From contig JAJYSU010000004.1 of the NCBI GenBank assembly GCA_021793395.1, forward strand, positions 1 to 64,000: 64,000 bases of DNA, read 5' to 3'. Below the pieces are notes generated by a model. That model saw nothing but the letters and a program-made list of their open reading frames with translations. It made no database searches and was not told the DNA's origin. A program made the translations under genes and the position numbers. Source of the DNA: Actinomycetes bacterium. Its GTDB lineage: Bacteria; Actinomycetota; Acidimicrobiia; Acidimicrobiales; RAAP-2. Shown here piece after piece: positions 1-64,000 of the stretch (positions are counted from its first letter, which is position 1; each line of letters begins with the position of its first letter).

Positions 1-1
1 C

Positions 2-502
2 GGTGCCACTGTCGACTGGCTCGCACGGATGTCACCCCTGGAATCCGAGGCGGCGTACGTGGAGGCCTTCGACCTTCGGCGAGGGACGTGTCTCGATCTC
101 ACGTACTACCGCCACGGTGACACCCGCGAGCGAGGCATGGCGCTCACTGCTCTCGTCGACGCCTTCCGCGACGCAGGGTTCGGAATCGTCGCCGGAGAGT
201 TGCCCGACTACCTTCCGGCCCTATTAGAGCTGGCGGCCGCGCACCCCATCGGCGCCAGTGTGCTCGCCGAGCACCGGGTGGCACTCGACGCCCTCCACCT
301 CGCCCTCGAGAAAGCGCAGTCCCCCTACGCCAACGTCGTAGCGGCGGTGCGCGACGCCCTGCCGGGACCGACCCGCCAGGACCGCCGAGCACTACGTCGG
401 TATCGGGCCGAAGGCCCACCCTCGGAGAAGGTAGGTCTGGAGCCCTTCGCCCCACCCGAGGTCCTCGGACAACGCGTCACGATAGGAGAGACCCGCAGAT
501 GA
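2..502 (+). CDS. narJ: Nitrate reductase molybdenum-cofactor assembly chaperone NarJ (5' partial)
   Basis: The reading frame is open to the window edge, so the start lies upstream. NarJ chaperones bind the apo catalytic subunit NarG in the cytoplasm and are needed for Mo-cofactor insertion and membrane attachment. The recognisable family signature is the stretch around YVEAFDLRR followed by LTYYRHGDTRERGMAL, which is typical of actinobacterial NarJ. The C-terminal tail is poorly conserved, as usual in the family. It overlaps narI by the ATGA arrangement, so it is co-translated with it. narG and narH should lie just upstream, outside the window. The assignment is confident; only the N-terminus is missing. 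Confidence 0.9.
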   Translation, partial: GATVDWLARMSPLESEAAYVEAFDLRRGTCLDLTYYRHGDTRERGMALTALVDAFRDAGFGIVAGELPDYLPALLELAAAHPIGASVLAEHRVALDALHLALEKAQSPYANVVAAVRDALPGPTRQDRRALRRYRAEGPPSEKVGLEPFAPPEVLGQRVTIGETRR

Positions 503-1248
503 ACGTCTCCGGCTTCGATCTTTTTTGGTGGGCCGTCGTCCCCTACGTTGCACTCGCAATCTTTGTTGTCGGCCACGTCTGGCGCTACCGCTACGACCAG
601 TTCGGATGGACTACTCGCTCCACCGAGTTGCTCGAGAAGCGCTGGCTCCGGTGGGGTGGGCCGATCTTCCACTACGCGACGTTCCTCGCCATCGGCGGGC
701 ACGTCATCGGAATTCTCATCCCTGCGTCGTGGACCAAAGCAGTCGGTATCTCTGAGCCTATCTATCGATGGTTCTCGGCCGCCGCGGGAACCGTGGCCGT
801 CGTCGGAGTTCTCGTAGGCGTCATCATCCTCGCCGGGCGACGGATCTTCGTCACCCGGGTCCGCGCCACCACTAGCCCGGTGGATTGGTTCATTCTCATT
901 CTGCTGCTTTTCGAAATCGTCGTTGGCTTCGTCATGACGACGGGCATCAACCTGCTGGGTTCGGGCTACAACTACCGAACGACCGTCTCCGTGTGGTTCC
1001 GCAGCCTCTTCACGGGTAATCCCAACGTGCACGCCATCGTGTCCGCTCCGGTGATTTACCAAATTCACGCCAGCCTGGCGTGGCTCATCATCGCCGCGTG
1101 GCCTTTCACCCGGCTCGTGCACGCCTGGAGCGCACCGGTGTGGTACATGTGGCGACCCTTCATCGTCTACCGCAGCCGGCGAGCCACGAAGCCCCGTGAG
1201 CCGGGAACGGACGGCCGGCGGTGGCGACGGATCGGCGTCCCGTATTGA
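499..1248 (+). CDS. narI: Respiratory nitrate reductase gamma subunit NarI
   Basis: NarI is the membrane diheme cytochrome b that passes quinol electrons to NarH and NarG. The 249-residue product has five hydrophobic segments. Candidate heme ligands are visible as His58 and His68 in the FH-x9-GH pattern of TM2, and as two C-terminal histidines in YQIHASLAW and RLVHAWS. The length matches the family (about 225-250 aa). The ATG overlaps the narJ stop, consistent with one narGHJI operon. Its 3' end runs into the start region of the next transporter gene, so that gene may be co-expressed. Confidence 0.93.
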   Translation: MNVSGFDLFWWAVVPYVALAIFVVGHVWRYRYDQFGWTTRSTELLEKRWLRWGGPIFHYATFLAIGGHVIGILIPASWTKAVGISEPIYRWFSAAAGTVAVVGVLVGVIILAGRRIFVTRVRATTSPVDWFILILLLFEIVVGFVMTTGINLLGSGYNYRTTVSVWFRSLFTGNPNVHAIVSAPVIYQIHASLAWLIIAAWPFTRLVHAWSAPVWYMWRPFIVYRSRRATKPREPGTDGRRWRRIGVPY

Positions 1249-2507
1249 GTACCCGCCGGGACCCGCGAATCGGTATCTCCGTGCCGGGCACAACCCCGAA
1301 CGGGGCGCGAGAGACCATTGACGACGAGCCCGACGTTGCGAATCGCCCTTCTGACGCCCCCGCCGTTGGAGCGGAAGATCCCCGAACCTTTCGAGATCAC
1401 CGCCGGCCGCCGACAGAGCCGGAGGGACTGATACCTCGGGCGATCGCGACGCTCGATCCGGGTTATTTCGCCTGGGTGATGGCGACCGGCATTGTCTCGG
1501 TCGGCACGGACTTGCTCGGCGACCACCTGCTCTCGCAGATCATTCTCGGCGTTGCACTCGCTGCCTTCGTCGGCCTGATCCTCGCCTACGCGGCACGCCT
1601 CGTATGGTTCGCGCCGTTCGTTCGCCAGAGTGCGGCCGATCCCACGACCGCGATGGCCTACTTTACCGTGGTCGCCGGTACCGACGTGCTGGCCGTCCGT
1701 CTCGTGATGGCCTCCCACCCGTTGGTCGCCTTCGCACTCGGCACTGCGGCGGCCATCGTCTGGCTGGGACTCACGTACGCGCTGCCGTGGTCGATTGTCG
1801 CCGCAGCTCGACGACCCGTCCTCGGCGAGATCAACGGCACCTGGCTCGTGTGGGTCGTCGCCACCCAGTCTCTCTCTATCGTGGCCGCCGCCGTTGCCCC
1901 GAGCGCCCCGATGACGTGGCTCCGAAGCAACCTGCCAGCGATCGCGGTCTGCCTGTGGGGACTCGGCGTGATGCTCTACCTCATTCTTATCGTGATCATC
2001 TTTCTTCGTCTACTAGTCATCGAGATCACGCCAGCTGAGATGGGACCGGCGTACTGGATCGCCATGGGAGCGACCGCCATCAGCGTCCGAGCGGCGGCGG
2101 GAATCCTGTCTCTGCACGACCCGTCGTCCACGGTGCTCGTCGCGACGATGCGTCCCTTCGTCGTCGGCCTCTCGGTCGTGCTCTGGGCGTTCGGTACCTG
2201 GTGGATTCCCCTCCTCGTGCTCCTAGGCTTTTGGCGTTACGTGCTGCGTCGCTACCCGCGCACGTACGAGCCACGAGTTTGGAACATGGTGTTCCCGCTC
2301 GGCATGTACACCGTCGCTTCCTACAGCCTCGGACACGTGGCTGGCCTCGGGTTTATGACGTCGGTCGCCCGGTTGTGGGTCTGGATCGGGGTCGCTGCCT
2401 GGGTAGCCGTAGGGTGCCTGATGATCGACGCGCTGATTCGGGCGCTGGTCGCGCAACGGCGTCGCGTACGAGCCCGGCTCATGACCAACGAGGGGAGAGC
2501 TCGCTAG
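1221..2507 (+). CDS. TDT family (TehA/SLAC1-like) transporter
   Basis: This is a ten-TM membrane protein of the tellurite-resistance/dicarboxylate transporter (TDT) family, with the typical opening motif LDPGYFAWVMATGIVS at about residue 80. Such proteins move anions or dicarboxylates, or export sulfite; the substrate cannot be read from sequence. The N-terminal 75 residues are hydrophilic and low in conservation, so the true start may be the GTG at 1281 rather than the ATG at 1221, which lies 28 nt inside narI. Its position in the nar operon suggests a role linked to nitrate respiration, but this is inference. A more distant family member lies at 57413-58621. Confidence 0.8.
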   Translation: MATDRRPVLSTRRDPRIGISVPGTTPNGARETIDDEPDVANRPSDAPAVGAEDPRTFRDHRRPPTEPEGLIPRAIATLDPGYFAWVMATGIVSVGTDLLGDHLLSQIILGVALAAFVGLILAYAARLVWFAPFVRQSAADPTTAMAYFTVVAGTDVLAVRLVMASHPLVAFALGTAAAIVWLGLTYALPWSIVAAARRPVLGEINGTWLVWVVATQSLSIVAAAVAPSAPMTWLRSNLPAIAVCLWGLGVMLYLILIVIIFLRLLVIEITPAEMGPAYWIAMGATAISVRAAAGILSLHDPSSTVLVATMRPFVVGLSVVLWAFGTWWIPLLVLLGFWRYVLRRYPRTYEPRVWNMVFPLGMYTVASYSLGHVAGLGFMTSVARLWVWIGVAAWVAVGCLMIDALIRALVAQRRRVRARLMTNEGRAR

Positions 2508-2777
2508 TGAGTGCCCCCAGGACGTGCTCACGTCCCTCCCACAACTCTTTGCGCACGCGAGTGACGCGTGGGCCGGGTCAGTCGAGAACGACCAACCTTG
2601 AGCGCCTCTCTCACGAGATCGACGTGCCACGCACCACGACGCACGAGACACGACTCGCGTCGGAGCTGCGAATCGCCCACAAGCGCACGGTGGTCTGCCA
2701 GAGCGAGCGAGCGCCAGCGAAACGATGAACCGAAGCGCGGGGACTAGCACCCCTCACTAGATGGAGAAGGAGGAACC

Positions 2778-4016
2778 GTGCCGCACGTGACACCAACATT
2801 CGTGATCGTAGGAGCCAGCCTGGCCGGTGCCACGGCGGCCAGCGCGCTGCGAGAAGACGGCTTCGACGGTCGAGTCGTACTGATCGGTGATGAAGCCTAC
2901 CGTCCCTACGAACGGCCACCGCTGTCCAAGGAGTATCTGCGAGGAGAGAAGGACTTCAACGCCACCGCGGTGCATTCAGCCGACTTCTACGATGAGCGCG
3001 AGATTGAACTACGAACGTCCACCGTGGTCACCTCCATTGATCCCACGAAACGTTTGGTTGCTCTCTCGTCGGGCGAACACGTGACCTTCGACCGGCTGCT
3101 GCTCACCACTGGCGCCACTCCCCGGCGCCTCTCAGTCCCCGGAGCGGACCTGGAAGGGGTTTACTACCTGCGCAGCGTGAACGACGCCGACACGCTGCGC
3201 CAGGCAGTCGCCCCCTCCGCGCGAGTGGTAGTGATCGGGGCCGGTTGGATTGGAGCAGAGGTCGCCGCCTCCGCCCGTCAACTCGGTGCCGAGGTCGCGA
3301 TGGTCGAGTTGGCTAGCGTCCCCCTCGAGCGCGTCCTCGGACGGGAAGTTGGTGCCATCTACCGCGACCTGCATCAACGTCACGGCGTCGACCTGCACGT
3401 CGGGGTGGGCGTAGATACCATCATCGGGTCTACGACCGTCCAGGGCGTCCGACTCTCTGATGGCACCGTGTTAGCCGCCACCGTCGTCGTCGTCGGTATC
3501 GGAGTAGTTCCGAGGGTTGAACTCGCCAAGGAGGCCAGCCTGGCCGTCGACAACGGTATCGTGGTCAACGAACACCTCGCCACTAGCGCACCAGGGATCT
3601 TCGCGGCGGGTGACGTCGCCAACGCCTTTCATCCCCGCTACGGTCAGCGAATCCGCCTCGAACACTGGTCGGCCGCTCTCAACCAGGGTCCTGCCGCGGC
3701 GCGGTCCATGCTCGGCCACCACGTCGTCTACGACCGGACTCCGTACTTTTTCTCCGACCAGTACGACCTCGGCATGGAGTACCGCGGCTGGGCCCCCGAC
3801 TTCGACCAGGTGGTCCTGCGTGGCGATCCCGCTAACGGAGCATTCCTCTCCTTCTGGCTCCACCACGGCCGGGTAGTGGCCGCAATGAATGCCAACGTCT
3901 GGGACGTGGGAGACGCCATAGAGACGCTGCTCTGGTCCGACCGATCGATCGACCCGGCCCTTCTCGCCGACCCCCACGTCGACCTCGTGCAGCTCACCAC
4001 TTCGCCGACCAACTGA
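2778..4016 (+). CDS. FAD-dependent NAD(P)H:ferredoxin/rubredoxin reductase-like protein
   Basis: The 412-residue protein has the two-dinucleotide-fold architecture of the BphA4/ThcD ferredoxin reductase group. An FAD fold begins at FVIVGASLAGATAASAL near residue 8, followed by the RPYERPPLSKEYL signature. The NAD(P)H-binding GAGWIGAEVAAS lies near residue 150 and the second FAD motif APGIFAAGDVAN near 270, with a reductase C-terminal domain after that. It passes electrons from NAD(P)H to a small iron-sulfur protein; no ferredoxin lies beside it, but one is at 27445-27636. GTG start 2778 follows a good GGAGGA site. The 270 bp before it separate it from the nar/TDT operon. Partner and pathway are unknown. 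Confidence 0.85.
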   Translation: MPHVTPTFVIVGASLAGATAASALREDGFDGRVVLIGDEAYRPYERPPLSKEYLRGEKDFNATAVHSADFYDEREIELRTSTVVTSIDPTKRLVALSSGEHVTFDRLLLTTGATPRRLSVPGADLEGVYYLRSVNDADTLRQAVAPSARVVVIGAGWIGAEVAASARQLGAEVAMVELASVPLERVLGREVGAIYRDLHQRHGVDLHVGVGVDTIIGSTTVQGVRLSDGTVLAATVVVVGIGVVPRVELAKEASLAVDNGIVVNEHLATSAPGIFAAGDVANAFHPRYGQRIRLEHWSAALNQGPAAARSMLGHHVVYDRTPYFFSDQYDLGMEYRGWAPDFDQVVLRGDPANGAFLSFWLHHGRVVAAMNANVWDVGDAIETLLWSDRSIDPALLADPHVDLVQLTTSPTN

Positions 4017-4034
4017 GGTCAACGCGGGCTGCTG

Positions 4035-4196
4035 TCAGTCTTCTTCCCGATCATCGTCCACACGGACAACAGGATGTGTGAGGCGACAATCGGCCAGGTG
4101 CCCCTCGGTCTCGATCGCACCGCACTCGGGACAGACGAGGTGTGCCCAGCACGCCGGTTCCCCTCCGCCTAACTGCTCCCCCTCTATCAGTTCCAT
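4035..4196 (-). CDS. Small Cys/His-rich putative zinc-binding protein (53 aa)
   Basis: This short minus-strand gene encodes 53 residues. A strong AAGGAGG Shine-Dalgarno sequence lies about 9 nt before its ATG at 4196. The protein contains Cys16, His19, Cys22, Cys25, His33 and Cys37 in a compact block (GEPACWAHLVCPECGA followed by GHLADC), which looks like a zinc ribbon or treble-clef knuckle. An acidic tail ends in DDDREED. It is convergent with the flavoprotein gene, with 18 nt between their stops. I recall similar tiny CPECG proteins in actinobacteria without an assigned role. Placement between nar genes and ywiC is suggestive only. No function is claimed. Confidence 0.7.
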   Translation of the reverse strand: MELIEGEQLGGGEPACWAHLVCPECGAIETEGHLADCRLTHPVVRVDDDREED

Positions 4197-5361
4197 CGAA
4201 GCCCCCTCCTTCACTACCGATGAGCGTCACCACGAGCGCACAGCCACGGCACCGCGAGGACCCACTGAATCAGCACTACTCCTCGTCGCATACTAGTAGT
4301 CGCTAGAAAATCCACTCCCGAGCATCGGGACTTCATTGATGCTGCCGCCCCTGATTCCGGCGGGAAAACGCTCAGAAGATGGACCGGCTGACGCCGTCGC
4401 GATGGAGGCTTCGTGCTCCACGCAACAGTGAGCTTTACGACGGTGCGCGCGGACGAGTCAGAGCGTTCGCCCGCCGCACGGACGACGTCACAGAGTACGA
4501 CGTCCTATCCGCCAAGCCACGTCGGCTCCTCACGCCTCATCACCTCGGGAAGGTGCGTGATCCAGTCGCTCGCGTCCCTGCCCATGACCGCGACTCTCCT
4601 CAGTCCGCCGCCCCAGGTCCACGAGCACATTGATGAGAACCATGGCGACACGATTGCCGGCACCTCGTCCGTTTGCATCCGACACGAGGATGAGTGTGGT
4701 GATCTCTGGAATTCCTTCACACCGATGCGACTCGATCTCCCACGCTGCCCCCTGACTGCCCCCACGCGTAGCGCCGCACCGCCGGTCACGGAGTCGTTGC
4801 CGGCGTGAAGGCGACTGGTTCGCTCCGACCGACTTGTCGGCGCGCGTGGACCGTTCCGTGCTCGATCAACGAGTCAGCCCCGACGAGATGACGGAGCAGG
4901 AAGCGGACGTTCGCGAGACAGGGGCGGCTGTCTCGACGTCTCTCGTCGGCTCGTGGCCTCGTCGACTCCACCCGAGCACCCGTCGAGACCGACACGGACA
5001 GCCACGTCAACGACGTCACTAATCCGTCCAGTGGCCGACCGACCATCACCAGGCTCGCAACGATCACGCGCACGTTCCGCCTCACCACTCACGATGGCAT
5101 AGAGACCACGACGTCACGCGAGGGCGCCTTCGACACTCAGCCTCCTCGGTGCTCAAGAGCACCGGTCCGCGACGGACCGCTCGCGAGTAGTCATCGTAAC
5201 TATCCGCCATAAAGCGTGCGAGCATCCGAATCTGAGCACCCTCGAACGCCGCACCAGGAGACTCACGCACACGGCTCAGAGGGTATCGTGAGCAGTACTC
5301 AACCACGGCAACGCCCACGACAATTACCGTACCGCGAAGACTTTCTGGGTCAGGTAGGCCA
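4197..5361. other. Gene-poor stretch of about 1.2 kb
   Basis: No frame here has convincing coding character. The open frames on both strands lack a ribosome site, recognisable motifs and the strong third-position GC bias of the neighbouring genes. One minus-strand reading around 4790-4600 gives a moderately protein-like stretch (contains EGIPEITTLILVSDANGRG) but it is not closed by a start and does not match a family I recognise. The stretch could hold gene remnants, an unrecognised RNA, or regulatory DNA for the flanking nar-associated genes. Confidence 0.5.
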
Positions 5362-5397
5362 TTTGTATTTCTTGCATACACTAGATATAGTGTCGTG
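5362..5397 (+). promoter_or_regulatory. Putative leaderless promoter of ywiC overlapping a palindrome
   Basis: A -10 box TATAGT at 5386-5391 stands 6 nt before the GTG at 5398, and a possible -35 TTTGTA begins at about 5362. A perfect inverted repeat ACACTA-GATA-TAGTGT (5378-5393) sits on the -10 box and is placed to act as a repressor operator. No ribosome-binding site is present, which supports leaderless translation. Confidence 0.5.
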
Positions 5398-6261
5398 GTG
5401 ACCAGCGCCCACGCGAACCAGCGTCGACGTTCCGGTGGCGCGATGTCCGCCGACGCAAACGAGGACGGCTCGTCCGCCACGTCACGCGAGCCAGACCTTC
5501 TACGCAAGGTAGGGCTGCCCCGAGAGCACGGTGGGTGGTCCTTGGTCCTCGAGCCCGCCATCCTCGGCCTCCTCCTACGCCCGAGTGCCGCGGCCGTACT
5601 GTTGGTCCTCGCCGCACCCGTGGCCTTCTTGCTGCGTACCCCGCTACGGATCGTCCTGGTCGACGTCTACCGACGTCGACGACTGCACCGTACGAACGTG
5701 GCAATCGCGCTGGCCGGTCTCGAGGCAACGGTGGTAGTCGTACTCGTCGTGGCGGCGTCGTGGCTCGCTCGGGCGGCCTTCTGGTTCCCGGCGATTATTG
5801 CGACTCCCTTCGTGGCGCTGGCGTTCCTTTTCGAGGCTCGCTCGCGGGGACGACGACTACTTCCCGAGTGGGCTGGCTCCGTGGGGGCCGGGGCCGCCGC
5901 CGCGATGATTATCCTCGCGAGCGGCGGCGGGATGAGACTCGCCATCGGCGCGTGGCTCATCCTGGCCTCCCGCGCCACCTCGGCCCTGGTGCACGTTCGA
6001 ACCGTCCTGGCCCGACGGCACGGTCGAGCCACGTCGCGCGCCACCAAGCACGGAGCCGACGTCTTGGCACTCGCGGGAGCGACGGCGGCCGCGGTCGTGA
6101 GCGCGCCTCTCCTTCCCGGGAGCCTCGGCGTACTAGCCACCATCGTGTTCCAACGCCTCACGGGAACAGTCGATCGCCCACCACGCACCGTAGGACTCCG
6201 CGAACTCGCCCTCGGTGTGGGTGTCGTGATCGTTACCGCCGTCGGCTATCACGTGATGTGA
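5398..6261 (+). CDS. YwiC-like integral membrane protein
   Basis: This 287-residue multi-pass membrane protein has the YwiC-like opening LPREHGGWSLVLEPAILGLL near residue 40, then about eight hydrophobic segments. YwiC of Bacillus subtilis is encoded between the narK-fnr and narGHJI operons. The family is of unknown function but repeatedly linked to nitrate respiration, matching the nar genes 4 kb away here. The start was chosen at 5398 because it is 6 nt after a TATAGT box; GTG 5395 is the in-frame alternative. The N-terminal 40 residues are hydrophilic. It appears to be monocistronic. Confidence 0.75.
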   Translation: MTSAHANQRRRSGGAMSADANEDGSSATSREPDLLRKVGLPREHGGWSLVLEPAILGLLLRPSAAAVLLVLAAPVAFLLRTPLRIVLVDVYRRRRLHRTNVAIALAGLEATVVVVLVVAASWLARAAFWFPAIIATPFVALAFLFEARSRGRRLLPEWAGSVGAGAAAAMIILASGGGMRLAIGAWLILASRATSALVHVRTVLARRHGRATSRATKHGADVLALAGATAAAVVSAPLLPGSLGVLATIVFQRLTGTVDRPPRTVGLRELALGVGVVIVTAVGYHVM

Positions 6262-6443
6262 CGTTGGTCCGCGCACTGTCGGTCACGTGATTCGACGGCG
6301 GCGAACTCTCATCGCCCCGTCGTCACGACGCGAGGGGCTCGCCAAGGACCCGAGGTGGCGTGCGGGGGTTTGTCTCGTCACGCGACTCGCCGACGCTCGC
6401 GCGAGGAATTAACTCGATGAGAACCATGCCGACGACGACGTCA

Positions 6444-7421
6444 TCACTCGTCGCCTCGTAACTCCGCGAACCTTTCATCCATCCACGACGCGGCACCCTC
6501 GCCCAGACGGCGCACCACCTGAGCCGCCGGAAGGGACTCCTGCACGAGACCCACGGCCTGGCCGGCGTAGACGTAGGCCGTGCGGTAATCGTGGGCCCGG
6601 CGGGCGTCGGCGAGCCGGCGCCCCTGCTCGGGGTCATGGGCCAACTCCACCTCACGGCCGTCCCAGTCGTTCGTGAACGCGTTGCGTAAGGCGCGGCCCG
6701 CGAATCCCTCGGGCCAGGCGATTCCCTGGGCGACGTCGAACACCCGAGTCAGTGTCGTATCGGTCTCGCGTGACGCCAGTATCGTGGCCCGAGCCTGGGG
6801 TGTGTTCGCCGCCTCCGGACATGCCAGGAGACAGGTGCCCACCCACGCGCCTGCCGCTCCCGCGACGAGCGCCGCGGCCAGACCACGAGGAGTCGCGATC
6901 CCCCCGGCGACGAGGACCGGCACGTCAACCTCCTCGAGAACCATCTGAAGAAGCGGCAACGTTCCCACCGTCCCGGTGTGGCCACCGGCCTCGGTCCCTT
7001 GGGCCACGACGATATCGACGCCCGCCTCGACGGCCGCGATCGCCCCCGCCGCGTCCTGCACCTGAGACGCCACCAAAATGCCGGCCGCGTGCACGGCCCC
7101 GACGTAGGGAGCAGGTGAGCCAAAGGAGATCGACACCAGCGTCGGCTGGGCCGCGATAGTCGCGTCGAGTTGTTCGGGGTGGTCCGGAAGCGCCCACGCC
7201 ATAAGGCCGACTCCGAAGGGAAGCCGGCCCGCGTCGCTGGCGACCGCCGCCTCTCGAACGATGAGGTCGGCGGGGTCCGCGCTCCCGACTCCGATCATGC
7301 CGAGGCCACCACCCTCGGTTACCGCTCGCGCCAGGTTACCGTGAGCAACGCCGGCCATCGGAGCTCCGACGATCGGGAACATCACACCGAGACGCTCCGT
7401 CAGCGGCGTACGCAGCCTCAT
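6444..7421 (-). CDS. Nitronate monooxygenase / 2-nitropropane dioxygenase-like FMN enzyme
   Basis: The 325-residue TIM-barrel flavoprotein belongs to the nitronate monooxygenase family, which oxidises alkyl nitronates (such as propionate 3-nitronate) to carbonyls and nitrite using FMN. Visible signatures are the N-terminal FPIVGAPMAGVA, the GGGLGMIGVG loop and AQGTEAGGHTG at about residue 180, which binds FMN phosphate and carries a histidine of the active-site region. The frame is open further upstream, but conservation begins at MRLRTPLTERLG (ATG 7421). It lies 86 nt behind a divergently unrelated regulator on the same strand and may be controlled by it. Related enoyl reductases (FabK) are an alternative but less likely. 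Confidence 0.85.
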   Translation of the reverse strand: MRLRTPLTERLGVMFPIVGAPMAGVAHGNLARAVTEGGGLGMIGVGSADPADLIVREAAVASDAGRLPFGVGLMAWALPDHPEQLDATIAAQPTLVSISFGSPAPYVGAVHAAGILVASQVQDAAGAIAAVEAGVDIVVAQGTEAGGHTGTVGTLPLLQMVLEEVDVPVLVAGGIATPRGLAAALVAGAAGAWVGTCLLACPEAANTPQARATILASRETDTTLTRVFDVAQGIAWPEGFAGRALRNAFTNDWDGREVELAHDPEQGRRLADARRAHDYRTAYVYAGQAVGLVQESLPAAQVVRRLGEGAASWMDERFAELRGDE

Positions 7422-7507
7422 CTCACCCACCGCGGGCCACGGGCGTACTCGGCGGCACCGCAGCGTCCCCACGACCACGCGCGACGGTGGCGGCGTCGCG
7501 CCGCCGT

Positions 7508-8182
7508 TCACGAAGGGGCATCGACCACTTCCGCCCGACGCCGAAGGGTCAGTCGACAGCCGCCCCGGTGAGGATTCTTGATCACGAGCCGTTCGACCTC
7601 GAGACCGCCGATGCCCTCGACCAGCCCCTCCGCCAGCCCCAGGTGCAACTGGCAGACCGTGTCGGGGTCCGCGCTCGCCACGTCCGCGAACGGGCAACGC
7701 CCCAACACGAACTCGATCCGTCGGCCGCGCTCCACTCTCGTCGGTCGGAACCCCCATCGCTGGATCTCTTCCTCCACGAGCTCGACGGCGTCACCGCTAC
7801 CCGCCACCTGGGCACCGCGTCGGTGTCCATCCTGACGTCCCACCTGGCGAGGCTCGAGGTGTCGACGTACCGCGTCGGAGAGTAGACCCGCCAGCCACGC
7901 GTACGCACCCGGAGTACCCCACCGTCCCGCCGCCTCGGGAGAGAGCTGGTAGAGCAGACGCGGTCGACCCGGTCGAGTGCGCGTCTCGACCTCCTCGACC
8001 ACCAAACCGGTGTCCTTCAGCACCGCGAGGTGCTGTCGCACGGCGTTGTGGTTCAGGTGGACAAAATCAGTCAACTCCGCCACGCCCACCGGCTCCGACG
8101 CCTCGGCGATGTAGCGGAACAGGCCGTAACGGGTCGGGTCACCGAGGGCGCGCGCCTCCTGCTGCAACTCGTCCTGCTCCAC
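7508..8182 (-). CDS. ArsR-type winged-helix regulator with Cys-containing C-terminal domain (SufR-like layout)
   Basis: Residues 5-85 form a winged helix (ARALGDPTRYGLFRYIAE, then LNHNAVRQHLAVLKDTGLV and a basic wing TRTRPGRPRLLYQL). The C-terminal domain carries GRCPFADVA, DTVCQLHLGLAEG and HRGGCRLTL. The three cysteines are spaced much like the Fe-S-binding cysteines of SufR-type repressors, so a cluster or metal sensor is a reasonable inference. GTG 8182 follows AAAGGAGAG. It precedes the nitronate monooxygenase gene on the same strand, suggesting it regulates that gene or itself. It is not closely similar to the arsR at 13888-14232, so I do not place it in the arsenic response. Confidence 0.75.
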   Translation of the reverse strand: MEQDELQQEARALGDPTRYGLFRYIAEASEPVGVAELTDFVHLNHNAVRQHLAVLKDTGLVVEEVETRTRPGRPRLLYQLSPEAAGRWGTPGAYAWLAGLLSDAVRRHLEPRQVGRQDGHRRGAQVAGSGDAVELVEEEIQRWGFRPTRVERGRRIEFVLGRCPFADVASADPDTVCQLHLGLAEGLVEGIGGLEVERLVIKNPHRGGCRLTLRRRAEVVDAPS

Positions 8183-8431
8183 GTCGTCCCCTCTCCTTTA
8201 ATCTTCTAGTCTACACCAGAACAAAGGTCGACGCGACATGCCCCCGACGCTCCTCGCCACGATCTCTCTCGTACGGTCGCTCAGGTATTGTCGTCGGACG
8301 TCGCCTCTGCCATCTCGCGCGCCGAGTCCACCACCGCGAGAGCGTCCTCATCGTAGGTCGGCGGAACAGGGCTATCTCGACAACGTACCGACGTCTCACC
8401 CCGTGACCTCGCACGAGGTCGAGTTCACCAC

Positions 8432-8908
8432 CTACGACTCGTCGACCACCGCGACGCCCAGCTCGTCGAGCAGCCCGCGAACACGCCGATCGATCTCGTC
8501 GACAATGCGCTCGACCACCTCGAGAGACTGTCCCGCCGGATCGTCGACCGCCCAGTCGAGGTAGCGACGACCGGGAAACACTGGGCACGTCTCGCCACAG
8601 CCCATCGTCACCACGACGTCCGCTTGCGCCACGAGGTCACCAACCAACAACGTCGGCACCTCCGCGTCGGTCGAGAGGCCCCGTCGCGCCAGGGCCGCCG
8701 CGACCTCGCCGTTCACGGTGCCCGACGGCTCCGAGCCCGCCGAGCGCACGTCGACCCGACCCCGGGCGTAGTGCTCGGTGAGCACCTTCGCGGCCACCGA
8801 GCGACCGGAATTGTGAACGCACGCGTAGAGCACCACCGGACGACGACTCGCGCCGTCCGCCACGGCACGGGCACCCTGGTCCGTCGTCGAACCTCGCTCT
8901 GCACTCAC
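8432..8908 (-). CDS. arsC: Arsenate reductase, low-molecular-weight phosphatase type
   Basis: This enzyme reduces arsenate to arsenite in the cytosol so that the arsenite pump next to it can export it. The catalytic P-loop is CVHNSGRS starting at Cys30, the classic ArsC version of C-x5-R-S. A second redox pair is MGCGETCPVFPG near residue 100, and the DDPAG loop near 120 carries the general acid Asp. In actinobacteria the electrons may come from thioredoxin or mycothiol; this cannot be decided here. It is the last gene of arsD-arsA-acr3-arsC and its ATG overlaps the acr3 stop by 4 nt. A poorly conserved 22-residue N-terminal extension is present. Confidence 0.92.
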   Translation of the reverse strand: MSAERGSTTDQGARAVADGASRRPVVLYACVHNSGRSVAAKVLTEHYARGRVDVRSAGSEPSGTVNGEVAAALARRGLSTDAEVPTLLVGDLVAQADVVVTMGCGETCPVFPGRRYLDWAVDDPAGQSLEVVERIVDEIDRRVRGLLDELGVAVVDES

Positions 8909-9999
8909 TGGTTGCCCTCCTCACTGGGGTAGAAACGACGTCGCGCCCAGAGCGCGACGTACACCAAACCGACCAGGGCGGGGACCTCGATCAACGGGCC
9001 CACCACGCCGGCGAGCGCCTGTCCCGAGGTCACTCCGAAGGTACCAATGGCCACGGCAATGGCCAACTCGAAGTTGTTGCCCGCCGCGGTGAAGGCGAGG
9101 GTGGCGGTGCGCTCGTAGGGCAGGTGCAGCAGCCACGTGCCCCACGCGAACGAACTTGTCCACATCACCGCGAAGTAGCACAGCAGCGGCAGCGCGATCC
9201 GCGCGACGTCCCACGGCTGATGAGTGATCGCGTTGCCCTGCAGCGCGAAGAGCAGCACGATCGTAAAGAGGAGGCCGTAGAGGGCGAAGGGGCCCACGCG
9301 GGGCAGGAACGCGCCTTCGTACCACTCACGCCCGCGGCGGCGCTCGCCGATCAGTCGGGTCAGGTAGCCCAGCGCGAGGGGGATACCCAGAAAGATCAAC
9401 ACGCTGCGCGCGATCGCCCACACCGAGACGTTGACGGTCGACGTGGACAGGCCCAGCCATCGTGGGAGCACTTCGAGGTAGAAGTAGCCCAGCCCCGCGT
9501 ACGCCACGATCTGGAAGAGCGAGTTGATCGCCACGAGCATCGCGGCGGCCGTACCGTCACCGCAGGCCAGGTCGTTCCAGATCAGAACCATCGCGATGCA
9601 CCGGGCCAGTCCCACGAGGATCAGACCGGTGCGGTAGGCGGGCAGATCGCCCAGGAAGATCCACGCGAGGGCGAACATGACCGCCGGACCGACGATCCAG
9701 TTCAAGACGAGTGACGACACGAGCAGGCGGCGATCACTCGCCACGCGGCTCATCTCGCCGTAGCGGACCTTGGCCAGCACCGGGTACATCATGATGAGCA
9801 GACCGATCGCGATCGGCAAACTCGTTCCCACCACCTGCACGCGGTCGAGCGCTCGGTTCAGGCCCGGCACCCCACGGCCCAGCACGATGCCCGTCACCAT
9901 CGCCACACCAATCCACACCGGAAGGTAGCGGTCGAGCACCGAGAGGCGCGCGCCTACCGGTGCGCGCACCAGGCTCGCGGTGGAGGGGGACGCGGCCAT
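8905..9999 (-). CDS. acr3: ACR3 family arsenite efflux permease
   Basis: The 364-residue protein has ten predicted membrane segments and the ACR3 landmarks: the opening LDRYLPVWIGVAMVTGIVLG, MMYPVLAKVRYGE near residue 85, and the conserved transport cysteine in LARCIAMVLIWNDLACGDG near 160. It exports As(III) (and often Sb(III)) across the plasma membrane, driven by the membrane potential or by ArsA. It sits between arsA (3 nt upstream) and arsC (4-nt overlap), so all are translated from one message. The order arsD-arsA-acr3-arsC suggests that this permease works as an ATP-coupled pump. Confidence 0.95.
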   Translation of the reverse strand: MAASPSTASLVRAPVGARLSVLDRYLPVWIGVAMVTGIVLGRGVPGLNRALDRVQVVGTSLPIAIGLLIMMYPVLAKVRYGEMSRVASDRRLLVSSLVLNWIVGPAVMFALAWIFLGDLPAYRTGLILVGLARCIAMVLIWNDLACGDGTAAAMLVAINSLFQIVAYAGLGYFYLEVLPRWLGLSTSTVNVSVWAIARSVLIFLGIPLALGYLTRLIGERRRGREWYEGAFLPRVGPFALYGLLFTIVLLFALQGNAITHQPWDVARIALPLLCYFAVMWTSSFAWGTWLLHLPYERTATLAFTAAGNNFELAIAVAIGTFGVTSGQALAGVVGPLIEVPALVGLVYVALWARRRFYPSEEGNQ

Positions 10000-10002
10000 T
10001 GG

Positions 10003-11796
10003 CTACCTCGCCTCGCCCGCGCCCACCGCGACGTCCACCGTCGCGAGGGCGCGAAGGGCGCGAAGGCCCACGGGGGGCTCCGCCAACCACTCGATCACGA
10101 CCACCGGCCCCGCCGAAGCCGTGCGCGCGGCGTCTATCCACGGAACCTCGTGCGACGCCAGAGCCCGTAGGGTCGGATCCGTGCTCGGCACCCGGGCGAA
10201 GCTCTGGTTGACGACCCACGCCGCGGGTGTCACGCCGGCGCGCGCGAGGTCGGCCTGAAGCGCCTCGGCCTCGTGGAACGGCGTCGCTTCGGGCAGCGTG
10301 ACCACGACGAGTGCGGTGAAGTCGGGGTCGCTCAGGCGACCAAGGAGGCTCGTGACATCCTCGTCGACGTCGTCACCGGAGCGACGAGCGACCTCTCGCT
10401 CGTACCCCCGCGCCGCGTCGAGCAGCAGTAGCGTGTGGCCACTGGGCGCCGTATCGAGCACCACGAATCCCTCACGAGCGCGCGCCACGGTCGCCGCGAA
10501 CTCACGAAACACCGCGATCTCCTCGGTGCACGGTGAACGGAGATCCTCCGCGAGCAGGGTGCGACCCGCCTCGTCGAGCGTGGCACCCGTACTCGCCATC
10601 ACCCCGTCACGGTAGGCGTCGGTCACCACTGACGGATCGATGCGCTCGACTCGCAGTGAGTCGGGGCGACGACCGTCCCCTAACACCGCGAGCAGGTGGG
10701 CCGCGGGGTCCGTCGTCGACAGCACGACCGGCAAGCCGCGATCCGCGAGCGCGCAGGCGAGGGCGGCGGCCACGGTGGTCTTACCCACCCCGCCCTTGCC
10801 CACCGTCATGATCAGGCCACGGCCGCGGTTGGCGAACGACTCCACCAGATCGCCGAGCGACGCACCGTCCACCGTGACGTCCTCGGTGGGACCAACGTCG
10901 ACCACGTCGTCGCGCACGCTCAGCAGCTCCCTCACGCCCGCCACTCCCACGGGAGGACGAGCCACGAGAGGTACCCGATCGGTGACGAGCACGCGCAGAG
11001 CGTCCGGCAGAGACCAGAGCACGCTGCGTTGACGTGCCACGAATTGCTGGGCCCATCGGTCGTCGCTGCGCGACTCGAGGACACCGTTGATGATCAGGCG
11101 TTGTGCGCTCAGACCCACCGACGCCAGTTCACGACTGGCGCGGGCGGCTTCGGACAGCGCCGCCTCGTCCGGACGCGTCACCAGGACGACGGTCGAGCGA
11201 GCGGGATCGGCCAGCGCCGCCAACGCCTCGCCGTAGCGCGCGCGCTGGTTCGTCAGTCCCGACAGGGGACCCACGCAGGTCACCCCGGCGGTGTTGGTGT
11301 CGAGGTAGTTCGTCCACGCCCCGGGTAGGGCGAGGAGCCGCAGCGTGTGCCCCGTCGGCGCCGTGTCGAACACGATGTGGTCGTAGTCTCCGGGGTCCGC
11401 GAGGAGACCGGTGAACTCGTCGAACGCCGCGATCTCGACCGTGCAGGCACCCGACAGTTGCTCGTCGATGCTGCGCACCACGTCGTCGGGCAGAACGCCC
11501 CGGTAGGGGCCCACGACGCGATCGCGGTACGCCTGGGCGGCCGCGGGAGGATCGATGTCGAGAGCCCACAGATTGTCGACCCCCTCGATCGCTCGCGCCT
11601 CACCGGACAGCGTGGTGCCGAGCACCTCACTGAGATTGGACGCAGGATCGGTACTCACCACCAGCACGCGTCGGCCACGATCCGCCAGCGCGACCGCCAC
11701 CGCCGTCGAGAGCGACGTCTTGCCCACGCCGCCCTTACCGGTAAAGAACAGGTACCGCGTGGACGCGTCGAGCAACCCTTCGAGTACGTTCGTCAC
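10003..11796 (-). CDS. arsA: Arsenical pump-driving ATPase ArsA
   Basis: ArsA is a cytosolic tandem ATPase that binds As(III) and energises the membrane permease. Both halves are intact: P-loop GKGGVGKT at residues 20-27 and a second GKGGVGKTT at about 335. The signal-transduction motifs DTAPTGHTLRLL and DTAPSGHTLLLL are present in each half. The three As(III)-binding cysteines of the classic protein have counterparts in SGACTVEIAAF, TCVGPLSGL and SPCTEEIAVF. The length of 597 aa matches the family. GTG start 11796 lies one base after the arsD stop, and acr3 follows after 3 nt. Confidence 0.95.
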   Translation of the reverse strand: MTNVLEGLLDASTRYLFFTGKGGVGKTSLSTAVAVALADRGRRVLVVSTDPASNLSEVLGTTLSGEARAIEGVDNLWALDIDPPAAAQAYRDRVVGPYRGVLPDDVVRSIDEQLSGACTVEIAAFDEFTGLLADPGDYDHIVFDTAPTGHTLRLLALPGAWTNYLDTNTAGVTCVGPLSGLTNQRARYGEALAALADPARSTVVLVTRPDEAALSEAARASRELASVGLSAQRLIINGVLESRSDDRWAQQFVARQRSVLWSLPDALRVLVTDRVPLVARPPVGVAGVRELLSVRDDVVDVGPTEDVTVDGASLGDLVESFANRGRGLIMTVGKGGVGKTTVAAALACALADRGLPVVLSTTDPAAHLLAVLGDGRRPDSLRVERIDPSVVTDAYRDGVMASTGATLDEAGRTLLAEDLRSPCTEEIAVFREFAATVARAREGFVVLDTAPSGHTLLLLDAARGYEREVARRSGDDVDEDVTSLLGRLSDPDFTALVVVTLPEATPFHEAEALQADLARAGVTPAAWVVNQSFARVPSTDPTLRALASHEVPWIDAARTASAGPVVVIEWLAEPPVGLRALRALATVDVAVGAGEAR

Positions 11797-11797
11797 G

Positions 11798-12463
11798 TCA
11801 GCAGCACTCCGACGAGCGCGCCGCGAGAGTCACCGACTGGGTCACCGACGGGCTGGCGCAGTCGCATCCCTCGCCGCACGACTCGTCCACCGACTCGGGC
11901 GCCAACGACTCGGGTGAGCGGAAGAACGCCGACGTCTCCACCGCGAGCACGCGGCTCGCCCTCTCCAGCATCGCTCGTGCGGAGGTGTCCTTCACCGCCT
12001 GCGCGGCCCTCACCGCCTCGACCAGTTGCGCCGAGTCGATACCCGCGCGACGAGCCTGCGCCACGTGGTACTCCAGGCACGGCTCACAATTGGATGCCAC
12101 CGCCGCCCCCACGGCCGCCAGCTCCCGCACGATCTCGTCGGTGACGACCAGCGGCTGGTCATCGACGTTGGCCCACCCGGCGAGCTCCTCTCGCTGGGGG
12201 TAGCGGCCCGACGCTCGAACCTCATCGTCGACGATGACGATCGGGAGAGCGCCTTCACCGCCCGTCTCGAGCAGCGATCGCACCGCCGCGTGCTCAGCGA
12301 ATCGGCCCGGTTCCTGGCTGAGCGTGAAGCGCGTCACCGCGACGCCACGCGAGCCGATCCAGTCGAGATCGGTCGCGAAACGGGCGAGATCCGCGTCCGG
12401 GCTGGGACCGCACACCCCGGTACTGCAGCACATCGCCGGATCGAACACCTGAATCGTACTCAT
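11798..12463 (-). CDS. arsD: ArsD arsenic metallochaperone fused to an AhpD/CMD-like domain
   Basis: Residues 1-105 are a standard ArsD, the chaperone that hands As(III) to ArsA. The diagnostic Cys12-Cys13-Cys18 triad (PAMCCSTGVCG) is intact, as is the GRYPQREELAGW region. Residues 110-180 form a second, helical domain resembling carboxymuconolactone decarboxylase/AhpD, with Cys126-x2-Cys129-x3-His133 (NCEPCLEYH), the redox active-site pattern of AhpD. The tail holds five more cysteines (196, 200, 202, 220, 221). ArsD alone is normally about 110-120 residues, so this is roughly double length. It is the first gene of the arsD-arsA-acr3-arsC operon, behind an ArsR-type operator. Confidence 0.9.
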   Translation of the reverse strand: MSTIQVFDPAMCCSTGVCGPSPDADLARFATDLDWIGSRGVAVTRFTLSQEPGRFAEHAAVRSLLETGGEGALPIVIVDDEVRASGRYPQREELAGWANVDDQPLVVTDEIVRELAAVGAAVASNCEPCLEYHVAQARRAGIDSAQLVEAVRAAQAVKDTSARAMLERASRVLAVETSAFFRSPESLAPESVDESCGEGCDCASPSVTQSVTLAARSSECC

Positions 12464-12514
12464 AACTTTGTCCCTTCACCTCTGAGCGAACGTCGCTCCG
12501 ACTTTCTCTCACAA

Positions 12515-12532
12515 TATCGTTTAACGACGATA
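12515..12532. promoter_or_regulatory. ArsR-type operator upstream of arsD
   Basis: The sequence TATCGT-TTAACG-ACGATA is a perfect inverted repeat (6-bp arms, 6-bp centre) about 52-69 nt before the arsD start. The same ATCGT-N6-(A/T)CGAT element occurs before the dsrE-like gene and the MFS gene, so it is probably the binding site of the ArsR encoded at 13888. Confidence 0.65.
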
Positions 12533-12551
12533 ACCGATCCTACGCCGCGAC

Positions 12552-13370
12552 CTACCCGACGCGGGGTCCCGTGGGTCCCCGGTCGTAGCGGTCCTCCCAC
12601 GTCGACCCCTCAACGCGGCCGAGCCGCGGCGTCGCACCACCGAGCAACGGTTCGTAGGGCGTCGCGTACTCTCGCGGTGCACGCACCTCCCGATTGACGA
12701 CGTCGGTGCGACGCGCCTCGTAGAGCGGCTCGGGGATCTCCGCCGCGTCGAGTGATCGCACGACGTAGTGATCGCCGGGACGCGAGGCCAGGAGGACCTC
12801 GCGCATCCACGACCACTGACGTGCTTCGTTCACGGCGACCAGTTCAGCCTTCTCGCTCGACGTGACGGGGGCGCCCGATGAGTCGTCGAGCAGCGCCGCT
12901 TCCCACTCACTGATGAGGGAGGGAAAGAAGCCCGGCTCCTCGCGGACCTCCCAGGTGCGCCCGGTCGACAACTCACGCACCACGTAGCCCACCCCGAGGT
13001 CGTTGTCCAGGCGAAGGGTCCCGAAGCGACCACGACCCCCGGTGAGGTACGCCGCGACGTCACCGAGGCACGGGCTGTTCTTGGACACCACCAGCAGATC
13101 GGTGCGGTCGAAGGGGCGTCCCTCGAACGCCACGTCCCCGAGGGCGCGCATCGCGTAGGCCCCCCTCAACAGCCCGTCGCAGACGTGACCGTGAAACAGC
13201 ACCAGATCATCGAGTGTCACTCGCTTCGTGCGTGGCTCGAGGCGCCCCTGCGCCGAGCGCGCGTCGCACACGTCGAACTCCAGCACGGGTCGGGCGGCTT
13301 CGAGCCACGCGGGGACGTACCACGCCTCGCCGTCACGTGACGGCTCGAACTCCTGGGTAGACGGTCCCAT
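12552..13370 (-). CDS. FmdE-like domain protein in the arsenic locus
   Basis: The 272-residue protein carries an FmdE-like core: LVLFHGHVCDGLLRGAYAMRAL near residue 58, matching the FHGH-C-G signature of formylmethanofuran dehydrogenase subunit E-like proteins, then KNSPCLGDVAAYLTGGRGRFG near 100. FmdE domains bind a metal between the HGH-C motif and a distal cysteine; here His and Cys residues are present but no C-terminal zinc ribbon is seen. The function of stand-alone FmdE proteins is unknown. Its ATG overlaps the stop of the DsrE-like gene (TAATG), so the two are translationally coupled and share the operator at 13772. A metalloid- or sulfur-related role is inference. Confidence 0.7.
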   Translation of the reverse strand: MGPSTQEFEPSRDGEAWYVPAWLEAARPVLEFDVCDARSAQGRLEPRTKRVTLDDLVLFHGHVCDGLLRGAYAMRALGDVAFEGRPFDRTDLLVVSKNSPCLGDVAAYLTGGRGRFGTLRLDNDLGVGYVVRELSTGRTWEVREEPGFFPSLISEWEAALLDDSSGAPVTSSEKAELVAVNEARQWSWMREVLLASRPGDHYVVRSLDAAEIPEPLYEARRTDVVNREVRAPREYATPYEPLLGGATPRLGRVEGSTWEDRYDRGPTGPRVG

Positions 13371-13726
13371 TAGAAACTGATCACCGCGGCGCCCTCGAGC
13401 CCGTAACGAGCGAAGGCGTCACGGGCGTACTCGAGGAGAATGCCCCGGTTACGCAACTCGTTCTCGGTACCGTCGGCCACCGCGGCGTTGAGACACGCGC
13501 TGACACGAACTCCCGCCGCCGCCAGCGCGTCGATCTGGGCACGGTACTCAACGTGAACCTCGTCGTCGACCGCCGAGGTGATCGCCGCCTGAGCCGGACC
13601 AAAGCAGTACACCTCCAACTCGACGTCCACGTCGTCGGCGATCTGGCGCACCCGCTCGGCGACGTGCGATCCCGCATTGAGCGAGGCGTCGTCCCCGTGA
13701 AAGATGAAAATAACGGTCTTGGCCAT
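13370..13726 (-). CDS. DsrE/YchN-family small protein
   Basis: This 118-residue DsrE-like alpha/beta protein opens with AKTVIFIFHGDDASLNAG and carries cysteines in VYCFGPAQAA and VRVSACLNAA, the second at the position where sulfur-relay DsrE proteins hold their active cysteine. Family members oligomerise and carry persulfides or small ligands. The start was set at ATG 13726, which follows GGAGAGG; the longer open frame upstream crosses the operator and is unlikely to be translated. It is first in a two-gene unit with the FmdE-like gene. Exact chemistry in the arsenic locus is unknown. Confidence 0.75.
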   Translation of the reverse strand: MAKTVIFIFHGDDASLNAGSHVAERVRQIADDVDVELEVYCFGPAQAAITSAVDDEVHVEYRAQIDALAAAGVRVSACLNAAVADGTENELRNRGILLEYARDAFARYGLEGAAVISF

Positions 13727-13771
13727 GATGTCCTCTCCGCCGCACCACTCGGGCGACTTCCTCCTCATCAT

Positions 13772-13787
13772 ATCGTATTTCGACGAT
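13772..13787. promoter_or_regulatory. ArsR-type operator upstream of the dsrE-fmdE pair
   Basis: ATCGT-ATTTCG-ACGAT is a 16-bp inverted repeat 46-61 nt before the ATG of the DsrE-like gene. On the coding (minus) strand it overlaps a TATGAT-like -10 box. It matches the elements at 12515 and 16601 and is likely bound by the arsR product. Confidence 0.6.
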
Positions 13788-13887
13788 CAACGATACATGG
13801 CGGACATTGCCGTCACTGTCTCACTGACGGTGGGACGCGACACCGCCAGGACGCGTCACCGACCCGACGCGTCACCGACCCGACGCG

Positions 13888-14232
13888 TCACAGCGAGGCC
13901 ATCGCCGCCCTGAGGGCGGCGAGCCCACTGGTGTTGAGGCAGTACGACGTGCGTGGCCCCTCGATCTCACCCTGGATCAAGCCGGCGTCACGCAGAATTC
14001 GCAGATGCTCCGAGACCGTCGATTGAGCGAGGGGCAACTCGGCCACGACGTCACCGGTGATACACGACTGGCGCTCGGCCAGTAGTCGCAGTATCCGAAT
14101 TCTCATCGGATGACCCAGCGCCTTAGCCATGGCCGCGAACTGGTCCTCACTGATGGGTGACGCGACAGCCACGGAGTGCGAGTCCACGCAGACGCACTCA
14201 TCGCTCACCGGTTCGGTGCTCACGCTCACCAT
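13888..14232 (-). CDS. arsR: ArsR/SmtB family arsenic-responsive repressor
   Basis: This 114-residue winged-helix repressor has a core AKALGHPMRIRILRLLAER, a recognition helix LPLAQSTVSEHLRILRDAGLI and a wing IEGPRTSYCLN. Candidate metalloid ligands are the N-terminal pair in SDECVCVD (Cys13, Cys15), a cysteine in RQSCITGDVV and one in the wing. ArsR proteins leave DNA when As(III) binds. Two starts are possible: ATG 14232, or GTG 14223, which lies 7 nt behind a TACGAT box and would be leaderless. It is flanked by units carrying a shared operator, so it probably controls the whole block from arsC to the MFS pump. Confidence 0.88.
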   Translation of the reverse strand: MVSVSTEPVSDECVCVDSHSVAVASPISEDQFAAMAKALGHPMRIRILRLLAERQSCITGDVVAELPLAQSTVSEHLRILRDAGLIQGEIEGPRTSYCLNTSGLAALRAAMASL

Positions 14233-14244
14233 CGTATCGGCGAT
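14224..14244 (-). promoter_or_regulatory. Possible arsR promoter with a degenerate operator
   Basis: On the minus strand TACGAT (14236-14231) stands 7 nt before GTG 14223. It lies inside ATCG-N6-CGAT (14231-14244), a 2-bp-shorter relative of the three 16-bp operators in this locus. This would give autorepression, but the shortened spacing makes it uncertain. Confidence 0.35.
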
Positions 14245-14366
14245 GGCTCGCGGGGCCGAGCGCCCCCGCGACGGTGACGACGCCTCGGCCGACGACGAAG
14301 ACCCGCCTCGCGTCAACGACCCTCGTCGCGGCGACGCTGCGGGGCCACCGCGGGCTCTCCCCGTCG

Positions 14367-14897
14367 TCACGACGCCTCGCTCGACGGGGACGCCTCGCTG
14401 ATCGTGGCGTCGTGTCGACGTGTCGGGAACGACTCCTCCCACGTCGTGGCAAAGGGGAAGGTGACGTCGAGCGCGCGGTGCGGCGTCTCGGTACTGTTCA
14501 GAGCGTGCGCCATGACGACGGCGGTGCGCACCATGATCCGTCGCGCGAGCCAGAAGAAGAACACGGCGAGGGGGATATTACCGATCAGCGCCGTCACGAT
14601 GGTCAGCGGCTCACCGCTCGTGCCAAAGGACGTAGTGATGTCGAACCAGGCATCACAGAGCAACATCGTCGCGGCGACGACGGACATCATCGCGAGAATC
14701 TGACGTCGATACCACGCGGCCCACGCCGTCGCCAACAGCACCGCCATCAACACCGAATCGAAGCCGACCCACGCCACGCTCCAGTCATGGGCGCGAAAGT
14801 GCGTAGGAAGTGTCACCGCCAAGAAGATCGTCCAGGGGACCATGATCACGACCGCCACGATCATGATCGTCGACAACAGGCGATTCAACTCCAGCAT
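14367..14897 (-). CDS. Four-TM membrane protein of unknown function, paralogue of 32952-33374
   Basis: The product has four hydrophobic segments in the first 130 residues and a charged C-terminal tail of about 40 residues. The core pattern AWVGFDSVLMAVLLATAWAAWYRRQ followed by CDAWFDITTSF is closely mirrored in the protein at 32952-33374. I recall this architecture in mycobacterial and other actinobacterial proteins of no known function. ATG 14897 follows AGGAG at a normal distance; the in-frame ATG upstream lacks one. It lies between the MFS pump and arsR on the same strand and may be co-transcribed with the pump. Confidence 0.65.
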   Translation of the reverse strand: MLELNRLLSTIMIVAVVIMVPWTIFLAVTLPTHFRAHDWSVAWVGFDSVLMAVLLATAWAAWYRRQILAMMSVVAATMLLCDAWFDITTSFGTSGEPLTIVTALIGNIPLAVFFFWLARRIMVRTAVVMAHALNSTETPHRALDVTFPFATTWEESFPTRRHDATISEASPSSEAS

Positions 14898-14998
14898 CAC
14901 GTGCTCCTGTCGCGCGCGTGACGCGCGCAGTGAATGAGTCGTGCGTGTCACCGTCTCTCCTCTCGCTTCACGTCACCGCCCTCACGGGCCCCGGACGA

Positions 14999-16582
14999 CT
15001 AGAGCGCCTCATCAATCGCCTCAATCAGCTCGGTGTTCACGTGCACGGTCGCCACGCGCGGGAGGGCGAGAGCCGCGAGGAAGGCCACGCCACTCGCGAT
15101 GGCGCCTCCGTACATCGAGACGTGAAAGCCGTGCAGACTGGCGGCCAAACGCTGCGCCTCGCTCGGTACGCTCGCGGCGCGTACGTGACTGCTCAGATAG
15201 TGCTGCGTGGCCGTCGCGGACACGCTGACGATGGCGGCGAGAGCTACCGACGCGCCCAGCTGCTGGCTGGTGTTGAGGAGCCCCGACGCCAGTCCCGCGC
15301 GCGAGTCTCCCACCGACGCCACGGCGTTCAACGTCAGCGGTACGAAGGAGCATCCCTGGCCCAGCCCGACCAGCATCAGTGCGCCAAACACCTGGAGGTA
15401 CGAGGCGTGTGAACCCAGGGTGGACGCCCACAACATCCCCGCGACCACGGCGAGTGGACCCACCATCAGGAAGGGGCGCACCCCGGTACGTCCGACGACC
15501 CGCGAGACCAACCACCCCATCGTCCCCACGACGACCGGAACCGGAAGATAGGCGACACCCGCCTCGAGGGGGCTGTAGTGCAGGACGTTCTGGAGAAACT
15601 GAGTGAGAAAGTACAGTATCGAGAGCATCGCCCCGCCCAGGGTCAGCATCATGACGTATCCCGCCGCCCGGCCGCGATGACGCAGGAACTCGAGGGGCAC
15701 CAACGGCTCGCGCGTGCGACGTTCCACCCCCACGAACACCGTCAGTAGCACCACCGCACTGGCGAGCCACCAGAGGGTGGTACTACTCAACCAGCCCGCG
15801 CTGGGGGCCTGCTCGAGTCCGTAGACCAACGCCGTCATACTGGCCGTGACCACGAGCGCTCCGAGAACGTCGAGGCGGCGCCGGCGACGATCGCCCGCGG
15901 GTAGGGAGATCGGCGCGAGGATCAGCAGGGCTAGGCCAATGGGCACGTTCACGAGAAACACCCAGCGCCACGACGCGAGGTCAGTCAGGACACCGCCGAA
16001 GAGAAGTCCCAATGCGCCTCCGGCTCCCGACATTCCCGCGTAGACCGCCATCGCGCGGTGGCGCCGGGGTCCTTCGGGGAACGTCGTGACGATCAGCGAC
16101 AGCGCCGTAGGGGCGGCGATCGCCGCGCCCAGACCCTGCACGGCACGAGCGCTGATCAGCCACACCTGATCCGTCGCGACACCACCCACGAACGACGCCA
16201 GGGTGAACAGTGCAATGCCGATGATCAGTACGCGACGGCGACCAAACAAGTCACCAGCCCGTCCACCCAAGAGCAATAGACCACCGAAAGCCAACACGTA
16301 CGCATTGATCACCCACGACAGTCCGGTGACCGAAAAGTTCATCGATCGTTGAATCGACGGCAGCGCGATGTTCACGATGGTGCGATCGAGTGTCACCATC
16401 AACTGAGCCGTCGCAATAACGATCAGCGCAATGACCAGTCGTGAGGCGCGTGGTGGGGTGGCGTCACTGGCGATCGGCCGTTCCACCGCGCCAACGGGTG
16501 ACTCCGGCGAGGTCTCGCTCGGTTCGCGTACCGCCACCACGACCTCGTCGCGACGTGCGGGCGGAGTCTCATCCCTGCGCAT
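14999..16582 (-). CDS. MFS multidrug-type exporter, DHA2 (14-TM) family
   Basis: The 527-residue protein has 14 predicted membrane segments and the DHA2/EmrB signatures: LDRTIVNIALPSIQRSM at TM1, GGRAGDLFGRRRVLIIG in the loop after TM2, and an extended TM4-5 region with SGAGGALGLLFGGVLTDLASWRWVFLVN. Members export toxic organic compounds with protons. Unusually, an ArsR-type operator sits just downstream of its promoter, which ties it to the arsenic regulon; it might export organoarsenicals or a conjugate, but substrate is inference. ATG 16582 follows GGAGTGAGG. The N-terminal 45 residues are hydrophilic. Confidence 0.85.
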   Translation of the reverse strand: MRRDETPPARRDEVVVAVREPSETSPESPVGAVERPIASDATPPRASRLVIALIVIATAQLMVTLDRTIVNIALPSIQRSMNFSVTGLSWVINAYVLAFGGLLLLGGRAGDLFGRRRVLIIGIALFTLASFVGGVATDQVWLISARAVQGLGAAIAAPTALSLIVTTFPEGPRRHRAMAVYAGMSGAGGALGLLFGGVLTDLASWRWVFLVNVPIGLALLILAPISLPAGDRRRRRLDVLGALVVTASMTALVYGLEQAPSAGWLSSTTLWWLASAVVLLTVFVGVERRTREPLVPLEFLRHRGRAAGYVMMLTLGGAMLSILYFLTQFLQNVLHYSPLEAGVAYLPVPVVVGTMGWLVSRVVGRTGVRPFLMVGPLAVVAGMLWASTLGSHASYLQVFGALMLVGLGQGCSFVPLTLNAVASVGDSRAGLASGLLNTSQQLGASVALAAIVSVSATATQHYLSSHVRAASVPSEAQRLAASLHGFHVSMYGGAIASGVAFLAALALPRVATVHVNTELIEAIDEAL

Positions 16583-16600
16583 ATCCTCACTCCGATAGTA

Positions 16601-16616
16601 ATCGTCAATCGTCGAT
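16601..16616. promoter_or_regulatory. ArsR-type operator upstream of the MFS gene
   Basis: ATCGT-CAATCG-TCGAT shares the arms and CG-rich centre of the operators at 12515 and 13772 (one mismatch in symmetry). It lies 19-34 nt before the MFS start and covers the predicted transcription start, so binding would block initiation. Confidence 0.55.
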
Positions 16617-16622
16617 TAACGT

Positions 16623-16650
16623 ATCCTAGGTGTATCACATAGTGATACAA
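16623..16650 (-). promoter_or_regulatory. MFS promoter with a 19-bp perfect palindrome
   Basis: On the minus strand a -35 box TTGTAT (16650-16645) and a -10 box TAGGAT (16628-16623) are separated by 16 bp. The palindrome TGTATCAC-ATA-GTGATACA (16631-16649) spans the -35 box and spacer. It is unlike the ArsR sites and resembles a TetR- or GntR-type operator, so the gene may have a second regulator not encoded nearby. Confidence 0.6.
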
Positions 16651-16816
16651 AAGGCAAGCGGCGGCGAAGCCAGAGAGCAGCTCCGCGTTCGATCAACACC
16701 CTGGACGCACCGCCCCGCGGACGACAGTCCACGACCGGTGTGGTCACTCGCCGCCGCCTCGACCGCCTCACACCACGCTCACGTCGCCGCGCCGGTGACC
16801 GCGTCGACGGCACGGG

Positions 16817-19306
16817 TCACTCGAGAGGCTGGTGAGCGAAGGGCGCGGGCTCACGCCCGGCGAGCAGCCACCCTCCGGCCGCGGCACCGACCGGCATCGC
16901 GACCAGGATGACCACCAGGTTGGCGACGGGGACGCTGGAGAGCGAGGAGAGCCCGTCGAGACTGTTCGTCCGGCTGAAGGCAATCACGGCGACATAACCG
17001 GCCGCGGTCCCGACGACGGCCCCGATGAGAGCCAGCGCACCCGCGGTCACGGCGGTGACATTCCGGCGCGTCGTGCTGCTGGCCCCCGTCGCGGTGAGGA
17101 TACGGACGTCGCGCACCGCCTCACTTCGAATGAGTCCAATCGACATGGCGAGGATGCCCAGCGCGAGCAGGATTCCCACCACCGTCGCCCAATCAATGAT
17201 CGAGGCCGAGGTCGGAATGCTCGATTTGGTCTCGACCGTCATACCCGCCGCCGCCGCGGTGGCTCGAGCGTCCGTGATCTGCAGCGCGCTCAGAGTCCGA
17301 GCGGACTGGACCAGCCACCCGGACACCAGTGGCGTGAGAGCCAGGCGGTGAACCGCGTACTGCGTGATCACGGTGTTCGGAGCCGACGTGCCCGACGGGA
17401 GTCCGCTCACTTCCTGTATCGCCGGGTTGGCGAGACAGTCGCTCGCGGGACACGCGAACGGATGTCCACCGGTGGGGCCCCGGCCGAAGTAGTCGCCGTA
17501 CACCAACTGCATCGAGGTGAGCGAGGAGAACCCGGGGCGCATCGACAAGACGTCGGCCGTGGGACTCAACGACGACGCCGCGATACCGAACGCCCTCAGG
17601 AGTTGCGGCGTCGCGACGTAGAGGGGGCCCGAGTAGTTGCGCCCAGGCCCCGCGTGCTGCAGGGTGGCGCTGGTGGTCTCGAGCGTGATGATCGTGTGCG
17701 ATCCGAGGGCGTGGGCGATCGACTGCGCGGCGGCGTGCATCGTCGCGAGATTAAACGTCGGCAGCGGCGCGCTCGCGTTGCCGGGACCTGGTCCGTAGGG
17801 GCCGGGCGTGTAGAGGATCAGTTGCGTGGGCGAAAGGTTGGGCCCGGCCCAGTCGAGGGCGTTCCCGAATCGTGCGGCCGACGCCACCATGACCGTCACG
17901 GCGATGAGCACACCGATACTGATCGCGCCCAGCGCCGCACCGGAGCGCGCGCGGAAGCGCTCCAGATCGCGCGTCGCCATCCGCACGGCGAGGGGGGCCC
18001 GCCGAGTCAGACGACTGAGCGCCACCAGGAAGAACGGAGCCGACAGGACCACGGCCACCGTCAGGGCGACGAAGCCGAGGACCAACTCGAGGACTCCCCC
18101 ACCCTTGCCACCGCTCGCTCCGGCGGCGCCGAGGAGGAAGAACGCCACGACCGCGACGACCACACCGGGAACCACCGTGCGACGCATCGGCGGGGGTGGG
18201 GCCGGACGACCCGACAGCGCGGCGACGATCGAGATCCGCGTCACCGCCCTCGCGGGCTTCGTGGCGGCGACGTAAGCCGCGACGACGGCGAGCGCGACGG
18301 CCGCGACGATGACGACCCACGGCAGCGCCAACACGCCCACCACGTGATGGGCGCTCGCCTCCAGACGAGGCCGGTACGCCAACCAGGCCGCCAGGCCCAC
18401 GACGACGCCCACCAACGCGCCCACGACGCCGGTCAGGACGCCGTTGGCCCGTACCACCATCGCGATGTCCCGGTCGGTGGCGCCGATAGCTCCCAGCATC
18501 CCGATCTGACGCAGGTGCCGCTGCGCCATCACCGTAAAGCCGGCCACCGCCACGAGGGCGATCAGGAGCATGGCGAGAGTCGCCAGGGCCAGGGAGATCG
18601 TCTCGGGGTTCAGTGGGTTGCTCCGGGCCACCATCGCCGGAGTCAGCACGTGGGGGCCGAGTGTGTGGGGGGCGACGCCGGGGGCGTCAAAGAGAACTGT
18701 GACGTCGTTCGGGTGTGGAACCTGACCGGGAACGACCAGCGCGAACTGTTCGAGCAGATCGAGGGGGTTCTCGACGATGCCCACGACGCGGCGAGCGATG
18801 TCCCCCTGGTGCCAGACATCACCCCGCGTGAGGTTGAGCGACGTCGCGACACCCGACGTCAGAGCCACTTCGCCGGCGCGAGTCGGAAAATGCCCCGATA
18901 CCAGCGACAGCAGTGGCTGACCGTAGGGACCACGGGGATTCTGGGCACGCAGGTCGAAGGTGGTGATCGACCCGGGGATCGTCATCGTCTCGTTCTCGAT
19001 CACCTGCACGGAGCCGTAGTGCTGACGCCACGTCACCACCGCCGCCGTCTCAGACGGGCTGACGCCCGAGAACGTGGCGAGATCTGTCGCGGTGCCGAAG
19101 CCCACGTAGGGCGAGAGTGGCGTATTGACGGCGACCCCGACGCCGACGGTCGTCACCGCGACGGCCACCGCGATGAGCGCCAGCACGAGCACCTGCTGAC
19201 GCCACTCGCGCCGCAGCAGACGCCACGCCCAGCGCACCATCGCCCGTCGCACGGGCAGCCGGGCGCCCGACGGTCGTTCGTGCACGAGCGCGGGCGTCGG
19301 CGTCAT
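16817..19306 (-). CDS. ABC transporter permease, FtsX/MacB-like
   Basis: The 829-residue permease has one N-terminal TM (RREWRQQVLVLALIAVAVAV), two FtsX-type core domains of three or four TMs each (near residues 250-370 and 710-820), a central TM block near 400-480 and large extracytoplasmic segments. Such permeases with LolD-like ATPases act in lipoprotein or lipid extraction, or in export and sensing of antimicrobial peptides. It follows the ATPase gene with a 4-nt overlap, in one unit pspC-ATPase-permease. The neighbouring Lia-like two-component pair suggests an envelope-stress role; the actual substrate cannot be seen. Confidence 0.85.
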   Translation of the reverse strand: MTPTPALVHERPSGARLPVRRAMVRWAWRLLRREWRQQVLVLALIAVAVAVTTVGVGVAVNTPLSPYVGFGTATDLATFSGVSPSETAAVVTWRQHYGSVQVIENETMTIPGSITTFDLRAQNPRGPYGQPLLSLVSGHFPTRAGEVALTSGVATSLNLTRGDVWHQGDIARRVVGIVENPLDLLEQFALVVPGQVPHPNDVTVLFDAPGVAPHTLGPHVLTPAMVARSNPLNPETISLALATLAMLLIALVAVAGFTVMAQRHLRQIGMLGAIGATDRDIAMVVRANGVLTGVVGALVGVVVGLAAWLAYRPRLEASAHHVVGVLALPWVVIVAAVALAVVAAYVAATKPARAVTRISIVAALSGRPAPPPPMRRTVVPGVVVAVVAFFLLGAAGASGGKGGGVLELVLGFVALTVAVVLSAPFFLVALSRLTRRAPLAVRMATRDLERFRARSGAALGAISIGVLIAVTVMVASAARFGNALDWAGPNLSPTQLILYTPGPYGPGPGNASAPLPTFNLATMHAAAQSIAHALGSHTIITLETTSATLQHAGPGRNYSGPLYVATPQLLRAFGIAASSLSPTADVLSMRPGFSSLTSMQLVYGDYFGRGPTGGHPFACPASDCLANPAIQEVSGLPSGTSAPNTVITQYAVHRLALTPLVSGWLVQSARTLSALQITDARATAAAAGMTVETKSSIPTSASIIDWATVVGILLALGILAMSIGLIRSEAVRDVRILTATGASSTTRRNVTAVTAGALALIGAVVGTAAGYVAVIAFSRTNSLDGLSSLSSVPVANLVVILVAMPVGAAAGGWLLAGREPAPFAHQPLE

Positions 19307-20034
19307 CGCTCGAGGGGCGGCGAACTCGGTGCGGATGAGGACGGCGAACCGGTCAGTGTCGCGGACTGGTCCACGACGCGGCCGTCGCGTACGACCACCA
19401 CTCGATCAGCCCAGGAGGCCAACGTCGCGTCGTGCGTGACGACGACGGCGGCCACCCCCCGGCGACAGGCGGCCAGGATCATTTCCATGACCACCGTGCC
19501 GTTCGCCGAGTCGAGCGCGCCCGACGGCTCGTCGGCGAGCAGCAGTTGGCGATTGCCGACCACGGCCCGCGCGATAGCGACCCGCTGACGCTCACCGCCC
19601 GAGAGTTCGTCGGGGAAGCGGTTCCCTCGATCGGCCAGCCCGAGCTCCTCCAGGGCTGTCATCCCCGCGCGGCGCGCCGTCCTCGCCGTGACGCCGTCGA
19701 GTTCGAGCGGCAGCGTGACGTTCTCGACGGCGGTGAGCCCGGCGAGCAGATTGAAATCCTGAAACACGTAGCCCACCGTGCGCCGACGCAGCCGGGCCTT
19801 GTCATTGCGCGACATCGCCGACAACGAGGCTCCGTCGATGACCACCTCGCCGCTCGTCGGCTCCTCGAGACTTCCCGCGATCGAGAGCAGTGTGGACTTG
19901 CCCGACCCGCTGGGTCCCATGACCGCCACGAGGGCCCCTCTCTCGACCGACAGGTCGACGTCGGTGAGGGCGTGAACCTCGCTCGAACCCGCGCCGTAGA
20001 TCTTGCCGATCGCCCGCATCTCGAGAAAACTCAT
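19303..20034 (-). CDS. ABC transporter ATP-binding protein, LolD/MacB family
   Basis: The 243-residue nucleotide-binding domain has all motifs: Walker A GPSGSGKST near residue 40, Q-loop in GYVFQDFN, signature LSGGERQRVAIARA near 145, Walker B LLLADEPSGALD near 165 and the switch histidine in VVVTHD. The SGALDSANG context is typical of the LolD/MacB subgroup that partners FtsX-like permeases. It overlaps both neighbours by 4 nt, so stoichiometric expression with the permease and the PspC-like protein is expected. It powers the 829-residue permease at the inner face of the membrane. Confidence 0.92.
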   Translation of the reverse strand: MSFLEMRAIGKIYGAGSSEVHALTDVDLSVERGALVAVMGPSGSGKSTLLSIAGSLEEPTSGEVVIDGASLSAMSRNDKARLRRRTVGYVFQDFNLLAGLTAVENVTLPLELDGVTARTARRAGMTALEELGLADRGNRFPDELSGGERQRVAIARAVVGNRQLLLADEPSGALDSANGTVVMEMILAACRRGVAAVVVTHDATLASWADRVVVVRDGRVVDQSATLTGSPSSSAPSSPPLER

Positions 20035-20999
20035 GGGTGTCCTCCGGGCGTCGTCACCGTCGACGACGACGCCCGGGCTCGCGTCAGGGTGAGACGACCG
20101 ATTCCCACGCGCACGTCGAGCACGAGGTGCGGTGCACGACGTCGAACAGCATTCGGGCCGACCGCGGGGAACGGCGCGAAGGCCCCCGTCACGTCCGCGC
20201 CCTGGACGTAGCGGACCACTCCGATGCCCACGTGCGTGGTGACACTCACCACGGCATTACTCGGCACCACCACCCGAAGGGTCCCCACCGCGGTGGAGCC
20301 GTAGACGACGAAGCCCGAGGCGGGGAAGGTCACGGCCGTGAGTTCGATGGTCGCGCCGCCGAACTCGGTGTCGTAGTGGTGGCGAACGCCGCTCAGCGCC
20401 GTGGGCTGCCACACGTGGACGCCGTTGCCGCCGGCGAGAGACACCCCCGTCGAGTCGAGGAAGCCGACGAGCGCACCGACGGCGAGGATGAGGACGCTCA
20501 GTCCCGCCAGAAGCGCGATCGCGACGACACGACGGAAGGTGAGTCGTCGCGCCGAGGTCCGCAAGGCAATGACGGCCAAGGCGACCAGGAAGGCGAGCCA
20601 CGCGAGCGCGAGACTCGGGACCGCGCGGCCCGGTCCGTGGGTCGCGATCAGCGCGAACAGGACCAGTGCGACGATGACGCCCACCACCAGCACTGAGGAG
20701 AGCCGGTGCGAGGTCGACGTCGGCGGACGGGACCGTCGCGCGAGTGGCGCCTCCTCGTCCTCGGCCCGCGGCACGAAGACCCACATCGCGAGATAGATCG
20801 CCACGCCCAGACCCCAGACGCACGCCAGCACCACGAAGATGACCCGCACGATGTTGGCGTCGATATCAAATCGAGTACCCAGTCCTCGCGCCACCCCCGC
20901 GACCACCTTGCCGTTCACGCTGCGTCGGAGTCCTCGCGGGGCGGGACCCGACGAGGTCGGCGAGGAGTCGCTCGGGGGGGCGGGATCAGGACCGGTCAC
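20031..20999 (-). CDS. PspC-domain membrane protein with LiaF-like C-terminal domain
   Basis: Residues 23-80 form a PspC domain (LRRSVNGKVVAGVARGLGTRF, then a TM segment ending VFVPRAEDE). Three more TM segments follow (about 100-120, 130-150, 165-190). The C-terminal 110 residues are a beta-rich domain like the C-terminus of LiaF (FGGATIELTAVTFP, VPSNAVVSVTTHVGIGVV). LiaF-type proteins hold a cognate sensor kinase inactive. The divergent kinase gene also carries a PspC domain, which fits that model. GTG 20999 was chosen because a TAGCGT box stands exactly 6 nt before it. It leads an operon with the ABC transporter. Confidence 0.8.
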   Translation of the reverse strand: MTGPDPAPPSDSSPTSSGPAPRGLRRSVNGKVVAGVARGLGTRFDIDANIVRVIFVVLACVWGLGVAIYLAMWVFVPRAEDEEAPLARRSRPPTSTSHRLSSVLVVGVIVALVLFALIATHGPGRAVPSLALAWLAFLVALAVIALRTSARRLTFRRVVAIALLAGLSVLILAVGALVGFLDSTGVSLAGGNGVHVWQPTALSGVRHHYDTEFGGATIELTAVTFPASGFVVYGSTAVGTLRVVVPSNAVVSVTTHVGIGVVRYVQGADVTGAFAPFPAVGPNAVRRRAPHLVLDVRVGIGRLTLTRARASSSTVTTPGGHP

Positions 21000-21005
21000 G
21001 GCCTC

Positions 21006-21011
21006 ACGCTA
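21006..21011 (-). promoter_or_regulatory. -10 box of the pspC-ABC operon (leaderless)
   Basis: TAGCGT on the minus strand, 6 nt before GTG 20999. The identical box and spacing occur before the DoxX-Rieske gene at 37461. No Shine-Dalgarno sequence is possible in the 6-nt gap. Confidence 0.5.
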
Positions 21012-21139
21012 CGGCGCGACCTGCGCCACCATCATCAGGGTGATCCCTGAGACGAGCCCCGCGAGTAAGGGTTTTCCCGTAGTGCGCGAATCGAGCCGAG
21101 GTGCAATGCTACAGACGGGAGATGAGGACCGGTGCCCCA

Positions 21140-22408
21140 ATGACGAGTACGCACTATCAATGCCCCCGGCCCGGGGTACCCCAACATCCACTGCGCCGCA
21201 ACGTGTCCGACGCGGTCCTCGGCGGCGTGTGCGCGGGGCTCGCCTGTCGACTGGGCGTGCGATCGCGAACCATTCGTGTGCTGGCCGCGCTCGCCAGCCT
21301 CGTGTTCGGCGTGGGCCTCGTCGCGTACGTGGTGCTCTGGATCGGACTACGCCGCGACGGTGAGGAGGCGTCGATCGCCCGCCGCATCGAGAGCCAGCGC
21401 CACGCGTCCATGCTCGTGGGGTGGAGCCTGGTCATCGTCCTCGTGCTCCTGCTCGCCCTCTCACGGCTCAACCTGTACGCACTGAGCCCGTACGCGTGGT
21501 CCCTCCTGCTGAGTGGCGTCGCTCTGGTCGCCATCTGGCGGGGAGCCTCGCCCGCCGAACGCGCGCACCTTGAGGGAGTGCTCCAGACCGTCCCGGTGCT
21601 CGGAGTCGCGTCGGTGAGGGGTTGGCGCGCCGTCGCGTGGCGCGTGGCGCCCGCCACCATCTTGATCGTGGTAGGTCTGCACATTCTCAGCCAAGTCGGC
21701 GGCGTCTGGGGCGGTGCGGTACCCGCGATCATCGGTGCCCTCGTCCTCGTCGTCGGCGTCCTGATCATGCTGGCGCCCTGGTGGCTGCAGAACGTACGCG
21801 ACCTGTCGCGCGAGCGACGAGACCGCGTCCGGGCCGAGGAGCGCGCCGCGCTGGTGGCCCACGTCCACGACTCGGTGCTGCAGACGCTCACCCTGGTCGA
21901 GCGCTCGGCCGACAACGCCGTCGAGGTACGCCGCCTCGTGCGGGCCCAGGAGCGGGCGCTGCGGGCCTGGCTCTTCGCACCGGACCTCATTGGCGTCGTC
22001 ACCTCGGATACCGGCTCGTTCGCCGACCAGCTCCGCGCGCTCCAGGACGACGTCGAGCGTGACTACGGCGTCCGCGTCGAACTCGTCGTCGTGGGTGACT
22101 GCCCGGGCGACCAGCGAATCGGCGATCTCGTCGCGGCCGCTCGCGAGGCCGTCGTCAACGCGGCCAAGTGGTCGACCGCCGATGAGATCTCCCTCTACGG
22201 TGAGGTCGAGGCTCACGTCATCTCGGTCTACGTTCGCGACACCGGCGTCGGATTCGACACCGACACGGTCGCGTCGGATCGTCAGGGCATCGCTCACTCG
22301 ATCCACGAGCGCCTGAGTCAGATCGGCGGCTCGAGTCGGGTGCGATCGACGCCGGGTGAGGGGACCGAGGTCGCTTTGACCCTCTCCCGCGAGGTGGTGG
22401 CGACGTGA
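21140..22408 (+). CDS. PspC-domain sensor histidine kinase (HisKA_3/NarL-type)
   Basis: A PspC domain at residues 12-65 (HPLRRNVSDAVLGGVCAGLACRLG) is followed by about four further TM segments, then a cytoplasmic kinase. The phosphoacceptor histidine is in VAHVHDSVLQTLTLVER, and the ATPase has the N-box AAREAVVNAAKWS and the G-box DTGVGFDTD. This layout matches actinobacterial LiaS-like kinases that sense envelope damage. Start choice is uncertain: ATG 21140 has GAGG 11 nt upstream and fits the paralogous PspC N-terminus; ATG 21122 and 21101 are alternatives. It overlaps the response regulator gene (GTGA) and is divergent from the PspC/LiaF-like gene. Confidence 0.85.
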   Translation: MTSTHYQCPRPGVPQHPLRRNVSDAVLGGVCAGLACRLGVRSRTIRVLAALASLVFGVGLVAYVVLWIGLRRDGEEASIARRIESQRHASMLVGWSLVIVLVLLLALSRLNLYALSPYAWSLLLSGVALVAIWRGASPAERAHLEGVLQTVPVLGVASVRGWRAVAWRVAPATILIVVGLHILSQVGGVWGGAVPAIIGALVLVVGVLIMLAPWWLQNVRDLSRERRDRVRAEERAALVAHVHDSVLQTLTLVERSADNAVEVRRLVRAQERALRAWLFAPDLIGVVTSDTGSFADQLRALQDDVERDYGVRVELVVVGDCPGDQRIGDLVAAAREAVVNAAKWSTADEISLYGEVEAHVISVYVRDTGVGFDTDTVASDRQGIAHSIHERLSQIGGSSRVRSTPGEGTEVALTLSREVVAT

Positions 22409-23058
22409 GTCGTCCCCGCGTCTTCCTCGTCGACGATCACGAACTCATCCGCTCCGGCATCAAGGCGGAGATCGCCGACGACGTTGACATCGTCGGCGAG
22501 GCCGACGAGGTGATCGCGGCCGTGGAGATGATCGGCGAGCGCCGACCCGAGGTCGTGCTACTGGATGTTCACATCCCGGGTGGCGGCGGAGTGCGTGTCC
22601 TGCGCGACGTACGGACCACCTGCGACGACGTGCGGTTCTTGGCCCTGTCAGTCTCGGACGCCGCCGAGGACGTGATCGCCGTCGTGCGCGCCGGCGCCAG
22701 CGGCTACGTCACCAAGAACATCTCGGGGTCCGATCTCATCGACGCCATTTGGCGGATACGTGCCGGCGACGCCGTCTTTTCCCCACGACTGGCCGGCTTC
22801 GTGCTCGAGGCGTTCGCGGGCGGCCCCGGCTCCGCCGCTCACGAAGTCACGAGCGACCCGGACCTGGACCAGTTGACCGCTCGCGAACGTCAGGTGCTAC
22901 GCCTCATCGCCCGCGGGTACGCGTACAAGCACGTCGCCGCGGAGCTCGGTATCTCACCGCGGACGGTGGAGAGCCACGTCTCCTCGGTGCTGCGCAAGCT
23001 CCAACTCTCGAATCGCTACGAACTGTCCCACTGGGCGAGCGCGCGTCGCCTCTCGTAG
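22405..23058 (+). CDS. LuxR/NarL-family response regulator
   Basis: The receiver domain (residues 1-120) has the acidic pair in FLVDDHEL, phosphoacceptor Asp in VVLLDVHIPGG near residue 54 and the conserved Lys in GYVTKNIS. A LuxR helix-turn-helix occupies residues 150-210 (LTARERQVLRLIARG, ELGISPRTVESHVSSVLRKL). GTG 22405 overlaps the kinase stop, so the two form a cognate pair. The likely targets are the divergent pspC-ABC operon and itself, by analogy with LiaSR; no direct-repeat binding site was identified with confidence in the 140-bp spacer. Confidence 0.92.
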   Translation: MSRPRVFLVDDHELIRSGIKAEIADDVDIVGEADEVIAAVEMIGERRPEVVLLDVHIPGGGGVRVLRDVRTTCDDVRFLALSVSDAAEDVIAVVRAGASGYVTKNISGSDLIDAIWRIRAGDAVFSPRLAGFVLEAFAGGPGSAAHEVTSDPDLDQLTARERQVLRLIARGYAYKHVAAELGISPRTVESHVSSVLRKLQLSNRYELSHWASARRLS

Positions 23059-23540
23059 CCGCCGCGGCGACGGGGGTCCCCGGGGTCTTCTCGCGGATCC
23101 ATGGAAGCCGCGATTCCCACGGCGCTGCAGCGCGGGACCATCGGCGAGCCGGTCACCGCCGCGAGTCCGGCTAATCCGCACCTTTACTGTCACTGGCAGA
23201 GTTAACGGCTTTTCGCGAAACCACTCACGCCTGTAAGCGCCGACAGTACGCGCGATCATCCCATGTGACTCCCTCAACGGGCTACCACTCACGTCTCTAT
23301 ACCGAGAGATATCTGGGATAAATACTCGGCGACACGACTGCCCATCAGAGCGAAATTCCACTATCCTTAGAAAGGATTAGATAGTAGAGGACAATTTCTC
23401 GACACACGAACTGGCTGGGGTATCCATCTCGGCGTAGTGACCGTCACGGGTGGGCTGTCTCTCGTGGCGAGCCCCGTATCGTGCTGTGGGGCGGGTCCTA
23501 CTCCTCTCGGCTGGCCTGCGTGCAATCTATGTAGAAATCT
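23059..23540. other. Intergenic stretch without a supported gene
   Basis: About 480 bp between the response regulator and the toxin-antitoxin pair. It becomes AT-richer than its surroundings from about 23260 and has small inverted repeats (for example ATCCTT-AGA-AAGGAT near 23365). The minus-strand frame across it has no motif I know. An 8-bp match ACTGGCAG plus a nearby AACGG at about 23190 also occurs at the 3' end of the tRNA-Glu gene, too weak to call an attachment site. Confidence 0.4.
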
Positions 23541-23552
23541 GTATAGTTATAC
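23541..23552 (+). promoter_or_regulatory. Promoter and operator-like repeat of the toxin-antitoxin operon
   Basis: TATAGT at 23542-23547 is 7 nt before the antitoxin ATG, giving a leaderless message. It lies within GTATA-GT-TATAC, an inverted repeat well placed for autorepression by the antitoxin. Confidence 0.5.
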
Positions 23553-23554
23553 CC

Positions 23555-23878
23555 ATGTCCGCTCCTGTGAGTTATGCCCTCTCGATCACTGACGCGTCAG
23601 CCAAGGGCGTGTCGTCCCTCGTTCACGACGCCGAGATCGGCGGCGTCGTGGTGCTCGAACGCAGGCATGAGCCCGTTGCAGCAGTTATCGGGATGCACCG
23701 CTTCGAGATACTCAGGGAGGCCGAGCGTGATCTCCGCGACCTTGGCATCGTGTTGACTCGCGCGGCGACCGACGACGGGGTGCGGCACACGCTCTCTGAC
23801 GTGTTCGAGCGCTTCGGGTTCGATCGCGCGGCTCTTGAGGCCGAACTGGCCGAGGATCTAGCCACCGGCCTCGAGTGA
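23555..23878 (+). CDS. Type II antitoxin, Phd/YefM-like
   Basis: The 107-residue protein starts with SYALSITDASAKGVSSLVHDAEIGGVVVLERRHEPVAAVIG in pieces typical of Phd/YefM antitoxins: an N-terminal beta-hairpin DNA-binding fold with a 'hinder and reuse' ERRHEPVAAVI strand, then a C-terminal helix that would thread through the toxin. ATG 23555 was preferred over the longer open frame because a TATAGT box sits 7 nt before it and homology begins there. The stop overlaps the toxin start by GTGA. It neutralises the RelE/ParE-like toxin and represses their shared promoter. Confidence 0.78.
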   Translation: MSAPVSYALSITDASAKGVSSLVHDAEIGGVVVLERRHEPVAAVIGMHRFEILREAERDLRDLGIVLTRAATDDGVRHTLSDVFERFGFDRAALEAELAEDLATGLE

Positions 23879-24498
23879 GCACCCGAAGACCGAGGGGTGA
23901 CGAGGCTCCGCTGCCGCGTCGCACGACGCGGCAGTCCGGTCGGCATCCCGACGCGGTGCGCGTCGAGGTGCGTCTCACGGATCCGGCGATCAAGGATCTC
24001 GAATCCCTGAAGAAGTCCAACCGGAGCGCGTTGCGGTGGGCCTTGAAGAAGCTCCTTCTCCTCGAACGTGATCCGCAAGCTGGTCGACCCTTGCACAAGG
24101 AACTGCGGGGGTGGCGCAAACTCACTGTGGGCGACCGAGACTGGAGAATTGTCTGGCGAGTCACCTTCGACGACGCGGGATCCGTGATCGTTGACGTCGC
24201 CGAGGTGTGGGCAATCGGCGCACGCAGTGACGACGAAGTGTACGAGGAAATGTCCGCACGCGTGGCGGCACTTCCGGAAAATCCGCGGACAGAGGCCCTT
24301 CGGGAGATTACGGCCAGGTTTGAACTACTCATCCAGGGGAGTGAGGAGGCACCACCCGCTAGGGAAGTTCCCGCGTGGCTTGTCAACGACCTGACGACGG
24401 GGGCGGGCTTGTCACGCGATACGGTCGACGCGATGACCTGGGACGAGGCCATGGCAGCGCTGGTGGAGTGGCGATCACAACCAAAGAGCAGTGACTAG
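23875..24498 (+). CDS. RelE/ParE-family toxin with long C-terminal extension
   Basis: Residues 28-110 fit the RelE/ParE fold: VEVRLTDPAIKDLESLKKSNRSALRWALKKLLLLE, then GRPLHKELRGWRKLTVGDRDWRIVWRV and a closing VDVAEVWAIGAR strand. Such proteins cleave ribosome-bound mRNA or block gyrase; the Arg/Lys-rich surface suits a nuclease but no residue is decisive. The C-terminal 95 residues (EMSARVAALPENPRTEAL to the end) are not part of the usual 85-100 aa toxin and look helical. GTG 23875 overlaps the antitoxin stop. It may be a stability or defence locus in an otherwise sparse region. Confidence 0.75.
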   Translation: MSTRRPRGDEAPLPRRTTRQSGRHPDAVRVEVRLTDPAIKDLESLKKSNRSALRWALKKLLLLERDPQAGRPLHKELRGWRKLTVGDRDWRIVWRVTFDDAGSVIVDVAEVWAIGARSDDEVYEEMSARVAALPENPRTEALREITARFELLIQGSEEAPPAREVPAWLVNDLTTGAGLSRDTVDAMTWDEAMAALVEWRSQPKSSD

Positions 24499-25120
24499 GC
24501 CAGACCACCGACCTAACGCGCTCGGCGAGCCCCGCGCGGAGCGACGCCCGTGACGCAACTCCTGACCAGGGATCCTCCGTCGACAGGGATGCCCAACGAA
24601 CTGGACTCACGCCAGTAGGGGGTCTCCCTCTTACCGAAGTGACGCAGACTGTCGCTGGGCTGCCACAGTTCCGCGATCAGGGCTGCTCCGGTGAAGTGGA
24701 CACCCCCGATCGCCTGAAGCAACCCGGTCTCCGACCGAGCCACCGGCCCCTCGTGTGGTTGAGGGGTCCTCACGTCACGCGACGCGATGACGGCGAACGG
24801 CGAAGCGAACGCCCGACGTGCGCACAGGCGGTGCGGCGTGTCCCGCCTTAAGCACGCCCACTCGGTGCTCAGTTCGCTACAAGCCCGTGGGTCATGGGGA
24901 CGATGGACCAGCGCTCAACGAACTGGTGCACGGTGAAGGGCTTTGGTGGATCGTGGTGCTACGCGTCATGCGACCGACTATCCGGGCGTCATGACGCGGC
25001 GCACTCGCCACCATTGAGAACGTGCCGACGGGGGGCCATGAGGTACGAACGACGTCACGGGAGTTATCCCATAGTCGTACTCTCGACAGTGGAATACACC
25101 AATTAACCAGGTAGTATGAC
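24499..25120. other. Gene-poor stretch between toxin gene and tRNA-Glu
   Basis: About 620 bp. Frames on both strands (for example minus strand 24773-24513, containing GGVHFTGAALIAELWQ) lack ribosome sites and recognisable domains. Base composition is less biased than in the adjacent genes. Decayed mobile DNA beside the tRNA genes is possible, but I find no repeat, integrase or terminal structure that proves it. Confidence 0.4.
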
Positions 25121-25196
25121 TGGCAGTCCCAACGGGATTCGAACCCGTGCCTCCACCTTGAGAGGGTGATGTCCTAGGCCACTAGACGATGGGACC
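25121..25196 (-). tRNA. tRNA-Glu (anticodon CTC)
   Basis: The minus strand folds into a cloverleaf: acceptor GGTCCCA paired with TGGGACT, D-arm CGTCTAGTGG, anticodon stem TCACC/GGTGG with loop CTCTCAA (anticodon CTC), and T-arm with GTTCGAATC. Discriminator G is followed by an encoded CCA (25123-25121). It lies 29 bp from tRNA-Gln and about 0.8 kb from gltX, whose enzyme charges it. Confidence 0.95.
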
Positions 25197-25225
25197 ATGA
25201 AGCACGCGCCATGACGCGCACGTCG

Positions 25226-25297
25226 CTCGGGGGCAAGGACTCGAACCCTGAATAACTGGACCAGAACCAGTTGTGTTGCCAATTACACCACCCCCGA
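25226..25297 (-). tRNA. tRNA-Gln (anticodon CTG)
   Basis: A complete cloverleaf is read on the minus strand: acceptor TCGGGGG/CCCCCGA, D-arm TGTAATTGGCAACA typical of tRNA-Gln, anticodon stem ACTGG/CCAGT with loop TTCTGGT (anticodon CTG), and T-arm GGTTCGAGTCC. CCA is not encoded. In most actinobacteria this tRNA is first mischarged with Glu by GltX and then amidated by GatCAB, so proximity to gltX is apt. Confidence 0.95.
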
Positions 25298-25328
25298 AGG
25301 GCTCGGTCATCTTACCCGAGCGCGCCCG

Positions 25329-26003
25329 CTACCCGCCAGACGAGTGCGCGACTCGCGGTATCGGTCCGGACGCGCTCGACGACGAGCCGCTGGTCCACGA
25401 GCTGAGCCGACCGTAGCCGACGATCCGTCCCACACCGACCGCGACGGTCTCACGCAGGTAGTAGAGCCACAGCGCACTCTTGACCGTCGGCGACGCCGGG
25501 ACCGGTGACGGACTCGGTGAGAGGCCCTGGCTCGAGCAGATCGCCATGGCCAGGTCTTCGTGGAACGGATCCGTGACCGTCAGCACGGTGTGCAGGTGCC
25601 GCGCCCGCAGGGCGCCGACCACGGACGACACGTTCTGCCAGGTGTCGCTGCCCGAACCCACGATGATCCGCGACGCCGGCACCCCGCGGCGCTCGAGGTA
25701 GGTGGCCGACACCCCCGCCTCGGTGTACACGTCGCCCGGACGCCGTCCGCCGGTCACGGCCACCCACGGGGCGCGGTGCGCGCGCCAGAGGACCAGCGCT
25801 TGATCGAGACGTGCGGCCAGCGCCGGCGACGCCACCCCGTTGTACTCCGCGGTCCCGAAGACGACGATCGCCTGGGCCGAGGCGTGCGAGTGCTCGTGAC
25901 TGGTTAGCCAAATCTGTACGAAAGTGACCGCGAAGTAGAGAACGATCAGTGTCGCCAGAAGTGTGACGACCCGTAGTGCCAACTTGATCGGCCCAAAGAT
26001 CAC
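25329..26003 (-). CDS. YdcF/SanA-like (DUF218) membrane-anchored protein
   Basis: The 224-residue protein has a single N-terminal TM (about residues 10-32) followed by a DUF218 domain: AIVVFGTAEYNGVASPALAARLDQAL, VAVTGGRRPGDVYTEAGVSATYL and ASRIIVGSGSDTWQNV. This family includes SanA and YdcF, implicated in envelope integrity or binding of S-adenosylmethionine-like ligands, with no settled reaction. The C-terminal 25 residues are Ser/Gly rich. GTG 26003 overlaps the gltX stop (GTGA), so it is co-translated with gltX. The two tRNA genes lie just beyond its 3' end. Confidence 0.78.
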   Translation of the reverse strand: MIFGPIKLALRVVTLLATLIVLYFAVTFVQIWLTSHEHSHASAQAIVVFGTAEYNGVASPALAARLDQALVLWRAHRAPWVAVTGGRRPGDVYTEAGVSATYLERRGVPASRIIVGSGSDTWQNVSSVVGALRARHLHTVLTVTDPFHEDLAMAICSSQGLSPSPSPVPASPTVKSALWLYYLRETVAVGVGRIVGYGRLSSWTSGSSSSASGPIPRVAHSSGG

Positions 26004-27442
26004 CGCGCGACGAGTTCCTGAATTCGGTCCAGGCGCGCGAGCACTCGCTCACGTCCCACGATCTCGAGTGACTCGAAGAGTGGCGGTCCGATCAAACGAC
26101 CGGTCACGGCCAGGCGAATTGGTGCCTGGGCGCGACGCAGCGCCAGGCCGCGGGCCTCGCCGAGAGCCGCGATGGCCTCGTGCAGGGCCGCCGCCGTCCA
26201 CTCGAGGGTCGCGAGGCGCTCACGCGCCGCGTCGAGCAGATCACGGGCGAGCGCGTCACCGGCGACGCCGGCCAGGGCGACCTCGTCCACCACGACCTCG
26301 TCGAGGAAGAAGAAGTCCACCAGTCCCGGGACCTCACCGAGAGTCGCCACGCGCTCCTGGACGAGCGGCGCCACGCGCGCGAAGAGGGTCGCGTCGAACT
26401 GGTCCTCGCGCCACAGCGGGGAGCGATCGCTCGGGCGCCAGGCGCTGTTCCACGGCGCCACCCACGGCGTCGCTCGAGCGACGAACTCCCCGGCGGAGAG
26501 TCGACGGAGATACTCGCCGTTCATGTGGGTCAGCTTCTTGACGTCGAAGAAGGCGGGTGAGTGGGCGACGTCCTCGAGACGAAACTGCTCGATCATCGCC
26601 GCCCGACTGATGATCTCCTCGCCCTCGCGCGGGCTCCAGCCGAGCAGCGCGAGGTAGTTCACGAACGCCTCGGGCAGGTAGCCCTGGTCGCGATAGGACT
26701 CGACGGCTACCGGATCCTTGCGCTTGGAGAGCTTCTTGCGCTGCTCGTTGACCAGCATCGGCAGGTGCGCGTAGAGGGGCAGGGCGACCGGCTCGTCGGT
26801 GCACCGGTTGAGGGCCTCCCAGAGCATCACCTGCTTGGGCGTGGTGGGCAGGAGGTCCTCGCCGCGGATCACGTGCGTGATCGCCATCGTACGATCGTCC
26901 ACGGCGTTGGCCAACGGGTAGAGCACGACGCCGTTGGACTTGACGACGACGAAGTCCTCGTAGCTCTCGTGGGGAAAGGTCACGTCGCCGCGGATCAGGT
27001 CGTGCACCACCGTCACCCCCTCGTCGGGCACCCGGAAGCGCAGGGCCGTCGTCGCCGAGCGCGCGAGCCCCCGGTCGCGGCAGTAGCCGTCGTAGCCGGG
27101 TGTGGCCCGAGTCGCGGTTCGCTCGTCGATCGCCTCACGCGTGCAATCGCAGGCGTAGAGGTAGCCCGCGCGAAAGAGGGCGTCGGCCGCGGCACGGTGA
27201 TCACCAATCATCTCGCTCTGGCGGTAGGGCCCCTCGTCGTAGTCCAGCCCCAGCCAGGCCAGTGCCGTGATGATGCCCTCGCGCCACTCGTCGCGGTTTC
27301 GCTCGACGTCGGTGTCCTCAATACGCAGGATGAAGACGCCGCCGCTCTGACGCGCGAAGAGCCAGTTGAACAGGCTGGTGCGCGCCGAACCGACGTGGAA
27401 GTAGCCGGTGGGTGACGGGGCGAATCGCACCCGTGGAGCCAC
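26000..27442 (-). CDS. gltX: Glutamyl-tRNA synthetase
   Basis: This class I aminoacyl-tRNA synthetase charges tRNA-Glu and, in organisms without GlnRS, tRNA-Gln. The 480-residue length is standard. The HIGH-type motif is HVGSARTSLFNW near residue 16 after FAPSPTGYF, and the KMSKS-type motif is KKLSKRKDPVA near 245. The C-terminal half forms the helical anticodon-binding domain. GTG 27442 begins MAPRVRFAPSPTG with no room for a longer form, since the ferredoxin stop is 2 nt away. The tRNA-Glu and tRNA-Gln genes are about 0.8 kb downstream, so synthetase and substrates are clustered. Confidence 0.97.
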   Translation of the reverse strand: MAPRVRFAPSPTGYFHVGSARTSLFNWLFARQSGGVFILRIEDTDVERNRDEWREGIITALAWLGLDYDEGPYRQSEMIGDHRAAADALFRAGYLYACDCTREAIDERTATRATPGYDGYCRDRGLARSATTALRFRVPDEGVTVVHDLIRGDVTFPHESYEDFVVVKSNGVVLYPLANAVDDRTMAITHVIRGEDLLPTTPKQVMLWEALNRCTDEPVALPLYAHLPMLVNEQRKKLSKRKDPVAVESYRDQGYLPEAFVNYLALLGWSPREGEEIISRAAMIEQFRLEDVAHSPAFFDVKKLTHMNGEYLRRLSAGEFVARATPWVAPWNSAWRPSDRSPLWREDQFDATLFARVAPLVQERVATLGEVPGLVDFFFLDEVVVDEVALAGVAGDALARDLLDAARERLATLEWTAAALHEAIAALGEARGLALRRAQAPIRLAVTGRLIGPPLFESLEIVGRERVLARLDRIQELVAR

Positions 27443-27444
27443 GT

Positions 27445-27636
27445 CTATTCCTCGATCGAGATAGCCCCGTTAGGGCAACTAGCCACGGCCTCGCGCACCC
27501 GCTCGTAGAGGGCGGGGTCGGGACTGTCGTTCAGGACGTAGAGAAAACCGTCATCGCGCACCTCGAAAACCTCGGGCACGATCCCCATGCACACCGCGTT
27601 GGACGTGCACAGGTCGTAGTCGACGTGGACCTTCAT
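27445..27636 (-). CDS. Small ferredoxin, 3Fe-4S type (P450-partner family)
   Basis: The 63-residue acidic protein has Cys10-x5-Cys16 (LCTSNAVCMG) and Cys54-Pro55 (ASCPNGAISIEE) with the central motif EVFEVRDDGFLYVL. Only three cluster cysteines are present, which fits the 3Fe-4S ferredoxins that feed cytochromes P450 in actinobacteria. No P450 gene is in the window. The flavoprotein at 2778-4016 is a possible reductase partner, by family only. It lies 2 nt before gltX and divergent from the aldo/keto reductase. Start ATG 27636 follows a short GGAG. Confidence 0.9.
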   Translation of the reverse strand: MKVHVDYDLCTSNAVCMGIVPEVFEVRDDGFLYVLNDSPDPALYERVREAVASCPNGAISIEE

Positions 27637-27693
27637 CTCACTCCTTGATCGCCTCCATCGTAGTGGTCACCCGAGGCGTGACCGGGGCGGACC

Positions 27694-27699
27694 TACACT
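27694..27699 (+). promoter_or_regulatory. -10 box of the aldo/keto reductase gene
   Basis: TACACT lies 19 nt before ATG 27719, leaving a short leader that includes AAGGGAG. The same hexamer precedes the methyltransferase gene (58889-58894). Confidence 0.4.
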
Positions 27700-27718
27700 G
27701 TCGGGTCGAAGGGAGACC

Positions 27719-28639
27719 ATGGAACAGCGCACACTCGGATCACTCTCCGTCTCCGTGGTGGGAGTGGGCTGCAACAACTTCGGCTCACGACTCGACCAGG
27801 CGGGAACGGACGCCGTCGTTCACGCCGCCCTCGACGCCGGCGTGAACTTCTTCGACACCGCCGATATCTACGGCGCGACTCACTCCGAAGAGATGCTCGG
27901 CCGCGCGCTAGGGCGACGCCGCGACGAGGCCATCATCGCCACCAAGTTCGGCATGCCCATCGACGACTCCCACTTCGGCGCGTCGCCCGACTACGTGCGC
28001 CACGCCTGCGACGCGTCACTGGCTCGCCTGGGAGTTGAGACCATCGATCTCTACCAGTTGCACTACCCCGACGACACGGTACCGATCGCCGACACCCTCG
28101 GCGCTCTAGCCGACTTGGTAGCCGAGGGCAAGGTCCGCGAGATCGGGTGCTCTAACCTCTCCGCGACACAGTTGCGCGACGCCCACGCCGCCGCGGGGTC
28201 GGGTCCGACGTTCGTGTCGGTCCAGAACCAGTACTCGCTGCTGGCGCGCGACCCCGAGCACGACGGCGTGCTCGACGCCTGCGACGAGCTGGGGCTCGGC
28301 CTCCTACCCTTCTACCCCCTGGCCAATGGTCTGCTCACCGGAAAGGTACGACCGGGCGAACCGATTCCCGAGGGAACCCGCCTCTCCCTGATGTCGCCCG
28401 AGCGCAGCGTGCACTGGCTCAGCGACGAGTTCCAGACGCGCGTCGGGGCGCTCCTGGCCTACGCGAACGACGAGGGCGTGCCCATACTCTCGCTCGCGTT
28501 CTCGTGGCTGATCAGCCACCCCCGCGTCACCTCGGTCATCGCGGGCGCCTCCAGCGCCGAACAGGTGCGAGCCAACGCCGCCGCGGTGCGCCCGCTCAGC
28601 GCCCGCCAGATCGCCGCGCTCGACGAACTGACTGCCTGA
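27719..28639 (+). CDS. Aldo/keto reductase
   Basis: The 306-residue TIM-barrel oxidoreductase has the AKR hallmarks: GCNNFGSRLD near residue 18, catalytic Asp-x4-Tyr in FFDTADIYGATHSEEMLG near 46, Lys in IIATKFGMP near 78 and a His in YQLHYPDDT near 115. The NADPH pocket segment is at SVIAGASSAEQVRANAAA near 275. These enzymes reduce aldehydes and ketones with NADPH. The substrate is unknown. ATG 27719 follows AAGGGAGACC. It is convergent with pntB, whose stop is 40 bp away, and divergent from the ferredoxin gene. Confidence 0.92.
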   Translation: MEQRTLGSLSVSVVGVGCNNFGSRLDQAGTDAVVHAALDAGVNFFDTADIYGATHSEEMLGRALGRRRDEAIIATKFGMPIDDSHFGASPDYVRHACDASLARLGVETIDLYQLHYPDDTVPIADTLGALADLVAEGKVREIGCSNLSATQLRDAHAAAGSGPTFVSVQNQYSLLARDPEHDGVLDACDELGLGLLPFYPLANGLLTGKVRPGEPIPEGTRLSLMSPERSVHWLSDEFQTRVGALLAYANDEGVPILSLAFSWLISHPRVTSVIAGASSAEQVRANAAAVRPLSARQIAALDELTA

Positions 28640-28679
28640 CGGCGCCGACGCGCCGCCCGGTAGTCAGTTCGAGGGTCGA

Positions 28680-30077
28680 TCACGCCGTCTTGACGCTCGC
28701 CAGAATCTTCGTGAGGGTGTCCTTGGCGTCGCCGAAGATCAGCGTCGTCTTGGGGTTGTAGAGCAACTCATTCTCGATGCCGGCGAAGCCGGGTCGCATC
28801 GAACGCTTGAGGAACAGCACGTTCTCGGCCAGGTCGGCGTTGATGATGGGCATTCCGTAGATCGGCGAGCCCGGGTCATCCTTGGCCGCGGGGTTTACGG
28901 TGTCGTTGGCGCCCACCACGAGCGCGACGTCAGCCGTCTGCAGTTCGGAGTTGGCTTCGTCCATCTCCACCAGCTTCTCGTAGGGGACGTTGGCCTCGGC
29001 CAGCAGCACGTTCATGTGGCCGGGCATGCGTCCGGCCACCGGGTGAATGGCGAAGAAGACCTCGGTGCCCTTGGCCTCGAGCTCGTCGGCCAGCTCACGC
29101 ACCACGTGCTGGGCCTGCGCGACGGCGAGGCCGTAGCCCGGGATGATCACGACCCGGCTGGCGTAACCCAGCAGGATCGCCGCGTCCTCGGGCGAACCCG
29201 AGCGCACGCTGCGGCCGTCGGCGCGCGACGCGTCGCCGCTCGCGGTGACGACCGAGCCGAAGGCCGAGAACAAGATATTGGGAAGACTGCGGCCCATCGC
29301 GGCGCTCATCAGGCGCGTGAGGAGGATACCCGAGGCGCCGACCAGCGTACCGGCCACGATCAATAGATTCGAGCCCAACGTGAAGCCCGACGCCGCCACC
29401 GCGAGACCGGTGAAAGAGTTGAGCAGCGAGATCAGCACCGGCACGTCGGCGCCCCCGATAGGCAGCACGAAGGCGATACCGAGCACGAAGGCCAGAATCA
29501 GCAGGATCCACAGCAGCACCGTCGACGCGCTCACGAGAATGATCACAATGAGTACCAGCGCCGCGAGACCAATGATCGCGTTGAGGAATTGCTGTCCGGG
29601 GTAGGTGACCGGTCGGCCCGTCATCAGTTCCTGGAGCTTGGCGAAGGCGATCGCCGAGCCGGCGAAGGAGACGGTACCGATCAGCACGCCGAGCAACACC
29701 TCGAGGATCACGTACGTCGCGGGGTGCGTCGCCTTGATGTGCACGAATTCGGTGATCGACACCAGTGCCGCGGCCCCACCGCCCACGCCGTTGAAGATCG
29801 CCACCAACTGGGGCATCGCCGTCATCTTGACGAAGCGCGCCACCGGGACGGCCACGATGAGCCCGATGAACATCGCGAGCAGGATCAGGGGCACGTGGTA
29901 CAGCGCGTGGCCGTCAACGTACTTGAAGAAGGTCGCCACGATGGCGAGCAGCATGCCCGCGGCCGCGGTCAGGTTGCCCCAGCGGGCGCGCTTGGGACTG
30001 CCGAGCCCCTTCAGTGCGATCAGGAACGTCGTCGCCGAGACGAGGTAGATCAGGTCGATTAGGGTTTCGCGACTCAC
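28680..30077 (-). CDS. pntB: NAD(P) transhydrogenase beta subunit
   Basis: PntB is the membrane and NADP(H)-binding subunit of the proton-translocating transhydrogenase, which reduces NADP+ with NADH using the proton-motive force. About eight TM segments fill residues 1-270 (for example NGVGGGAAALVSITEF and GGADVPVLISLLNSFTGLAVAASGF). The NADP(H) domain has VIIPGYGLAVAQAQH near 315, HPVAGRMPGHMNVLLAEA near 345 and GANDTVNPAA near 390. The 465-residue length is normal. GTG 30077 overlaps pntAB. It closes the pntAA-pntAB-pntB operon. Confidence 0.96.
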   Translation of the reverse strand: MSRETLIDLIYLVSATTFLIALKGLGSPKRARWGNLTAAAGMLLAIVATFFKYVDGHALYHVPLILLAMFIGLIVAVPVARFVKMTAMPQLVAIFNGVGGGAAALVSITEFVHIKATHPATYVILEVLLGVLIGTVSFAGSAIAFAKLQELMTGRPVTYPGQQFLNAIIGLAALVLIVIILVSASTVLLWILLILAFVLGIAFVLPIGGADVPVLISLLNSFTGLAVAASGFTLGSNLLIVAGTLVGASGILLTRLMSAAMGRSLPNILFSAFGSVVTASGDASRADGRSVRSGSPEDAAILLGYASRVVIIPGYGLAVAQAQHVVRELADELEAKGTEVFFAIHPVAGRMPGHMNVLLAEANVPYEKLVEMDEANSELQTADVALVVGANDTVNPAAKDDPGSPIYGMPIINADLAENVLFLKRSMRPGFAGIENELLYNPKTTLIFGDAKDTLTKILASVKTA

Positions 30078-30406
30078 CGGGCCACCTCGTCACTCGTGTC
30101 ACTCTTGGTCGGGCGCGCCACAGGGGCCTTCGCCTTGAACATCTCCAGCATGCGGTCGGTCACCACGAAGCCACCGACCACGTTGAGCGTGGCCAGGATC
30201 ACCGCGAGGAAGCCCAACACTTCCTCAACGTTGGTGTTCGCCGAGCCCAGAATCAGCATCGATCCCACCAGGATGACGCCGTGAATCGCGTTCGAGCCGC
30301 TCATGAGCGGCGTGTGCAAGATGCTCGGCACCTTGGCGATGATCTCCACGCCGACGAACGCCGTCAGCACGAAGACCGTGGCGTACTGCAACAGGGCGTT
30401 ACCCAT
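30074..30406 (-). CDS. pntAB: NAD(P) transhydrogenase alpha subunit, membrane part
   Basis: This 110-residue protein supplies the TM helices that in E. coli form the C-terminus of PntA. Three or four hydrophobic segments are visible: ATVFVLTAFVGVEIIAKVPS, NAIHGVILVGSMLILG and LGFLAVILATLNVVGGFVVTDRML. The last is the characteristic family motif. The C-terminal 20 residues are charged. The split alpha subunit is common in actinobacteria and alphaproteobacteria. It overlaps pntAA by TAATG and pntB by GTGA, so the three are co-translated. Confidence 0.95.
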   Translation of the reverse strand: MGNALLQYATVFVLTAFVGVEIIAKVPSILHTPLMSGSNAIHGVILVGSMLILGSANTNVEEVLGFLAVILATLNVVGGFVVTDRMLEMFKAKAPVARPTKSDTSDEVAR

Positions 30407-31554
30407 TACGCATTCTCCTTCACTTCGGGGGTAATGACCTCGTGGGCGACGCCGAGAGCCTCGGCCGTGGGCGCGTGGTTCACTTTTCCGTCGCGCGCGA
30501 CCGTCACTCCGACCACGACCTCGTCACTCCAGTCGGGCGCCAACTCTCCCTTCGCACCGAAGAGGCCCAGTAACTTGAGCACGTTGTTGGCGAACATGAA
30601 ACTGGCACTCGCGCCCATCTCTGACGGGGGATTCTTCATCCCGACCACGCGCACCCCGTGATGCTCCACCACTTCGCCGACCCGGGTGAGTTCGCAGTTC
30701 CCCCCGCCGTCGGCGGCCATGTCGATCACCAGTGACCCCTCGCCCATCGCCTCAACCATGGCGGTGGTCACCAGGATCGGCGAACGCCGACCGGGTACCG
30801 CCGCGGTGGTGATCACGATGTCGGCGGACGCCACCTCACCGAGCAGCGCCGCCTGCTGCGCGGTGCGCTCCTCCTCGGTGAGCTCGCGCGCGTAGCCGCC
30901 CGCAGCGTCGGCGGTGACGCCGAGTTTCACGAAGGTCGCGCCCGCCGACTCGGCCTCCTCCTTAGCCGCCGAGCGCACGTCGTAGGCGCGCACCTTGGCC
31001 CCCAGGCGCTTCGCGGTGGCGATCGCCTGCAGTCCCGCGACGCCCACTCCCATGACCAGTACCTTGGCCGGACGAATGGTGCCGGCGGCGGTCGTGAGCA
31101 GGGGCAGGAAGCGATCAAAGTAGGTGGCGCCCGCGAGAGCCGCCCGGTAACCCGAGACCGTCGCCTGGGACGACAGCGCGTCCATGTACTGCGCGCGCGA
31201 GATTCTCGGCAGCAGGTCGAAACTCGCGATGGTGACTCGCCGCTCGTTCAACACCTTGACGATCTCGAGGTTGAGCAGGGGCGAAAGGAACGACAGGTGC
31301 ATCGATCCCTCGGCCACCCGCGCCGCCTCGTCGAGGGTCGGCGGGTTGACGCGCAGGTTCACGTCGCCCGACGGGTCGTCGACGATGCTCGCCCCCGCGG
31401 CCTGGTAGGCCTCGTCCGTGAAGTGGGCTGCCTGGCCCGCCCCGCGCTGGACGAGCACGGTCCATCCGTCGCCGACGAGGGATTTCACGGCGTCGGGCGT
31501 CAAAGCGACCCGCGTCTCACCCTCGCGCGACTCTCTAAAGAGAGCAATATTCAT
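30406..31554 (-). CDS. pntAA: NAD(P) transhydrogenase alpha subunit, NAD(H)-binding part
   Basis: The 382-residue soluble subunit binds NAD(H). It begins ALFRESREGETRVALTPDAV, shared with alanine dehydrogenases, and has the Rossmann motif VLVMGVGVAGLQAIATAKRLGA near residue 165, the mobile-loop region DAAGGYARELTEEE near 225 and the closing GMKNPPSEMGASASFMFANN near 325. Alanine dehydrogenase is excluded by the coupled membrane subunits. ATG 31554 has no clear ribosome site and may have a very short leader. It leads the transhydrogenase operon. Confidence 0.95.
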   Translation of the reverse strand: MNIALFRESREGETRVALTPDAVKSLVGDGWTVLVQRGAGQAAHFTDEAYQAAGASIVDDPSGDVNLRVNPPTLDEAARVAEGSMHLSFLSPLLNLEIVKVLNERRVTIASFDLLPRISRAQYMDALSSQATVSGYRAALAGATYFDRFLPLLTTAAGTIRPAKVLVMGVGVAGLQAIATAKRLGAKVRAYDVRSAAKEEAESAGATFVKLGVTADAAGGYARELTEEERTAQQAALLGEVASADIVITTAAVPGRRSPILVTTAMVEAMGEGSLVIDMAADGGGNCELTRVGEVVEHHGVRVVGMKNPPSEMGASASFMFANNVLKLLGLFGAKGELAPDWSDEVVVGVTVARDGKVNHAPTAEALGVAHEVITPEVKENA

Positions 31555-31602
31555 ACCGTAGTGTTTAGCAGTCCACCTACGGGGCCCCTCTAGGGGCGAA
31601 TG

Positions 31603-32439
31603 TCAGTGTTTTCGCCCTCGAGACGGTGACCCGGCGACGATCTCCTCGGCGACGCGCCCCGGGTCCTCGATGGCCATCCAGTGACCGAGCCCCTCGAGAC
31701 GACGGTAGATGAACCCGTTGGCGCAGTACGGGGCCGAGTCGATCATCTGCCCCTCGGTCAGCGCCACGTCGCCGCTCGACCACAGGCCTCGCGTGGGGGC
31801 GACGATGGGGGGAAGGGTCGGCGCGTCACGCAGGAAGGCGTCGGGCGGAAGGTTCGCCCGATACCAGAGCAGGTGCGTGGTCATCTGTCCGTCACGCTCG
31901 AGTTCGGCGATGATCTCCTCCACCCGAGGGTGGCCCAACCAGTGCCGCATCGCGTCGTAGTCGTGGTGACGCAAGAAGCGCTCGCCGAGTCCCTCCTGAG
32001 CGAAGAGCAGTGCGTACCAACTGCGGGCCTGCTGGGCCACGCCGGCGGCGCGAAAGGCGCTCGGGTGACCCACCGACAGCACCACCAACCGCTCGACCAG
32101 CTCGGGGTGCCACGCCGCCACCACCCACGCGAGACTGGCCCCCCAGTCGTGACCCACCAAGGTGACCGGCGCACCTCCGAGGGCGTCGAGCACCGCGGCG
32201 ACGTCGCCCACGAGGTGGGTCATGGCGTAGGCCGCGACGTCGCGCGGCTTATCGCTGGCCCCGCACCCGCGCAGGTCCACCGTGACCACCCGGTAACCCT
32301 CTGCCACGAGGTGCGGGGTCACCTCGCGCCATAGCGCCGACGTGTCGGGCCAGCCGTGCAGCAGCAGCAGTGTCGGCCCCTCACCCGTGACGTCGCCCAC
32401 CAGGGTGACGCCCTCGTGTACCACCGCGAGACGCGACAT
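31603..32439 (-). CDS. Alpha/beta hydrolase, epoxide hydrolase/haloalkane dehalogenase-like
   Basis: The 278-residue hydrolase has the oxyanion motif LLLHGWPDTSALW, the nucleophile elbow LVGHDWGASLAW with Asp instead of Ser, and the catalytic His in GLGHWMAIEDP near the end. The Asp nucleophile (GHDWGA) and HGWP place it with soluble epoxide hydrolases or haloalkane dehalogenases rather than esterases. The substrate is unknown. Although the frame is open far upstream, ATG 32439 stands exactly 6 nt behind a TACCTT box, supporting a leaderless start there. It is divergent from the alkyl-transferase gene with 36 bp between the starts. Confidence 0.88.
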   Translation of the reverse strand: MSRLAVVHEGVTLVGDVTGEGPTLLLLHGWPDTSALWREVTPHLVAEGYRVVTVDLRGCGASDKPRDVAAYAMTHLVGDVAAVLDALGGAPVTLVGHDWGASLAWVVAAWHPELVERLVVLSVGHPSAFRAAGVAQQARSWYALLFAQEGLGERFLRHHDYDAMRHWLGHPRVEEIIAELERDGQMTTHLLWYRANLPPDAFLRDAPTLPPIVAPTRGLWSSGDVALTEGQMIDSAPYCANGFIYRRLEGLGHWMAIEDPGRVAEEIVAGSPSRGRKH

Positions 32440-32445
32440 CGCGCG

Positions 32446-32451
32446 AAGGTA
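32446..32451 (-). promoter_or_regulatory. -10 box of the alpha/beta hydrolase gene (leaderless)
   Basis: TACCTT on the minus strand, separated by 6 nt from ATG 32439. The 36-bp space to the divergent gene must hold both promoters. Confidence 0.45.
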
Positions 32452-32475
32452 CCACATCGGGGCTAGACAGAGAGC

Positions 32476-32946
32476 ATGACAGTGAGTCGCGTTCTCGTGG
32501 CCTCCGCCGTGGGGTCCTGGGGGGTCGAGGGCGACGAGCGGGGGGTCACGCGGGTGTACATGCCCCACGAACCCTTCAGCGTCACCGACGGCGGCGCACC
32601 CGCGGCCGTCACCTCGGCGGCCGAGCAGTTGGAGCAGTACTTCGCGGGCGCGCGACGCCACTTCGACGTGAGCCTGGCCGACCTCGCGACCACCGACTTT
32701 CGCCGGCGCGTGTGGGCCTCCCTGCTCACGATTCCCTACGGGGAGGTACGCACCTACGCGGAGGTGGCGGCGTCACTCGGCGACGCGCGCGCGGCGCGCG
32801 CGGTCGGCAACGCCAACCACGCCAACCCCTGGCCCGTCGTCGTCCCGTGCCACCGCGTCGTGGCGCGCACCGGCCTGGGCGGTTACGGGGGCGGGTTCGA
32901 CGTCAAGCGCTTCCTGCTCCGCCTCGAAGGCGTCGCGCGCGACTGA
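32476..32946 (+). CDS. ogt: Methylated-DNA--protein-cysteine methyltransferase
   Basis: This suicide enzyme moves methyl groups from O6-methylguanine to its own cysteine. The active site PCHRVV is intact with Cys125, followed by the GGYGGG loop. The helix-turn-helix region FRRRVWASLLTIPYGEVRTYAEVA with its arginine finger RAVGNANHANP is present. The N-terminal domain is short and poorly conserved. At 156 residues the length fits Ogt proteins. It may be expressed alone; the next gene on the other strand ends 5 bp beyond its stop. Confidence 0.94.
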   Translation: MTVSRVLVASAVGSWGVEGDERGVTRVYMPHEPFSVTDGGAPAAVTSAAEQLEQYFAGARRHFDVSLADLATTDFRRRVWASLLTIPYGEVRTYAEVAASLGDARAARAVGNANHANPWPVVVPCHRVVARTGLGGYGGGFDVKRFLLRLEGVARD

Positions 32947-32951
32947 CGGCC

Positions 32952-33374
32952 TTACCGGCGCAGCGCGTCGCGCGGACTGCTCAGGGTGCGCTCCCCACGC
33001 ACCTCGTGGATCGCACCGCGCGCGACCACGAACATCGCCATAGCCGCGGGTATCTCCACGAACACCGCCAGCAGCGCACTCTGGAGGACGTCGCCGTGAC
33101 GGGCCGTCGTGACGTCGAACCAGGCGTCCACCACCAACAGGGTCCCGGTAATGGTCGCGAAGAGAATGAGTCGGGCGTGACGGCGCCACGCGGCCCAGGC
33201 CGTCGTCACCAGCATCACGATCTCGGCGACGTCCAGACCCACCCAGGCCAGGCGCCAGTGATTGGCCACGTAGTGGCGCGGCAGGCGCCAGCCCAGGTAC
33301 GCGGTCCACGCCATCTCCACGATCGCCGCCGCCAGGAGCAGCAGTGAGAAAAGGCGGTGGCGTCGACCGACCAC
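32952..33374 (-). CDS. Four-TM membrane protein of unknown function, paralogue of 14367-14897
   Basis: The 140-residue protein has four hydrophobic segments and shares with the arsenic-locus protein the pattern LAWVGLDVAEIVMLVTTAWAAWRR followed within 25 residues by VDAWFDVTTA. It lacks the long C-terminal tail of that paralogue. GTG 33374 lies 3 nt after the stop of the SCO6745-like gene, so the two are one unit. It is convergent with ogt. No function can be assigned; a conserved Asp-Trp-Phe-Asp in the third membrane segment may matter. Confidence 0.7.
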   Translation of the reverse strand: MVGRRHRLFSLLLLAAAIVEMAWTAYLGWRLPRHYVANHWRLAWVGLDVAEIVMLVTTAWAAWRRHARLILFATITGTLLVVDAWFDVTTARHGDVLQSALLAVFVEIPAAMAMFVVARGAIHEVRGERTLSSPRDALRR

Positions 33375-33377
33375 GAT

Positions 33378-34133
33378 CTACCCTGGGGCCACCTGATCGG
33401 CGAGCGCCGCGGCCATGGCGCGGACCCCGTCGAGCAGAGCCGCGCGGGCGTGGTCGTCCATCACGTCCAGGTAGCGGGCCATCGACTCGTCGGTCCACGC
33501 TTCGGCACGCTCCTTGCGGGCGGGCAGGTCCTCCGTCATCTCCGGCACGTCCTCGTCGTGGTAGCCGTGCAGCGCGAAAACGGTGGGGTCCTGGAGATAA
33601 CACGCCTGCGTCGGAGTCAGCGCCGCGCGCGCCACCGCGTCGATGTGCACGGCGCCGCGCAGTTCACGCAACTGAATGGTGGCCAGGTACGCCCCGCCAG
33701 TGACGTGCGGGGGTGAGTCCACTCGTCGGTAGCCATCCACGAGCGGGTAGCGGCCCGCGTCGACTCCCTCCATTACCCAACGCGTCGCGTCCACGACGCC
33801 CGCGAGGAGCGCCGGGTCCACCGACGCGAACGTCTGGTCGGCGAAGGCGAAGGCCGCGTCCACGTGCGCCGCGGCGACCGCCACGGGGTCGTGGGTGCCG
33901 CGCGGCGCCGCGTAGATCACGTCGATCACGTCGGGATGAAAGAAGGCGAACGCCTCGCGTACCTCTTCGGGCTCGACGTTGCCCATCACGCCCGCGCGGC
34001 CCAAACCGTAGAACTGGTAGACGTTGAGTCCCTGGGCGGCGGCGCGTTCCCGGGTCCCCTCCGCGAAGTAGAAGGCCGCGCCGAGCGACTGAACAGGGTT
34101 GGCGAGGGCGGTAGCGAGTTCGTGGGCGTCCAT
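33378..34133 (-). CDS. SCO6745-like protein of unknown function
   Basis: The 251-residue soluble protein is largely helical and begins with ELATALANPVQSLGAAFYFAEGTRERAA, then GLNVYQFYGLGRAGVMGNVEPEEV, a layout I recognise from the widespread actinobacterial SCO6745 family. Members have no proven activity. A central segment contains GAVHIDAVARAALTPTQACYLQD. ATG 34133 starts the unit, which continues into the four-TM membrane protein 3 nt downstream. The kinase gene of the next operon ends 30 bp before it on the same strand, so read-through is possible. Confidence 0.7.
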   Translation of the reverse strand: MDAHELATALANPVQSLGAAFYFAEGTRERAAAQGLNVYQFYGLGRAGVMGNVEPEEVREAFAFFHPDVIDVIYAAPRGTHDPVAVAAAHVDAAFAFADQTFASVDPALLAGVVDATRWVMEGVDAGRYPLVDGYRRVDSPPHVTGGAYLATIQLRELRGAVHIDAVARAALTPTQACYLQDPTVFALHGYHDEDVPEMTEDLPARKERAEAWTDESMARYLDVMDDHARAALLDGVRAMAAALADQVAPG

Positions 34134-34163
34134 GGCCGCACACTACCGGAGACGTCGCGGGCG

Positions 34164-35564
34164 CTACGCGGACTCGCCCCCCGACGCGACGTCGACCCGC
34201 ACGCGCAACTCGACCATGGATCCGTTCGGCACCTCGACGAAGCGGGCCGACCCCCCGTAGCGGCGCACGATGTCGGTCACGATGGAGAGGCCCAGGCCGG
34301 TACCGCCCGATTGACGGGTGCGCGAGGGGTCGGCCCGCACGAAGCGTTCGAAGAACCGTCCGCTGGTGGCGACGTCGACACCGTCGCCGTCGTCGGCCAC
34401 GTGCACGACCGCACTGTCGTCGTCGTAGAACGACGCCAGGCGCAACTCGTGATGGGCGTAGCGCGCCGCGTTATCCACGACGTTGCGAATCATGCGGGTG
34501 AAGAGGTCGGGGTCGCCCACCACGCGGGTCGGCTGCACCCCCGAGGTGTCCACCTCGAGCTCGTAGATAGTGCGGATTCGCGTGGCCTCCTCGAAGAGAA
34601 TGTCGTCCAGGTCGACGTCCACGCGACGTAACTCGAGTCGCCGCTCATCGTGACGCGCCAGCCAGAACAGGTTGTCGATCAGCCCGTCGAGGCGACGTCC
34701 CTCGCGCAGGATCACCTCCGCCACCGTGGGCCAGTCGGCCCGCGCGGGGTCGTCGGCGGCGCGCTGGGCGGTCGCGAGCAGCGTGGTGAGCGGGCTGCGC
34801 AACTCGTGGCTGGCGTTCGAGACGAACTCCTGTTGAAAGGTGGAGGACGACTCCAAGCGGTCCAGCATCTGGTTCACCGTGCGCGCCAGGCGCGCGATTT
34901 CGTCGTCCCCACCCGTCAGCGGCACCCGCTCGGAGAGATCACGCGCGGCGATCACGTCCACACGTCGGCGGATCGACTCGACCGGAGCCAGAGCGAGCCC
35001 GATGCCGAGCCAAATCAGACCCCCCGACAGAAGGAGCAGGAGAGGAAACGACACCGCCACGCTGGCCAACAGCACACCCACGCTGTGAGTGATCGAGGTG
35101 CCGTAGACGTACCCGAAGATCAGGCCCGGACCGCGACTGGTGACCAGGCTCTGGGCCAGTCCCTGGCTCAGCTGGGAGAGAACGGGCTGCGCCCGAGGGC
35201 CCCGCGACGCGACGACGTCGTACCCGGTGCTGGCCGCGATCGAGGGAGTCGCGCGCGCCAGCACGGGTGCGTCAATGATCGCTGAACTCGCGGCCCACAC
35301 CCGAGTTCCCGCCGGATTCGTTACCTGGATCACCACGTCGCCGTGCATGGGTAGCGACGCCACGCCGTCGCCCAGGTGCTGGGTCGCCAGTTGGGCCTCG
35401 GTTTGGGCCATGGCCGACACGACCTGGCTGCCGGCGTTGTGCTCGAGCGTCCGGTGGACCAGGCTAACGAGCGCCACACCGGTGAACATCAAGACTACGG
35501 CGATGGACGCGACGAAGAAAAGGGTCAAGCGCGCCCGGATGGACAACTCTCGCCGCAGGCGCAT
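34164..35564 (-). CDS. HAMP-domain sensor histidine kinase
   Basis: Two TM segments (about residues 10-35 and 165-190) enclose a 125-residue extracytoplasmic sensor domain. A HAMP linker follows (APVESIRRRVDVIAARDLSERV), then HisKA with FVSNASHELRSPLTTLL carrying the phosphoacceptor His near residue 250, and an HATPase domain with N-box RMIRNVVDNAARYAH, VADDGDGVD and GGTGLGLSIV. It is the partner of the OmpR-type regulator whose stop overlaps its ATG by one base. Both follow the DoxX-Rieske gene in one operon, so the signal may be redox- or sulfur-related; that is inference. Confidence 0.93.
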   Translation of the reverse strand: MRLRRELSIRARLTLFFVASIAVVLMFTGVALVSLVHRTLEHNAGSQVVSAMAQTEAQLATQHLGDGVASLPMHGDVVIQVTNPAGTRVWAASSAIIDAPVLARATPSIAASTGYDVVASRGPRAQPVLSQLSQGLAQSLVTSRGPGLIFGYVYGTSITHSVGVLLASVAVSFPLLLLLSGGLIWLGIGLALAPVESIRRRVDVIAARDLSERVPLTGGDDEIARLARTVNQMLDRLESSSTFQQEFVSNASHELRSPLTTLLATAQRAADDPARADWPTVAEVILREGRRLDGLIDNLFWLARHDERRLELRRVDVDLDDILFEEATRIRTIYELEVDTSGVQPTRVVGDPDLFTRMIRNVVDNAARYAHHELRLASFYDDDSAVVHVADDGDGVDVATSGRFFERFVRADPSRTRQSGGTGLGLSIVTDIVRRYGGSARFVEVPNGSMVELRVRVDVASGGESA

Positions 35565-36250
35565 TAGCCCTCGCGCACGCTGTACCCCACCCCGCGCACG
35601 GTGCGGATAATGGACGGCTGATCGGGCAGATCGATCTTTCGCCGTAGGTAGCCGATGTACACCTCGACGATGTTGGGATCACCGTCGAAGGCGCTGCCCC
35701 ACACCGACTCGAGAATGTCACTCTTGGCGATCGAACCCTCGGCGTGGTTCATCATGTACTCCAGAAGGGCAAACTCACGCGGCGTGAGAGTCACGTGTCG
35801 CCCGTGGGCGACAACCTTGCGCGTCACCGGGTCGAGCATCACCGGGCCAACCACTAACGGCTGAGGCCGCTCACGGTCGTGACGACGTAGCAGCGCGTGC
35901 ACTCGCGCGAGCAGGATCGACCGCTCGAAGGGTTTGTGCAGAAAGTCGTCGGCGCCCACCTCGAGCCCCTCGACCTCGTCGAGCTCGCCGTCCTTGGCCG
36001 TGAGCATCAGCAGTGGCGTGTGCACCCCGGCGTGTCGTAGGTCCAGACAGACGCTAAAGCCGTTGCGCTTGGGCAGCATGATATCGAGCACGATCACGGC
36101 GTACTCCCCGTGCAGCGCGGCGAGGTATCCGGATTCGCCGTCGTGACGCTGATCCACCGCGAAACCCTCGTCGCCCAGCAGATCCGCGACCGCCTGAGCG
36201 AGGTCGAGGTCGTCCTCGATCACCAATATCCGGCGACGGTCGTCACTCAT
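35564..36250 (-). CDS. OmpR/PhoB-family response regulator
   Basis: The receiver domain (residues 1-122) has acidic residues in VIEDDLDLA, the phosphoacceptor Asp in VIVLDIMLPKRNGF near residue 53, the switch Thr in LMLTAKD and Lys in FLHKPFERS. A winged-helix C-terminal domain spans residues 135-228 (VTLTPREFALLEYMMNHAE, NIVEVYIGYLRRKID, RTVRGVGYSV). It overlaps the DoxX-Rieske gene by 4 nt and the kinase gene by 1 nt. Targets are unknown; autoregulation of the operon is common in the family. Confidence 0.94.
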   Translation of the reverse strand: MSDDRRRILVIEDDLDLAQAVADLLGDEGFAVDQRHDGESGYLAALHGEYAVIVLDIMLPKRNGFSVCLDLRHAGVHTPLLMLTAKDGELDEVEGLEVGADDFLHKPFERSILLARVHALLRRHDRERPQPLVVGPVMLDPVTRKVVAHGRHVTLTPREFALLEYMMNHAEGSIAKSDILESVWGSAFDGDPNIVEVYIGYLRRKIDLPDQPSIIRTVRGVGYSVREG

Positions 36251-37461
36251 GTCAGGTAGAGGTTACCGCCCGACTCGACAACGTCGAGACGAGCGAGCCC
36301 GTGCGGCGCCGGACCCACCAGGACCGCGCCGGTCTCCACGTCGAACTGTGATCCGTGGCAGGGGCACTGGATGATGTCCTGAGCCGGGTTGTAGCCCACC
36401 GTGCACCCCGCGTGCGGGCACACGGCGTTAAAGGCGTCGAACTGCCCCCTGACGGGTTGGATCACGATCCCCGGGTCGCCGCTGGCCGCAATGGTGAAGG
36501 TCGCCGCGTCGCGCACCGGGACGTCCGTGACGGGGCCCAGCAGCACGCCCCGGGCGCTGGTCGACGCGCCGGGCGACACCGAGGGCGACGCCGCGTCGCG
36601 CAACTGGTGGGGGGCCACCGGAGGCGGCGCTCCACCGATCGCCCGACCGATCCCCGCGGTCGCGGCGGCCACGAAACTGGCAGTCGCGCCCACTATCGTG
36701 GCCACGCCCACTCCGAGCAACAGCGCCCGCCGATCCGTCGCTCGGCGCGAGCCGGGTGCGGTCGACTCCGCCAAGTCCTCGGCGAGAACGGGGCACGCGC
36801 CCGCGTCACAGGCGAGCCCCCCACGCGCGTCGCAGACGCCGGCGTGAAAGTGTCCGCACAGTCGCTGAACCTGCACGAAGGCGATGGGGACCAGCGCCGG
36901 CGAGGGAGTCCTCTCCACTACGGCGGCCCGACGAGCGACCCACCCGTCGATGGATAACCGCGATCCGCCGCCCGCCACCACGAACGGCAACCAGGCGAAG
37001 AAGAAGACGAGGTCCGCCCCCGTGTAGTAGGGCGACGCGTGAAAACTCACGGTGAGAAAGAAACTGAAAGCGAGGATCGCACCACCTAGCGCCGCCACTC
37101 GCGTCCAGAGTCCCACCAGCGTCGCCACGCCGATCGCCACCTCGGCGATCGCGATCAGGATCCCGAGTGGTGTGGCGAGACCCACCAGGTGCGTGACGAG
37201 AGCCCGAATCGGGCTGAGCCGGGCCGCGGCGACTAATTGGGCGTGAATCGACGACGGACTCGCGGCATTGAAAAAGTTCGGGTTCGCCAGCTTCTGCAGA
37301 CCCGCGAAGGTAAAGGTGATCCCGAGGAACAGGCGTAGCGGAGCCAACGCCCACTCGGCCATCGCCCAGGCCCGCAACGGAGCACCAAGGGGAGGGCGGC
37401 GGACCGGGTCCGGCGCCGGTGCCGACGAATCGTCGCGAGTGGACACGCTCCATGGTGGCAC
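36247..37461 (-). CDS. DoxX/DoxD-like membrane domain fused to a Rieske [2Fe-2S] domain
   Basis: Residues 35-170 form a four-TM DoxX/DoxD-like domain (APLRLFLGITFTFAGLQKL, then GVATLVGLWTRVAALGG). A Cys/His-rich linker follows (CGHFHAGVCDARGG, LACDAGACPVLAED), then a fifth TM preceded by RRATDRRALLLG. The C-terminal 100 residues are a Rieske domain with box 1 Cys348-His350-Cys353 (CPHAGC) and box 2 Cys366-Cys368-His369 (CPCHGS). DoxD proteins belong to thiosulfate:quinone oxidoreductase, so the fusion could move electrons to or from quinone. It heads an operon with a two-component system. GTG 37461 lies 6 nt behind TAGCGT. Confidence 0.87.
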   Translation of the reverse strand: MPPWSVSTRDDSSAPAPDPVRRPPLGAPLRAWAMAEWALAPLRLFLGITFTFAGLQKLANPNFFNAASPSSIHAQLVAAARLSPIRALVTHLVGLATPLGILIAIAEVAIGVATLVGLWTRVAALGGAILAFSFFLTVSFHASPYYTGADLVFFFAWLPFVVAGGGSRLSIDGWVARRAAVVERTPSPALVPIAFVQVQRLCGHFHAGVCDARGGLACDAGACPVLAEDLAESTAPGSRRATDRRALLLGVGVATIVGATASFVAAATAGIGRAIGGAPPPVAPHQLRDAASPSVSPGASTSARGVLLGPVTDVPVRDAATFTIAASGDPGIVIQPVRGQFDAFNAVCPHAGCTVGYNPAQDIIQCPCHGSQFDVETGAVLVGPAPHGLARLDVVESGGNLYLT

Positions 37462-37467
37462 AGCCGT

Positions 37468-37473
37468 ACGCTA
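37468..37473 (-). promoter_or_regulatory. -10 box of the DoxX-Rieske operon (leaderless)
   Basis: TAGCGT on the minus strand, 6 nt before GTG 37461, identical in sequence and spacing to the box before the pspC gene at 20999. Confidence 0.5.
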
Positions 37474-37564
37474 CGCCCGACCTCACCCCGGGACCGGGGT
37501 GCCCACACGACACCTTCTCGAGTTATTAACGCGTGCTTACTCGCCACTCGACAACAATGGACAC

Positions 37565-38239
37565 GTGCTCGTCGCCTCCATCATCTCCTTCGTCCTGAGC
37601 GAGATCCATCAGCTCCCCGGGGGGCTCGTCTACGGGCTGGTCGCGCTGCTGGTCTTCGGCGAGGCGGCGCTGTTCATTGGCTTCGTGCTACCCGGCGAGA
37701 CGTCGGTTCTGGTGGCGGGCGTCGTCGCGAGTCAGGGACACGTCAACGTCGTGGCCCTGTGCGCCCTGGTGGTCGTCGCGGCCATCGTCGGGGACTCGGT
37801 CGGCTACTGGGTTGGCCACCACTACGGGGAGGCCCTCACCCGGCTCCCGGTGGTACGCCACCGGCGGGCCGAGCTCGAGCGAGCGCTCGCCGGGCTGCGT
37901 CGCCGGGGATCGCTCTACGTCGTGCTCGGGCGCTTCACCGCCTTCCTGCGTGCGGTCATGCCCGGACTCGCCGGCATGAGCAAGATGCACTACCGGCGTT
38001 TCCTCGTCGCCAACTCCCTGGGGGCGCTGATCTGGGGCGTCACGTACACGTTGCTCGGCTACTTCGCCGGCTCGGCCCTCGGCCGGATCGAGACGTGGTC
38101 CAGCTGGCTCGCGACCGGGCTGGTCGTCGTCATCCTGGCGGCCCTGGTCGGCCTGTACGTCTGGCGCCGGCGCCGCGAGCGTGGTCGCGAGAGCGACGCG
38201 CCCGGCGCCGACGACGACTCAGGCCAGCGCGTCGAGTAA
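37565..38239 (+). CDS. DedA-family (SNARE-associated/VTT) membrane protein
   Basis: The 224-residue membrane protein has the DedA signature: the re-entrant segment FGEAALFIGFVLPGETSVLVAGVVAS near residue 35, then GDSVGYWVGHHYG, and the conserved GRFTAFLRAVMPGLAGMSKMHYRRFL near 115 with the essential acidic/basic residues. DedA proteins recycle polyprenyl-phosphate or phospholipid carriers across the membrane. The start is uncertain: GTG 37565 has an AACAAT box 6 nt upstream and begins where homology begins. The 3' end overlaps the convergent GH1-like gene by 21 nt. Confidence 0.88.
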   Translation: MLVASIISFVLSEIHQLPGGLVYGLVALLVFGEAALFIGFVLPGETSVLVAGVVASQGHVNVVALCALVVVAAIVGDSVGYWVGHHYGEALTRLPVVRHRRAELERALAGLRRRGSLYVVLGRFTAFLRAVMPGLAGMSKMHYRRFLVANSLGALIWGVTYTLLGYFAGSALGRIETWSSWLATGLVVVILAALVGLYVWRRRRERGRESDAPGADDDSGQRVE

Positions 38240-39052
38240 GCGGGCCGCAGGTCCGCGCGACCAGGAACCCGCCTCGCGCACCAGCAGCCCGGCCGACGCG
38301 GCCGTCGGGCCATGTCCCGCCACCAGCGAGCGCAGATACACCTCGTCAACGCCCCCCGAGCGCAGGGCCCCGAGGTCGACCCGCGACCCGACGGACACCT
38401 CGCGGTGCGCGCGCACCAGCCGCGGTCCCACCAGTTCGTCGTCAGCCAGCCGGGCCCGCACCTGCGCGAGATTCGCGCGCACGTCGCGCGCGTCGCGTCG
38501 CGCGCGCGTGCGCCACGGCGGCGCGCTCGCGTCCAGGTACCCCGCCACGAGCCTCGCGGGATCGGCGACCACCACGACACCCGTCACGAGCGGTAGGCGC
38601 GTCACCACCTCGCGTGCGTGAGTGACGAGGCGCTCGCGGACCCACGGTACCAACCACGCCTCGGGGCCCAACCACGCCGGCCACGCTCGATCGACGAGAG
38701 TCACCGTGACCGCCCAGCCGCGAGATCTCGCGTAGCGCACCAGGCGGTCGTAACGATCGAAGGCCTCGTCGTCGATCTCCCCCGGACGGGGCTCGACGCG
38801 CGCCCACTCCACGCTGAGGCGCAGCCCGTCGATCGGCAAGGTCCGACCCGCGTCCACCACGCTCTCGTAGTCGGTCCAGAGGTCCTCCGCGATACCAGGA
38901 CCGGCGTGGCGACCGAGGGCGATAGTCGGCGCGTAACACGTCGCTGGTCCGCCGGGGATATCCAGTCCCCCCTCGACCGCGTAGCCGTCCAGGGCCGCCA
39001 GAATCCGCGCTCTCACCGCGTCAGTCTCGCACCTGCACACCCACGCGACCAC
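38219..39052 (-). CDS. Shortened glycoside hydrolase family 1-like protein
   Basis: The 277-residue protein resembles the N-terminal half of GH1 beta-glucosidases: LRLSVEWARVEPRPGEIDDEAF near residue 78 and DRYDRLVRYARSRGWAVTVTL near 100. GH1 enzymes are about 450 residues. Here the acid/base NEP motif is replaced by VADPARLVAGYL at the expected place, and the second catalytic Glu region is absent. It is therefore probably not a glycosidase. Third-position GC stays high and the frame is intact, so it looks like a maintained non-enzymatic derivative rather than a decaying gene. Start GTG 39052 or the internal GTG 13 codons later. Confidence 0.65.
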   Translation of the reverse strand: MVAWVCRCETDAVRARILAALDGYAVEGGLDIPGGPATCYAPTIALGRHAGPGIAEDLWTDYESVVDAGRTLPIDGLRLSVEWARVEPRPGEIDDEAFDRYDRLVRYARSRGWAVTVTLVDRAWPAWLGPEAWLVPWVRERLVTHAREVVTRLPLVTGVVVVADPARLVAGYLDASAPPWRTRARRDARDVRANLAQVRARLADDELVGPRLVRAHREVSVGSRVDLGALRSGGVDEVYLRSLVAGHGPTAASAGLLVREAGSWSRGPAARLLDALA

Positions 39053-39113
39053 TCGTACGGCGCGAGCCCGTCCGCTAGCGTCGCACGTGTTCGACTAATG
39101 CGAAGGAGGACCC

Positions 39114-39878
39114 ATGAGCGACGAGGTACTGAGCGAACGACGCGGCCACATCCAACTGCTCACCATCAATCGACCCGAGGCGCGCAATGCCATCAACCGG
39201 GCGACGGCCCTCGCCCTCGGGAGCCTGCTCGACGACGCCGAGCGTGACGACGACGTGTGGGTCGTGGTGCTGACCGGCGCCGGCGACAAGGCGTTCTCCG
39301 CCGGCATGGACTTGAAGGCCTTCGCCCAGGGCGAAGTGCCCATCACCGACCAGGGTTTCGCGGGTATCACCAACCGCGACTTTCCCAAGCCCCTCATCTG
39401 CGCGGCCAACGGAGCGGCCCTCGCCGGCGGTTTCGAGATCATGATCAGTTGCGACATGGTGGTCGCCGCCGATCACGCCCGCTTCGGCATCCCCGAGGCG
39501 TCGCGGGGCCTGATCGCCGGCGGCGGTGGCCTCATTCGCCTGCCCAAGTTGGTCCCCCTCGCCGTCGCCTACGAGATGGCTCTCACGGCGGACCCGATCG
39601 ACGCCGCGCGCGCCTACGAGCTCGGACTCGTCAACCGCGTCGTCGCGGGACCGGACGTGCTGGAGGCGGCGATGGCGCTCGCCGAGCGGGTAGCCGCCAA
39701 CGCACCGCTGGCGGTACGCACGTCCAAGGACGTGATGAAGCGTGCTCGCGAGCTCACCGAGGCCGAGTCCTGGCCGGTCAACAACGAGGCCTTCGCGCGG
39801 ATCGGGTCGAGTGTCGACGCCCTGGAGGGCGCGGTCGCCTTCGCCGAGAAGCGGCCCGCGCGCTGGACGGGAAAGTAG
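39114..39878 (+). CDS. Enoyl-CoA hydratase/isomerase (crotonase) family protein
   Basis: The 254-residue crotonase-fold enzyme has the oxyanion-hole segments AFSAGMDLKAFAQG near residue 60 and NGAALAGGFEIMISCDMVVAADHARFGIPEASRGLIAGGG near 100-135, including the Glu expected for hydration. Substrates are CoA thioesters, often in fatty-acid or side-chain degradation. ATG 39114 follows GAAGGAGGA, and a TAGCGT box lies at 39076-39081, giving a leader of about 25 nt. The CopD-like gene starts at the base after its stop. Confidence 0.92.
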   Translation: MSDEVLSERRGHIQLLTINRPEARNAINRATALALGSLLDDAERDDDVWVVVLTGAGDKAFSAGMDLKAFAQGEVPITDQGFAGITNRDFPKPLICAANGAALAGGFEIMISCDMVVAADHARFGIPEASRGLIAGGGGLIRLPKLVPLAVAYEMALTADPIDAARAYELGLVNRVVAGPDVLEAAMALAERVAANAPLAVRTSKDVMKRARELTEAESWPVNNEAFARIGSSVDALEGAVAFAEKRPARWTGK

Positions 39879-40304
39879 GTGGTCGCGGCCAGCGCACCCC
39901 AACTGGCGGGGTGGCTCAACGTCACCCGTCTGAGCCTGCACGTCCTGGCCGCCTCAGTCTGGGTCGGCGGCCAACTGGTCCTCGCCGGGCTGGTGCCCAC
40001 AATACGGGGCTTCGGCGGTGACGCGACGCACCGCGTTGCCGTAGCCTTCGGGCGACTCACCTGGCCCGCCTACTGGCTCCTCATCGCCACCGGTATCTGG
40101 AACTACCTCGCGATCGACCACGCGGCCGCCACCACGAGTTGGAACGTCGCCTTCGCCGTCAAGATGATCTGCGTCGTCGTCGCGGGTGTGGGATCCTTCC
40201 TGCACACCAGGGCCACCAGCCCTCGTGCACGTGGTGCATGGGCCGGTCTCGGCACACTCGGAGCGATACTGGCGCTCATCCTAGGAGTGGCCCTCGCGGG
40301 GTGA
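39879..40304 (+). CDS. CopD-like four-TM membrane protein
   Basis: The 141-residue hydrophobic protein has four TM segments: NVTRLSLHVLAASVWVGGQLVLAGLVP, LTWPAYWLLIATGIWNYLAI, VAFAVKMICVVVAGVGSFLH and LGTLGAILALILGVALAG. The LHVLAASVWVGG start and VKM..FLH pattern match the CopD/DUF2269-type domain, in which His residues may bind heme or copper. Here two histidines face the membrane. GTG 39879 abuts the crotonase stop directly, so translation is coupled. Copper uptake cannot be claimed without a CopC partner. Confidence 0.7.
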   Translation: MVAASAPQLAGWLNVTRLSLHVLAASVWVGGQLVLAGLVPTIRGFGGDATHRVAVAFGRLTWPAYWLLIATGIWNYLAIDHAAATTSWNVAFAVKMICVVVAGVGSFLHTRATSPRARGAWAGLGTLGAILALILGVALAG

Positions 40305-41069
40305 CGCGACACCCTTCGTCGTCGACGACCTACGTGCCGGCATCCACTCATCCCGGTAGTTCACTAACGAACCTGACGTCCACGAGCGATGGAGAAGGCG
40401 TGAGTCAACGCCGTCGCACTACGGTAACAACCGAGACCCACCAAGGTCGCCGCGTACTCGTGTCGTCGATGACGCGACGACGGCTCCCGTCCCCTTACTG
40501 ATCCTGCGTCGACATCGACGTACTGCTCGTCGTCGAGTGCCCCACCCCACGCCACATCATCAGGCTGCCCCCCCTCCCTCGCTTCCCCACTCACTCCGTC
40601 GATTTCGTCGACGACTTCGCATCACCGACACTCGAGCCACGCGGGGCACCACCATCGCATCGTCCGCGTCAGCGCCGCTCTCTTCCTCATCGTCGGGGGC
40701 GTCGATTCCTCGTGGGTGCCGATACCTCGGCATTCGATCTTCACCTCACCCGCGGCTCGGCGCCGTGCCCCGTCGCCCCGGGCCAGCGAACGGACCACGT
40801 CATCACGCTCGTCAACCCGACGCCGCCGTCCACGGCACACCACTCGCGATCACACGAATGAGGCAGTGGCGGTCCCACGTCGACTCTCACGATTGTCACT
40901 GGCGCGTCGCGACGCGCCCGGCGGCACTCATCCGTCACTCGGGCCCACCTCACCGCGGTGCCCGGGGCGTCAACCCTGATCGAACGAATAAACGAGGCCA
41001 CTCGCCCGTAAGGTCGGCCCACGACGAGCCGCCAACGACGGTGAGCGCTACAGTGGCTCTACGCACGTC
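40305..41069. other. Long intergenic stretch of about 760 bp
   Basis: A frame is open through this stretch into tatA, but its product is rich in His, Pro, Arg and Ser with no domain, and codon usage is not like the neighbours. Minus-strand frames are equally unconvincing. It is unusually long for this compact genome. No RNase P RNA, tmRNA or SRP RNA core was recognised by eye. Confidence 0.5.
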
Positions 41070-41082
41070 AAAGGAGTGCACC

Positions 41083-41298
41083 GTGTTATTTGGCGATATC
41101 TTCGGACCCGACCTGCTGGTCGTGGTCATCATCGTGGCCGTGTTGATCTTCGGGGGCGGGGCCATTCCTAAGTTGGCCCGCAACCTGGGTAGTGCCAAGA
41201 GCGAGTTCGAAAAGGGTCTCAAAGAAGCAAAGTCGTCGAGCGACACGGCCCAAGCCACCGACGTCACCACGACGACTCCGAACGACACCGATAAGTAA
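41083..41298 (+). CDS. tatA: Sec-independent translocase subunit TatA/TatE
   Basis: The 71-residue protein has the TatA plan: a short N-terminal TM (DLLVVVIIVAVLIFGGGAIPKLARNLG), the conserved FGGGAIPKLARNLG hinge, and an amphipathic helix (SAKSEFEKGLKEAKSS) with an acidic, Thr-rich tail. TatA forms the pore for folded, cofactor-containing proteins such as nitrate reductase and Rieske proteins. GTG 41083 follows AAAGGAG at a normal distance; the longer upstream frame is not used. The MBL-fold gene begins 7 nt after its stop. tatB and tatC are not in the window. Confidence 0.93.
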   Translation: MLFGDIFGPDLLVVVIIVAVLIFGGGAIPKLARNLGSAKSEFEKGLKEAKSSSDTAQATDVTTTTPNDTDK

Positions 41299-41305
41299 CC
41301 ACGGC

Positions 41306-42568
41306 GTGAACGCCGTCGATCTGGCCGACCGCCTCTGGCGCGGCGAGACCAGCACCACCGAACACCACCCGGTTATTGTCAGCGGCGACCTGGTCGAGAT
41401 AGTCGACGGCGTCGCGTTCATCCCCAGTTTCGCCAACGCCAGCGTCATCACGACCGACGACGGGCTTCTCATGGTCGACACGGGATCGGCGATCACGGCG
41501 TCGCGTATCCACGAACAGGTGCGCGCCTGGACGTCGCAACCACTTCACACCGCCGTCTTCTCGCACGGCCACATCGATCACGTCTTCGGTGTCGGTCCGT
41601 TCGAAGAGGAGGCCTCTCGAGAGGGATGGCGCGCACCTCACGTCGTCGCCCACGAGCACGTTGCCGCCCGCTTCGATCGCTACATCCTCACGGCGGGGTA
41701 CAACCAGGTCATCAACCGTCGTCAGTTCGCCGTGCGCGAGCTCGAATGGCCCACCGAGTACCGCTACCCCGACGAGACGTACCTCCACGAGCACGAATTC
41801 GCCGTGGGATCGCTCGACGTGCACTTACGCCACGAGCGCGGCGAGACCGACGACGCGACGGTCACCTGGATCCCGTCGCGCCACGTGCTGTGCACCGGTG
41901 ATCTCTTCGTGTGGTCGAGCCCCAACGCAGGTAATCCACAAAAGGTTCAGCGCTACCCCCGCGAGTGGGCCCAGGCGCTGCGTCGCATGAGCACGTTGGG
42001 CGCCCACTACCTACTACCGGGTCACGGCATGCCCGTCATCGGCGAGCAGCGCGTCCACCAGGCGCTGGCCGAGACCGCGGAGTACCTGGAGAGCATCGTC
42101 GACCAGACCCTGGCGATGATGAACCAGGGAGCTCGACTCTCCGACGTCCTGCACACCGTCGTCCCACCCGCGCACCTGTCGGACCGGCCCTTCCTCCAAC
42201 CCGTCTACGACGAGCCCGAATTCATCGTGCGCAACGTGTGGCGCCTCTACGGCGGATGGTGGGACGGCAACCCGGCCACCCTCAAACCCGCTAGCGACCG
42301 ACTCCTCGCGATCGAGATGGCGGACCTCGCCGGTGGAGCGGCCCGTCTGGCCGCGCGCGCGGAGCAGTTAATCGACGAGGGGACATCGGAGAGCGAGCGC
42401 CTGTCGGCCCACCTCATCGAGACGGCCTGGCTCGCGGCACCCGGTGACCCGGCCATCGCCCGAGCCCGCCAACGAATCTTTACCCTACGCGCTGAGCGCG
42501 CGACCTCGACAATGGCACGGGGCATCTTCCAGTGGGCCGCGCGCGAGAGCGCGGGCGACGAGTACTGA
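41306..42568 (+). CDS. MBL-fold hydrolase of the alkylsulfatase-like family
   Basis: The 420-residue protein has a metallo-beta-lactamase domain with VFSHGHIDHVFGV near residue 90, a third-ligand His in VAHEHVAARFDRY, DATVTWIPSRHVLCTGDLF near 190 and LLPGHGMPVIG near 240. The C-terminal 120 residues contain WRLYGGWWDGNPATLKPA, the signature of the alkylsulfatase dimerisation domain (SdsA1/BDS1 type). It may hydrolyse alkyl sulfates, but no SCP2-type C-terminal domain is present, so the substrate is open. GTG 41306 was chosen to avoid overlap with tatA. Confidence 0.82.
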   Translation: MNAVDLADRLWRGETSTTEHHPVIVSGDLVEIVDGVAFIPSFANASVITTDDGLLMVDTGSAITASRIHEQVRAWTSQPLHTAVFSHGHIDHVFGVGPFEEEASREGWRAPHVVAHEHVAARFDRYILTAGYNQVINRRQFAVRELEWPTEYRYPDETYLHEHEFAVGSLDVHLRHERGETDDATVTWIPSRHVLCTGDLFVWSSPNAGNPQKVQRYPREWAQALRRMSTLGAHYLLPGHGMPVIGEQRVHQALAETAEYLESIVDQTLAMMNQGARLSDVLHTVVPPAHLSDRPFLQPVYDEPEFIVRNVWRLYGGWWDGNPATLKPASDRLLAIEMADLAGGAARLAARAEQLIDEGTSESERLSAHLIETAWLAAPGDPAIARARQRIFTLRAERATSTMARGIFQWAARESAGDEY

Positions 42569-42643
42569 CGCGCCCTACGAATAATAAGTGACTTCACATT
42601 TTGCGACCAGTGTGGCCGCAAGGTCGCTCGCTAAGGTTCTCTC

Positions 42644-43504
42644 GTGGAATCACCCGCCCTGTCCCCTCAGGGTGTGACGGCTCGCCAACGTCGCTGGCGT
42701 CGCATCCGCCGAGTCGCTGCACTCCCGCTGGCCGCGCTGGCGTTATCGGGGTGCACCGTACCGTCTTTCGGGGCCAGTGCCGGCGTCACTCGGTCGAGCC
42801 GATCGGTCTTCCACCTATGGCAGGGGTTCTCCATCCTCGCCGTGATCATCGGTGGTTTGGTCGTGGCACTCATCCTCTGGTCAGTCGTGCGCTACCGTCG
42901 CCGCGGCGACTCGATCCCCAAGCAGTCCCAGTACCACATCCCCCTGGAGCTGACCTACACCATCGTGCCCTTCCTCATCATCTTCGGCCTCTTCGCCGCG
43001 ACGATGGTGGTCGAGAACAAGGAACTGGCGAACCCGACGACCAAGGTCACGGTTGACGTCAACGCCTTCCAGTGGGGCTGGCGCTTCACCTACCCGGGTC
43101 ACAACGCGATGGTGATCGGCCAGACGACCCAGGACCCGGAGATGGTGATCCCGGTCAACACCAACGTCCACATCAACCTGACCTCCAGCGACGTGGTGCA
43201 CGGCTTTTACGTCCACGCCTTCAACTTCTCGCGCTACGCGCTGCCCGGCGTGCTCAACCAGTTCACCTTCCGCGCGGTGCAGACCGGCACTTTCGACGGA
43301 CAGTGCACCCAACTCTGCGGCCTCTACCACTCGCTCATGTTCTTCCGGGTGAAAGTCGTGACCCCCACGCAGTACCAGACGTGGCTCGCTAGCTTCACGA
43401 CCTCCTCCGCCTCATCGGCGGCGTCGGCCGCACAGAAGGCCCTCCAAAGCCAGAGTGCCACCAACGTGCCGACCAGGATCACCACGAGCCGAGGAGCCAA
43501 CTGA
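42644..43504 (+). CDS. ctaC: Cytochrome c oxidase subunit II
   Basis: Subunit II carries the CuA centre that accepts electrons from cytochrome c. A lipoprotein-type signal (ALALSGC near residue 35) is followed by two TM segments (about 55-80 and 95-115) and a cupredoxin domain. The CuA ligands are intact: HGFYVHAFN upstream and DGQCTQLCGLYHSLM with Cys, Cys, His and Met. A Ser/Ala/Gln-rich tail of 35 residues ends the protein. GTG 42644 stands 6 nt behind TAAGGT, suggesting a leaderless message. It overlaps ctaD (TGATG). Confidence 0.95.
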   Translation: MESPALSPQGVTARQRRWRRIRRVAALPLAALALSGCTVPSFGASAGVTRSSRSVFHLWQGFSILAVIIGGLVVALILWSVVRYRRRGDSIPKQSQYHIPLELTYTIVPFLIIFGLFAATMVVENKELANPTTKVTVDVNAFQWGWRFTYPGHNAMVIGQTTQDPEMVIPVNTNVHINLTSSDVVHGFYVHAFNFSRYALPGVLNQFTFRAVQTGTFDGQCTQLCGLYHSLMFFRVKVVTPTQYQTWLASFTTSSASSAASAAQKALQSQSATNVPTRITTSRGAN

Positions 43505-45195
43505 TGACCGACGTCCTCGAACGCCCCCTCACCCCCGAGCACTCACCCCAGGAGGAGCACGGCCCGAGCGGCCTACTCAAGTGGCTAACCACCACCGACC
43601 ACAAGATCATCGGACTGTCCTACACCGTTACCTCGGTCATCATGATGGTCATTGGCGGCGCGCTGGCCGAGATGATCCGCTTCCAGCTCACGACCCCCAA
43701 CGGCACACTGGTCTCGCTCGCCCAGTACAACGAGCTGTTCACGATGCACGGCTCGGTGATGATCTACCTCTTCGCCGGTCCTTTCGCCTTCGGCGCCCTG
43801 GCCAACATCCTGGTGCCCATCCAGATCGGCGCTCCGGACATGGCCTTCCCGAGGCTCAACGCCCTGTCGTACTGGCTCTACCTCATGGGCTCGATCACGA
43901 TGCTCTCGGGCTTCTTTACCGCCGGTGGCGCGGCCAACTTCGGGTGGGTCGCCTACGCGCCACTCTCCAACTCCACCTACACTCCCGGCGCGGGTGCCGA
44001 TCTGTGGATCGGCGGCTTGCTCCTGACCGGGTTCTCCGCGATCTTCACCGGGGTCAACCTCGTGGCTACCATCTTCTACCTACGCGCACCGGGCATGACG
44101 ATGTTCCGGATGCCGATCTTCACCTGGAACATGCTGGTCACCGCTATTCTGATCCTCCTGGCGTTCCCGGTGCTGACCGCCGGACTGATCATGCTCTACG
44201 CCGACCGCCACTTCGGTACCCACATCTTCTCAGTCGCCGGCGGCGGCGTACCGGTGCTCTGGCAACATATCTTCTGGTTCTGGGGCCATCCGGAGGTCTA
44301 TATCCTGGCTCTGCCCTTCTTCGGTATGGTCACCGAGATACTGGCCGTGTTCTCGCGCAAGCCGGTCTTCGGCTACAAGGGCATGGTCTTCGCTACCCTC
44401 TCCATTGGCGCACTCTCGCTAGGGGTGTGGGCCCACCACATGTTCACCACCGGCGTCGTGCTGCTGCCCTTCTTTTCGATCATGAGTCTGCTGATCGCGG
44501 TGCCCACCGGCATCAAGATCTTCAACTGGATCGGCACGATATGGCGAGGCCAAATTTGGTTCTCCACCGCGATGCTGATGGCCATCGGCTTCGTTATTAC
44601 CTTCCTCATTGGCGGACTCACGGGCGTCTACCTGGCCAGCCCCCCACTAGACTTCTTCACTCACGACACCTACTTCGTCGTCGCCCACTTCCACTCCGTG
44701 GTCATGGCCCTCGTGCTCGGCGGCATGGGCGCCCTGTACTACTGGGGCCCCAAGATCACCGGCTACCTCCTCAACGAGACCATCGGCAAGATTCAGTTCT
44801 GGTTCTTGTTCATTGGTATCCAGGTCTTCACGATCCCCATGTACATGCTGGGCCTGGACGGCATGCCCCGCCGCATGGCGGTCTACCCCCACGACCCCCA
44901 GTGGCAGACCCTGAACGACATCTCCACCGCCGGGGCCGTGCTGATCGGACTGTCCACCGTGCTCTTCGTCATCAATATCGTCGTCAGTTGGAAGAAGTAC
45001 CCGGCCGGTGACAATCCGTGGGACGGCCAGACCCTCGAGTGGTTCACCACCTCGCCCCCGCCGCACCACAACTTCTACCGCCTGCCCCAGATCCGTTCCG
45101 AGCGCCCGACGTGGGACTACAACCACCCCGATCACCGCGCGCTCGCCCACGGGGTACCGGAGACTCCCCGTGAGTCCGAGCAGGTGCCCTCATGA
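43504..45195 (+). CDS. ctaD: Cytochrome c oxidase subunit I (aa3 type)
   Basis: The catalytic heme-copper subunit has 12 TM segments in 563 residues. Heme a ligands are in TMHGSVMIYLFAGP and in HFHSVVMALVLGG; CuB ligands are in WGHPEVYILALPFFG (with the cross-linked His-Tyr pair of A-type oxidases) and WAHHMFTTG. The K-channel lysine region is in VPTGIKIFNWIGT. It lies between ctaC and ctaF with 1- and 4-nt overlaps. Subunit III (ctaE) is not in this cluster and must be elsewhere, as in many actinobacteria where it precedes the bc1 genes. Confidence 0.97.
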   Translation: MTDVLERPLTPEHSPQEEHGPSGLLKWLTTTDHKIIGLSYTVTSVIMMVIGGALAEMIRFQLTTPNGTLVSLAQYNELFTMHGSVMIYLFAGPFAFGALANILVPIQIGAPDMAFPRLNALSYWLYLMGSITMLSGFFTAGGAANFGWVAYAPLSNSTYTPGAGADLWIGGLLLTGFSAIFTGVNLVATIFYLRAPGMTMFRMPIFTWNMLVTAILILLAFPVLTAGLIMLYADRHFGTHIFSVAGGGVPVLWQHIFWFWGHPEVYILALPFFGMVTEILAVFSRKPVFGYKGMVFATLSIGALSLGVWAHHMFTTGVVLLPFFSIMSLLIAVPTGIKIFNWIGTIWRGQIWFSTAMLMAIGFVITFLIGGLTGVYLASPPLDFFTHDTYFVVAHFHSVVMALVLGGMGALYYWGPKITGYLLNETIGKIQFWFLFIGIQVFTIPMYMLGLDGMPRRMAVYPHDPQWQTLNDISTAGAVLIGLSTVLFVINIVVSWKKYPAGDNPWDGQTLEWFTTSPPPHHNFYRLPQIRSERPTWDYNHPDHRALAHGVPETPRESEQVPS

Positions 45196-45584
45196 AAGTT
45201 GAGTCCAAGATCATGCTCGGACTCGGGTGCTTCTTTGGCCTCATCGCCGCGGTGTACTGGTTCTGGGGGCGCGACAGCACCGGCAGCATCATGATCGTGG
45301 GAGGGATGCTGCTCGGTTTCCTTCCCGGGGGCTACTACTACTGGTGGAGTCGGCGCATCGCGACTCGACCGGAGGATGATCCGACGGCGACCCAAGCCCA
45401 GGGCGCCGGCGTCGTGGGCGCGTTTCCCGCCACGTCGATCTGGCCCTTCACCCTGGCGATGGGCGCGTTCTTCACGGTCCTCGCACTGGTCTTCGGCATC
45501 TGGTTCCTCGTCCCCGGTCTCGCACTGGTGATCTGGGCAGCGTTCGGCGGTGTCGCCGAATCACGTCGCGGCGGCGGCGTGTAG
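45192..45584 (+). CDS. ctaF: Cytochrome c oxidase subunit IV (actinobacterial type)
   Basis: The 130-residue protein has four TM segments in two pairs, starting KVESKIMLGLGCFFGLIAAVYWFWG and later PATSIWPFTLAMGAFFTVLALVFG. This actinobacteria-specific subunit stabilises the aa3 oxidase in the bc1-aa3 supercomplex. The ATG overlaps the ctaD stop (ATGA), which is the usual arrangement. Its presence is good evidence for an actinobacterial host. The MMPL gene begins 45 bp downstream with its own promoter. Confidence 0.92.
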   Translation: MKVESKIMLGLGCFFGLIAAVYWFWGRDSTGSIMIVGGMLLGFLPGGYYYWWSRRIATRPEDDPTATQAQGAGVVGAFPATSIWPFTLAMGAFFTVLALVFGIWFLVPGLALVIWAAFGGVAESRRGGGV

Positions 45585-45617
45585 CACGTCGTTCTCGGTG
45601 CGGCGTCGCCAAGCCGT

Positions 45618-45623
45618 TACCCT
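45618..45623 (+). promoter_or_regulatory. -10 box of the MMPL gene (leaderless)
   Basis: TACCCT lies 6 nt before GTG 45630, with no ribosome site in between, matching the leaderless pattern seen at other first genes in the window. Confidence 0.45.
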
Positions 45624-45629
45624 TGAACG

Positions 45630-47807
45630 GTGCGCGCGCACTGGACCCGTGGAGTCGTTCGCTGGCGGGTTCTGGTCATCGTCCTGTGGCTCGTCGCCGT
45701 CGGACTGGGCGCGTGGTCCTCGCCCCGTCTCTCGTCACTACTCACGACATCACTGAGCGTGCCGGGCAGCGCGTCGGCACAGGCCAATCGCATCCTGATT
45801 CGCCACTTTCACGACAACGTCGAAGGAACCTTCAGCGTGGTCGCCCCGGCTCCGGGTGACCACGCCGACGTCGCCCGACTCGAACGCGACGTCGCCCGCG
45901 CCGCGCACGTGCTCACTCACTCGACGATCACCCAACAACGCGTGGTCGCGTCGCGACTCTTCGTCACGATTGACACCCCGCTCTCGCTCGCCCGCGCCGC
46001 GCTGGTGACACCCGCGCTGCGCCTCGCCCTACGACGCGACGGCGTACGTGACGCCCTGGTCACCGGCCCACCGGCGTTGCAGTACGACCTCACGCCGGTG
46101 CTCGCCCGCGACCTGCACCGGGGGGAGATCCTGGCGCTAGCCCTCGCGCTCATCCTGCTGGTGGCGGTACTGGGCATCTCCTGGGCCGTCCTGGTACCCT
46201 TCGCCGTCGCCCTGGCGGTCAGCGCCACGGCGCTGGCGGTGCTCTATCTTCTCGCGCGCCACGTCGTCATGGTCCTCTACATCCCCAACGTCGTCGAACT
46301 CATCGGCCTGGGACTCGCCATCGACTACTCGCTGATCATGGTGCACCGCTTTCGTCACGAATTACGCGACCCCGCGACGGACCCGAGTACCGCGCTCGCG
46401 AACACGATGGCGAGTGCCGGACGAACCGTCATGGTCTCGGGGGTCGCCTTCGCTATCGGACTCGCGTCGATGATGCTCGTACCGGTGCCCTTCATGCGCT
46501 CCCTCGGGGCCGCCAGCCTGGTCGTGCCGATCGTGTCGCTCGCCGCGGCCGCCACCCTGCAGCCGGCGCTACTGTCACTGCTCGGTCGACGCGGCGTGCG
46601 CGCCGTGGGCTACCGGGGCCTCGTGGCGCGCTCCACGTCGCCAACGGCCTCGGCGCACGGATCGACGGTCCCATCGGGACTCTGGGCCCACGTCGCCCGC
46701 GTCGCCACCCGTCGACCGGTCATCACTCTCCTCGGCGCGCTCGTCGTCCTCGCGGGACTCAGCTACTCCGTGGCGTGGTTTCAGGTAACGCCCGGATCGC
46801 TCACCGCGATTCCCCACGGCCTTCCCTCGGCGCGCGGACTCGCGATCGTACGCGACGACGTCGGACCCGGCTTCGTCGCCCCCCTGGACATCGTCATCGA
46901 CACCGGGGCGGCCCACCGCGCCAGCACCCCCGCCCAGCAGCGCGCCGAACTGCACCTCGCCGAGACGATCCTCACCGATCCCGACGTTCTCGTCGTCGCG
47001 ATCGGCCCGCACGCCCCCTACGTGGACTCGACCGGGCGCTACGAGCAGATCCTGGTGATAAATAGTCACGACCTCGGAGCACCCGCCACGCAGAGACTCG
47101 TGGCTCGCGTTCGCGCGCAGGTGGCGAGCGCCCGGTTCCCCCGCGGTACGCACCTCTACCTCGGGGGTGGGCCCGCTCAGGGCGTGGATTTCCTCCACGC
47201 GCTCTACGGTGCCTTCCCCTGGATCATCGCCTCGGCCCTGGCGCTGGCCTACCTGGTACTAGCGCGGGCCTTTCGCTCGTTAATCATTGCCCTGGTCGCC
47301 GTGCTCCTCGACCTCGTGTCGGTCGCCAGCGCCTACGGCGTGATGGTGGCCGTCTTTCGCGGCGGCGTCGGCGCGTCGTGGCTACACACCTACCACGTCA
47401 GCCAACTGGAGGGCTGGGTCCCGATCTTCATCTTCGCCATGCTCTTCGGCCTGTCGATGGACTACGAAGTCTTCATCGTCGCGCGCGTGCTCGAGGCGCA
47501 CGACCGCGGCGCGACCACCCGTCACGCCATCGTCGAGGGACTCGCCACCACCGGCGCGGTCGTCACCAGTGCCGCCGTCATCATGGTGGGTGCGGTGAGC
47601 GGGCTGGTAGTCGGCCACGTCGCGGGTCTCCAAGAACTCGGGGTGGGTCTCGCCGCGGGAGTACTCGTAGACGCCACCATTGTGCGTGGACTGATGCTGC
47701 CGAGCGTGATGGCGCTACTCGGACGAGCCAACTGGTGGATGCCCCGACCGGTAGCGCGGTTCGCCCGCGTCGCCCCCTCCCCGAGCGAGGAGGAGACGAC
47801 GCGATGA
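45630..47807 (+). CDS. MMPL/RND-family transporter
   Basis: The 725-residue protein has the two-fold MMPL plan: TM1 at VRWRVLVIVLWLVAVGLGAW, a periplasmic loop, a TM2-6 bundle with GLGLAIDYSLIMVHRFRHEL near residue 235, TM7 near 365, a second loop, and a TM8-12 bundle with LFGLSMDYEVFIVARVLEAH near 605. The Asp-Tyr pairs in TM4 and TM10 are the proton-relay sites. In actinobacteria such proteins export lipids, hopanoids or siderophores. No lipid-synthesis gene is adjacent, so substrate is unknown. The N-terminal sequence fits GTG 45630. Confidence 0.9.
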   Translation: MRAHWTRGVVRWRVLVIVLWLVAVGLGAWSSPRLSSLLTTSLSVPGSASAQANRILIRHFHDNVEGTFSVVAPAPGDHADVARLERDVARAAHVLTHSTITQQRVVASRLFVTIDTPLSLARAALVTPALRLALRRDGVRDALVTGPPALQYDLTPVLARDLHRGEILALALALILLVAVLGISWAVLVPFAVALAVSATALAVLYLLARHVVMVLYIPNVVELIGLGLAIDYSLIMVHRFRHELRDPATDPSTALANTMASAGRTVMVSGVAFAIGLASMMLVPVPFMRSLGAASLVVPIVSLAAAATLQPALLSLLGRRGVRAVGYRGLVARSTSPTASAHGSTVPSGLWAHVARVATRRPVITLLGALVVLAGLSYSVAWFQVTPGSLTAIPHGLPSARGLAIVRDDVGPGFVAPLDIVIDTGAAHRASTPAQQRAELHLAETILTDPDVLVVAIGPHAPYVDSTGRYEQILVINSHDLGAPATQRLVARVRAQVASARFPRGTHLYLGGGPAQGVDFLHALYGAFPWIIASALALAYLVLARAFRSLIIALVAVLLDLVSVASAYGVMVAVFRGGVGASWLHTYHVSQLEGWVPIFIFAMLFGLSMDYEVFIVARVLEAHDRGATTRHAIVEGLATTGAVVTSAAVIMVGAVSGLVVGHVAGLQELGVGLAAGVLVDATIVRGLMLPSVMALLGRANWWMPRPVARFARVAPSPSEEETTR

Positions 47808-47889
47808 GATCGACCGCCGCGCCACGTGAGCGAGGCGAAGAGTCACCACCCGCTGCGGCGGCCTCCGCCCGCCACGATGATCACCTGGT

Positions 47890-47907
47890 ACCCTGACGCG
47901 TCAGGGT
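47890..47907. terminator. Short palindrome downstream of the MMPL gene
   Basis: ACCCTGACG-CGTCAGGGT is a perfect 18-bp palindrome (7-bp stem with a CGCG loop) 83 nt after the MMPL stop. It could end that transcript or serve the convergent gene at 47991, but the stem is short and no T-run follows. Confidence 0.35.
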
Positions 47908-47990
47908 GCGGTGAGACGTCACGGTGCGACGTACGTCCGTCGCCCTTCGTCAGCACCGACGCCGAACGGCCGGACTCGTGAGTCCCGCCT

Positions 47991-48581
47991 CTAGCGCTTG
48001 ATCAAGACGCCCGAGAGCGAGGCCGTAAAGGCGTCACTCTCACGCGAGCCCGCCTTGTTGGACTTGATCTGGAACGAGCCTCGGAACTTCAGCGTTCCCG
48101 TGAAGCCCGTGTACTTACCCACGCCACGAACTACCGTCGCGACACCGGTCACGGTCACGGTGGTGGGCGCCGCGTCGCTGGCGGCACAGGCCTGAGTCTT
48201 GGACGACGACACCACTCGGATCAACAACTTCGACCCCGAGCCGACGAGGTAGCCCGTGCCCGACAGTGGGTCACACGTGCTCGACGTAGCCGACGTGCCG
48301 GTGCCGTTCATGACGCTTCGCCCGAGGAGGGTTCCGGTGCCGGTGCCGTGCACCGACGTGGCCTTCACCGAACTCGCGGACCAGAGCATGGCGATCGTGC
48401 CCTTATAGGTCCCCTTGAAGGAGACCTTGCGAACCTTGACGACGTTCGCGCGCAACGCGTGCGCGACGACGGCGTGAGGGGCCGAGGGTGACGTGGTTGT
48501 CGCGGCTCCCGCGGCGGTAATGCCCGAAAGAGCGATCACCGCGGAAACCCCGAGTGGCAGAGTTTTAGTGAAAGTACGCAT
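47991..48581 (-). CDS. Exported protein of unknown function, near-duplicate of 51570-52160
   Basis: The 196-residue protein has a signal peptide (LPLGVSAVIALSGITAAGAA, cleavage near residue 27) and a Ser/Thr/Val-rich beta-type mature domain. It contains GTYKGTIAMLWSASSVKATS, GTGTGTLLGRSVMNGTGTS and two cysteines (STCDPLSG, KTQACAASD) that could form a disulfide. It matches the protein at 51570-52160 at about 85% by eye over the last 158 residues. No known domain is recognised. ATG 48581 stands 6 nt behind TACCGT. It is likely secreted or surface-associated. Confidence 0.75.
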   Translation of the reverse strand: MRTFTKTLPLGVSAVIALSGITAAGAATTTSPSAPHAVVAHALRANVVKVRKVSFKGTYKGTIAMLWSASSVKATSVHGTGTGTLLGRSVMNGTGTSATSSTCDPLSGTGYLVGSGSKLLIRVVSSSKTQACAASDAAPTTVTVTGVATVVRGVGKYTGFTGTLKFRGSFQIKSNKAGSRESDAFTASLSGVLIKR

Positions 48582-48587
48582 AAACCC

Positions 48588-48593
48588 ACGGTA
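48588..48593 (-). promoter_or_regulatory. -10 box of the exported-protein gene (leaderless)
   Basis: TACCGT on the minus strand, 6 nt before ATG 48581. The duplicate gene has TAGTCT at the same spacing, so the mode of expression is kept though the box differs. Confidence 0.45.
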
Positions 48594-48794
48594 GGCCGAA
48601 CCGGTCCGGGTGTCTCATAGAGTTCACCTCTCGCACACCACGGACGCGCCTATAGACCACACCGCCGAGGCGATCTGCCTCGTGAATCCACCCGTGCCAC
48701 CACACAGTGTTCCTCGACGTGATGGCCGGACGGCGGGAATTCGGGGTGGAACCCACGGCCGGGTACGTGACGCGACGATCACGAGCGCCGTGAC

Positions 48795-48834
48795 GCCACT
48801 CCCGGCCACCCTCGTGGGAGTGGCCGGGAGTGGC
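48795..48834 (-). terminator. Hairpin terminator of the 593-aa exported protein gene
   Basis: A perfect 15-bp stem (GCCACTCCCGGCCAC and its complement) with a 10-nt loop begins 11 bp beyond the stop at 48845. There is no U-tract, as is common for actinobacterial terminators. Confidence 0.75.
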
Positions 48835-48844
48835 GAACCGTCGA

Positions 48845-50626
48845 CTACTTGACGATCCTGATAGCGAGGTGGATCGCCGGTACCTGGTATCCGAGAGCGA
48901 GCCCCGGGAAGTTCGTAGTGAAGTCGAGAAACGGCGTCATGCCGTAGGCGGTGGTCGTAAAGCTGGGGTTGAGGGTGTACATCTGGGGGTAGAGGTCGAT
49001 GATGTGGGTTCCCAGTCCCCCGGTCGCGTACAGGTGCACGACCATGTAGCCGTTCGAGTTGAAGCCGCAGCCGTAACCCACCAGACTGTTGTCGTAGTCG
49101 ACGGCGAGGGTGTTATCCATCTGGGTCCACCCGACGCCGTCAATCGCGACGGTGAACTCCTGGCCCTCGTGGAAGGTGAGAGTCGGGCTCCCCACGCCGG
49201 CGACCTGGGTCAACGTCGGCGACGCGACGTTGGGTACGGGAGCAGCGGTCGCCAGACCCTTGCTCAGGACCTTGCCACTCGCGTTCCTGTACACCACGAC
49301 GCTCTCCTGAACGTAGTAGGGAACCTCGGCCTCGATCGCGTTGCCGCTGACCACCTGAATGACGTGCCATCCACCAAGACCGGCTCCCGGTAGCTTCTGG
49401 CTGGTCACGGGAATCGTTACCGTCGAACTCAACGTACCGTTGGTCACGCTCGCGCTGCCCAGTGGCGTGGAGGCGAACTGCCAGCACGACGTCGAGCCGT
49501 TCGGACAGTTGACCCGACTTCCCACGACCGACGACCACTCGAGCTGGTCGGTGCCGGTGCCGCGGAGCCCGGAGACCTTGACCGTCACCCGAGAGCCGAC
49601 CACGCCGCGTGACGCCGACAACGTGGCCACCGCGGTGCTCTGGGGGTCGAGGTTAGCGGTCGACAGAGTCGTGAACTGGCCCGGCGTGGCCACGTAGTTC
49701 TGGGGGAGGTCAACGGTGGCCGCCGCAGGGGGAGCCTGCTTGGTCGTCGTGAAGACGACCGTTTGCAGCCCCGCGTAGGGAACCGGAGACTGATCAGGAT
49801 TCATGTAGAGCGTGCTCAGCGACGAGCCGATCTCAATGGTGTGCGAGCCGACCGGTCCGGCGGCGCGCAGAGTGAAGTTCGCGGTACCGCGGGTCCACAG
49901 TCCGGTGATGATGCCCGCCATGTGGTTATCCCAGTCCACGCCGTCGCCGGTCGTGTAGGCCGTCTCGCCGAGACCCGTGACCGTGACGTGAATCGTGGTG
50001 CCGATGGGCCCACTCGTCGGTGAGATAGTGAGGGTACGCAGGATGGTGAAACCACCGACGGCGTACTCGGTGTTATGAATCACGGCGAAGACGCTGTGCA
50101 CGCCACCAAAGTCCACGGGAACGGTTGTCGTATAGGTCAGGTTCCCCGAGGCGGTGGTGGTAGCCGTTCCGAGGGTCACGTTGAAACTCGAGGTCGTCAT
50201 ACCGAGGAAGTTCGCGGTGGAGGGCTCCACGTCGGCGACCCAGGTCGCGTTATTCGTCGACCACTCGAGAGTGACCAGAGCGTTCTTGGGTAGTCCCGAA
50301 CCCGTCACGGTGAGCGGCTGACCCTGCGTACCCGAACCCGACACCCCCGACTGGGGACCGTGGGAGGTCGTCGTGAGCACGCCAATGGTGCTCGCGGGAG
50401 AGAACGCGGCACTGACCGGACCCGGCAGGGGCGCGGACGCGACCGACGAGGGAGGCGTCAAGGCCTGAGCATTGGCGGCTTCGGCGACTTGCGCCGCCGT
50501 GGGCACCGGCACCGTAGGGGACGACGATGCGCCACTCGGCGCGATGACGACGGCGGACAGTAGGGAGATCCCGGCGAGTGCCGTCGCCACCCTCACCCAT
50601 CCCTTCGGTTGACTCTTCTTGTTCAC
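48845..50626 (-). CDS. Large exported protein with Ig-like (IPT/TIG-type) and internal repeat domains
   Basis: The 593-residue protein starts at GTG 50626, which follows AGGAGG; the frame is open further up but lacks a site. A signal peptide (VRVATALAGISLLSAVVIAPSGAS) is followed by a Pro/Ala spacer and beta-sandwich segments typical of IPT/TIG folds (ISPTSGPIGTTIHVTVTGLG; SASRGVVGSRVTVKVSGLRG). Two copies of a roughly 50-residue module end each half: VDWDNHMAGIITG..GSHTIEIG and VDYDNSLVGYGCG..GTHIIDLY. It is probably a surface or matrix protein. It lies between the two duplicate exported proteins and has its own terminator. Confidence 0.78.
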   Translation of the reverse strand: MNKKSQPKGWVRVATALAGISLLSAVVIAPSGASSSPTVPVPTAAQVAEAANAQALTPPSSVASAPLPGPVSAAFSPASTIGVLTTTSHGPQSGVSGSGTQGQPLTVTGSGLPKNALVTLEWSTNNATWVADVEPSTANFLGMTTSSFNVTLGTATTTASGNLTYTTTVPVDFGGVHSVFAVIHNTEYAVGGFTILRTLTISPTSGPIGTTIHVTVTGLGETAYTTGDGVDWDNHMAGIITGLWTRGTANFTLRAAGPVGSHTIEIGSSLSTLYMNPDQSPVPYAGLQTVVFTTTKQAPPAAATVDLPQNYVATPGQFTTLSTANLDPQSTAVATLSASRGVVGSRVTVKVSGLRGTGTDQLEWSSVVGSRVNCPNGSTSCWQFASTPLGSASVTNGTLSSTVTIPVTSQKLPGAGLGGWHVIQVVSGNAIEAEVPYYVQESVVVYRNASGKVLSKGLATAAPVPNVASPTLTQVAGVGSPTLTFHEGQEFTVAIDGVGWTQMDNTLAVDYDNSLVGYGCGFNSNGYMVVHLYATGGLGTHIIDLYPQMYTLNPSFTTTAYGMTPFLDFTTNFPGLALGYQVPAIHLAIRIVK

Positions 50627-50713
50627 GGTGGCCTCCTGTAGTGGGACGTAACGGACGATGTCGGTATGCGTAGTACCCGCACGATAACGGCTGTGCGGTA
50701 GCCGGTACTTCAC

Positions 50714-50750
50714 CTTGGGGGCTCCGGAGGTAACCTCCGGAGCCCCCAAG
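50714..50750 (-). terminator. Strong hairpin terminator after the 213-aa exported protein gene
   Basis: A perfect inverted repeat with 17-bp arms (CTTGGGGGCTCCGGAGG and its complement) and a 3-nt loop begins 27 bp past the stop at 50777. It separates that gene from the 593-aa protein gene on the same strand. No U-tract follows. Confidence 0.8.
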
Positions 50751-50776
50751 TGACTGCTAGCAGTGCGTCGCTCGCC

Positions 50777-51418
50777 TTAAAGACTCGCGCTAAGGATGAC
50801 GTCTTGAGTCGCGGGCGGAGTGAAGGTGTAGCTCACGGCAGGGATTTTGGCCGACACCAACTTCCTGTAGGAGACCCTCCTGATCACTCGCTTACCCTTA
50901 ATGACCTTGACCACGTTCTTGTAGGCCGTCTTGTAGACGGCGTTCACCGGATTCAGAACGACAGTGACGGTGTACGCCACGGTTCCGGTCGGCGTTGACG
51001 TGGAGGTCTTCCACCCGTAGGTCCAGTAGCCGTCGCGCGTCGAGTACGCCATAGTCGGGGCGGGTGAGACGCCCGGTAGCCCGTTAATCGTCACGCTCTG
51101 CACGTTGGGGTGATCAGCCGGAGCGCCCACCAGTGGAGTGCCCGACACGAAGTCCGTGCCCCACATGCGAAAGACAACCATGGCGCCAAGGCCGAAATTA
51201 TTCTCCAGGGCGCAACTGCCGGGGTAGACCGACCCCGCCGGACTTCCTCCACCGGTGACGGTCTCGACGCTGAACGACATGTACTTGTTGCCGCTCGCGT
51301 AGGGCGGTACCGTGGTCGAGGTGGTGGTGCCTGCGGCACCCGCCGTCCCGACTCCCGCCAACGCTAAGCAACTGACCGAGCACAAGCCCGCGATCGTGTT
51401 TCGGATAACTCTCTTCAT
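50777..51418 (-). CDS. Exported protein of unknown function (213 aa)
   Basis: A signal peptide (RNTIAGLCSVSCLALAGVGTAGAAG) leads into a mature region of beta character with one lone cysteine (YPGSCALENNFGLGAMVVFRMWGTDF). A DHPNVQSVTINGLPGVSP segment and a lysine/arginine-rich stretch (YKNVVKVIKGKRVIRRVSYRKL) precede a final beta strand. The FRMWGTDF..V pattern suggests an Ig-like carbohydrate- or oxide-facing fold, but no family is recognised. ATG 51418 follows AAAGGT. It has a strong terminator and is monocistronic within the exported-protein island. Confidence 0.72.
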   Translation of the reverse strand: MKRVIRNTIAGLCSVSCLALAGVGTAGAAGTTTSTTVPPYASGNKYMSFSVETVTGGGSPAGSVYPGSCALENNFGLGAMVVFRMWGTDFVSGTPLVGAPADHPNVQSVTINGLPGVSPAPTMAYSTRDGYWTYGWKTSTSTPTGTVAYTVTVVLNPVNAVYKTAYKNVVKVIKGKRVIRRVSYRKLVSAKIPAVSYTFTPPATQDVILSASL

Positions 51419-51569
51419 TCTTTACCTTTCTGTTGTACCGCTCGTCTTCAGTGCTGCACCGTGAGCGTGCCCTCGAGGATCGCCGTCTCGGCGTCGCTCA
51501 CTGACGTGAGCGTGACTGCCACTGACGCGAGCCGACGGAGAGGACGAGGAGATCACGGGTAATGCGGCT

Positions 51570-52160
51570 CTACTTGATCGTCAGCGGACCGCTGAGCGAC
51601 GCGGTGAACGAGTCGGTCTCGCTGGACCCCGCCTTGTTGGACTTGATCTGGAACGAACCCGTGAACTTCAGGGTGCCGGTCGCGTGCGCGTACTTGCCCG
51701 TCCCGTTCACCACCGTCGCCACACCGGTCACGGTCACGGTGGTCGGCGCCGCGTCACTCGCGGCGCAGGCCTGCGTCTTGGACGACGACACCACCTTGAT
51801 CAGCAACTTCGATCCCGAACCCAGAAGGTAGCCGGTACCCGACAGTGGGTCACACGTGCTCGACGTGGTCGCCGTCCCGGTCCCGTTCATGACGCCCCGG
51901 CCGAGGAGGGTTCCGGTACCGGTACCGTGCACCGACGTTGCCTTCACCGAGCTCGCGGACCAGAGCATGGCGATGGTTCCCTTGTAGGTTCCCTTAAAGG
52001 TGACCTTGCGAACCTTGACGGCCTTGGCGCGTAGCGCGTGGGCGACAACGGCGTGGTGGGTGGCGGGTGAGATGGTCGTCGCGGCGCCCGCGGCGGTGAC
52101 GCCCGAGAGCGCTAGCACACTGGTCACCCCGAGTGGTAAGAGTTTCTTAAAAGTAAGCAT
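51570..52160 (-). CDS. Exported protein of unknown function, near-duplicate of 47991-48581
   Basis: This 196-residue protein is the second copy of the small exported family. The signal peptide (KKLLPLGVTSVLALSGVTAAGAA) and first 35 mature residues differ most, while the mature core, including both cysteines (STCDPLSG, KTQACAASD), is nearly unchanged. At the DNA level long blocks are identical to the other copy, pointing to recent duplication or gene conversion. ATG 52160 stands 6 nt behind TAGTCT, with a possible -35 TTGGAT 18 bp further up. It is divergent from a LysR regulator gene, which might control it. Confidence 0.75.
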   Translation of the reverse strand: MLTFKKLLPLGVTSVLALSGVTAAGAATTISPATHHAVVAHALRAKAVKVRKVTFKGTYKGTIAMLWSASSVKATSVHGTGTGTLLGRGVMNGTGTATTSSTCDPLSGTGYLLGSGSKLLIKVVSSSKTQACAASDAAPTTVTVTGVATVVNGTGKYAHATGTLKFTGSFQIKSNKAGSSETDSFTASLSGPLTIK

Positions 52161-52166
52161 GATGTC

Positions 52167-52224
52167 AGACTACGTAGAATTACTGAAGATATCCAATCAA
52201 TTCTAACTGTCATTTTGATAGTAT
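52167..52224. promoter_or_regulatory. Divergent leaderless promoters between exported-protein and LysR genes
   Basis: Within the AT-rich 70-bp spacer, TAGTCT (52172-52167, minus) is 6 nt before ATG 52160 and TAGTAT (52219-52224, plus) is 6 nt before ATG 52231. The two promoters are back to back, the usual setting for LysR-type autoregulation and control of the divergent gene. Confidence 0.55.
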
Positions 52225-52230
52225 TAATCT

Positions 52231-53166
52231 ATGTTAACGAGCCGCGATCTCACGGTCCAGCAGTTGCGCTGCTTCGTGGCGGTGGCCGAAGAGCGCCAGT
52301 TCACCGCCGCTGCCGACCTGCTCAACGTGGCTCAGCCCTCGATCAGTTCACAGATCCACCGCTTGGAGCGAGTATTGGGCACGCCGCTCTTTCATCGAGG
52401 ACACCGACCCGTCCTGTTGACCGACGCCGGCGAGGAACTCCTCCCCCTGGCGCGGCGCGTCCTGCACGGCCTCGACGACATCTTCCACGCCATCAGCGAA
52501 GTGGAGGGACTGCGACGGGGCCACGTCACCATCGGCGCCACGCCGAGCCTCTCGGCGACACTGCTGCCGCCCATCCTCAACTCCTTCCACCACGACTACC
52601 CCGAGATCGCGCTGACCTTCGTCGAACGCGACTCCTACGAGATCGCCGAACAGCTCGAGGCGGGAGTGCTGGACCTGGCGCTCGTGGTGATGCCGCTACG
52701 ACGCGCGACGCTGCAGACCACGGTACTCGCGGTCGAGCAGATGGTCGTCATGCTCGCACCGAACCACCCGCTGGCGTCGCGCGAGACGATCACGCTCGCC
52801 GACCTGCGCGGGGTGGCCATGATCATGTTCTCCGAGGGGTACGAACTGCGCGCGAGCACTCTCGCGGCCTTCGATCGCGCGGGCTTCGCGCCCACGGTCG
52901 CCCTCGACGGCGCCGAGATGGGGACCATCCACTCCTTCGTCGCGGCCGGACTCGGGGCGGCCATCGTGCCGAGCATTGTCGCCTACGGGCACGACTCCGT
53001 GCGCGTAATCCACCTCGACGAGCCCCACCTCGAGCGCACCATCGGTCTCGTTCGACCCGTACACCACGAGCTTTCACGCGCCGCCGCCGCGCTCTACAGC
53101 GAGATCACCCTCTACCTCACCGAGAGCGGCTGGCCCAGCCCGTCATCCGAACTGCGCGCACCGTAG
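52231..53166 (+). CDS. LysR-family transcriptional regulator
   Basis: The 311-residue regulator has an N-terminal winged helix-turn-helix (LTVQQLRCFVAVAEERQFTAAADLLNVAQPSISSQIHRLE) and a two-lobed effector-binding domain (GHVTIGATPSLSATLLPPIL, then VVMLAPNHPLAS and GLGAAIVPSIV). ATG 52231 lies 6 nt after TAGTAT. It is divergent from the duplicate exported-protein gene and upstream of sdhC with 174 bp between. Either could be its target; classical LysR logic favours the divergent gene. Effector unknown. Confidence 0.9.
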   Translation: MLTSRDLTVQQLRCFVAVAEERQFTAAADLLNVAQPSISSQIHRLERVLGTPLFHRGHRPVLLTDAGEELLPLARRVLHGLDDIFHAISEVEGLRRGHVTIGATPSLSATLLPPILNSFHHDYPEIALTFVERDSYEIAEQLEAGVLDLALVVMPLRRATLQTTVLAVEQMVVMLAPNHPLASRETITLADLRGVAMIMFSEGYELRASTLAAFDRAGFAPTVALDGAEMGTIHSFVAAGLGAAIVPSIVAYGHDSVRVIHLDEPHLERTIGLVRPVHHELSRAAAALYSEITLYLTESGWPSPSSELRAP

Positions 53167-53340
53167 TCCGGCGTCGCGCTGAGTACGGCGACGACTCTGG
53201 CCCGCTGACGCCTCGCGCAGGTTGGGTCCTTCGGCACTGCCCGCTCTCCGAGCACCGCGAGTGTGCTGCCTAGTATGGGGGGCGTCATGCCAGAGCGAGG
53301 GGTAACCTCGCGACGAGTACGAGTTGAGCGAGGAGACGAA

Positions 53341-54156
53341 GTGGCGACGCTGGAAACTTCGACAAAGGTGGTCCTGGGAGGCGCGCGCGGCGGTCCTGAC
53401 GCCCCCACACTGCGCACGGATCGCTGGTGGATCCAGCCCGTCGCCACCGTGTCCATACTGACGGCGTTCGTCATCTACTCGACGTGGGCCGCCTTTCAGA
53501 ACAAGAACTACTACGTCGGCGCCAACGTCCACCGCGACTTGATCAGCCCCTTCTACTCACCCTGCCTCACCGACCACTGCGTGCCCGGCTCGTCGGCCGG
53601 CTTCATCCTGCACGGCTGGCCCCTCTCACCGGCGCTCCTCATCCTGATCTTCCCGCTGGGCTTTCGCCTGTCGTGCTACTACTACCGTCGCAGTTACTAC
53701 CGGGCGTTCTGGTGGTCGCCGCCGTCGTGCGCCGTCGCCGACGCGCACCCGACCTACTCGGGCGAGACCCGCTTCCCGCTCATCATGCAGAACGTGCACC
53801 GCTGGTTCTTCTACTTCGGGGTGCTCTTCAACATCATGCTGACCTACGACGCGGTACGGGCCTTTCAACAGCCGGGTCTCGGGTGGGGCGTCACCGTGGG
53901 CACCGTAGTGCTCGTCGTGAACGCCACGCTGCTATGGATGTACTCGCTCACCTGCCACGCGTGTCGCCACCTTTTCGGCGGCGGGTCGCGGCGCCTCTCG
54001 GCGCACAAGTTACGCGCGCGTTTCTGGCAGTTCGTCAGCCCGCTTAACGCCAAGCACATGAACTTCGCGTGGGCCTCACTGATCTTCGTCGCACTCACTG
54101 ACGTCTACGTGCGTCTGGTCGCCTCGGGCGTCCTCACCGACTACAAACTCTTCTAA
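53341..54156 (+). CDS. sdhC: Succinate dehydrogenase membrane anchor (Sdh1-type)
   Basis: The 271-residue membrane protein has about five TM segments and conserved histidines (GFILHGWPLSP, IMQNVHRWFFYFG, MYSLTCHACRHLFGGGSRR, LNAKHMNFAW) suited to heme or quinone binding. Its size and position match the single anchor subunit of the mycobacterial Sdh1 complex (Rv0249c-like) rather than the small SdhC/SdhD pair. GTG 53341 follows GGAGACGAA and removes a poorly conserved 26-residue extension. It is the first gene of sdhCAB, with GGAGG before sdhA 11 nt downstream. Confidence 0.85.
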   Translation: MATLETSTKVVLGGARGGPDAPTLRTDRWWIQPVATVSILTAFVIYSTWAAFQNKNYYVGANVHRDLISPFYSPCLTDHCVPGSSAGFILHGWPLSPALLILIFPLGFRLSCYYYRRSYYRAFWWSPPSCAVADAHPTYSGETRFPLIMQNVHRWFFYFGVLFNIMLTYDAVRAFQQPGLGWGVTVGTVVLVVNATLLWMYSLTCHACRHLFGGGSRRLSAHKLRARFWQFVSPLNAKHMNFAWASLIFVALTDVYVRLVASGVLTDYKLF

Positions 54157-54167
54157 CGGAGGAACCC

Positions 54168-55988
54168 GTGACCACATCATCCCCCTACGAGCACCACGAG
54201 TACGACGTCCTGATCATCGGTGCCGGCGGCGCGGGACTACGCGCCGCCATCGAGGCCAAGCAGCGCGGCCTCTCGGTGGCCCTCGTCACTAAGTCGCTCC
54301 TCGGCAAGGCCCACACGGTCATGGCCGAGGGTGGCATGGCCGCGGCAATGGGCAACGTCTCCGCTGAAGACAACTGGAAGGTGCACTTTCGCGACACGAT
54401 GCGCGGCGGCAAGATGCTGAACAACTACCGCATGGCCGAGCTGCACGCCAAAGAGTCTCCCGACCGCGTCCACGAACTTGAGCAGTGGGGAGCCCTCTTC
54501 GATCGCACGAAGGACGGCAAGATTCTCCAGCGTGACTTCGGTGGTCACCGCTACGCGCGACTCGCCCACGTGGGCGACCGCACCGGCCTCGAGCTGATTC
54601 GCACGCTCCAACAAAAGGTCGTCTCCATGGGCACCGACGTCTACATGGAGTGCAAGGTGCTGCGCCTGGTGCACGATAGCGACGGACGCATCGCCGGGTG
54701 CGTCGCCTACTGGCGCCCGACCGGCGAGTTCGTGACCTTCGCGGCCAAGGCCATCATCCTGGCGACCGGTGGCGTGGGCAAGGCCTGGAAGTTCACCTCC
54801 AACTCCTGGGAGAGCACCGGCGACGGCCAGGCCCTAGCTCTGTGGGCCGGGGCGAAGCTGATCGACATGGAGTGCGTCCAGTTCCACCCGACCGGCATGG
54901 TCTGGCCGCTCAGCGTGCGCGGGCTCCTGGTCACCGAGGGCGTACGCGGCGACGGCGGCGTACTGCGCAACTCCGAGGGCGAACGCTTCATGTTTCGCTA
55001 CGTACCCGACATGTTCCGCGCCGAGACCGCCGAGTCCGAGGAGGAGGGCGACCGCTGGTACGAGGACCACAACGCCGGCCGCCGGCCACCTGAGCTGCTG
55101 CCGCGCGACGAGGTCGCGCGGGCCATCAACAGCGAAGTGAAGGCCGGCCGTGGGAGCCCCCACGGCGGGGTCTACCTCGACATCGCCACCCGGCGCAGCG
55201 CCGAGTACATCCAGCGGCGCCTGCCCTCGATGTACCACCAGTTCATGGAACTCGCGGGCGTCGACATCACCCGCGAAGCAATGGAGATCGGACCCACGTG
55301 CCACTACATCATGGGTGGCGTGAAGGTCGACGCTGACACGACCGCCACCACCGTGCCCGGTCTCTTCGCCGCCGGCGAAGTTGCCGCGGGCCTGCACGGT
55401 GCGAATCGTCTCGGTGGCAACTCACTGAGCGACCTGGTGGTCTTCGGGCGACGCGCGGGCATGGGCGCGGCCGACTACATCGAAGGTGGCCAGGGCGCCA
55501 CCGACTTCAACCTCGCCGAGGTAGAGGGCGCGATCGCCGAGGCGCTCGCCCCCCTCGAGCACACCGGTGGCGAGAGCCCCTACGACGTGCACCGCGACCT
55601 CCAAGAGATGATGCAGACCAACGTCGGCATCATCCGCACGGGCAGTGAAATCGCCGACGCGATCGAGCAGTTGGAGACCTTCACCGAGCGTGTGAAGAAC
55701 CTCTCCGTGCCCGGCGGCCGCAAGTACAACCCGGGCTGGAACCTCGCTACGGACCTACCGAGCATGATCACGGTCGCCAAGTGCACGGCGCGCGGGGCTA
55801 TCGAACGCAAGGAATCGCGCGGTGGACACACCCGTGACGACTTCCCCACGGCCGACCCCGAGTACGGCAAAATCAACTTCGCCCACTCGATGTCGGGCGG
55901 CACGTGGGACGGCGAGATCACGACCGAGCGGTCGCCACTTCTCGTCATGCCCGACGAACTAGCGAGTCTCATGGAGGAGGGGAAGTAA
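54168..55988 (+). CDS. sdhA: Succinate dehydrogenase/fumarate reductase flavoprotein subunit
   Basis: The 606-residue catalytic subunit has FAD motif VLIIGAGGAGLRAAIEA near residue 14, the covalent-FAD histidine region LGKAHTVMAEGGMAAA near 46, the substrate region MECVQFHPTGMVWP near 240 with RGLLVTEGVRGDGG, and RLGGNSLSDLVVFGRRAG near 410. It oxidises succinate to fumarate in the TCA cycle and passes electrons to SdhB. GTG 54168 follows CGGAGGAAC. It overlaps sdhB by TAATG. Confidence 0.96.
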   Translation: MTTSSPYEHHEYDVLIIGAGGAGLRAAIEAKQRGLSVALVTKSLLGKAHTVMAEGGMAAAMGNVSAEDNWKVHFRDTMRGGKMLNNYRMAELHAKESPDRVHELEQWGALFDRTKDGKILQRDFGGHRYARLAHVGDRTGLELIRTLQQKVVSMGTDVYMECKVLRLVHDSDGRIAGCVAYWRPTGEFVTFAAKAIILATGGVGKAWKFTSNSWESTGDGQALALWAGAKLIDMECVQFHPTGMVWPLSVRGLLVTEGVRGDGGVLRNSEGERFMFRYVPDMFRAETAESEEEGDRWYEDHNAGRRPPELLPRDEVARAINSEVKAGRGSPHGGVYLDIATRRSAEYIQRRLPSMYHQFMELAGVDITREAMEIGPTCHYIMGGVKVDADTTATTVPGLFAAGEVAAGLHGANRLGGNSLSDLVVFGRRAGMGAADYIEGGQGATDFNLAEVEGAIAEALAPLEHTGGESPYDVHRDLQEMMQTNVGIIRTGSEIADAIEQLETFTERVKNLSVPGGRKYNPGWNLATDLPSMITVAKCTARGAIERKESRGGHTRDDFPTADPEYGKINFAHSMSGGTWDGEITTERSPLLVMPDELASLMEEGK

Positions 55989-56767
55989 TGGCCGAGGTGA
56001 CGATGCGGGTCTGGCGCGGTGACGCCAGCGGAGGCGATTTCGAGACATACACCCTGCCCAAGAACGAGGGCGAGGTCGTGCTCGACGTCGTGCACCGGAT
56101 CCAGGCCACCGAGGCCCCGGATCTGGCCTGCCGGTGGAACTGCAAGGCCGGGAAGTGCGGCTCCTGTTCGGCCGAGATCAACGGCAAGCCGAGTCTCATG
56201 TGCATGACCCGGGTGGACGAACTTCCCGAGGGACCGATCACGGTCACCCCGATGAAAACCTTCCCGATCATTCGCGACCTGGTGACTGACGTCTCGTTCA
56301 ACTTCGCCATGGCCGAGAAGATTCCGGCCCTGCTGCCCCCGCCAATGCCCGCCGAGGGCTATCGCATGTTCCAAGAGGACGTGCAGCGCGGCCAGGAGTT
56401 CCGCAAGTGCATCGAGTGCTTCCTGTGTCAGGACGTGTGCCACGTGATTCGCGACCACGAAGACAACAAGGAGCATTACGCCGGTCCGCGCTTCCTGATG
56501 CGCATCGCCGAACTCGAGATGCACCCCCTGGACACCAACGACCGCCGCGAGTACGCGCGCGAGGAAATGGGTCTCGGCTTCTGCAACATCACGAAGTGCT
56601 GCACCGAGGTCTGCCCCGAGGGTATCCACATCACGGATAACGCGCTCATTGCGCTCAAGGAGCGAGTAGTCGACGCCCACTACGACCCCGTGGCCTGGCT
56701 GGGTCGCAAGATTCTGCGACGCACGAAGCGCACGGCCGCCGAAGCCGCCGTCCAGCCAGCCCCCTAA
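55988..56767 (+). CDS. sdhB: Succinate dehydrogenase iron-sulfur subunit
   Basis: The 259-residue protein has the [2Fe-2S] ligands in CRWNCKAGKCGSCSAEINGK with a fourth Cys in LMCMTRV, then the 4Fe-4S/3Fe-4S block CIECFLCQDVCHVIRD and the distal CNITKCCTEVCPEGI. It links the flavin to the quinone site in the membrane anchor. The start ATG 55988 overlaps the sdhA stop and begins at the conserved MAEVTMRVWRG; the longer frame is a shadow inside sdhA. The Ala-rich C-terminal tail is variable. Confidence 0.96.
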   Translation: MAEVTMRVWRGDASGGDFETYTLPKNEGEVVLDVVHRIQATEAPDLACRWNCKAGKCGSCSAEINGKPSLMCMTRVDELPEGPITVTPMKTFPIIRDLVTDVSFNFAMAEKIPALLPPPMPAEGYRMFQEDVQRGQEFRKCIECFLCQDVCHVIRDHEDNKEHYAGPRFLMRIAELEMHPLDTNDRREYAREEMGLGFCNITKCCTEVCPEGIHITDNALIALKERVVDAHYDPVAWLGRKILRRTKRTAAEAAVQPAP

Positions 56768-56770
56768 GCC

Positions 56771-57130
56771 GTGGCCGACTTCCTCTCGGCGGCCTGGTTT
56801 GACGAGATCAACGACGCGCTGAGTCGAGCGCCCGCGCCACCACCCGACGTCCTACCGTGGCGTCTGGTAGTCGAGTTCACCAAAGCTCCGTCGACGGTGC
56901 CCTCCGCCCTCACCCTCACCCTCGACGACTCCGGAGCTCGCCTGGAGCCGGGCGATCATGTCAACGCCGAGACGACGATCCGTCTCACCTTTGACGACGC
57001 GCACGCCCTGTCGGCCGGTCGGCTCACGAGTGCGGACGCCCTACGCGACGGGCGTCTCACGGTGCGCGGGGACCTCGGCCCGGCGGTGGCGGTCATGGCG
57101 TGGGCCCGTGAGGCCTACCACTCCCGATGA
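56771..57130 (+). CDS. SCP2 sterol-binding-domain-like protein
   Basis: The 119-residue protein resembles actinobacterial single-domain SCP2 proteins: a helix at the start (FLSAAWFDEINDALSRA), strands WRLVVEFTK and SALTLTLDDSGARLE, then TTIRLTFDDAHALSAGRLTSADALRDGRLTVRGDLG in fragments, which is the typical SCP2 end with a ligand-tunnel helix. SCP2 domains bind lipids or acyl chains. GTG 56771 lies 3 nt after the sdhB stop, so it rides in the sdh operon, an arrangement I cannot explain functionally. Confidence 0.8.
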   Translation: MADFLSAAWFDEINDALSRAPAPPPDVLPWRLVVEFTKAPSTVPSALTLTLDDSGARLEPGDHVNAETTIRLTFDDAHALSAGRLTSADALRDGRLTVRGDLGPAVAVMAWAREAYHSR

Positions 57131-57412
57131 CCACGGAGTACGCGATGCTGCCCCCACGACGCTGGGCGCTGCTCCTACGACGCTGAGGGACTCCTGCGCC
57201 GCGATGATCTCCGCGCACCATCGTCACGATCGACTATATAGACCTAAGTAACTAGGAATAGTTCGTGATCAATACTGCGACAACGTCTCATTGATGGCAC
57301 GATTCTGGCGTTCAGCATCTCTCACTGAATAGACGCATCGGCACGTCCGTTACAATCCTCAGGTCCGTTAATATTGCGCGAACGTCGCGCGGCGACGACC
57401 AAGGAGACACCC

Positions 57413-58621
57413 GTGCCCCATCTACCCGACGTCAACGTGATCGCCTCGCCGGACGCGACCAGCGGCGACGTACGCTACCTTGGCCCGAACTGGTACGCCT
57501 CGGTGATGGGAACCGGCATCGTCGCCAACGCCGGAGCACTGCTGCCGTTCGACGTACCGGGACTTCGAGTCTTCGTCGAGGTCGTCTGGGTCGCGGCCGC
57601 GGCGTTGTTGGCCGGTCTCGTCATCGCCACGCTGGTCCACTGGATACGTTCGCCCCACGTGGCGCGCTCCTACGGCCGCGACGTCTCGATGGCCCAGTTC
57701 TACGGCGCACCGCCTATGGCGTTTCTGACCGTGGGTGCGGGCGCCCTGCTGGCGGTGCCAACTCTGATCGGCCTACGCGCCGCGGTCGACCTCGACTGGG
57801 TGCTGTGGACGGTGGGAACCCTCACCGGGCTCGCGAGCGTCACGATCATCCCCTACCGACTCTTCACGCAGATTGAGGTGCGTCCCGACGCCGCGTTCGG
57901 TGGCTGGTTGATGCCCATCGTGCCCCCCATGGTGTCCGCGGCGACCGGCGCCCTGCTGCTACCCCACGTAGCCTCGCTCGAGTGGCGGGCCACTCTGCTC
58001 TACGGCCTCTACGCGATGTTCGGTATGAGCCTGATGGTGGCCATCATCGTCATCACCCTGATCTGGTCGCGTCTGGTGCACTTCGGTACGTCGGGAACCG
58101 GCCGAGTACCGACACTATGGATTGTGCTGGGGCCCCTCGGACAGTCCATCACCGCCGCCGGGACTCTCGGGGCTCTCGCCCACTTGGCCGTGCCGGCCTC
58201 CGTAGCCTCGGGGATGACCATTTTCGCACTGCTCTACGGGGTTCCCATGTGGGGCTTCGCCATGCTCTGGGCCGTGCTCGCTCTCGCCATCACGATCCGC
58301 ACCGCACGGTCGCACCTCCCCTTCTCGCTTACCTGGTGGAGCTTCACCTTCCCCGTGGGGGTCACGGTCACCGGCACGATACGTCTGGCGCTGCAGACGG
58401 GGCTCCCGGCGTTTCGCTGGGCGTCAGCCCTCGGCTACGCGGCTCTCATCGGGGCCTGGGTCCTCGTCGCCGCACGCACGTCGTGGGCCTCACGTCACGG
58501 TGAGTTGCTGCGCCCGCCGGCGCCCGGGGTGAGCACGCCCGCCGGTCGTAAGGAGCCTCAGACGGCGCCGACCACCCTCTCCGGCGTCACCCTGGCGACG
58601 TCGACTGCTCTCGACCACTAA
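57413..58621 (+). CDS. TDT family (TehA/SLAC1-like) transporter, second copy
   Basis: The 402-residue protein has ten TM segments and begins the family core with LGPNWYASVMGTGIVANAGALL near residue 25. Its match to the gene at 1221-2507 is distant, so they are not recent duplicates. Family members export sulfite, transport C4-dicarboxylates such as malate, or conduct anions. Its position after sdhCAB and near mdh makes a dicarboxylate substrate tempting, but this is inference. GTG 57413 follows AAGGAG, and TAATAT at 57369-57374 is a fitting -10 box. A strong terminator follows. Confidence 0.82.
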   Translation: MPHLPDVNVIASPDATSGDVRYLGPNWYASVMGTGIVANAGALLPFDVPGLRVFVEVVWVAAAALLAGLVIATLVHWIRSPHVARSYGRDVSMAQFYGAPPMAFLTVGAGALLAVPTLIGLRAAVDLDWVLWTVGTLTGLASVTIIPYRLFTQIEVRPDAAFGGWLMPIVPPMVSAATGALLLPHVASLEWRATLLYGLYAMFGMSLMVAIIVITLIWSRLVHFGTSGTGRVPTLWIVLGPLGQSITAAGTLGALAHLAVPASVASGMTIFALLYGVPMWGFAMLWAVLALAITIRTARSHLPFSLTWWSFTFPVGVTVTGTIRLALQTGLPAFRWASALGYAALIGAWVLVAARTSWASRHGELLRPPAPGVSTPAGRKEPQTAPTTLSGVTLATSTALDH

Positions 58622-58625
58622 CCCT

Positions 58626-58656
58626 GCGTCGGTCACTCGGCGGGAGTGACCGACGC
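58626..58656 (+). terminator. Hairpin terminator after the second TDT gene
   Basis: A perfect 13-bp stem (GCGTCGGTCACTC and its complement) with a GGCGG loop starts 5 bp after the stop codon. The following 250 bp up to the methyltransferase gene contain no gene I can support. Confidence 0.8.
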
Positions 58657-58914
58657 TGACACCTCGGCGTCGCACCCACGCGGTAACGCCGAGGCGTCAG
58701 AGCAGCGAACCACGCACCTCGACGAAGACACGGGTGACGTCGCGCGGACCCGAGATCACGACGCACTCGGCTCGTCACCCCCGTCTCGCGACCAACGTTC
58801 GACGCACAGCGTGGCGACGCTGACGCGAGTGCTGACGAACGCCCGATGACTCCACGACTTCGACATCGAGGGAACGCGACAGCCTGACTACACTCGACGC
58901 CGAGGGGGTGACGA

Positions 58915-59505
58915 ATGTTCCACGAGATCCCGGGACGCGTACTCGAGGTGATGGAGGAACTCGAGGACGAGGACCGGCGCGATCGGCTCGACGGTACCCC
59001 TCAACTCGAACGCCTACGTCAGGTCCCGCCCGAGACGGGCCAGTTCCTGGCTCTGCTCTGCGCCAGTGCCCCCGCCGGTAGCGTGATCGAGATCGGCACC
59101 AGTGCCGGCTACTCGGCGCTCTGGCTCGCGCTCGCCTGTCGCGCGCGCCAGCGTCAACTCACGACGTTCGAGATCCTTCCCGCCAAGGCGAGCCGAGCGC
59201 GCACGACCTTCGAGCGCGCCGGAGTAGGCGACGTGGTCGGACTCGTCAACGGCGACTTCCTCGACCACGCCCAGTCGCTGGGCGACGTCGGCTTCTGCTT
59301 TCTCGATGCCGAAAAGAACGTCTACGGCGCCTGTATCGACGCGGTCGTCCCCAACCTCGTGCCCGGAGGACTCCTGGTGGCCGATAACGTGATCAGCCAC
59401 CACGACGAGTTGGAGAGCGTCGTCGACGCGGTGCGTCGCGACGCGCGCGTCGACGCGGTCGTCGTTCCCATCGGCCGCGGCGAGTTGGTCGCTCGTCGCG
59501 TCTAG
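58915..59505 (+). CDS. O-methyltransferase (COMT-like, class I SAM-dependent)
   Basis: The 196-residue methyltransferase has the SAM-binding motif I GSVIEIGTSAGYSALWLA near residue 55, motif II LTTFEILPAKASRARTTF and the metal-site Asp in GFCFLDAEKNVYGACIDAVVPNLVPGGLLVADNV near 125-155, which aligns with the divalent-metal O-methyltransferase family (LLDADK-type, then ADNV). Substrates are catechols or similar diols. ATG 58915 follows GAGGGGGTGA, and a TACACT box is at 58889-58894. Convergent with mdh, with 3 bp between the stops. Confidence 0.86.
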   Translation: MFHEIPGRVLEVMEELEDEDRRDRLDGTPQLERLRQVPPETGQFLALLCASAPAGSVIEIGTSAGYSALWLALACRARQRQLTTFEILPAKASRARTTFERAGVGDVVGLVNGDFLDHAQSLGDVGFCFLDAEKNVYGACIDAVVPNLVPGGLLVADNVISHHDELESVVDAVRRDARVDAVVVPIGRGELVARRV

Positions 59506-59508
59506 GAG

Positions 59509-60501
59509 CTAGCCGAGAAGTCCCAACTTCACGACCTCGTCGCGCTCGCCCACGAGCTCGTCCACGGTCAACTGGATCTTGGCCCGGGAGAATTCGTCAA
59601 TCTCGAATCCCTCCTTGACCGACCAGCCACCGACGCCGTCGGCGACCACGGGGAAGCCGAAGGTGAGCCCCTCGGGGATTCCGTACTCGCCGCGGCTGGT
59701 CACGCTCACCGACACGCAGTCGTCGGCCGGGGTCGGCGTGGTGAGGCTCACCACCGTGTCGATCGCGGCGTTGGCCGCCGACGCCGCGGAGGAGGCACCG
59801 CGCGCCTCGATAATGGCCGCGCCGCGCTTTTGCACGGTGGTGATGAACTCACCCTCCAGCCACGCCCGGTCATTCACCGCGTCCACGACCGGCACGCCGT
59901 CGACGGTCGCGTTGGCGAAGTCGGGGAACTGGGTCGAGGAGTGATTTCCCCAGATGACGAGGTTCTTCACCCCGGCGACGCCCGTCCCCACTCGCTTGGC
60001 GATCTGAGTCTCGGCGCGGTTCTGATCCAGGCGCGTCATCGAGAACCAGCGGTCCGCGGGCACCTCGGGCGCGTGCGAGCGCGCGATCAGGCAGTTGGTG
60101 TTGCAGGGGTTACCCACGACGAGTATCCGCACGTCGCTCGCGGCGTGACCGGCGATCGCTTCACCCTGGGGCTTGAAGATACCCCCGTTCACACCGAGCA
60201 GGTCACTACGCTCCATACCCGCCTTGCGCGGCACGGACCCCACGAGCAGCGCCCACGACGTCCCGTTGAAGGCAACGTCGAGGTCGCTCGTCGCCTCGAT
60301 GCCCGCGAGCAGCGGGAAGGCGCAGTCGTCGAGCTCCATCACGACCCCCTCGAGGGCCTTCATCGCCGGCTCGATCTCGAGGAGACGAAGCACGACGGGC
60401 GTGTCGGGGCCGAGTAGCTGGCCCGAGGCGATGCGAAACAGCAGTTGATAACCGATCTGGCCGGCGGCGCCGGTCACGGTGACGTGGACGGGGGTGGTCA
60501 T
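59509..60501 (-). CDS. mdh: Malate dehydrogenase
   Basis: The 330-residue enzyme is of the longer (cytosolic/chloroplast-like) MDH group. The NAD motif is [19 protein letters not shown] near residue 8, with acidic DD..LEIEP preferring NAD. The substrate arginines are in [13 protein letters not shown] and [14 protein letters not shown] (with catalytic Asp), and the catalytic His is in [14 protein letters not shown] near 185. It interconverts malate and oxaloacetate. It follows icd on the same strand with 24 bp between, so the two TCA enzymes are probably co-expressed. Confidence 0.96.
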
Positions 60502-60525
60502 GATTCTCCTTTAGCGGTAGGGGTA

Positions 60526-61722
60526 CTAGAGACGGTCGACGATCGCGGAGGCGAACTCCGAACACTTCACCTCGGTGGCGCCCTCCATCTGGCGGGCGAA
60601 GTCGTAGGTGACGATCTTGGCGGCGATGGTCGACTCGAGCGCACGCACGATGTCGTTGGCCGCGTCGGTCCAGCCCAGGTGCTCGAACATCAACACGCCC
60701 GAGAGCAGTACTGACCCGGGGTTCACCTTGTCCTGGCCCGCGTACTTCGGCGCGGTGCCGTGAGTCGCCTCGAAGATCCCGTGGCCGGTCACGTAGTTGA
60801 TGTTGGCCCCCGGCGCGATACCGATTCCCCCGACCTGGGCGGCCAGCGCGTCGGAGAGGTAGTCGCCGTTGAGGTTCAACGTCGCGATCACGTCGAACTC
60901 GCGCGGGCGCAGCAGAGTCTGCTGGAAGGCGATGTCGGCGATGGCGTCCTTTACCAGCATCTTCGAGCCCGGGTCACCGCCGCAGTCGTCCCAACTCACC
61001 GCCCGGTCGGCGAACTCGTCGCGCACCAGCTGGTAGCCCCACTTCATGAAGGCGCCTTCGGTGAACTTCTGGATGTTCCCCTTGTGCACGAAGGTCACCG
61101 AACGGCGCTGGTGATCCAGCGCGTAGGTCAGCGCCGCGCGGATCAAGCGCTCGGAACCGAACTGGGAGACCGGCTTCACGCCCAGGGCGCTCTTCTCACG
61201 AATGTCCCACCCAAAGGAGTCGTGCAGGAACGAGCGCAGGCTGTCGGCCTCGGCCGTGCCCGCCTCGACCTCGAAGCCGGCGTAGACGTCCTCAGTGTTC
61301 TCGCGAAAGATCACCATATCGACCTGCTCGGGGTGCTTAACCGGCGACGGGACGCCCTGGAACCAGCGCACCGGGCGCAGGCACACGTAGAGGTCGAGAA
61401 TCTGGCGCAGGGCGACGTTGAGCGAGCGAAAGCCCCCTCCGATCGGTGTGGTAAGCGGGCCCTTGATGCCGATCAGGTAGTCGCGAAAGGCGGTGATCGT
61501 CTCGTCGGGCAACCAATTACCGGTCTCGTTGAAGGCCTTCTCCCCGGCGAGAACTTCCTTCCAGGCGATCGTCTTGCCGTACTTGGCGGCGGCGGCGTCG
61601 AGCACCAGTTTGGCCGCCGGCCAGATGTCGACGCCGATGCCGTCACCCTCGATGAAGGGAATGATGGGACTGTCGGGCACCTGCAGGATGCCGTCGGTGT
61701 TCATCGTGATTTTTTCAGCCAT
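60526..61722 (-). CDS. icd: Isocitrate dehydrogenase (NADP-type, homodimeric)
   Basis: The 398-residue enzyme decarboxylates isocitrate to 2-oxoglutarate. It shows [16 protein letters not shown] near residue 24, the phosphorylatable substrate-serine segment [20 protein letters not shown] near 98, the YxKxxx-type region [22 protein letters not shown] near 205, and the metal Asp block [15 protein letters not shown] near 305 with [18 protein letters not shown]. The length and motifs fit the E. coli-type NADP enzyme rather than the monomeric type. ATG 61722 starts MAEKITMNT. It leads the icd-mdh pair. Confidence 0.95.
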
Positions 61723-61788
61723 GGCCTCATCCTAGGACGCCCTACGGCCCGCCCCGAGGGCCGAAAGTCCCGACCGAGGCCCGACACC

Positions 61789-62670
61789 TCAGGACGCGAA
61801 GAGTGCCCGATGTAGCTCGCGCGTCGCGCTCGAGTGGTTCATGGTGTAGAAGTGCAGTCCCGGCACCCCGCGGGCCAGCAGGTCCTGACAGAGTTCGAGG
61901 GCGGCGCGCACCCCCTCGTCGCGCACGGCACCGTCCCCTCCGCGACGGTCGGCCGCCTCGAGGCGAGCGATCAGGGCGGGGGGAACCGCCGCCCCCATCG
62001 TCGCCATCCGCTCGACCGAGCGCAGGGTCGTGACGGGCATCACTCCGGGCAGCACCGGCTTGTCCACCCCCCGCGCCGCGAGGTCCTCGACCAGTTCGGA
62101 CCACTCGCGCGCGTCGAAGAAGAACTGGGTCACCGCGAAGTCGGCGGCGCGCAACTTCGCGGCCAGGTGCCGACGGTCGCTGTCCCGGTCCACCGAGCGA
62201 GGATGGCCGAGCGGATGCGCCGCGACTCCAATCGAGAACGTCCCCACCTCGCGGGCCAGTTCCACCAGCTCGAGCGCGTAGCGCGGCGACGACGGCGACG
62301 GCACGACGTCGTCAGTAACGTCGCCGCCCAGGGCCATGACGTTCTCCACGCCAGCCCGGGCGTACTCGCCCAGAATCTCACGTAGTTCGTCGGGCGTGTG
62401 ACCCACGCAGGTGAGGTGGGCCACGGCGGTCAGGCGTCCCTCACTCTGGACCCTGGTCACGAGCTCGAGGGTGCGCTGGCGCGAGACCGGTCCACCTCGG
62501 TAGGTCACCGACACGAAGGACGGGTCGAGGGGCTCAAGCTCGCGCAACGTCGCGGCGAGCCGGATACTTTCGGCGTCGGATTTCGGTGGGAAGAATTCGA
62601 ACGAGCGGGTGAGACCCGCCGCGATCAGAGCGTCAACGCGCACGCACTCAGCTCGCCCTTCCGAAGTCAT
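61789..62670 (-). CDS. metF: 5,10-methylenetetrahydrofolate reductase
   Basis: The 293-residue TIM-barrel flavoprotein reduces methylene-THF to methyl-THF for methionine synthesis. Diagnostic motifs are SFEFFPPKSDAES near residue 23 (catalytic Glu), PSFVSVTYRGGP near 52, TAVAHLTCVGHT near 80 and NVMALGGDV near 113, with QFFFDAREW near 180. It overlaps the cupin gene start region by 23 nt and lies in a one-carbon cluster with folD and purH. The start at ATG 62670 is acceptable, though a GTG 10 codons later is also possible. Confidence 0.94.
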   Translation of the reverse strand: MTSEGRAECVRVDALIAAGLTRSFEFFPPKSDAESIRLAATLRELEPLDPSFVSVTYRGGPVSRQRTLELVTRVQSEGRLTAVAHLTCVGHTPDELREILGEYARAGVENVMALGGDVTDDVVPSPSSPRYALELVELAREVGTFSIGVAAHPLGHPRSVDRDSDRRHLAAKLRAADFAVTQFFFDAREWSELVEDLAARGVDKPVLPGVMPVTTLRSVERMATMGAAVPPALIARLEAADRRGGDGAVRDEGVRAALELCQDLLARGVPGLHFYTMNHSSATRELHRALFAS

Positions 62671-63019
62671 CCTGGTAGCGCACGATGTCGTCCTCGCCGA
62701 AGTAGGTACCCGTCTGAACCTCTATGAAGACGACGGGGGCGTCCGAGTGATTCTCCACCCGGTGCTTCTCGCCCACCGCCACGTCGACGCTGTCACCAGG
62801 CCCCACGTCGCGCGCGACGTCGTCGAGAATCACCGTGGCCCGTCCGCTGACGAAGAACCAGTGCTCCGCGCGCCGGGTGTGGCTCTGATAACTGAGGCGC
62901 TTGCCCGGCGACACCACGATGCGCTTGACCTTGTGGTCGGTCATCTCGTCGTCGAGAACCGTGTAACTGCCCCACGGCCGCTCGTCGTACTCGCGGCCCC
63001 GTTCGTCCGTCGTTGTCAT
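62648..63019 (-). CDS. Cupin protein, mannose-6-phosphate isomerase C-terminal-like
   Basis: The 123-residue single-domain cupin has the start RPWGSYTVLDDE, then IVVSPGKRLSYQSHTRRAEHWFFVSG with the metal-binding His pattern and Glu, and a second cupin box VGEKHRVENHSDAPVVFIEVQTGTYFGEDDIVR. This is the typical C-terminal half of bifunctional mannose-1-phosphate guanylyltransferase/isomerase proteins, often found free. It probably isomerises a sugar phosphate or binds one. ATG 63019 overlaps the folD stop (ATGA), which places it in the folD operon without obvious metabolic logic. Confidence 0.85.
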   Translation of the reverse strand: MTTTDERGREYDERPWGSYTVLDDEMTDHKVKRIVVSPGKRLSYQSHTRRAEHWFFVSGRATVILDDVARDVGPGDSVDVAVGEKHRVENHSDAPVVFIEVQTGTYFGEDDIVRYQDDFGRAS

Positions 63020-63870
63020 AGTGACACCCTCTCCGCCGCTAGTACCGCGTTGCGCACCAGCATGGCACGCGTCATCGGACCCACGCCACCCAGGCGCGGC
63101 GTGATCCAACCGGCCACGTCAGCCACGTCGTCGGCGACGTCACTCAGGAGGCGCCGCCCCGACCAACTGGTCCCGGCGCCCACCACCGCCGCCCCGGGCT
63201 TGACCATGTCCGCGGTGACGAGGCCGGCCACGCCGGCCGCGGCCACCACAACGTCGCCCTGTCGCGTCATCGCACCGATATCCGCCACGCCGGTGTGCAC
63301 CACGGTCACGGCCGCGTTGCACCCGGGTCGCTTCAGGGCGAGCAGCAGCGCCAGGGGCCGGCCGATAGTCAAGCCCCGACCGACGATCACCACGTGGCGA
63401 CCCTCCACGGGCACGTGGTGCGCCGCCAGCAGTTCCACGATGCCGGCCGGCGTGCACGGCAGCGGTCCTGGAGCCCCCATCACCAGGCGTCCCAGATTGG
63501 TCGGGTGCAGACCATCGACATCCTTGGCCGGGTCTACGCGCAGGAGCACCCGCTCCTCGTCGATTCCCGCGGGCAAAGGCAGCTGGACGAGAACCGAGTG
63601 CACGCGCGAGTCCGCGTTCATCGCGTCGACGGCGTCCTCGATCTCGCGCTGAGAGGCGTCCGCGGGAAGGTGCACGCCGAAGGAGACGATGCCCACTTCC
63701 TCGCAGTCGGCGTGCTTCATGGCCACGTACCGGGCGCTCGGCCCGTCGTCACCCACCAGCACCGTACCGAGCCCGACGGGACGTCCGGCGCTCGCGAGCC
63801 GGGCCGCACGCTCGGCCAACTCGCCCTTGATCCGCGAGGCGAGTCCCTCTCCGTCCAGTAGTTCGGCCAT
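63016..63870 (-). CDS. folD: Methylenetetrahydrofolate dehydrogenase/cyclohydrolase FolD
   Basis: The 284-residue bifunctional enzyme interconverts methylene-, methenyl- and formyl-THF. The catalytic Lys is in SARYVAMKHADCEEVGI near residue 54, followed by VQLPLPAGIDEE, the substrate motif KDVDGLHPTNLGRL near 125 and PCTPAGIVELL near 140. The NADP-binding GRGLTIGRPLALLL near 165 is present; the usual S-x-V-G is changed to LTIG. ATG 63870 begins MAELLDGE. It follows purH by 9 bp, so formyl-THF supply and purine synthesis are linked. Confidence 0.94.
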   Translation of the reverse strand: MAELLDGEGLASRIKGELAERAARLASAGRPVGLGTVLVGDDGPSARYVAMKHADCEEVGIVSFGVHLPADASQREIEDAVDAMNADSRVHSVLVQLPLPAGIDEERVLLRVDPAKDVDGLHPTNLGRLVMGAPGPLPCTPAGIVELLAAHHVPVEGRHVVIVGRGLTIGRPLALLLALKRPGCNAAVTVVHTGVADIGAMTRQGDVVVAAAGVAGLVTADMVKPGAAVVGAGTSWSGRRLLSDVADDVADVAGWITPRLGGVGPMTRAMLVRNAVLAAERVSL

Positions 63871-63879
63871 GTCGTCCCC

Positions 63880-64000
63880 CTAGTGACGAAAGTGACGCTC
63901 ACCCGTGAGCATCATGACGATCCCCGCGGCGTCGGCGGCGGCGATGACCTCGGCGTCGCGCACCGATCCGCCGGGCTGGACGACGGCCACGACGCCCGCC
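63880..64000 (-). CDS. purH: Bifunctional AICAR formyltransferase/IMP cyclohydrolase PurH (C-terminal fragment at window edge)
   Basis: Only the last 39 codons are in the window. The translated end contains [20 protein letters not shown] and closes with GERHFRH, the invariant C-terminus of PurH (QPGGSIRD..IAAADE..G..M..TG.RHFRH). PurH performs the final two steps of IMP synthesis and uses the formyl-THF made by FolD, whose gene follows 9 bp downstream. The 5' part lies outside the window. Confidence 0.9.

Follow-up and report, generated by a model that had tools for sequence, protein, structure and literature searches.

A shared 23-bp operator suggests an ArsR regulon including a dsrE-fmdE pair and an MFS exporter in an actinobacterial arsenic locus

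Introduction

ArsR/SmtB repressors have a winged-helix domain, bind palindromes that overlap promoter elements or the start site and are released by metal; in the excerpted text of PMC5658604 their operators are described as imperfect 12-2-12 inverted repeats over the promoter. The control by ArsR can extend beyond the classical ars operon. This was reported for the arsenic stimulon of Agrobacterium tumefaciens 5A, where RNA-seq was used and four ArsRs and several motifs, including a degenerate one, are involved (PMC7965956). The locus analysed here is similar in that ArsR control would also reach beyond the classical operon, but it differs from the A. tumefaciens 5A case in having a single strict operator, shared by three units that adjoin each other, as predicted from sequence. 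ArsR regulons are already known; the present one would be a variant of them in its members, its operator and the position of this operator behind arsR.

The preliminary description of the window, by which the whole analysed stretch of 64,000 nucleotides is meant, had placed a 16-bp element, ATCGT-N6-(A/T)CGAT, before arsD, a dsrE-fmdE pair and an MFS exporter gene, and had assigned all three to one arsenic response.

Results

All the features described below are on the reverse strand. The gene of a 114-aa ArsR/SmtB repressor (13888..14232), the probable reader of the operators, is preceded by the genes of a 527-aa DHA2-type MFS exporter (14999..16582) and of a 194-aa protein (14367..14951), which is hydrophobic by eye and has no Pfam or NCBIfam match; homologs of the latter are found beside arsR or arsC in relatives. 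Behind arsR are located the genes of a 118-aa DsrE-like protein (13370..13726; the start was set at 13726, as homologs align from residue 1) and a 272-aa FmdE-like protein (12552..13370). These are followed by the genes of an ArsD fused to a carboxymuconolactone-decarboxylase/AhpD-like domain (11798..12463; PF06953, PF02627, NF033727), an ArsA ATPase (10003..11796; TIGR04291), an ACR3 arsenite efflux transporter (8905..9999; TIGR00832) and an arsenate reductase-like LMWPc protein, arsC (8432..8908; PF01451), which is matched by the NCBIfam arsenate reductase models below their cut-offs.

All three 16-bp sites were found exactly where they had been placed, and the case for one shared operator turned out to be stronger than described, as the 16-bp element is contained in a 23-bp form with the consensus ATCG-N3-WTCG-N-CGAW-N3-CGAT. 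The copy before arsD (12516..12538, of which the 16-bp site at 12516-12531 is a part) has one mismatch to the consensus and scores 32.1 bits with a matrix trained on relatives only. The copy between arsR and dsrE, in front of the dsrE-fmdE unit (13772..13794), has no mismatches and scores 37.2 bits, and the copy before the MFS gene (16601..16623) has two mismatches, both in one outer arm, and scores 26.9 bits. The three operators of the window rank first by this matrix, with 1.2e-5, 5e-4 and 0.008 matches expected in the genome at 37.2, 32.1 and 26.9 bits, respectively. Elsewhere in the genome, the 41 places with no more than three mismatches all score 15.6 or lower; at two places that also have two mismatches the scores are 8.9 and 5.9 bits, compared with 26.9 bits for the MFS site.

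In the window the 16-bp pattern gave five strand matches at three places, compared with a mean of 0.23 and a maximum of four in 100 shuffles, none of which reached five. Genome-wide, the loose pattern was detected at 11 places in 2.13 Mb, eight of them elsewhere, and is unspecific. When the CG before the second arm was included, four exact places were left, one of them elsewhere (G000:C38:1136), where the best 23-mer scores 1.0. The concern about many random matches without promoter bias would thus apply to the loose 16-bp pattern but not to the 23-bp element, which is specific genome-wide.

Among 99 genomes of the genus, exact operators were found in 21, all belonging to the 24 genomes with this ArsR ortholog, and in none of the 75 genomes without it. 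All the exact copies (26/26) lie within the 26 fetched ArsR loci, beside the ArsR ortholog. The same 23-bp motif also occurs elsewhere in the class beside ArsR proteins of 29-54% identity, including those only 29-34% identical (L245, L246, L249, L257), so that, in principle, the operator might be recognised by another ArsR of the genome. That a different ArsR/SmtB paralog, and not the ArsR encoded between the sites, is their main reader is nevertheless considered quite improbable in view of the genus-wide co-occurrence with this ortholog and the immediate adjacency.

The place of the operator relative to arsR is nearly constant: in 24 of the 26 ArsR loci the distance from the arsR stop codon to the operator behind it is 8-94 bp. 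Such a place would also suit an RNA structure, for example a terminator or attenuator, instead of a repressor site. This explanation is hardly credible, because the element also occurs where arsR is not directly in front, namely before the MFS gene, between fmdE and arsD, and between arsB and an MFS gene; moreover, the terminator scan of 12400-16900 gave no terminator-like site, and -10 elements overlap the 23-bp element. An operator upstream of arsR, the usual but not defining trait of classical ars operons, through which arsR is autoregulated, was not found here: a full copy precedes arsR in one of the 26 loci and is absent there in the window. The palindrome itself is conserved as 11-1-11 and built of ATCG/CGAT boxes. 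By this architecture and by its usual position behind arsR, not before it, it differs from the SmtB-type 12-2-12 imperfect inverted repeat, as the latter is given in the excerpted text of PMC5658604.

Places with one mismatch to the operator numbered 23 in the genus. Four of these are in ars units or at an MFS gene (G000, G021, G030, G431), and the other 19 score 13.3-30.0 bits. Six of the 19 were viewed: for those of G485, G114 and G400, no queried ars gene was detected by tblastn, and at those of G443, G454 and G195 only listed ORFs were seen. All 19 are regarded as presumable chance matches. The site of G485, a genome without this ArsR ortholog, is inside a listed ORF and, at 30.0 bits, exceeds the score of the MFS site; therefore, among 99 genomes, chance does produce single sites of such strength.

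The position of the sites fits repression, as had been suggested. In 10 of 29 operators the dyad overlaps a recognisable promoter, consisting of TTGAC, a 17-nt spacer, and a -10 element (TATCGT, TATAAT or TATCAT) that overlaps the operator or lies within it. Since the -10 element overlaps the operator where TTGAC precedes, the repressor likely acts by occlusion. In the window itself the promoters are harder to recognise, and the consensus promoter scan of 12400-16900 gave no sigma-70-type site. By eye, a possible -10 element, TAGGAT, overlaps the arsD operator (12537..12542) and has no good -35 element; a similar overlap was seen in L101, L110 and L113. Another TAGGAT (16623..16628), the last base of which is inside the operator, and TTGTAT (16645..16650), separated by a 16-nt spacer, are the possible -10 and -35 elements of the MFS gene, also found by eye.

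A shortened operator had been claimed to overlap the arsR promoter as well. This site was rejected: no 23-mer at that position scores above -15.6, and the core of the best one, ATCGGCGAT, is present in three copies in the window. As the nine-base core WTCGNCGAW is also present just before arsR in L098 and L103, the site at the arsR start may have a weak role.

The MFS exporter (TIGR00711, 245.1 bits with the cut-off at 230.2; PF07690) has the least perfect of the three sites, and its two mismatches could mean that ArsR operators are limited to arsD and dsrE and that the MFS site is decayed or accidental. The gene would then be under another regulator, for example one binding the perfect 17-bp palindrome GTATCACTATGTGATAC (16632-16648), which lies between the possible -35 and -10 elements. 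The G485 site points in the same direction, as do the other MFS loci: the operator score was at most 7.3 bits in 28 further loci fetched as the next best-scoring matches and below zero in three MFS paralogs of the same genome, so that among MFS genes of the genus the operator was seen only before the window's copy and one of G431. However, the score of the MFS site corresponds to the 0.008 chance matches expected in its own genome, and the site lies shortly before a gene that neighbours arsR. It is also conserved in one sister species, as an operator with one mismatch is located 5 bp ahead of the listed start of the G431 ortholog. For the 17-bp palindrome, in contrast, its own genome contains no second copy with up to one mismatch, and the G431 stretch lacks it. 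An accidental or decayed MFS site is therefore judged unlikely, and dual control of the gene is possible.

In a second family, an exact operator was also found between arsB and another MFS gene in G316, and G408 has the same arrangement. A one-clade origin of the operator-bearing MFS proteins was rejected with a p-AU of 0.0047 (tree without the long-branch row L163_0); this value is only indicative since the rows of G316 and G408 are unusual in amino-acid composition and sit on a long stem, and since the group had been defined with a first tree already in view. Apparently, a multidrug-type pump was recruited to the ArsR regulon on more than one occasion.

The ArsR-type winged-helix domain of the repressor was matched by PF01022 (52.2 bits, cut-off 22) and NF033788 (71.6 bits, cut-off 55). 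The cysteines C13, C15, C57 and C98 are present, and C15, C57 and C98 are invariant in all nine aligned orthologs; in another alignment, C57 is missing from distant rows, and L247 lacks the N-terminal cysteine. The structure model is of moderate confidence (pLDDT 70.7, with the N-terminus below 50). Its fold matches were headed by AfArsR (6j05, Z 14.0), with CgArsR (6j0e) third (Z 11.8), both of them As(III)-responsive repressors, and the likeness is that of a predicted model. The N-terminal and helix cysteines presumably resemble the arrangement of CgArsR. The operator is very probably the docking site of this arsenic sensor.

The DsrE-like protein matched no Pfam family at 0.01; its archaeal homolog of 34% identity (L190) matched PF02635 (26.1 bits, cut-off 22.7). 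As regards DsrE/DsrF sulfur carriers, Cys78 is conserved in the window protein. The FmdE-like protein matched PF02663 (38.4 bits, cut-off 22.9), and its fold is closest to 2gvi and 2glz (Foldseek E 6e-4 for 2gvi), although a profile search of PDB sequences gave no match. Unlike in these known proteins, DsrE and FmdE are paired here and linked to arsenic loci. Among 77 FmdE loci from bacteria and Thermoplasmata, dsrE is just upstream in 59, and arsA, arsD, acr3 or arsB is present in 48; no ars gene was found in the examined stretch of 15. The dsrE-fmdE pair is thus a widespread arsenic-locus pair across phyla. In Ferrithrix thermotolerans DSM 19514 (L166), the gene order is arsR-operator-arsD-arsA-dsrE-fmdE. 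Some of the loci adjoin another ArsR and are without this operator (L019, L021). The idea of selenocysteine in FmdE homologs was dropped, because the in-frame TGA is at or beyond the gene ends, except in a decayed copy in G316.

In the excerpted text of PMC6620896, DsrE/F-like genes of Thioalkalivibrio go up or down under arsenite in RNA-seq. Within the open-access literature, the main-text terms of two Sulfobacillus papers (PMC7409299, PMC6803676) include ArsR and ArsA and neither DsrE nor FmdE.

Discussion

The putative operator and its placement are demonstrated by comparison of genomes. The reading of the three sites as one operator tied to this ArsR, as which they would behave, is supported by the genus-wide co-occurrence, the fixed place by arsR, the -10 overlap in relatives and the operator before the G431 MFS ortholog. 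It is considered highly probable that one arsenite-responsive ArsR represses three units through the 23-bp palindrome at their promoters and that As(III) releases it. The repressed units would be MFS, probably co-transcribed with the 194-aa protein gene and arsR, dsrE-fmdE, and arsD-arsA-acr3-arsC. ArsR would bind the palindrome, which would overlap the -10 element and the start in each promoter, and would be released once its putative sensing cysteines take up As(III); arsenite would induce all three units. The arsR gene may be autoregulated via the MFS-TM-arsR transcript.

The proposed tie of two further gene sets to the arsenic response is supported. For the DsrE/FmdE pair the arguments are the perfect operator of 37.2 bits and the occurrence of the pair in ars loci across phyla, and for the MFS gene the 26.9-bit operator beside arsR together with the one before the G431 ortholog. 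The pump probably exports an arsenical or an arsenic conjugate. The most likely role of dsrE-fmdE, tentatively assigned, would be to protect the cell from arsenite by sulfur-relay or thiol-metal chemistry, in which Cys78 of DsrE would carry the sulfur. We lean slightly towards regarding DsrE-FmdE as an uncharacterised arsenic-resistance module that Bacteria and Archaea, including many acidophiles, have in common. In it, DsrE would carry a persulfide and FmdE a His/Cys metal site, and the two would act on arsenite or arsenite-damaged thiols under arsenic-responsive control.

With this analysis, a little-known lineage of actinobacteria has a precise ArsR operator that can be tested, and the operator and its sensor could serve in arsenic biosensors. 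Two little-studied proteins and a drug-type pump would be placed in the arsenic response, and DsrE-FmdE is possibly an overlooked part of arsenic defence, also in Sulfobacillus and Alicyclobacillus.

The 23-bp operator of the arsenic locus

The genes MFS, TM, arsR, dsrE, fmdE, arsD, arsA, acr3 and arsC followed each other from 16582 down to 8432, all on the minus strand. The preliminary description had tied three of their transcription units, including the DsrE/FmdE pair and the MFS pump, to the arsenic response by a shared 16-bp element, and the positions of the three elements were confirmed by a sequence check. In a whole-genome scan, the loose 16-bp pattern was detected at 11 places of the 2.13-Mb genome, 8 of them away from the locus, so the pattern alone is no proof of a regulon. 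From the flanks of ArsR-ortholog loci, the element was determined to be a portion of a 23-bp palindrome, ATCG-N3-WTCG-N-CGAW-N3-CGAT, which can be read as two overlapping 16-bp palindromes offset by 7 bp.

A weight matrix was trained on 27 sites from the other genus genomes, 25 of them exact and 2 differing at a single position; the own genome was excluded. The operators of dsrE (13772-13794), arsD (12516-12538) and MFS (16601-16623) scored 37.2, 32.1 and 26.9, respectively. The best remaining place in the window scored 1.9, and the 41 other places of the own genome with up to three mismatches all scored at most 15.6. The expected number of genome matches scoring 26.9 or more was 0.008 under an order-1 model with the window composition. 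The shortened operator proposed at the start of arsR gained no support when scored by the matrix.

The arsD product (11798-12463) carries a carboxymuconolactone-decarboxylase (CMD)/AhpD-like domain fused to ArsD and a tail with several cysteines at the end. TM (14367-14951) is a putative membrane protein, hydrophobic by eye, with no match in Pfam or NCBIfam; its homologs neighbour arsR or arsC in several relatives.

Association of the operator with ArsR

Orthologs of ArsR (13888-14232) were found in 24 of the 99 genus genomes, at 26 loci. All 26 exact operators of the genus, distributed over 21 genomes, lay inside the fetched ArsR-ortholog loci, and none occurred in the 75 genomes without the ortholog (Fisher p 1.3e-18, a figure less independent than it suggests because the sites are linked to arsR). 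Nineteen one-mismatch sites were located away from ars units. One of them (L263 2308-2330) scored 30.0 bits; it falls within a listed ORF of G485, which belongs to the genus but lacks this ArsR ortholog, probably arose by chance, and counts against a perfect specificity of the operator for this ArsR.

The operator started 8-94 bp past the arsR stop codon in 24 of the 26 loci and is therefore usually placed to guard whichever gene comes next (arsD, dsrE or acr3) rather than arsR itself. It was upstream of arsR in one locus (L111) and absent from another (L112), whose arsR is truncated.

TTGAC was present within 50 nt upstream of 10 of the 29 operators of ArsR-ortholog loci, with about 3% expected by composition. 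In seven it preceded the operator by 17 nt, the 17-nt spacer being followed by TATCGT inside the operator; in three the distance was 27 nt, and TATAAT or TATCAT followed over the first bases of the operator. The other 19, including two of the window, had no TTGAC within this distance. At the window arsD and MFS genes, TAGGAT was seen by eye to overlap the operator start. Such -10 elements inside or overlapping the operators favour occlusion of the -10 element as the best-supported mode of repression, as judged from sequence.

The closest fold match of the ArsR model was the As(III) repressor 6j05 (Z 14.0), and the third was 6j0e (Z 11.8). C15, C57 and C98 were invariant in the alignment of 9 orthologs, and their arrangement presumably resembles that of the CgArsR site, which combines N-terminal and helix cysteines. 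The segment QSTVSEHLRIL, taken for the recognition helix, was common with small changes even to distant ArsRs adjoining the same operator.

Exact operators (central A or T) were detected in 23 of 395 class genomes, 17 of them outside the genus. One locus was searched in each of these 17; within the stretches kept, tblastn found an ArsR-like sequence in 14 of them, only a short one in the case of L251. In L241 and L242 arsR appeared on widening the stretch, L250 had an ORF judged by eye to be ArsR-like, followed by a methyltransferase gene, and in L249 an ArsP-type permease adjoined the operator. One further site was present in G249, outside the searched loci. In G408, a SLAC1-family transporter gene had an exact operator (L261 4520-4542) 7 bp ahead of its listed start; no ars gene used as a query matched in this stretch. 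Next to arsR, a pyridine nucleotide-disulfide oxidoreductase-like gene carried an operator at its 5' end in two loci (L258 1501-1523, 27.0 bits, inside the mechanically listed ORF start; L259 8719-8741, 29.3 bits); this gene is possibly another regulon member.

The DsrE-FmdE pair

A pattern-based scan with an FmdE alignment over 84,980 species, one genome each, resulted in 77 loci, and dsrE was directly upstream of fmdE in 59. In the stretches kept, many of which were short, arsA, arsD, acr3 or arsB was present in 48 loci and any ars gene, arsR relatives counted, in 62, leaving 15 without. The ars-bearing loci included Ferrithrix, Sulfobacillus, Alicyclobacillus and Thermoplasmata; that of Sulfobacillus thermotolerans Kr1 (L188) had no ars gene in the stretch kept. 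Among five Thermoplasmata loci, arsB was divergent from dsrE-fmdE-arsR in three (L190, L199, L222; ArsB identity confirmed in L190) and did not adjoin these genes in two (L196, L217). As most FmdE loci contain ars genes, the pair is, by gene neighbourhood, tied to arsenic loci far outside its own genome.

Cys78 of DsrE was conserved in all 58 sequences covering the position (60 aligned). H60, H62, C64 and C101 of FmdE were conserved in 75-77 of 78, a proportion biased because the scan patterns included the same residues. The chemistry of the pair might, as a guess, be a sulfur relay. FmdE homologs of G316 (L035 186-920) and G467 (L262 657-1402) were apparently broken, by an in-frame stop or a match split into pieces.

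Probable recruitment of the MFS exporter

The MFS ortholog of G431 was 82-83% identical to that of the window, and the operator that precedes its listed start by 5 bp has one mismatch. Two copies of this gene, 92.5% identical over 411 bp, were located at contig ends (L159, contig C16, 1-410; L162, contig C66, 2-412), reflecting either duplication or strain mixture. In G316 and G408, of another family, exact operators occupied the divergent gap between arsB (PF02040 match in G316, assigned by likeness in G408) and an MFS gene of 44-46% identity to the window MFS.

In a 35-row MFS tree, the four operator-bearing rows formed two separate clades, and a single clade of all four was rejected (p-AU 0.0047); the pump type was thus probably recruited to the operator twice. 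An ancient presence followed by many losses is a conceivable alternative. As a point against recruitment, the 28 MFS loci of the genus that ranked next among the matches reached operator scores of at most 7.3.

MFS, TM and arsR may form a single transcript, by which arsR would become arsenic-inducible via the MFS operator. A perfect 17-bp palindrome, GTATCACATAGTGATAC (16632-16648), lies between the possible -35 and -10 elements ahead of MFS. It has no second copy within one mismatch in the own genome and is possibly the site of a second regulator.

At the level of sequence, the proposal of an arsenic regulon of three units was supported and extended beyond the preliminary description. ArsR regulons are of a known kind; the variation here lies in the 11-1-11 operator built of ATCG boxes, in its position behind arsR, and in DsrE-FmdE and the DHA2 pump as putative members.
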